Origin: a virus | Direction: 5' to 3' (one strand) | Virus record (IMG/VR): IMGVR_UViG_3300042309_001859 | Coordinates: 1-21,288 of that record | Length of the DNA stretch: 21,288 nucleotides | In this document: positions 1 through 21,288 of the stretch, piece after piece | Numbering within the stretch: the first letter of the stretch is position 1 | How the letters are laid out: each line of letters opens with the position of its first letter | Program-made: the position numbers and the translations under genes | Notes under the pieces: model-generated | What the model saw: only the letters and a program-made list of their open reading frames with translations | What the model was told of the DNA's origin: nothing | Databases searched by the model: none

Positions 1-588
1 ACCTACACCGGCGACGGCACCTCCAGACTCTACGTCTGGGGCGCCCAACTAGAAGCAGGCGCCTTCCCAACCAGCTACATCCCAACGACATCCGCCGCCG
101 CCACCCGCGCAGCGGATAGTGCGGTCGTTACGCCGATTAGTTCGTTTTATAATCAGGTGGAGGGGACGTTGTTTGCGGAGGCGATGCGAACACAAGCTGT
201 TGCTGCGGGCGCGTTTCCAACAATGGTTCGGTTTCAAGCAGACGATCCAACGGTGCGATTGTCTTTATTGGCAACCAACGGGCGCGCCTATTTTTCAGCG
301 GTCAATGTGTCTACGGTTGAATGGGATATTGATTCAAGTTTGGCAAGATACGGCATCACGCTGGGAACTGCGTTCAAAATTGCTGGCGGTTATGCGGCTG
401 ACAACGTCGCGGCATCAATGAACGGTCAGTCCGTTGATACCGACACTTCCGCACAGGTGTTAAGCGGACTAACCAATTTGAGAATTGGTCAAGCCAGCAG
501 TAGCGGCTTTTTCAACGGCCACATCCGCAAAATCGCCTACTGGCCCAAGCGCCTCTCCAACACGCTTCTCCAGCAGCTAACAACCTAA
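1..588 (+). CDS. Phage fiber/adhesin C-terminus (partial)
   Basis: The frame is open from base 1, so the 5' end lies outside the window; 195 residues are visible before the TAA at 586-588. The first ~40 residues contain the pattern LYVWGAQLEAGAFPTSYIPT, typical of carbohydrate-binding modules at the end of phage spike and fiber proteins (family knowledge). The rest looks like a LamG/concanavalin-type beta sandwich ending in HIRKIAYWPKRLS, a common last strand of such domains. Probable role: receptor or glycan binding at the virion surface. Bases ~130-530 are clearly AT-richer than the first 120 bases, which suggests a swapped receptor-binding module. Fiber identity is fairly sure; the ligand is unknown. 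Confidence 0.75.
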   Translation, partial: TYTGDGTSRLYVWGAQLEAGAFPTSYIPTTSAAATRAADSAVVTPISSFYNQVEGTLFAEAMRTQAVAAGAFPTMVRFQADDPTVRLSLLATNGRAYFSAVNVSTVEWDIDSSLARYGITLGTAFKIAGGYAADNVAASMNGQSVDTDTSAQVLSGLTNLRIGQASSSGFFNGHIRKIAYWPKRLSNTLLQQLTT

Positions 589-592
589 AGCC

Positions 593-841
593 ATGACGGA
601 TTACCTCTACAAATTCCCCGACGAGCAAACGGCCCAAACCGCACTGGCCGATTACTACGACAGCGAAACCGGCTGGCAGACCAGTGGCGAAGGCTATGCT
701 CTGGATGCGGTGGGTATCCTCACCAACGAAGAGACCGTCCTCGACGGCTGGCACCTCAACCTCCGCGTGACCGACGACCGGCCAGATCCGGCGGCGGACT
801 ACGCGGTCACGCCGACACAGCAGCGGAGGGTGTGGTTGTGA
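593..841 (+). CDS. Small hypothetical phage protein (82 aa)
   Basis: This 82-residue ORF starts 4 nt after the fiber stop and overlaps the next gene by a GTGA junction at 838-841. It begins MTDYLYKFPDEQTAQTAL and is rich in D, T and W, with no membrane segment, signal peptide or cysteine. I do not recognise a family. Its position between a fiber and the lysis genes is where phages often carry small tail-associated proteins of unknown role, so a virion or fiber-associated function is possible but only inferred. The tight packing supports it being a real gene. Confidence 0.7.
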   Translation: MTDYLYKFPDEQTAQTALADYYDSETGWQTSGEGYALDAVGILTNEETVLDGWHLNLRVTDDRPDPAADYAVTPTQQRRVWL

Positions 842-1044
842 CCTCTTGGCACTACCACATGACGACAACCGAGAAGGGTGTGGTCGGCACCGTTACGTCC
901 ATCGGATCGTCAGTCTTTTCTATGCTGCCACACCTTGAAACAACCCTGCGTGTTGCAGGTCTTTGCATCGGTATTTTGGTCGGCTTGGCGACTCTTGTGA
1001 GCGTCCTGCACGACATTCAAAAGAAACGGAAGGAACTGAAATAA
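838..1044 (+). CDS. Holin-like single-span membrane protein
   Basis: The GTG at 838 overlaps the TGA of the previous gene, giving 68 residues; an ATG at 859 is an alternative start. After a polar N-terminus there is one strong hydrophobic segment (about residues 38-58, LRVAGLCIGILVGLATLVSVL), followed by a very basic tail ending KKRKELK. A single span with a charged C-terminal tail is a usual plan of small phage holins, which form the inner-membrane lesion that releases endolysin. The neighbours support this: another small membrane protein, a lipoprotein and a probable cell-wall enzyme follow. Holin activity is inferred from topology and context only. Confidence 0.6.
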   Translation: MTSWHYHMTTTEKGVVGTVTSIGSSVFSMLPHLETTLRVAGLCIGILVGLATLVSVLHDIQKKRKELK

Positions 1045-1045
1045 T

Positions 1046-1219
1046 ATGAGAAACTGGAAAACGAACCTGCTCGGAGCACTCACTATCATCGCCAGCTTGT
1101 CCACGGCCGGACGCGAATTTCTGGCCAGCGGCACAATCCCCGACCTCGGCCTCATCGCCGCGAGCCTGCTCGCCGGTTGGGGATTGATCGTCGCCAAAGA
1201 CAACACCGCCCGCCTCTGA
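1046..1219 (+). CDS. Small membrane protein, holin/lysis-associated type (57 aa)
   Basis: This ORF is 57 residues long and its ATG lies 1 nt after the upstream stop. It begins MRNWKTNLLGALTIIASL and ends LLAGWGLIVAKDNTARL: two short hydrophobic stretches around a central loop (STAGREFLASGTIPDLG). The plan 'NWKT..hydrophobic..G.IPDL..hydrophobic..AKD' is common in very small proteins of phage lysis cassettes, often annotated as holin-like. It probably works in the inner membrane with the preceding protein, either as a second holin or an antiholin; the sequence does not say which. Confidence 0.65.
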   Translation: MRNWKTNLLGALTIIASLSTAGREFLASGTIPDLGLIAASLLAGWGLIVAKDNTARL

Positions 1220-1223
1220 CTCC

Positions 1224-1379
1224 ATGCCCGCCCGCGCCACAAAACTAGTTGCAGTTGCGATCCTCGCCGCGAGCTGGGCTGCTCTTGCGGCTGGCTGCGT
1301 CACGCTTGGCTATGACTTCATTAAGCAACAGGCCACCGTGACCTTCGACCCTAAGACTGTCAAAGAACCGACCAAGTGA
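1224..1379 (+). CDS. Small lipoprotein, possible spanin-type lysis component
   Basis: This 51-residue ORF has a lipoprotein signal: basic MPARATK, a hydrophobic core and lipobox LAAG|C with the cysteine at residue 25. The mature part is only ~27 residues (from CVTLGYDFIKQQATVT). Lipidation would anchor it in the outer or inner membrane. Its location between holin-like genes and a cell-wall enzyme suggests an outer-membrane spanin-like role in the last step of lysis, but no separate inner-membrane spanin is evident. The stop overlaps the next GTG start (GTGA, 1376-1379), so translation is probably coupled. Confidence 0.6.
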   Translation: MPARATKLVAVAILAASWAALAAGCVTLGYDFIKQQATVTFDPKTVKEPTK

Positions 1380-1936
1380 TCCCCAAGAGCCGACCACAAC
1401 AAAAGCGCGACGAGACGCTGAAGCAGCTCAAGGCTGCCAACGTCAGCGATCCGGTGTGCTTGGTCGGCATTCGTGGCTACTACCGCGACAGCATGGGCGC
1501 GGTTGGCAAGAACGACAGAGGCATCTACGACGACGCCATTATCCTTGTTTCGCCCAATGTCCACGCCGCTTTCAACGCCAACGTCGATCCGGCCCGCAGC
1601 GGGAAGAACCCCAAGGTCGGCAAGGGCTACGCATCCCTCAAGTCAGGTGTCTACCGCTACCGACTGGGCAAGCACGGCATTCGGAGCGGCAACCCTTACA
1701 AAGCTCTGGTGCAAGGCGATGCAGTCACCGTCCAGCGCGACGGCGGCAAGGAAGAAACCGGCTTCTTCGGCATCAACATCCATCGCGGCGGAATTACCCG
1801 CACCAACAGCGAAGGATGCCAGACCCTGCCACCCGCCCAGTGGCCCGCCTTCATCTCGCTCGTTGAGTCTGAGATGAAACGCAACAACGCAAGGACCGTC
1901 AGCTACGTCCTGACCAGCCGGAAGGACGCCGCCTAA
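1376..1936 (+). CDS. L,D-transpeptidase/YkuD-like cell-wall enzyme, probable endolysin
   Basis: 186 residues from a GTG start that overlaps the lipoprotein stop. The catalytic-looking motif near residues 135-150, NIHRGGITRTNSEGCQT, has an upstream His and a downstream S-x-G-C, the His/Cys arrangement of YkuD-type L,D-transpeptidases; phage proteins with an 'IHRGG...SEGCQT..P.QW' pattern occur in lysis modules (family knowledge). There is no signal peptide, as expected for a holin-dependent endolysin. It probably cuts or remodels peptidoglycan cross-links; the exact bond cannot be read from sequence. The TAA stop shares its last A with the next ATG (TAATG), so the lysis cassette is translationally linked to the nozzle gene. 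Confidence 0.65.
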   Translation: MIPKSRPQQKRDETLKQLKAANVSDPVCLVGIRGYYRDSMGAVGKNDRGIYDDAIILVSPNVHAAFNANVDPARSGKNPKVGKGYASLKSGVYRYRLGKHGIRSGNPYKALVQGDAVTVQRDGGKEETGFFGINIHRGGITRTNSEGCQTLPPAQWPAFISLVESEMKRNNARTVSYVLTSRKDAA

Positions 1937-4056
1937 TGGCATTAGAAAGTCCAGTCCAACGCGACGGCGACAACGGCTTCATCGGCTTCGCGTCACGCCT
2001 CAACCCGCTCACGCTTCCCGCAGGCATGCTGCAAGACAGCGTGAACATGCGCTTAGATCGCGGAGTCGCGCAAACCCGCAAGGGCAGCAAGCGCCTCACC
2101 GATACCATCGGCACAACCGGCGCCCCGCTGACTCTCGACTTTACTCTCGGCACCGACAGGTCCGTCACCTCAATCACCCGCGCCTCGACCACGGCGACCG
2201 TAACGGCGACCGCCCACGGCTTCACGACCGGCGACCAAGTGAACATTCGCGGCGCCGCCGAGACCGACTACAACGGAGACTTCATTGTCACCGTGACGGA
2301 CGCCAACACGTTCACCTACACCGTCAGCGGCAGCCCCGCGACACCGGCCACCGGAACCATCGTCGCTAACAACGGCCCAGAAGTGCGCGACAGCTACGAG
2401 GGCGGACTCTACGCGGCCGGTGTCTTCGCCAGCCAGAACTACGACAACGCCAACGAATACATTATCCTCGCCGGATCAGACAGCGCCACGCTTTACCGCC
2501 AAGGCCAGTCGCCGGTGGTCAAAACCTACCCGACCAGCCCCGCCGAAAAGATTGAAGGCACCGACACCATCTCGGTGGTGCAGGCATTCGACCGCCTATA
2601 CATCCTCCGCGAAGCCGACCGCGCCGTCACCGGCTGGGAGCAAAAGCTCACGACCGCGTCCGGCATTACGGTCAGCACCACCACGGCCACGATCAACGTC
2701 ACCGCCCACGGCTACCCCGAAGGCGCCCGCGTCCGCATCGAAGGCAGCACAACGCCCGCCTTCGACGGCCACGAATACGACATCACAGGCATCGCCACAG
2801 ACTCTTTCACAATCACCGTTCCAAGCGGCACCGCAACCCACGCTGCCGCTGGCATCAAGGTTCGCCGCGTCAAACCCCCGATCTACTGGTCCGGCGGCAG
2901 CGGCAACTTCGTCCGCGCCACCGCAGGCATTCCGCCCGAAGGCGTCACCTACACCCGCATGCCCTCGGTCGGATGGGCCAGCTACCACAACAACCGCATG
3001 TGGATAGCGAAGGAGCGTAACACGGTTGGCATCTCGGACGTTCTGGACGCCGACCTCTACGATCCATTCTGGAACAGCTTCCGCGCAGGCGTTGGCGGCG
3101 ACGACCGCATTGTCGCCGTGCATCCATGGATTGAGGGGCAAGCACTCGTCTTCTGTAGAAAGTCCATCTGGCTCGCCACCCTCGGCCAAGTGTCGTCCAC
3201 AGATGGCAGCGACTTCTCGGTGGACACTCCGGTGTCACAGCTCACGATGCTCACTAACGAGATCGGATGCAGCGCCCGCAACACCATTGTCACCGCAGGC
3301 TCGTTCGTCTTCTTCCTTAGTGACGCAGGAATCTACCGCCTCGATAGCCGCCTCGACCTTAAACTTCGCGGCGACACCAAACCCCTCTCGGAACCAATCG
3401 CCGACCTGTTTAGCCAAGTGGTGCAGTCCCGCGTGGAGAAGTCCGCCTTCGGCGTATGGCACGCCAACCGCTACCTCATTGCGCTCCCAACCAGTGCCGA
3501 GCCGCTCGACGGTAACCAGCTCGTCATTGCGTGGAACGCGCTGACAGACACATGGGAATACCGCGACACTTATCCGTCCAGCGCCTCGGTCAACCAGATC
3601 CTCGTTGCCACCCACAGCAACAACCGTCGCGTCTTCAGCATCCCGCGCGCGGGCAACCTTTATCTACTAGAAGAAGTCACGGCGGCAACCGACGACAATG
3701 CGGTCAACGGCGGAACTAGTCCAGTAGTCGGCAGCATCAAGACCCGCCGATACGACTTTGGCGACATGCACAGCAAGCGGTTCCTTCGCACCATCGCAGA
3801 TGTCGTTATTCCGGCGGGCGCCAGTGTCACGACCAAGATCAGCACCATCAACCCTGACACCGAAACAACGGTGGGCACGCTGACCAATAGCGCAACCAGC
3901 GCCGAGGACTACAACATGAAGGCGCCGGTGCGCTACAAGGCGCACAGCGCCGAAGTCATTTACGAAACATCCGGTGGGCGGCCGGAAATCAGATCCGCCA
4001 GCATCGAGGCATCGCCCAAGTCCTTGCCTCCGACCGAAACCCGCAACGCAGCTTAA
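1936..4056 (+). CDS. Tail nozzle / packaged-DNA stabilisation-like protein
   Basis: 706 residues. The N-terminus (NPLTLPAGMLQDSVNMRLDR followed by a short RKGSKRL) resembles the opening of podovirus nozzle/stabilisation proteins, where a 'virion naming' segment precedes a beta-propeller. The region from ~320 to ~600 has propeller-like repeats, including EIGCSARNTIVTAGSFVFFL followed by SDAGIYRLD, a pattern common in P22 gp10 and T7 gp12-type proteins. Two copies of a small beta domain (about residues 76-143 and 241-309) share the pattern AHG-x(3)-G-x-x-V-x-I-x-G ... T-x-x-x-DANTFT; a third copy sits in the next gene. Expected place: the tip of the short tail, closing the channel. The class is an inference from pattern, not from a search. 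Confidence 0.65.
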   Translation: MALESPVQRDGDNGFIGFASRLNPLTLPAGMLQDSVNMRLDRGVAQTRKGSKRLTDTIGTTGAPLTLDFTLGTDRSVTSITRASTTATVTATAHGFTTGDQVNIRGAAETDYNGDFIVTVTDANTFTYTVSGSPATPATGTIVANNGPEVRDSYEGGLYAAGVFASQNYDNANEYIILAGSDSATLYRQGQSPVVKTYPTSPAEKIEGTDTISVVQAFDRLYILREADRAVTGWEQKLTTASGITVSTTTATINVTAHGYPEGARVRIEGSTTPAFDGHEYDITGIATDSFTITVPSGTATHAAAGIKVRRVKPPIYWSGGSGNFVRATAGIPPEGVTYTRMPSVGWASYHNNRMWIAKERNTVGISDVLDADLYDPFWNSFRAGVGGDDRIVAVHPWIEGQALVFCRKSIWLATLGQVSSTDGSDFSVDTPVSQLTMLTNEIGCSARNTIVTAGSFVFFLSDAGIYRLDSRLDLKLRGDTKPLSEPIADLFSQVVQSRVEKSAFGVWHANRYLIALPTSAEPLDGNQLVIAWNALTDTWEYRDTYPSSASVNQILVATHSNNRRVFSIPRAGNLYLLEEVTAATDDNAVNGGTSPVVGSIKTRRYDFGDMHSKRFLRTIADVVIPAGASVTTKISTINPDTETTVGTLTNSATSAEDYNMKAPVRYKAHSAEVIYETSGGRPEIRSASIEASPKSLPPTETRNAA

Positions 4057-4059
4057 CCT

Positions 4060-6219
4060 ATGGCATCATTCGACTACACATTCACCTCCGGCGACACGGT
4101 CACACCGACCAAGATCAACTCGGCTCGCAACGTCAAAGACATCGTCAACGCGGACGTCAAGAGCGATGCGGCGATTGCCGGAACAAAGATTGCTCCCAAC
4201 TTTGGATCGCAGGCGCTTACTGCCGGTGCTGGCAGTGTTATCGGCGGCAATACCTCAACGGATGCGCTGCGGATTACTCAGGAGGGTAGTGGCAATGCTT
4301 TGGTTGTCGAAGACTCCACCAACCCAGACTCGACGCCGCTGGTGGTCAACAGCGTTGGGCAGATTATTTCCGGCACAACGTCAGCAGTTAATGATACTGC
4401 CGGATTGCAGATGATCTCCGATAGCGCGAATGCTCCAAACGCCTCAATACATTTGAGGCGCTGCTCTAGTGATGCGGGGTCGGCGTCCTTGCAAATAGTT
4501 AGAACAAGAGGAAGCGCAAGTAGCCCGTCCGCAGTTCAAAGCGGCGATGGAATTGGTCGGCTTCAGTTTTTGGCGCAGACGACAACATCCGCGACCCCAA
4601 CTATTGCTGTCATTCAAGTTCACGCCGATGCCAATGCCGGTGCAACTCAGGTTGCGGGGCGCATGGTTTTTTCAACATCGGACGGCGTAAGTGACACACT
4701 AGAGCGTATGCGCATCACCAGCGCAGGAAACGTGGGCATCAACACAACGTCACCCACTGCAAGACTTACAGTCGCCCATAACGACTCCACGGACGCCGTG
4801 CGCATCACGCAGGAAGGCAGTGGCAATGCGCTGGTAGTCGAAGACTCGGCAAATCCTGATTCGACACCGTTGGTGATTAATAGTGTCGGGCAAATTATCA
4901 GCGGATCGACCACAGCATGGAATTCAGCGGCTGGTTTGCAACTGACATCAGATTCTAGCAGCGCCCCAAATAGCGGCATTTCGATGCGCCGAAATCAAGA
5001 CAGTGATGGGGCAAGTAGCTTTGTTTCGTTAATTAAAGCAAGGGGAACCCTTGCGTCGCCAACAATCGTTCAAAATGGGGACGCTGTTGGAGTCATTTCG
5101 TTTCGTGGATACGACGGCGTGGATGCAGTTGGCATTCCAGCCGCCAACGTCACAGGCCAAATTGACGGAACGCCAGCAGCAGGCGACATGCCGGGGCGTC
5201 TTGTTTTCAGCACAACGGCAGACGGAGCAAGTTCTGTCACAGAACGCATGCGCATCAACAGCGCAGGTAACGTAGGAATCAACACCACCAGCCCCACGGA
5301 GCGCCTCGATGTCAACGGCACGGTCAAAGCCACAGCATTCAGTGGGCCGCTCACCGGAAACGTGACCGGTGACGTAACCGGCAACGTCACCGGCAACGTC
5401 ACAGGCAACCTCACCGGAACCGCCAGCGCCATCGCTGACGGCAGCGTCAGCACGGCGAAGATTGTGGATGGCAATGTGACCACGGCCAAGATCGCTGACG
5501 CCAACGTGACGACCGCGAAGATTTTGGACGCCAACGTCACCAACGCCAAGCTCGCCAGCGACATCGACGCCAGCAAGCTCACGACCGGCACGTTGCCGAT
5601 TGCGCGGATTGCAGACGATGCCGTGACCAACGACAAGCTCTCGCTTGCCGCCAATGCTGGTGAAATCAAAAAGGCACTCAACGCCGACAACTCGCCGCCA
5701 ATCTATGCGTGCAGGGCTTGGGTGAACTTCGATGGGGCAACGGCAAACAACTTGGCTGGCACCTACACGCGCACCGGCACGGATGTCACGATATCCGCCA
5801 CGGCGCACGGACTTATCGTGGGCAATGTGGTTCGCTTGGACTTTACCGGAGGAACGCCAACCGCAGCGGCGGACGGAACGTACACGGTGACGCAAGTAGA
5901 CGACGCCAACACGTTCCGCGTCACAACAGCGGCCACCGGCACAAGCTCTGGAGGAACCGTGGCGATTCTGCGTCGCTTAATTAGGGGCGCGGGCAACGTG
6001 TCTAACGTGACTTACCTCAACTCATCCGGCGACTATGTCATCAATTTTGCAACGGCCATGCCGAATGCCAACTATGCGGTATCCGTAGGCGGCAGCTTCT
6101 TCGGGAACTATGTGTCCTTCGCCGAGAGCGGCACGGCGCAGGCGTTTTACATGAACACCTATAACAGCACGCCAACGGCATCCAACAGCGCGGTAATCAT
6201 GTGCGCCATCTTCGCATGA
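4060..6219 (+). CDS. Repeat-built tail fiber
   Basis: 719 residues. The N-terminus (FDYTFTSGDTVTPTKIN followed by KSDAAIAGTKI) is a usual fiber start. Residues 67-243 and ~244-423 are a tandem duplication, each beginning DA[LV]RITQEGSGNALVVEDS and ending in GNVGINTTSPT.RL. Six four-residue V-T-G-[ND] type repeats (432-455) and four ten-residue repeats with TAKI/NAKL ends (459-498) follow. A small beta domain with the AHGL...DANTF pattern lies at ~569-637, and the C-terminus has YVINFATAMPNANYAVSVGG, common at fiber tips. Likely trimeric host-binding fiber. It lacks the S74 chaperone that often ends fibers with GNVGI.TTSP repeats; such a domain is found instead two genes downstream. Confidence 0.8.
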   Translation: MASFDYTFTSGDTVTPTKINSARNVKDIVNADVKSDAAIAGTKIAPNFGSQALTAGAGSVIGGNTSTDALRITQEGSGNALVVEDSTNPDSTPLVVNSVGQIISGTTSAVNDTAGLQMISDSANAPNASIHLRRCSSDAGSASLQIVRTRGSASSPSAVQSGDGIGRLQFLAQTTTSATPTIAVIQVHADANAGATQVAGRMVFSTSDGVSDTLERMRITSAGNVGINTTSPTARLTVAHNDSTDAVRITQEGSGNALVVEDSANPDSTPLVINSVGQIISGSTTAWNSAAGLQLTSDSSSAPNSGISMRRNQDSDGASSFVSLIKARGTLASPTIVQNGDAVGVISFRGYDGVDAVGIPAANVTGQIDGTPAAGDMPGRLVFSTTADGASSVTERMRINSAGNVGINTTSPTERLDVNGTVKATAFSGPLTGNVTGDVTGNVTGNVTGNLTGTASAIADGSVSTAKIVDGNVTTAKIADANVTTAKILDANVTNAKLASDIDASKLTTGTLPIARIADDAVTNDKLSLAANAGEIKKALNADNSPPIYACRAWVNFDGATANNLAGTYTRTGTDVTISATAHGLIVGNVVRLDFTGGTPTAAADGTYTVTQVDDANTFRVTTAATGTSSGGTVAILRRLIRGAGNVSNVTYLNSSGDYVINFATAMPNANYAVSVGGSFFGNYVSFAESGTAQAFYMNTYNSTPTASNSAVIMCAIFA
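4258..5328 (+). repeat. Tandem duplication of ~180 codons inside the fiber gene
   Basis: Unit 1 spans about 4258-4788 and unit 2 about 4789-5328. The starts are 531 bp apart (177 codons) and the shared GNVGINTTSP segments 540 bp apart, so there is a net 3-codon indel between the units. The two ends of the units are well conserved at protein level but carry many synonymous changes, while the middles (after the LHRR/MRRN point) are dissimilar. This is an old or recombined duplication rather than a recent copy. Both units are AT-richer in the middle than at the ends. Confidence 0.8.
5353..5424 (+). repeat. Six 12-bp tandem repeats coding [NT]VTG-type tetrapeptides
   Basis: Units start at 5353, 5365, 5377, 5389, 5401 and 5413 with consensus ACCGGCAACGTC. 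Units 3 and 4 are identical. They encode TGNV/TGDV/TGNL repeats, a known beta-structured linker type in trimeric fibers. The short perfect repeats make the number of units likely to vary. Confidence 0.85.
5434..5553 (+). repeat. Four 30-bp tandem repeats in the fiber gene
   Basis: Units at 5434-5463, 5464-5493, 5494-5523 and 5524-5553 encode ten-residue repeats of the form [AVL]D[GA][SN]V[ST][TN]AK[IL]. They directly follow the 12-bp repeats. The ten-residue period suits a coiled or beta-prism stalk of a trimeric fiber. Confidence 0.85.
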
Positions 6220-6563
6220 CCCCATGGCAAAAGGCAAAACAATGGTGGGACAACCACAGCACGCAAGACTTCTGGGAGCTTGTCGGCGAGCATCTGTCGT
6301 CCGGCTTAGTCCACGCCACACCGGAAGTCTTTCTGCTGGCCTCGGAGTTGCGGTGGAATGCGGAGGAAGAACGCTTTGAAAGCGGCGAGCCAAACACTTG
6401 GTTCGTCACTCTGGCTGCTGGCACTGCTGGCACAAACCCTGTGCGGGAGTGCCTTCGTGTGGCGCCGCATCCGCAGACCTATGCGGCATGGTGTCGCAGG
6501 GGGAGCTTTGAACCGCGGGTATACTATTGGGAGAAACTAATTAGCAAAACAGGAGGACAATAA
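6216..6563 (+). CDS. Conserved-looking phage protein of unknown function (115 aa)
   Basis: The ATG at 6216 overlaps the fiber stop (ATGA), giving 115 residues from MTPWQKAKQWWDNHS. Trp/Tyr-rich and soluble, with WDNHSTQDFWELVGEHLSSG and GEPNTWFVTLAAGTAG segments and no membrane span or signal. I do not recognise a family. Translational coupling to the fiber and placement directly after it fit a fiber-associated or fiber-assembly role, but that is positional inference only. A Shine-Dalgarno sequence for the next gene (AGGAGGA, ~6550-6556) lies inside its last codons. Confidence 0.7.
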   Translation: MTPWQKAKQWWDNHSTQDFWELVGEHLSSGLVHATPEVFLLASELRWNAEEERFESGEPNTWFVTLAAGTAGTNPVRECLRVAPHPQTYAAWCRRGSFEPRVYYWEKLISKTGGQ

Positions 6564-6564
6564 T

Positions 6565-8199
6565 ATGGGAGGTGGAGGACCATCATTTACACCAGCACCA
6601 GTGCCACCGGCACCGGCGCCGATTGACTACGATAAAATGGCCGAGGCGTCGATTCGCGTGGCCAAGGCGCAGACACTAGAAGAAGAGGCAGCGATCAAGC
6701 GGCTATACCCTGAGTATATCCGCATGCAGTTTGGCACAGCGGACCAGCTGTCAGGCAAGCTCGACAACCAATACTCCCAGTTCGCCCGCCAGACCATCCT
6801 TGATGAGATGGGCCGCGACATGGGGCCGAGCGCTCTGGAGAACCAGATGCGCGCCCTTGGAGCCAATGCCATGTCCTACCGGCCGGATCAAATCTCCGCG
6901 CCGACCAACATCCGCAACGTGCGCGCCAATCTGGCCAACGCCGCACAGATGGGTCCGGCGCGTGACGTTCGCGGAGCCAATGCCCAGCGGGTCGGCGATG
7001 TGCGCGCCCGCGAAGTCGGCGCCGGTGCCCTCGGCCAGTCGCTAGTCGGCGAGGCCATGAATCGCGTGGCCAGCGGCGGACGGCTCTCTGCCGAAGCCAG
7101 CCGCGATGCCGTGCAGTCGGCCCGCGCCGGTATGGCCGCTCGCGGCATGGCAACCGGAAGCGCCGGTCTCGCCGCCGAGTTGTTGAACCGTGACCGTTAC
7201 TCCCGCCAGCGCAACATGGAGGACTTGTCCTTCGCGCAAAACGTGCAGAACGCCGACATCCAACGCCAGATGGCAGGAGCGGAGATGGCGCTGCAAGCCG
7301 ACCGAGGCAACCAAGCCCTCGCCGGTCAGATGTCCCTCGCCGATCAAGCGGCGATGATGGATGCACAGCGTCTCAACCAAGCGAGCGACCTGACGCGCGG
7401 CCAGACGGACGCACAGTTCGCCCAGCAGACCGCCCTCGCCAACCAAGCGGCACGCATGGATGCGCAGCGCCTTAACCAAGTGCGCGACACGACACTCGGC
7501 CAGTTCCTGCTCAACGCGCAGATGGCCAACCAAGAGGCGAACATGAATCAGGTGAATAACAACCGTGGATTCCTGTCGAGTGTCGCCCAGCAGGCGCTGG
7601 CCAATGACCAGATGCGCTCACAGCGGCGCCTTGGTCTCGGCACGCTCTATGGCGATATGGACCCTTACCGGCAGGCGCTGGGACCGGCGTTCCAGCTTGG
7701 AATGGGAACGCTGGGGAATACGACGCAGCAGGTTGGGAATATCTTTGGCAACTCGCTTCAGCAAGCGGGCAATGTTTTCTCGTTCAACACGAATATGGCC
7801 GCCAGCAACCGCAATGCTGCGCTTAACAATAATGCCGCCATGCAGGCTGCGGCGATGCAGGCCGGTGCGATGAACAACGCATCCACCATGGGCATGATCG
7901 GCGGCATTGGCAGCGGATTGCTGCAAGGCGCCGGAATGTTTGCCCTCTCTGACAAGCGCGAGAAGAAAGACATCAAGCCGCTCGGCAAGGCTGGCAGCGT
8001 GCTTGGCCTCACCGCTTACGAGTTCAGCTACAAGGGCGATGACAAAAAGCACAAGGGCTTCATGGCGCAGGACGTGAAGAAGGTGCTGCCGGAGGCCGTC
8101 GCCGAGGTTGACTACAAGGGCAAGAAGCGTCTGGCCATCAAGCCAGCGGTCATCGGCGCCGCCCTCGCTGAAGAATTGATGGCTGCCAAAGCGGCTTAA
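6565..8199 (+). CDS. Virion protein with C-terminal peptidase S74 chaperone domain
   Basis: 544 residues with a good SD (AGGAGGA, 9 nt upstream). The N-terminus is Gly/Pro-rich (MGGGGPSFTPAPVPPAPAPI) and residues ~25-430 are Ala/Gln/Met/Asn-rich and mainly alpha-helical, with an imperfect repeat around 260-330 (Q-A-A-x-M-D-A-Q-R-L-N-Q twice). Residues ~460-544 form an intramolecular chaperone (peptidase S74) domain: SDKREKKDI at 462-470, then GFMAQDVKKVLPEAV. S462 and K467 are spaced like the known Ser-Lys self-cleavage dyad. In known cases the domain helps trimer folding and then releases itself, here by cutting just before S462. The helical body resembles internal or tail-associated proteins rather than a beta fiber, which is unusual. 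Confidence 0.8.
   Translation: MGGGGPSFTPAPVPPAPAPIDYDKMAEASIRVAKAQTLEEEAAIKRLYPEYIRMQFGTADQLSGKLDNQYSQFARQTILDEMGRDMGPSALENQMRALGANAMSYRPDQISAPTNIRNVRANLANAAQMGPARDVRGANAQRVGDVRAREVGAGALGQSLVGEAMNRVASGGRLSAEASRDAVQSARAGMAARGMATGSAGLAAELLNRDRYSRQRNMEDLSFAQNVQNADIQRQMAGAEMALQADRGNQALAGQMSLADQAAMMDAQRLNQASDLTRGQTDAQFAQQTALANQAARMDAQRLNQVRDTTLGQFLLNAQMANQEANMNQVNNNRGFLSSVAQQALANDQMRSQRRLGLGTLYGDMDPYRQALGPAFQLGMGTLGNTTQQVGNIFGNSLQQAGNVFSFNTNMAASNRNAALNNNAAMQAAAMQAGAMNNASTMGMIGGIGSGLLQGAGMFALSDKREKKDIKPLGKAGSVLGLTAYEFSYKGDDKKHKGFMAQDVKKVLPEAVAEVDYKGKKRLAIKPAVIGAALAEELMAAKAA
7342..7560 (+). repeat. Imperfect ~99-bp repeat in the S74 protein gene
   Basis: Two copies starting at 7342 and 7441 (33 codons apart) encode [DN]QAA[MR]MDAQRLNQ; a more degraded third copy starts at 7528 (NQEANMNQVNNN). 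The repeat lies in the helical body of the protein and suggests a repeated coiled or fibrous segment. Confidence 0.65.
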
Positions 8200-8217
8200 T
8201 TAGAAAGAGACAAAACT

Positions 8218-8733
8218 ATGTTTAGCTATTCACCCCAAGTTGCCGACAGATCCGGCGAAATTATCGCCGCGGGACAGGTCGGTGCCGCACAGGCCAATGC
8301 CCAGATGATGGGACAAATGGGAGAAAATATCGGCGGCGCGCTGCAGGCCATTGGCGGCATGTATGGCGAGATTGAAAGCCAGAAAGCCAAAGGCCGCGCG
8401 TTCAAGGACGTGTTCAAGGTCGTCTCGCCGTCTCTCGGTATGTCTATGGAGCAGCTTGAATCGGTCGCTGGCGGGAAACTTAAAAACGACCGCGATTGGT
8501 TCAAGGCGTCCGAGATGCTGATGCCGATGATGCCTGCGCTGATCAATTCGCAGCTTGGGCAGCAACGCATGGAGCAGGCTCCCGCGCTGCAGGATCAGCG
8601 CACAAACGACCAGCGCGACATAATGTATGAGCGCGAGCGTCTGCAACGTGAGCGCGAGGCGATGAACACGCCACAAGGTCCGGCGCCGGTAACTGTCCCA
8701 ACGGCCATGCGCCGCTTCAACAAACCCATCTAA
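8218..8733 (+). CDS. Probable internal/ejection protein, small (171 aa)
   Basis: 171 residues starting MFSYSPQVADRSGEIIAAGQ. The first ~60 residues are Gly/Ala/Met-rich (GAAQANAQMMGQMGENIGGA), amphipathic rather than clearly membrane-spanning; the rest is charged, with a probable coiled segment DIMYERERLQREREAMN. No enzyme motif is seen. The upstream GAAAGAGA may act as a weak SD. It lies between the S74 protein and the 343-aa and 1948-aa proteins, the position of ejected internal virion proteins in podoviruses. This role is inferred from order and composition. Confidence 0.6.
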   Translation: MFSYSPQVADRSGEIIAAGQVGAAQANAQMMGQMGENIGGALQAIGGMYGEIESQKAKGRAFKDVFKVVSPSLGMSMEQLESVAGGKLKNDRDWFKASEMLMPMMPALINSQLGQQRMEQAPALQDQRTNDQRDIMYERERLQREREAMNTPQGPAPVTVPTAMRRFNKPI

Positions 8734-8736
8734 TCT

Positions 8737-9768
8737 ATGTCCACGCGCAACCGCAACCGACTTCCAGATCCGGTGGAACCTCCGCTTCCTCCGTATGACC
8801 CCAGCGACACCAGCGTGTCCAACTCGCTGGCCGAAATGGACGCTGGCTATGCGCCCCCGATGAGCGATGAATATATGGACACCGCGCCGGAAGATGTCGT
8901 CAACGATGTGGCAGAGCAAGCGGAGGTGCGTCGCGCTGAACCCGCCGAGCGTCGCGTGACTTCGTCTACGATGGATCTTTCGTTCATCAACAAGCTCAAC
9001 GATCCTAACCTGACCGAAGAGCAGGCCGCGGCGGAATACAACAATCTCCCACCCGCGCTGCGCTACGTCTATGACCGCGTTGCTGACTTTTCGTACAACA
9101 ATGAAGGCAGTGAGACTCCGGCGCGGCTTGATCCGCGTGACGCCAACCGCTGGCTCGATGAGTTCTACGAGCGCGAGACGAAGGCGAAGCCGGAAGACAA
9201 GGCCAACAAGCCGCTCGGCCCGCGCGAGCTGCAGGTCGCCATGGATGACGTGGCGCTGATGCGCAACACGATTGATTCCATCAAGAACCATGAGGGAAGA
9301 TCCAAGGCGCTCGGATACCGCGGACCCTTCAACGTCGCCGCGCCCTCCTATTGGGGCGGTGTGGTCGATCAAGAGACCGGAAAGCAGCGCCCCGCCGCGG
9401 GAACTGCTGCCGCTGGATTCTCCAGCCTGATCGACAGCTCGCGCGCCAAGGTCTTCCTGCCGGTCATCCAGCGTATGCGTGGCTTCGGCTCGATGCAGGT
9501 GCGCGAGGCAGAGGCGGCGGTCAATTCGGCCAACCGTCTGTCGCTTGAATTGAGCGACTCCGACTTCGGCGCCGCTTTGTCGGAAGTTGAAGACTTTGCT
9601 GACCGCTTCGAGGCGAGATCGAAGGGTGTGCCGGTGGAGGAGATCAAGGCCGCAAGGACCGGAGGCCAGCCACAATCCGGCGGCGCCGCACCGGCTCGCA
9701 ACACATTCGTCTACGACGGCTCCACCTACGAGCGCCTGCCGGACGGAACTGCCCGACTTATCGAATAG
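8737..9768 (+). CDS. Probable internal virion/DNA-ejection protein (343 aa)
   Basis: 343 residues beginning 3 nt after the previous stop. The N-terminal ~75 residues are disordered-looking (Pro, Asp and Glu rich). The C-terminal half contains SRAKVFLPVIQRMRGFGSMQ followed by VREAEAAVNSANRLSLELSD and a helix DFGAALSEVEDFADRF. This resembles the 'FL-x-A-F-x-x-L-R-G-x-G-x-I-[ST]-E-x-E-G' segment followed by a short acidic helix found in many phage internal/ejection proteins (family impression, not searched). It ends with a short beta-like tail (FVYDGSTYERLPDGTARLIE). A structural, ejected role is the best guess; an assembly-scaffold role is possible. Confidence 0.6.
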   Translation: MSTRNRNRLPDPVEPPLPPYDPSDTSVSNSLAEMDAGYAPPMSDEYMDTAPEDVVNDVAEQAEVRRAEPAERRVTSSTMDLSFINKLNDPNLTEEQAAAEYNNLPPALRYVYDRVADFSYNNEGSETPARLDPRDANRWLDEFYERETKAKPEDKANKPLGPRELQVAMDDVALMRNTIDSIKNHEGRSKALGYRGPFNVAAPSYWGGVVDQETGKQRPAAGTAAAGFSSLIDSSRAKVFLPVIQRMRGFGSMQVREAEAAVNSANRLSLELSDSDFGAALSEVEDFADRFEARSKGVPVEEIKAARTGGQPQSGGAAPARNTFVYDGSTYERLPDGTARLIE

Positions 9769-9774
9769 CACGAC

Positions 9775-12700
9775 ATGCCGCCAAAAACACTTACGGCGGA
9801 ACAGGTCGCTGAGATTGACGGCAAGCAGCAGAAGCCGGTCAATTGGAGCGCCGTAATTCCGCAAAAGGAAGATGTTCTGACCGCCCGCGTTAATCGCGAG
9901 GCGGCGCGTCAGGATGCTCCCGCCATGCTGACGGCCGAGCAGACTGACGCTGCAGAGGCGCAGAACAGCGTGGCGGCTGAGACGTCTTTTGGCCTCGCTA
10001 TGGGCGCTCGCCCTGACCGCTCGGTCGGCCCTCAAGTCCCTGCGCCCAAGAAGGTGCTTTCCGCCGCGGAGGTAGACCAAGCGGACTACGAGCGGGTCGG
10101 CAACATTTCCTACATTCCCACCAAGGACGAGTGGAAGCGCTACAGCGAACTGCGCCAGCGCCGCGACGACAAGGTCGGCAAGTTCTTCGAGGCCGGTCAG
10201 GCTATTGCCGGTGGCCTTTTCCAAGCAGCGGCGGCGACGGCCTACGCTCCCTTTGACTTCGTCGCCCGCGGAACCAAAGCCTACGACGAGTGGGTCAACT
10301 CCTCCGCGGAGGGTATGCGCCAAGCCAGCATCAGCACCGCCGAGCTGTGGTCTTGGGCTAACGATGTCTACGACGACAACCAGCGCGAGCTGCAGCGCAA
10401 TCGCGCGATGAACGATCAGGTGCGCCAACGTCTAGCCGCGGAGAACCGATTCACCGGCAACCCGCAGCAGGATGAGGCCATTCTCGAAGAGTCCATCAAT
10501 CAGGCCAAGGCGCAGGGGCTTTACGAGAAGACACCGCAGGATCTTAACGAAGACGAGGACACCCAATACCAGCGCTTCATCCGCGACCGCTCGTTCCAGC
10601 AGCAGGCGGCGAACGTCACCGAGACCAACATCGGCACGCTGCCGGACGGCCGCGCGGAGATGGGCATCGATGAGTCGAAGCTCAACGAGGGTCTGGTGCT
10701 TGGCAGCGCACTTGTTTTAGATCCTCTAAACATTGCCATTCCGGCGGGCCTTGGCGCCGTTAACAAGGTCAGGTTGCTGCGCCGCGTTGGCAGTCTCGCG
10801 GGCACACCGCTCAAGGGTGCGTCGAAGGTTGCCGGTTACGCGGCAGGCAAAGCAGAGGCTGGCTACGGCAGAATTGTCGAGGGCATTGAATCCGCGACCG
10901 GCCTGACCGGCTCGCAGCAGATGTCCGCCCTGAGCAGTGTTTCATTCAAGGCGGCGGCGGCGATGGCCGCGCTGAAAAAGTCAGGTGCCGTTCTTCGGGC
11001 AACCGAGCGCGGACTAAAGACCGGCAGTATCCTCGCCCGCGAGATCGGCATCGGCGGTGTCGGTGCATCGCGCGTTGAAGCCGCAAGCAAGCTGCGCAGC
11101 GCTCCCATCCCTGAGCGCTACCGCCGTGCCTACGATGGCTTTTTCACCTCCGCGGACAGCACGCTGCGCCGCGTCAGCGAGACGCAAGGACTTTCACCCA
11201 TCGCCCGCCGGTCGGCCGCAACGCTCGACAAGCTGGGCGCCACGCAGGCATTTCGCCTAGCCGACGACGCAGTAAGCGGAGCGGCTGCGACGGCGCCCAT
11301 CGCCGTGCCGCTGGCAGCCATTGCGCCCGAAGAGCGCCAGCCGGAGATCCTTGGCGCGATCATGACTGTCGGCGCCGGTGCCGGTGTGATCGGCGGCAAG
11401 ATGCGCCGCATGTCGGAGTTCGACGACGCGCTGGTGGCCAAGATGCTGGCCGATGCAGAGATCTCCGGCGGCGACGCCACATCGATGGCCAACATGATGC
11501 CGCACGACAGGCTGGTCAACATGGCTCGCATGCAGTCGGTCATCTCGCCCAAGGCGGACTTTATTCCCCTGCGCGCTACGGACTACGAGATCAACACTAC
11601 GGTCAAGGAAGCTATGGGTCTCGGCACTCGCGGCATCTATGTTGACGCCAAGAAGGGCCAGCGCCCGCGTATCTTCGTCAACCTAGACAAGATGGCGACC
11701 GGCGACGTGGCTGGCCATGAGATCGGCCACGCCATCCTCAAGAGCGACATCCTCGGCGGCGAAGTGAAGCGCGGCATGCGCGCCATGGTTGACCAGCAGT
11801 ATGGCACCGATGGAGTCGCCGCCCGCGGACGCGAATACGTTACAGCGAGCCTCACGCAAGAGGTCCGAGACGGCACGACCGGCATCCAACTTGGCGTGCT
11901 CAAGCCTGATGAGGTGACGCGCATCGCCGCGGCCGGTGGTGACGAAGCGGCCGAGCAGGCGCTCAAGAATGAGTTCATCCGCGAGCGCTGGGCCAACGAC
12001 ACCGACTGGCGCAAGCAGGCCATCGAAGAGCGCGCCGACATGCTAAACCAAGAGCGCTTGGCGCAGGGCGAGATCTCTTGGGACTGGGCGCGCGACGAGA
12101 TTGCCGCGGAGACATTCAGCGGGCTTGGCAAGGGTCTCAACCTTTCCGGCATTCGTGCCAGTGGCCCGCTGAGTCGCGCGGTTGGCGCCGCCTCTGCAGG
12201 CTTCGAGGCGATGGGCGCTCGGATGCGTGGCAACGGCCGACTAGAGACACCCAACCGGCTCTTCGTGGAGAACCCGCTCTTCGACACGCCGGAGATGCGC
12301 AAGGCGGTCAACGACTACGTCAAGACGTTCGACCGGTATCTGGTCGGTCTGGAAAAGGAAGGCGCCGTCAAGCAGCGCGGCACGCCGATTGCTCCGACCG
12401 GCAAGGCTCAGGATGCGGCGCGAAGCCCGCACACGCGCACTTACAGTAACCGCAACGGCACAGTCATCGAGAGCGACCTGTTCATCGAGCGGCCGGACGG
12501 CACGCGGGTTCCGAAGTCGCAGCAGCAGCTCGACACTCAGGAGAAGGTCAGGGCGGCGACCATCAAGTCCATCAACGACCGCACCAAGTTCGTCAACGAG
12601 AACAGCGATGAGTGGGGCGCGCGGAAGTTGAGCAACGGCCGCGTCGAGGTTGGTGGACCCAACCTTCCGCTGCAGTTCGACCACTTTATCCAAGTGCCGG

Positions 12701-15621
12701 AGTGGCTGCGCAGCAAGGCGCGCGAGTTCGAGGCCGGTCGCTCCAAAGGCCGCAGCTATCTCTACAGCTACAACGCCATCGGAACCGGCGAGGCCGGAAG
12801 CTACAAGATCAAGAACCTCGGCAACGTCGAGGCCAAGACCGGCGAGATGGTTCCCTTCGGCTGGGCGGTCTCCACCAAGAACCACCTGCTGGCCAAGGTC
12901 ATCGATCTCAACTCGTTCCGCGCCGCGGCGATCCGCGCTATCGACAACGAGCAGCTCGGCGAGTTTGGCAACGACCTCCGCGCCGTGGAGTCCGGCTTAA
13001 AGCAGCTTCTCAGCAACTACGAGAACGGCGTTGCGGGCGAGACCGGCCTCGGCGTGACTCGCAAGAACATCCTCAACGGACTGCTCGGCACCGGCACCGT
13101 CGTCCAAAAGGCGAGCAACCCTGTGTGGCACACGCTGAACAACCAAGGCAGCGTCCGCACGTTCCGCTTCGACCGGCTCAACTATGCCGACCCTTACGGC
13201 ACCGGCTACTTCCCGCACTATCACAAGATCAACATCAACGCGCTGCCGGACGACGCCGGTCGCATGTCGCTGGATCAATACGGACAGTTCGACGCCGACC
13301 GCAAAGCCGCTTGGATGAACAAGGAGGCGGTGAAGCGCGGCTTTAGCAACGCGACCAATTGGCAGAACGCAGACGCGCAGGGATTCCAAGCGGCGGATGG
13401 GCAGTATCGGCGGCAGTTTCCGGCGGGTGGCGCGGCGTGGCGTGGAAACGCGATGCCGGATAACGAGCAGAGAGTCACTTCGTACCACCTAACAGACGAC
13501 CCTAACTTTTCGTTAGACAAAAACAGAAAGCCGCAAAACAACACAACGATTGGCGGAGACTGGCCAAACGCTGGTATTTTTGTCGGAAGCAGTGCCGAAA
13601 CGTGGTTCAACGGCTACAACTATGTCAGGCCATTTGTCGTTGAGCTTTCTCACCCGCCTATTGAATCGATGGGTTCGCGGGCAATGGCGGGAGGAGGATA
13701 CGGTGGCGAAAAATTTATCCCCGCAGAAGCGTTCGACAGCGTGGAGGTCCGTCGAATAATCCCATACGATGAATACGCCCGCGAAACATTTCGGGAGTTT
13801 GGGCCTATTGAAGAATATTCCGGCTTAGATTCTCAAGGAAATCGTTTGCCAGAGCCGATCGCAGAGGCTGGCACAATTTTTTCTCAACGGCCAAAAGACA
13901 GTCTTAAAAATTATCGCTACGCTGGCAAGGATGTCCGAGAAATGTCTGCGGCGCAGCGCAGGGCGTTGATCAAAAGAACCAATGACTACGCTCGCGGAAC
14001 TCGGCCCCACATATTTGCTGACCAACCAGCAGTCGCTCGGCGCGGGCAGGCGTTGCCGGATACGGACGGCTCGCAACAGACCGGATACGACAACACTTAT
14101 CTGAAGCAGGCGCTGGCTCAAGGCTCTGGCGGCATGGTGAAGCTGACGCGGCCAATAGGTCCGAACGAAGCGTTGCCGCTGCTGTCGCAGGTTCCGCAAA
14201 TCACACAGCGAGCCAGTAGCGGCAGCTTTGCCTTCGACCGGCCCGCCCTAGTTGAGTTTTACACGAACCAAGGACAGCCTGTTGCGTTTAAGTGGGATCC
14301 AGATGTCCTCGTTCGTCCACAATTCAAGGACATTGCCATCGAGCACGCAGGCAAACCAATTCAGCTTGCCATGGCCGACAGGCAGCAAGCCGTTGGTGGA
14401 GACATGGGTGGCGTCATGCATACCTATTTGAAATCACTGCGCGAGGTTCCGATTCAAGATCCGCTGACAGGACGCGAGCTGATTCCTGTCTGGGCCAACA
14501 ACGAGTGGAAGCCCGCCAAGGCAATGAAAGGCAAGGCCGCTCGCGGCGCCAAAGATTTGCTCGTTTACCTGATGGGTGAAACGGCGCACGGCTCAAACCT
14601 ACGCACCGTCCGCCGAATCTCGAACGAGATCGACAACGCGCCGCTCGCGGAAAAAGAAAAGGACGTGTTCCTCATCATTGCCAACAAGGGGGTAAAGCAG
14701 GCTCGCTCGCGCGAGTATCAGGCGGCAATTAAGTCGGCGACAACCAAGGCCGACAAGCTGAAGGAGCGGCTAAAGTCTTCCGACAGCAAGGACAAGGTGT
14801 CGATCAACAAGCAGCTTTCCCGCGTGACAAGAAGCATAGATGACGCGAGGGCCAAGCTGCCAAAATACAAGATTTCCCCCGAAGAGGAGGAATTTGCTGC
14901 TGTCGTCACAACCTATAGGAATGCCGGAACTCGCTACAGAAACGGAACAGGCACTCTCGAAGCCTTTCAGATGCGCGAGGAAGAGTTCTTCAAATACTTG
15001 GACGGATTCAAGCGGGTCAAGGTAGAAGAGAAGCAGCCCAACGGAAAAACGCGCGAGGTTTACAAATACAAACCGTCCGGCGCTTTCAAAAAGCTAGAGT
15101 CTAGCATTCACGGCAAGCACCTGATCAAGTTGGACAACACGTTTGACGGAAGAAAGGCCGCTGTTGAGGCGCTGCTGGGACTGAACATTAAGGGATTCAA
15201 CGTCGATCACGTTCTGCCAGAGACCGCGGACTTCCAAGGCGGGCGCATCAATCACATCGTCAGCAGCGTGGAGCTTTCCACCAACCCCGATCTGGGCGCG
15301 GTGTATCTGGGCGACGACCCGCAGCAGGCGAAGTTCATGACGCCACTTGAGGCTGCCGCGGCCAAGAAAATCAAGGCTTCCAACAAGTATGTCGTCCACG
15401 AAGCCTACTCATGGGTCATGCTTGGCCCGAAGGACGGCAACCACTTCCTCAACAGCAGCCCGAAAACCAACGAGGACTATTTCCCATGGTTCCGCCAGCG
15501 CTTCGCAGACACCAAAGCTGATCCGGTCAAGCGCGACAATATCCTGACCGCGAGCGATACAAGCCTCATCAACACCATGAGAGACCAGACCCTATTTCCC
15601 CTTGTAATGCCCGCAAAGTAG
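9775..15621 (+). CDS. Giant multidomain ejected virion protein with HEIGH metallopeptidase motif
   Basis: 1948 residues, by far the largest gene. The N-terminus carries short repeats of the LTAEQ/LSAAEV type (near 5, 50 and 100). Hydrophobic Gly/Ala-rich stretches near 305-330 and 500-545 could insert into membranes. HEIGHAIL at 648-655 is a zinc-peptidase HExxH motif, with E775 and E779 (DEIAAETF) as possible third ligands. Residues ~1233-1355 (SYHLTDDPNFSLDKNR...) look like an ADP-ribosyltransferase-type or similar small toxin/effector fold. TIFSQRP near 1367 resembles linkers in large polyvalent phage proteins. A coiled coil lies at ~1650-1700, and a C-terminal domain has NVDHVLP (H1812) plus a nearby NHI, suggestive of an HNH-like centre. 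Probable cargo ejected with the DNA to act in the envelope and cytoplasm. Domain functions after the HExxH motif are tentative. Confidence 0.75.
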   Translation: MPPKTLTAEQVAEIDGKQQKPVNWSAVIPQKEDVLTARVNREAARQDAPAMLTAEQTDAAEAQNSVAAETSFGLAMGARPDRSVGPQVPAPKKVLSAAEVDQADYERVGNISYIPTKDEWKRYSELRQRRDDKVGKFFEAGQAIAGGLFQAAAATAYAPFDFVARGTKAYDEWVNSSAEGMRQASISTAELWSWANDVYDDNQRELQRNRAMNDQVRQRLAAENRFTGNPQQDEAILEESINQAKAQGLYEKTPQDLNEDEDTQYQRFIRDRSFQQQAANVTETNIGTLPDGRAEMGIDESKLNEGLVLGSALVLDPLNIAIPAGLGAVNKVRLLRRVGSLAGTPLKGASKVAGYAAGKAEAGYGRIVEGIESATGLTGSQQMSALSSVSFKAAAAMAALKKSGAVLRATERGLKTGSILAREIGIGGVGASRVEAASKLRSAPIPERYRRAYDGFFTSADSTLRRVSETQGLSPIARRSAATLDKLGATQAFRLADDAVSGAAATAPIAVPLAAIAPEERQPEILGAIMTVGAGAGVIGGKMRRMSEFDDALVAKMLADAEISGGDATSMANMMPHDRLVNMARMQSVISPKADFIPLRATDYEINTTVKEAMGLGTRGIYVDAKKGQRPRIFVNLDKMATGDVAGHEIGHAILKSDILGGEVKRGMRAMVDQQYGTDGVAARGREYVTASLTQEVRDGTTGIQLGVLKPDEVTRIAAAGGDEAAEQALKNEFIRERWANDTDWRKQAIEERADMLNQERLAQGEISWDWARDEIAAETFSGLGKGLNLSGIRASGPLSRAVGAASAGFEAMGARMRGNGRLETPNRLFVENPLFDTPEMRKAVNDYVKTFDRYLVGLEKEGAVKQRGTPIAPTGKAQDAARSPHTRTYSNRNGTVIESDLFIERPDGTRVPKSQQQLDTQEKVRAATIKSINDRTKFVNENSDEWGARKLSNGRVEVGGPNLPLQFDHFIQVPEWLRSKAREFEAGRSKGRSYLYSYNAIGTGEAGSYKIKNLGNVEAKTGEMVPFGWAVSTKNHLLAKVIDLNSFRAAAIRAIDNEQLGEFGNDLRAVESGLKQLLSNYENGVAGETGLGVTRKNILNGLLGTGTVVQKASNPVWHTLNNQGSVRTFRFDRLNYADPYGTGYFPHYHKININALPDDAGRMSLDQYGQFDADRKAAWMNKEAVKRGFSNATNWQNADAQGFQAADGQYRRQFPAGGAAWRGNAMPDNEQRVTSYHLTDDPNFSLDKNRKPQNNTTIGGDWPNAGIFVGSSAETWFNGYNYVRPFVVELSHPPIESMGSRAMAGGGYGGEKFIPAEAFDSVEVRRIIPYDEYARETFREFGPIEEYSGLDSQGNRLPEPIAEAGTIFSQRPKDSLKNYRYAGKDVREMSAAQRRALIKRTNDYARGTRPHIFADQPAVARRGQALPDTDGSQQTGYDNTYLKQALAQGSGGMVKLTRPIGPNEALPLLSQVPQITQRASSGSFAFDRPALVEFYTNQGQPVAFKWDPDVLVRPQFKDIAIEHAGKPIQLAMADRQQAVGGDMGGVMHTYLKSLREVPIQDPLTGRELIPVWANNEWKPAKAMKGKAARGAKDLLVYLMGETAHGSNLRTVRRISNEIDNAPLAEKEKDVFLIIANKGVKQARSREYQAAIKSATTKADKLKERLKSSDSKDKVSINKQLSRVTRSIDDARAKLPKYKISPEEEEFAAVVTTYRNAGTRYRNGTGTLEAFQMREEEFFKYLDGFKRVKVEEKQPNGKTREVYKYKPSGAFKKLESSIHGKHLIKLDNTFDGRKAAVEALLGLNIKGFNVDHVLPETADFQGGRINHIVSSVELSTNPDLGAVYLGDDPQQAKFMTPLEAAAAKKIKASNKYVVHEAYSWVMLGPKDGNHFLNSSPKTNEDYFPWFRQRFADTKADPVKRDNILTASDTSLINTMRDQTLFPLVMPAK

Positions 15622-15636
15622 GGCGATATTTTACCT

Positions 15637-15861
15637 ATGAAAGCGCTCGCAGAGCATGTCCTGATTCTCGATAAAGGCTCCGATATTCGGGGCTTTGAAG
15701 AGGACGGATACACTATCTACACGAAGCCGGACGGCATCACTTATTACGCCGTTGATTCCGATGCCCCCGAAGAGGTTCACGGCATTGTCAGCGGCGCCGC
15801 GCAGGGCGACCCAGAGATGGTCGAGGAAATCCTCAACTCCATTCTGGACGACAAGTCCTAG
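15637..15861 (+). CDS. Small acidic hypothetical protein (74 aa)
   Basis: A 74-residue ORF starting 16 nt after the giant gene, ending TAG at 15859-15861. It is very acidic toward the C-terminus (DPEMVEEILNSILDDKS) and has no membrane segment, signal or metal-binding motif. The DGYTIYTKPDGITYYAV segment suggests a small beta fold. It is the last plus-strand gene before the attachment region. It could be a late gene or a small DNA-mimic-like acidic protein; no function can be assigned. Confidence 0.65.
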   Translation: MKALAEHVLILDKGSDIRGFEEDGYTIYTKPDGITYYAVDSDAPEEVHGIVSGAAQGDPEMVEEILNSILDDKS

Positions 15862-16016
15862 CCTCTACGGCACCGCCCTCGGCCGGTCGGCCGCGTCACA
15901 AACAGACGACAATCGGTAGCGCTCCGACCGCCGCCGGTTGTAAAACCGTCAAAAACGGCACTGCCAGATAAGGTGCCAGAGTGCCCGCCAACCCGCATGA
16001 ATGCTGGGTCCGCAGA

Positions 16017-16056
16017 TGATTACAAATCAGGTGCTCTACCACTGAGCTATACCGGC
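16017..16056 (-). tRNA. 5' fragment of a tRNA-Thr(TGT) gene, probable att core
   Basis: Read on the minus strand from 16056, the sequence has a 7-nt acceptor arm (GCCGGTA), TA, a D stem GCTC/GAGC with loop AGTGGTA, then an anticodon stem CCTGA, loop TTTGTAA (anticodon TGT, Thr) and TCA of the 3' stem. After base 16017 the match to a tRNA stops: the stem should continue with GG but reads TC, and no TTCRA-type T loop or acceptor complement TACCGGC follows. So only the first 40 nt are tRNA-like. This is the expected form of an integrase target duplicated in attP, with strand exchange likely in or near the anticodon loop. It is not a complete tRNA gene. Confidence 0.8.
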
Positions 16057-16083
16057 GACTCTCAAATTCCAGAGAAAAAACCT

Positions 16084-16108
16084 GTCCGCACTTGTCCGCA
16101 TGTATCCG
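16084..16108 (+). promoter_or_regulatory. Phased GTCCG operator cluster A (upstream of int)
   Basis: GTCCGCA occurs at 16084 and 16094, and a third, weaker ATCCG at 16104, exactly 10 bp apart. It lies 109 bp upstream of the integrase start and 28 bp upstream of the tRNA fragment's 5' end on the other strand. The same motif with the same 10-bp spacing occurs in three other intergenic clusters beside regulatory genes. Probable binding site for the RHH protein encoded at 19133-19396. Confidence 0.6.
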
Positions 16109-16216
16109 AGTGTGGCATGTCGTTTGGCAGACAATCGGCCAAGATTTGCCAAACTTGCCAGCCAAACTGACAAACTTTACTTGCGATGATTGGAAATCCG
16201 GTGCATTGGGTGAGGC

Positions 16217-17338
16217 ATGGAAACCACTCACCCGATTAAATCCAGTTCGATCAGCGGCAAACTCTACAAGACCGATGCGTCGCCCTTTTGGCAGCTCCGG
16301 TTCCACCACCCCAGCGACCGCAAACGCAAGCGCATCAGTCTTGGCACAGAAGACCTCGCGCTGGCGAAGGCCCGCGCCAAGGTCATTCTTGACGACACCG
16401 CCGCCAAAGGACTTGAAGCCCTGCGCGATCACGCGCGGCGCGACACATCTGAGTCGATTGGGAGAGCGATTGCGCATTACGAGAGGTTCAGCAAGATCAT
16501 CAGCACCCGCGACAATGTCAATTGTATGCTCCGGTTCCTGCGATGCGCGCTTGAGATCGAGGACAACGAGGCCATCAAGCAAAAGCCGCTTTCCATCCTC
16601 ACGCCAGCCCTCATCTCCCAATACATGCGGAACTACAAGGGTAGCCCCTACTCCGTCCGCACTAACCTAGCTTCGACCCGCGCCATTTTCGCCCACAGCC
16701 TCGAATGGGAAGGCTTTAATTTGCCCGACAACATTTCCAAGTTCTGCGAGGCGACGACAGGCATGAAAGCGCCAGTCAGCACCTTTGTCCGCATCGCGCC
16801 GGAGATTCTCGACAAGATGGAAGAAAGGAGCGCGGCAATCGGCGACTCCACGCGCCGCGCGTATTTACTAACTCGCTACCTTGGTATGACGCCATCTGAA
16901 TGCGCCGCCGCCCGCAAGTCATGGATCGAGGACAGAGAGGACCGCAAGGTGATCGTCATTATCGAGCGGCCAGAGGAAGACGTGACGCTGAAGACCGGAC
17001 ACAATCGCGGTCGAGTCATGTCTCTTCCGAAGTGGATGTCCGCCGAGTTGCTAAATGTCGAGGGCGACTACTTAATCACCGGCAAGACGTTTGAGACGCG
17101 CAAACGATTCATGGAGCGGTTTTTCAACGCATGGGTCCGCGAGTTCATCCCCGACCGGCGCTCGGCAGCCTACGAGCTGCGCCGCCAAGCCGGTTCCGAC
17201 ATGCTGAATGCGACCGGCAAGATCAGCTTGGTGCAGCACATGCTTGGCCATACGAGTCCGCAGACGACCGCTAGGTTCTACGCGGTGTACGACCGCGAGG
17301 TTGATGTCGCGTCAGTCTGGGATAAGTCCACCAATTAG
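16217..17338 (+). CDS. int: Tyrosine-recombinase integrase, divergent catalytic set
   Basis: 373 residues; an in-frame TGA two codons upstream fixes ATG 16217 as the first start. The N-terminus (KLYKTDASPFWQLRFHHPSD) resembles an arm-binding domain; a core-binding region follows (~75-190). In the catalytic domain K259 (LKTGHNRGRV), R322 (YELRRQAGS), H345 (LGHTSPQTT) and the nucleophile candidate Y355 (ARFYAVY) are in place. Two usual residues differ: the first catalytic Arg position in 'G-x-R-x-x-E' reads GMTPSE (T225), and the His of HxxR is Tyr (Y319). It should catalyse integration at the adjacent tRNA-Thr core. The substitutions may mark a divergent but active subfamily, or loss of activity; Y358 is an alternative nucleophile. 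Confidence 0.85.
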   Translation: METTHPIKSSSISGKLYKTDASPFWQLRFHHPSDRKRKRISLGTEDLALAKARAKVILDDTAAKGLEALRDHARRDTSESIGRAIAHYERFSKIISTRDNVNCMLRFLRCALEIEDNEAIKQKPLSILTPALISQYMRNYKGSPYSVRTNLASTRAIFAHSLEWEGFNLPDNISKFCEATTGMKAPVSTFVRIAPEILDKMEERSAAIGDSTRRAYLLTRYLGMTPSECAAARKSWIEDREDRKVIVIIERPEEDVTLKTGHNRGRVMSLPKWMSAELLNVEGDYLITGKTFETRKRFMERFFNAWVREFIPDRRSAAYELRRQAGSDMLNATGKISLVQHMLGHTSPQTTARFYAVYDREVDVASVWDKSTN

Positions 17339-17362
17339 ACATGTCCGGTGCGATGTGTCTAA
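17335..17362. repeat. 7-bp inverted repeat at the integrase stop codon
   Basis: Arms TTAGACA (17335-17341) and TGTCTAA (17356-17362) are perfectly complementary with a 14-nt spacer; the first arm includes the int stop codon. The spacer contains one TGTCCGG. It lacks a following T tract on either strand, so it is more likely a protein site or a weak RNA hairpin at the int 3' end than a classic terminator. Confidence 0.4.
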
Positions 17363-17423
17363 AAAGTAACTAAATCTATCCACGTTAAGGTGGTAGAATA
17401 GATAGCGGAAAGGAGGTGCGCGT

Positions 17424-17555
17424 ATGCGTTACGAAACGTCCTCGCCCCTTGGGATCGTCTACGGTCCCTATGGCGCGACAGGATATGTCGGCGAGCGGAG
17501 GAACTTGAGCTGGATCACGGTCCTGTTCGAGTGGCTCGGCTTGAAGCCGGTGTAG
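17424..17555 (+). CDS. Small ORF with strong Shine-Dalgarno (43 aa)
   Basis: The ATG at 17424 is preceded by AAAGGAGGTG, a near-perfect SD and the best in this window, and the ORF runs 43 codons to TAG at 17553-17555. It begins MRYETSSPLGIVYGPYGATG and ends ITVLFEWLGLKPV, with a weakly hydrophobic C-terminal helix; no family is recognised. A strong terminator begins 4 nt after the stop. Upstream, TAGAAT at 17394-17399 could be a -10 box but no good -35 is seen. The unit (SD, ORF, terminator) looks like an independently expressed micro-gene, perhaps active in the lysogen. It is too short to be found by usual length cut-offs. Confidence 0.65.
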   Translation: MRYETSSPLGIVYGPYGATGYVGERRNLSWITVLFEWLGLKPV

Positions 17556-17559
17556 TCCC

Positions 17560-17592
17560 AACGGCCGCAGGCAAAGAGCTTGCGGCCGTTTT
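17560..17592 (+). terminator. Strong intrinsic terminator between convergent units
   Basis: Arms AACGGCCGCAGGC (17560-17572) and GCTTGCGGCCGTT (17578-17590) pair over 13 bp with one G-T pair and a 5-nt loop (AAAGA), followed by TT to give TTTT at 17589-17592. It sits 4 nt after the small plus-strand ORF and 3 nt from the last stop of the minus-strand operon, so it could end both, though a T tract exists only for the plus direction. Confidence 0.8.
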
Positions 17593-17595
17593 GCG

Positions 17596-17820
17596 TCAGC
17601 AGTAAGCCGCTTCCCTGCGGAGAATATGCGCCTCAATCTCCGCAACTTCTTCGGCGTATGGCAGGACATCGAGGTCCGCGCAGGCGTTGCGCACGCAACC
17701 ATCGCTCAGGCACTGGCGGCGCATCATCGAGAACAGCTCCGGCGAGTCAAAGACGCGACCGGCGAGGCGCAGGCCGGACCATGGGAAGGTGCCGGTGGCG
17801 AAGTAATCGTGGCGCATCAT
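17596..17820 (-). CDS. Cysteine-containing hypothetical protein, last gene of minus operon (74 aa)
   Basis: Chosen start ATG at 17820 overlaps the lipoprotein stop (ATGA), matching the coupling used by every other junction of this operon; a longer form from 17877 would run inside the upstream gene. The 74 residues start MMRHDYFATGTFPWSGLRLA and contain C-x4-C-x4-C (QCLSDGCVRNACADL) plus a C-terminal Cys, which could bind metal or form disulfides. No family recognised. Its partnership with the lipoprotein suggests a shared early or lysogenic function. Confidence 0.6.
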   Translation of the reverse strand: MMRHDYFATGTFPWSGLRLAGRVFDSPELFSMMRRQCLSDGCVRNACADLDVLPYAEEVAEIEAHILRREAAYC

Positions 17821-18200
17821 CGGACCTGCAGGGTTTGCGCGGTCTGTGGCGCCTTGGGTTGCGTCGCCGAGTACCAATGCGTGTAGCGCGGCACGCGCAG
17901 CAGCAGCCTCGACGGCACGCGGGAGCCGACCGGATACAGCGCCTCCTCGTAGCTCTGCGTATCGTGCGGGACGTACGCTTGGAAGCGTGTCGGCTTCTGC
18001 CAGTTGCCAAACTTGTCGGCGACGACCTTGAGCTGCAGCGGTGTGGTGCCGACATACTCCGCGTTCATGTAGATCACGGCGCCGGTCGGAATGCTGCGAA
18101 TGTCAATCGTCAGGACCGGCAGCGCCTGCTCGGTATTGTAGTCGTTGGGTGTGGCCGCGCAGCCTGCTAAGGCCAGCGCGAGGATGGCGAGCGGTCTCAT
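17817..18200 (-). CDS. Phage-encoded lipoprotein with PEGA-like domain
   Basis: 127 residues with a lipoprotein signal: MRPLAILALALAG|C, lipobox cysteine at residue 14. Right after it, residues ~29-60 (VLTIDIRSIPTGAVIYMNAE then YVGTTPLQLKV) match the general pattern of PEGA-type beta domains (S-x-P-x-G-A-x-V-Y-x-[ND]-x-x-x-x-G-x-T-P), which are surface or envelope associated. The C-terminal half is basic and Tyr-rich. ATGA overlaps link it to both neighbours. A lipoprotein made from an early-region operon is a plausible superinfection-exclusion or envelope-altering factor, but this is inference. The signal and lipobox are seen directly. Confidence 0.75.
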   Translation of the reverse strand: MRPLAILALALAGCAATPNDYNTEQALPVLTIDIRSIPTGAVIYMNAEYVGTTPLQLKVVADKFGNWQKPTRFQAYVPHDTQSYEEALYPVGSRVPSRLLLRVPRYTHWYSATQPKAPQTAQTLQVR

Positions 18201-18382
18201 GCGACCTCCTCGATGGGCAGCATGAGTTGCGGGTCCGCGGCTTCCTTGCGGGCGAGCTGCACCATGTGCGCGTGGCTGATGACCAGCTCGGTCAGCTTGA
18301 GCGCCGCCTGCAGATCGTAGTCATGGTCCGCGTTGAACGTGGCCGCGGACTGCGCGATGGCGTGGGTGTTGAGGGTGGTCAT
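18197..18382 (-). CDS. Small helical hypothetical protein (61 aa)
   Basis: 61 residues, starting with an ATG that overlaps the upstream stop and ending in a TGA that overlaps the lipoprotein ATG. It is mostly helical (DLQAALKLTELVISHAHMVQ then LARKEAADPQLM), with several His residues in its middle and an acidic end. No known motif or signal peptide. Its place in a tightly coupled operon makes it very likely a real gene. Function unknown. Confidence 0.65.
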   Translation of the reverse strand: MTTLNTHAIAQSAATFNADHDYDLQAALKLTELVISHAHMVQLARKEAADPQLMLPIEEVA

Positions 18383-18786
18383 TTTCCGAATGCCTTGCGC
18401 ACGCTGCGCTCGGTTATCTTGTAAATGATCTCTTTGTGGCGGTCGCTAACGCCGTCGAGGGCGAGTCCCTCGGCGAGCAGCTTGTCATGGGCACGCTTGC
18501 ACTCGGCCGGTGTGGCGGCGCGCAGGTGGTGCTTGTATTCCTCGGCCCACCAGTAGGCCAAGCCCATGTAGTCCGGCGTGCCGATCATGGCGTCATCGAT
18601 GCGGTGCAGGATCATGGTGGCGCGGAATGTCAGGCGCGCTCCGGTCGAGCTGCAGGACTCGCCCCACTCGCTCGGAGCGTAAGCGGTCAGCCGGTTGACG
18701 TATTTGCGGACCCGCAGGCGATTGGCTTCATATTCGCGCTCGGCTGCCGTTTGCTTGCTGTGCTTAGGTGCTGTTGTGTTTTTCAT
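18379..18786 (-). CDS. Basic hypothetical phage protein (135 aa)
   Basis: Start chosen at 18786 (MKNTTAPKHSKQTAAEREYE): a GGAG lies 12 nt upstream, and the longer frame from 18882 would overlap the 69-aa gene by 70 bases. It is 135 residues, with a basic helical N-terminus (AEREYEANRLRVRKYVNRLT), a Trp-rich middle (YMGLAYWWAEEYKHHLRAA) and a basic end (ITERSVRKAFGK) that could bind nucleic acid. I do not recognise a family. It is the second gene of the minus operon, 25 nt after the first. Confidence 0.65.
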   Translation of the reverse strand: MKNTTAPKHSKQTAAEREYEANRLRVRKYVNRLTAYAPSEWGESCSSTGARLTFRATMILHRIDDAMIGTPDYMGLAYWWAEEYKHHLRAATPAECKRAHDKLLAEGLALDGVSDRHKEIIYKITERSVRKAFGK

Positions 18787-18811
18787 ACTAGTGGTGATCT
18801 CCGGTTGGTGG

Positions 18812-19021
18812 TTAGGACGCAAGCTCGATGCGACGAGCGATGACGGCTTCCTCGGCCGCGTGCAGATCCATGGCGGTGCCATACAGGTCGGATAAGACGC
18901 GGTTGAACGCTTTGTTGTCCGGCAGGTAGCCGTCGTATTGCATCTGGTTGAGTTGGTCAGCGATGACCTCGACCATCTTGTAGAGGTGAGGCTTTATGTC
19001 GGTGTTGGTGTGTGTATTCAT
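18812..19021 (-). CDS. First gene of the minus operon, small helical protein (69 aa)
   Basis: 69 residues, MNTHTNTDIKPHLYKMVEVI onward, mostly helical (IADQLNQMQYDGYLPDNKAF; AMDLHAAEEAVIARRIELAS), no membrane segment. Its ATG at 19019-19021 lies 8 nt from the phased operator cluster B, which therefore occupies the space where an SD or promoter would be. As the first gene of a five-gene operon under that control, its product could be a small early regulator, but no DNA-binding motif is clear. Confidence 0.65.
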   Translation of the reverse strand: MNTHTNTDIKPHLYKMVEVIADQLNQMQYDGYLPDNKAFNRVLSDLYGTAMDLHAAEEAVIARRIELAS

Positions 19022-19029
19022 TACGAGTA

Positions 19030-19063
19030 GGACATTAGCGGACTTCTCCGGACATACAAGGAC
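19030..19063 (-). promoter_or_regulatory. Phased operator cluster B (minus operon)
   Basis: GGAC begins at 19030, 19040, 19050 and 19060: four copies at exactly 10 bp (GTCC on the minus strand). The third is CCGGAC. The cluster ends 8 nt before the start codon of the minus operon. It is the most regular of the four clusters. A TATGTC/CTGACG pair with 17-nt spacing overlapping it on the minus strand is a weak promoter candidate. Probable RHH repressor operator. Confidence 0.65.
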
Positions 19064-19102
19064 AATTTTTATCCGTCAGATAGCGGGTTGGCATTGCCCT
19101 CT

Positions 19103-19119
19103 GTAAATCAGCGATTTAC
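19103..19119. repeat. Perfect 7-bp palindrome with 3-nt loop
   Basis: GTAAATC (19103-19109) and GATTTAC (19113-19119) flank AGC. It lies between the end of the RHH gene and cluster B, in the upstream region of the minus operon. No T tract follows on either strand, so a terminator is unlikely; a second regulator's operator or a promoter element (TTTACA on the minus strand) is more plausible. Confidence 0.5.
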
Positions 19120-19132
19120 GACGCGAAAAAAA

Positions 19133-19396
19133 TCACCCTTCCGACAGGAATTGCTTCAGCTTTTCCTGCGTCCGGCGCAATTGGCCGACCGTGGCGTCGC
19201 GGAACTGTGGCGTGAGCGGGCCTCCGAATGCTTCCTCGCAGTCGAGGAAGAATTCGATGGCCATCTGCACATACCGGTTGTTCGAGACGCGGTGAGCGGG
19301 CGCGGCGCGATTGAGTCTGGCGTGTGTCTTGGGCAGCAGCGAGACGGTGACTTTTTTTCCGTCACGACGTGCCGCCGCCTTGGTTGTTGGTTTCAT
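19133..19396 (-). CDS. Ribbon-helix-helix DNA-binding regulator, probable phage repressor
   Basis: 87 residues from ATG at 19394-19396 (MKPTTKAAARRDGKK). Residues 15-52 have the RHH pattern: a short strand KKVTVSLL, then helix PKTHARLNRAAPAHRV, turn SNNR and helix YVQMAIEFFLDCEEA; this matches Arc/CopG/MetJ-type folds, which pair as dimers and put the strand into the major groove (family knowledge). A charged C-terminal helix (VGQLRRTQEKLKQFL) could mediate higher-order contacts. Phased cluster C touches its start codon, indicating autoregulation. Diverging from the excisionase-like gene with shared operators between, it has the position of a lysogeny switch regulator. The longer frame to 19555 was rejected, since it would cover operators C and D. 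Confidence 0.75.
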   Translation of the reverse strand: MKPTTKAAARRDGKKVTVSLLPKTHARLNRAAPAHRVSNNRYVQMAIEFFLDCEEAFGGPLTPQFRDATVGQLRRTQEKLKQFLSEG

Positions 19397-19399
19397 AGC

Positions 19400-19424
19400 G
19401 TCCGCAAACGTCCGCTCTAGTCCG
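19400..19424 (+). promoter_or_regulatory. Phased operator cluster C (RHH gene, autoregulation)
   Basis: GTCCGC starts at 19400, 19410 and 19420, exactly 10 bp apart; a further GTC lies at 19431. The first copy is 3 nt from the RHH gene's ATG (19396, minus strand), so protein bound here would cover the translation start and any nearby promoter. No convincing SD is present in this span. Confidence 0.65.
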
Positions 19425-19497
19425 CACAAAGTCAACAATTGCCAACAGACCTCGCATGGGGTGTTCGCCCTATGACGCGCCACCCCGAAAAAACCCC

Positions 19498-19526
19498 TTG
19501 CCATTTGTCCGCACTTGTCCGATAAC
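19498..19526 (+). promoter_or_regulatory. Sigma70-type promoter for the excisionase-like operon
   Basis: TTGCCA (19498-19503) and GATAAC (19521-19526) are separated by exactly 17 nt; they match TTGACA at 5 of 6 and TATAAT at 4 of 6 positions. The -10 ends 16 nt before ATG 19543. Two of the phased GTCC motifs (19507, 19517) occupy the spacer, so bound repressor would block polymerase. Confidence 0.6.
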
Positions 19527-19534
19527 ACCGGACA
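19507..19534 (+). promoter_or_regulatory. Phased operator cluster D over the promoter
   Basis: GTCCG at 19507 and 19517 (10 bp apart), then an inverted copy CGGAC at 19529-19533. The second and third form a 6-bp inverted repeat TGTCCG/CGGACA (19516-19521 and 19529-19534) around 7 nt. The cluster covers the spacer, -10 and start region of the promoter at 19498-19526. Confidence 0.65.
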
Positions 19535-19542
19535 TTCAAGCC

Positions 19543-19734
19543 ATGACACCACCACTTGTCCTCACCGTAACCGAAGCGGCCAAAGCCGTCCGCTGCCGCC
19601 GCACAGTCCTCGAAAACTTCATCCGCACCGGAGAACTCACCGCGTTCTCGGTCGGCGGACAACGAGGAACGCGCATCTCCCACCGTGCGCTCGAAGCCTT
19701 CATGACCAAGCGCGCCCTGCGCACCAGCAAGTAG
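19543..19734 (+). CDS. Excisionase/MerR-like small HTH protein
   Basis: 63 residues, MTPPLVLTVTEAAKAVRCRR onward. The segment LTVTEAAKAV..RRTVLENFIRTGELTAF then RGTRISHRALEAFM is the winged-helix pattern of the excisionase family (helix_turn_helix_17): 'T-x-x-E-A-A', a recognition helix, 'G-x-L-x-A-x' and 'I-x-x-x-x-L-x-x-[FW]'. Such proteins bend DNA at attachment sites (Xis) or act as small regulators (Cro/Cox-like). It is divergent from the RHH gene and leads an operon of tiny genes. The start at 19543 is chosen because an upstream start at 19456 would put the promoter and operators inside the coding region. Xis versus Cro-like role cannot be decided from sequence. Confidence 0.75.
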   Translation: MTPPLVLTVTEAAKAVRCRRTVLENFIRTGELTAFSVGGQRGTRISHRALEAFMTKRALRTSK

Positions 19735-19739
19735 CCTTT

Positions 19740-19871
19740 ATGACAAACACACCCACCATGCTTGAAGCCCTGAGCTACCTCACCGACACGACGTTTGTGT
19801 CCGTCGTCGCGCTGACGTTCAGCGTGTTCATCGCGCTCGAAGTTATCAACCGCATCGGAGGACGGTCATGA
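19740..19871 (+). CDS. Small single-span membrane protein (43 aa)
   Basis: 43 residues, starting 5 nt after the HTH gene. A hydrophobic segment FVSVVALTFSVFIALEVI (residues 19-36) follows a polar N-terminus, and the end is basic (NRIGGRS), so it should sit in the inner membrane. Its stop overlaps the next ATG (ATGA at 19868). Function unknown; tiny early membrane proteins of phages sometimes act in superinfection exclusion or host-cell takeover, which is only an analogy. Confidence 0.6.
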   Translation: MTNTPTMLEALSYLTDTTFVSVVALTFSVFIALEVINRIGGRS

Positions 19872-20176
19872 TCGACCTCATTCGCGCCCCCGAAGCCGAC
19901 ACCTGCGAGTGCGGCAACCCTGAGTGCCTCGGCGCCGCCGATGTGGTCAATGCGGTGGTCGCTGACTTGGTCGAGTCGCTGCCGCAGCTCGAATCTCCCC
20001 TGCTCAAGTTGATCAAGGAGCGCAATGAAGCTCGCCGCCTAGCCGCCGCCATGGTCAACGCCATGAGCATCGGCATGCTCGCGCAGAGCGTGGCCATGGA
20101 GAAAGCCTTCACCGACGTCTGCGCAGCGCAGCGCGGGTGGGACAAGCACAGCTATGAACCGGAGGGCGCGAAGTGA
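19868..20176 (+). CDS. Hypothetical protein with N-terminal CxC-x4-C cluster (102 aa)
   Basis: 102 residues. Near the N-terminus is TCECGNPECLG, a compact cysteine cluster that could bind zinc or form part of a zinc-ribbon; two helices follow (LLKLIKERNEARRLAAAMVN and MLAQSVAMEKAFTDVCAAQR). No known family identified. It overlaps its upstream neighbour (ATGA) and its downstream neighbour (GTGA), so it belongs to a coupled operon. A small nucleic-acid-binding early protein is one option. Confidence 0.65.
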   Translation: MIDLIRAPEADTCECGNPECLGAADVVNAVVADLVESLPQLESPLLKLIKERNEARRLAAAMVNAMSIGMLAQSVAMEKAFTDVCAAQRGWDKHSYEPEGAK

Positions 20177-20499
20177 GCGACGCCGAGCGCATTCAACATC
20201 TCGAAGCGAAGCTGCGCAACACCGAAGAGCGGCTCACCACCTACAAGGACAAAATCGACAAGGATGACCTCATCCGCTGCCTGCGCGCATCACGCGACAG
20301 CTACCGGAACGAGACCATTCAGCTCAAGGACCGGATCGCTGACCTTGAGCAACAGAACGACGGACTGCGCGACGACAACATGAAGTGCGACGCGATGATG
20401 CGAGAAGCCCGCAGCGAGAGCCGCGACCTAAGAGCGCAGCTTGTCCGCGCAGCATGTGGCGAGATCAACCGGCTGCAACGCATGGAGGTCGCGGCATGA
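20173..20499 (+). CDS. Coiled-coil hypothetical protein (108 aa)
   Basis: 108 residues from a GTG start that overlaps the previous stop. Almost the whole protein is a predicted long coiled coil: heptad-like runs such as RIQHLEAKLRNTEERLTTYK and TIQLKDRIADLEQQNDGLRD. Two or three Cys are scattered. Such proteins act as dimerisation or scaffold partners; no specific role can be assigned. The TGA overlaps the next ATG (20496-20499). Confidence 0.7.
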   Translation: MSDAERIQHLEAKLRNTEERLTTYKDKIDKDDLIRCLRASRDSYRNETIQLKDRIADLEQQNDGLRDDNMKCDAMMREARSESRDLRAQLVRAACGEINRLQRMEVAA

Positions 20500-20813
20500 C
20501 GACCGCGCACCGACTCACCCACCGCGCCAAGGCGTTCAGCCTTGAGACCTACGAGAGCAACTCCCGCTGGCGCTCGAATGCGGCCATGGCCATGGATCGC
20601 GTGAGCGACGGCACTGAGATCCTTGCCGACCTCGTAGACCATGTCTCGCGCGCTTTCCGCAAGGGACGCGCGTCCGCTCACCTCACCCGCAAAGAAGCCT
20701 ACTTCGCGGCGCACGCATCCGGTCGCCGCGAAGCCTTCATGAGCGGCTACCGATTTGCCCTGAGATACCAACGCCCAAGCCTAACCCCACATGAATACCG
20801 GAAAGAGAACTAA
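20496..20813 (+). CDS. Basic hypothetical protein (105 aa)
   Basis: 105 residues, MTTAHRLTHRAKAFSLETYE onward, start fixed by ATGA overlap with the coiled-coil gene. Rich in Arg and Ala with helices such as AAMAMDRVSDGTEILADLVD and RKEAYFAAHASGRREAFMSG. No motif recognised. The next gene starts inside its last codons (20791), a 23-nt overlap. Confidence 0.65.
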   Translation: MTTAHRLTHRAKAFSLETYESNSRWRSNAAMAMDRVSDGTEILADLVDHVSRAFRKGRASAHLTRKEAYFAAHASGRREAFMSGYRFALRYQRPSLTPHEYRKEN

Positions 20814-20901
20814 GACCTATCGAGGTGCCGCCCCAACGGTGCCTGCGCACATCATGCTAATCATCGCGCAGCGCATCTGGAGGAAGCGTCACCGTGGCTG
20901 A
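20791..20901 (+). CDS. Very small basic ORF (36 aa)
   Basis: 36 codons starting at ATG 20791, overlapping the end of the previous gene by 23 nt and the next GTG start (20894) by 8 nt. GGAG-like sequence is not obvious upstream. The peptide is strongly basic (MNTGKRTKTYRG...RIWRKRHRG). It may be real since the spacing pattern continues, but at this length the evidence is modest. Confidence 0.4.
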   Translation: MNTGKRTKTYRGAAPTVPAHIMLIIAQRIWRKRHRG

Positions 20902-21016
20902 CCTCGGCTTCATCTTCATCGGCTTCGCCGCGGGTATGCCGGTCGGCGCGCTCGCTGCCTATGGGTTTATGTTCCTGTGGGCGATCAAGTGCGGACGCGA
21001 GGAGGACGCGGAGTGA
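20894..21016 (+). CDS. Small membrane protein (40 aa)
   Basis: 40 residues from GTG 20894, preceded by GGAGGAAG (20879-20886) at a good distance. MADLGFIFIGFAAGMPVGAL followed by AAYGFMFLWAIKCG forms one long or two short hydrophobic segments, ending in acidic REEDAE. Likely inner-membrane. Its TGA overlaps the next GTG start at 21013. Function unknown. Confidence 0.55.
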   Translation: MADLGFIFIGFAAGMPVGALAAYGFMFLWAIKCGREEDAE

Positions 21017-21288
21017 CGACGAATAGCGTGAACCCGAAGACCGGCCTGACGCGCTTTCCCGCGGCGCTGTGCTACTGGAACACGACCGGCAAGCGCTGGG
21101 TGATCCAAAGCCGCGTGCAGGAGCTATCGACCGCCCTGCGTCGCATCAAGGGCGCGCGGCGCTTCGGTTACGCCATCATGGGCGGTCACCTCACCCTCTG
21201 GGCGCTCGATTGCACCGCGGCCAAGGCCAAGAGCGTGATCAGGGGTCTGACCAAGATTTTGCGCGACATCTCAGCGCAGAGCGGACCG
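21013..21288 (+). CDS. Hypothetical protein, 3' end outside window
   Basis: Opens with GTG 21013 (GTGA overlap with the previous gene) and is open to the last base; 92 residues seen. The sequence has Trp/Tyr at regular places (ALCYWNTTGKRWVIQSRVQE; AIMGGHLTLWALDC) and basic helices. No family is recognised. It continues the early plus-strand operon. Confidence 0.6.
   Translation, partial: MTTNSVNPKTGLTRFPAALCYWNTTGKRWVIQSRVQELSTALRRIKGARRFGYAIMGGHLTLWALDCTAAKAKSVIRGLTKILRDISAQSGP

Follow-up and report, generated by a model that had tools for sequence, protein, structure and literature searches.

The question raised by this locus is whether a small protein of the ribbon-helix-helix (RHH) type can take the place of a CI-like protein as the master repressor of a temperate phage. 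The window, meaning the whole stretch of DNA analysed, is a 21,288-base virus record (IMG/VR IMGVR_UViG_3300042309_001859). A sequence-only reading of it had proposed an 87-aa protein, encoded divergently from an excisionase-like gene, as the likely master repressor. This proposal was followed up by profile searches, structure prediction, operator matrices and comparison with related loci.

Relatives of the RHH protein were found on 56 IMG/VR contigs, and its gene was single copy in all 14 near-complete genomes checked. Two relatives of about 40.5 kb look like closed genomes because their ends overlap by 123-127 bases. Both encode an integrase, an excisionase, a DnaB-like helicase, a T7-type SSB and a very large virion protein, together with a portal and TerL (the helicase, portal and TerL were named by inspection). 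The layout comprises leftward genes running from the RHH gene toward int and a rightward early operon beginning with xis. The presence of int, xis and attP marks the phage as temperate. Isolate phages gave no match to the RHH protein (tblastn, E up to 1), and the reference genomes searched with the RHH protein and the integrase held no relative, so neither a host nor an integrated prophage was seen. The sole match in a search with TerL was Phage C75C1 (33%), in which no integrase is annotated. The window thus belongs to a temperate phage group without a close isolate relative. The attP core is flanked by TGCC(A/G)GA repeats, which are possible integrase arm sites, and other group members have different tRNA-like attP cores. 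A 1,948-aa open reading frame (9775-15621) located between virion genes has no Pfam or PHROG match and has counterparts of 2,151 aa and 2,310 aa in relatives; its product is probably an ejected internal virion protein. The features of the window are listed in Table 1.

Table 1 Features of the integration, accessory and switch regions of the window
Feature	Position	Strand	Evidence
attP core, tRNA-Thr(TGT)-like (5' half of the gene)	16016..16056	.	Conserved in 12-locus alignment; tRNA identity by eye
GTCC-GTCC-ATCC array between attP core and int	16084..16107	+	Sequence; locus alignment
Tyrosine integrase, 373 aa	16217..17338	+	PF00589 E=5e-9; phrog_1 E=2e-22
Lipoprotein with PEGA domain, 127 aa	17817..18200	-	PEGA E=1.2e-5; 39 relatives
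Conserved leftward gene, 61 aa	18197..18382	-	30 relatives in group; no Pfam match
Second leftward gene, 135 aa from internal ATG	18379..18786	-	ORF; Pfam scan
Putatively leaderless 69-aa gene, first of the leftward accessory genes	18812..19021	-	ATG 8 nt after last GTCC; no Pfam match
Candidate operator array, 4 GTCC units, overlapping promoter of first leftward gene	19030..19063	-	Sequence
Putative RHH-family repressor gene, 87 aa	19133..19396	-	ORF; HicB profile; 56 related loci
Candidate operator array at RHH promoter, GTCC at 19400, 19410, 19420	19400..19423	+	Sequence; matrix score
Putative -35 TTGACT of RHH gene, 39 nt before ATG	19430..19435	-	TTGAC upstream of RHH gene in 54/54 loci
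Conserved dyad GGGGTGTTCGCCC between divergent genes	19458..19470	.	GGG-N4..9-CCC upstream of -35 in 47/54 loci; null 5%
Putative xis/early promoter TTGCCA-17-GATAAC with GTCC at 19507, 19517 and inverted GGAC at 19530	19498..19533	+	Sequence; matrix score
Excisionase-like HTH_17 gene (Xis type X1A), first of rightward early operon	19543..19734	+	HTH_17 E=2e-8; phrog_66, phrog_2907

The 87-aa protein, which starts MKPTTKAAARRDGKKVTVSLLP, has the sequence pattern of an alternating strand (KKVTVSLL) followed by two helices, as the sequence-only reading had noted. A profile search placed the Pfam family HicB (PF05534) on residues 14-47 with E=4.1e-4, 0.4 bits under the cut-off; HicB was matched by 4 of 18 family members (best E=5.7e-5), and FitA-like_RHH was a weak match in two members (E 0.06). 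Alignment with CopG by hhalign, for which an approximate CopG sequence was used, covered the strand and both helices in 39 ungapped columns, at E=1e-3 and a probability of 22%. Matches in NCBIfam and PHROG were uninformative, and a PDB sequence search with the RHH profile returned no match. AlphaFold2 monomer models (pLDDT 64 and 59) placed helices at 22-31, 41-57 and 63-86 and left the strand unformed; the ribbon is missing from a single-chain model and would need a dimer. Foldseek and VIA-align searches from this low-confidence model gave no usable match, and this absence was not counted. The claimed strand-helix-helix pattern is therefore backed by the sequence and by a near-cut-off HicB match, while AlphaFold2 and the PDB search left the fold unconfirmed, and the protein is likely a member of the RHH class. 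In profile searches it matched neither an HTH_3-like nor an S24 domain, the features of a CI-type protein. RNA folding of its leader was no better than chance.

The layout described earlier was borne out, with the neighbouring gene matching HTH_17 and excisionase PHROGs on the opposite strand and the two arrays lying between both genes. In the window the arrays flank the divergent pair, and the RHH gene has a CI-like position with candidate operators between the switch promoters. Two further arrays, at the first leftward gene and beside attP, are additional to those noted before. The array at the RHH promoter scored 22.4 on the matrix of A-type units, against a 99% null of 5.7, and that at the early promoter scored 6.7, also above the 99% null. 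The TTGACT motif would be the -35 element of the RHH promoter; scanning the window region for strict sigma-70 promoters gave none. The GGG-N4..9-CCC dyad stands 2-3 or 22 bp from this -35 element, that is, at spacings two helical turns apart, and could be a site for an activator or a second regulator.

Runs of three GTCC units at exact 10-bp spacing are expected at 0.00-0.02 per record, and 2-5 were present in each of the window and five relatives. All group A loci in which the RHH start is present have an array there, and arrays are present at accessory promoters in 15 of 15. Among 2.9 million viral contigs, 21 match the full promoter-operator pattern, made up of 14 from this group and seven that carry one unrelated site. 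Those seven (L035 and six other contigs) have an identical, exact TTGAC-GTCC-GTCC-TAA-GTCC site in an unrelated phage, with a Cro-like gene nearby; the site was taken as a chance match because no start codon lies behind it and L035 lacks a second array.

The 24 accessory arrays of group A have one anatomy, TTG-4 nt-GTCC-6 nt-GTCC-2 nt-TAA-1 nt-GTCC with the ATG 8-9 nt further on, and in the window array at the first leftward gene the TTG stands 3 nt before the second unit. These arrays can be read as a -35 TTG(AC), a spacer of 16-17 bp and a -10 TAATGT, which would put the transcript start near the ATG. Genes behind the arrays vary widely and the array and first codons (MNTHTNT...) are kept. 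Among ten proteins of the region, Pfam returned matches for two: PEGA for the conserved lipoprotein and, below the threshold, Anti-TRAP for another. Variable small genes sharing the promoter-operator and the first codons MNTHTNTMGAANTTAAQ occur at 17596-19021 of the window and downstream of the RHH gene in L002-L015 and L089-L144, and the region ends in a conserved tail encoding the 61-aa protein, the PEGA lipoprotein and a 74-aa protein. The accessory region (17596-19021) looks like a cassette hot spot, and the cassettes are possibly anti-defence genes.

The spacing and locations of the arrays would also fit an excisionase of the Apl type, and a comparison of RHH type with excisionase type was therefore needed. 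The reading at issue is that the HTH_17 excisionase is a dual regulator, like Apl or Cox, which binds all the arrays and has the RHH gene merely among its targets; in phage 186, Apl recognises direct repeats spaced by one helical turn, which lie at att and between the early promoters (PMC7498355). Distant relatives provide natural swaps: the excisionase is either X1, which has several subtypes, or the unrelated X2, and the RHH protein is of type A, A', B or C. GTCC operators accompany types A (KKVTVSLL) and A' (KSVTISLT), TGCCAACA operators accompany type B (SVFANIS), and GTCC-like operators accompany type C (SVHANLS). The B-type protein occurs alongside X1 in some phages and X2 in others. The operators at its own promoter and at the accessory promoters are the same in either background, and with the change from A to B the operators at both kinds of promoter go from GTCC to TGCCAACA whichever excisionase is present. 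Weight matrices built from accessory-promoter units were scored out of sample on RHH promoters: A and A' promoters reached 22-25 on the A matrix and at most 3.1 on the B matrix, and B promoters, in X1 and X2 backgrounds, reached 7.6-24.6 on the B matrix and at most 5.6 on the A matrix, a comparison in which the loci within each RHH type are related and which amounts to few independent events and not thirty. The attP array instead tracks the excisionase, being operator-like in most X1 phages and not in most X2 phages. In L098 (X2) it contains TTTGATCTGG repeats, and upstream of int in the X2 phages L098, L100, L123 and L127, TTGATCTGG repeats near attP replace the operator-like array; a direct test of attP repeat periodicity was significant in some X2 loci only. 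Since the operators co-vary with RHH type under either excisionase, the RHH protein is the likely binder of the promoter arrays, which are most likely its operators, and the attP array most likely belongs to the excisionase, so that the array between attP core and int in the window probably comprises excisionase sites. Against an excisionase that binds everything, X2 phages keep the promoter operators of X1B phages, which have the same RHH type, while their attP array differs; the comparison excludes the excisionase as promoter-array binder in X2 phages, and that reading as a whole is considered quite improbable. In X1 phages the attP array and the promoter operators do share a core, GTCC or, in B-type phages, TGCCAACA, which would allow for competition or a double role there. 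RHH repressor and excisionase may read one 10-bp site code in X1 phages, with lysogeny and excision set by competition between two unrelated folds: the RHH protein could occupy the attP sites of the excisionase and lock the prophage in, induction would supply excisionase that could compete for the operators, and a swap to X2 would break the link. This is put forward as a tentative idea with a modest chance of being correct.

Whether the RHH protein also maintains lysogeny depends in part on the lack of a rival repressor. The earlier statement that no other CI-like candidate is visible held when the search was widened to relatives, no regulator other than the RHH protein being recognisable at the CI position: Peptidase_S24, HTH_26 and Phage_CI_repr had no match over the cut-off in 15 near-complete or partial records, and HTH_3 had none in 25 records, including the two genomes closed by end overlap. 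CI-like candidates in G013 (an HTH_3 match of 13 bits, E=0.004) and in G020 (HTH_26, E=0.007) fell below the cut-off. A repressor of another fold could still be encoded elsewhere in the genome. Early-promoter operators are present in phages of the window type, in A', C, X1B, X1B2 and L122-L127 and in many B phages; they are weak in L089-L104, and no early-promoter operator was recognisable in L131-L138, a sub-lineage with a 74% identical RHH protein. This pattern leaves room for the main rival, an establishment-type shut-off comparable to Aca or to Reg of p576, in which the RHH protein ends a burst of accessory expression after infection, and some unrecognised factor of the phage or its host maintains lysogeny. 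Operators are indeed best conserved at the RHH and accessory promoters, which bear the same array type, the early promoter of L131-L138 fits this view, and another regulator could act at the conserved dyad next to the switch; Reg is itself an RHH repressor of its own and several establishment promoters (PMC8708921). Set against this are early-promoter operators in several independent lineages, the lack of another repressor family in the 15 near-complete or partial records and the switch-like placement of the RHH gene between divergent promoters. A shut-off of this kind is judged unlikely as the full account, and it may hold together with a role in lysogeny. The protein might alternatively be an antitoxin or a partition protein and the arrays autoregulatory or centromere sites. 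ParR-type and CopG-type RHH proteins bind short repeats, and the best profile matches here are to the antitoxin-type families HicB and FitA-like, but the gene adjacent to RHH varies from phage to phage, the scanned genes gave no toxin family match, integrase and attP are present with no visible partition genes, and the arrays overlap several separate promoters, all of which makes this reading very improbable.

The preferred reading is that the RHH protein is an autoregulated lysogeny repressor that also shuts off the leftward leaderless cassettes, which is rated somewhat better than an even chance. Within it, operator-binding autoregulation is well supported by the sequence comparisons and the function of lysogeny repressor is moderately supported. 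The claim of a master repressor is thus upheld as far as the sole regulator in the CI position and the co-varying operators go, and is weakened by L131-L138 with no visible early-promoter operator. From these comparisons we infer binding, repression, leaderless transcription and the control and maintenance of lysogeny as follows. The protein would be an autoregulated RHH-family repressor in place of lambda CI, with dimers aligned along promoter-overlapping arrays of 10-bp repeats. It would block three kinds of promoter: its own, the divergent one that drives xis and the replication operon (the pR equivalent), and the leftward ones toward int (the pL equivalent, split into leaderless cassettes that have one operator apiece). 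Upon infection every promoter would be free and the accessory and early genes on until the RHH protein accumulates, and in a lysogen it would keep both sets of genes off.

RHH proteins are known as side regulators in phages and as repressors of establishment genes on plasmids. If the preferred reading is true, an RHH protein as the only recognisable switch repressor would mean that a different fold can occupy the CI slot and act through modular 10-bp operator arrays, which also control a series of exchangeable small genes. Natural swaps of RHH protein and excisionase make specificity directly testable, and the common promoter-operator gives a handle for collecting uncharacterised, possibly anti-defence genes, as in archaeal viruses (PMC11065993).

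Compared with known systems, the locus resembles lambda CI with OR and OL in having its repressor gene between a divergent early promoter and leftward genes toward int, operators at both promoters and at its own, and a putative leaderless message; it differs in its DNA-binding family, the lack of a cleavable C-terminal domain, its tandem 10-bp direct-repeat operators and its leftward genes, which have individual promoters and operators. The P22 immI proteins Arc and Mnt are small RHH-class phage regulators that repress early promoters, as is proposed for the protein here. They control an antirepressor beside the separate, CI-kind C2 repressor (PMC7549136) and are ancillary, as had been pointed out, whereas near-complete relatives here showed no second repressor and the genes scanned included no antirepressor family. 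Reg of plasmid p576 (pLS20 family, clade II) represses its own and several other promoters through a repeated operator, but it belongs to a conjugative plasmid, its operators flank the promoters and it controls neither an early lytic operon nor an integrase. Apl of 186 shares the direct repeats at att and switch promoters, but there one excisionase binds both, while here the promoter arrays track the RHH protein and the attP array the excisionase. The early anti-defence regulon of archaeal viruses (Aca8) also places many small genes of unknown function after a single repeated promoter-operator, and one regulator is proposed to shut them off (PMC11065993); this regulator is a predicted winged-helix protein, and there is no lysogeny switch. 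MrpR of prophage SPbeta is a master repressor outside the CI class that works through SPBRE, an element repeated at several promoters (PMC10516654), and differs in its tyrosine-recombinase fold and 15 bp element. The locus is made of ordinary parts in an unusual wiring, for which Arc/Mnt, Reg of p576 and Apl are the precedents.
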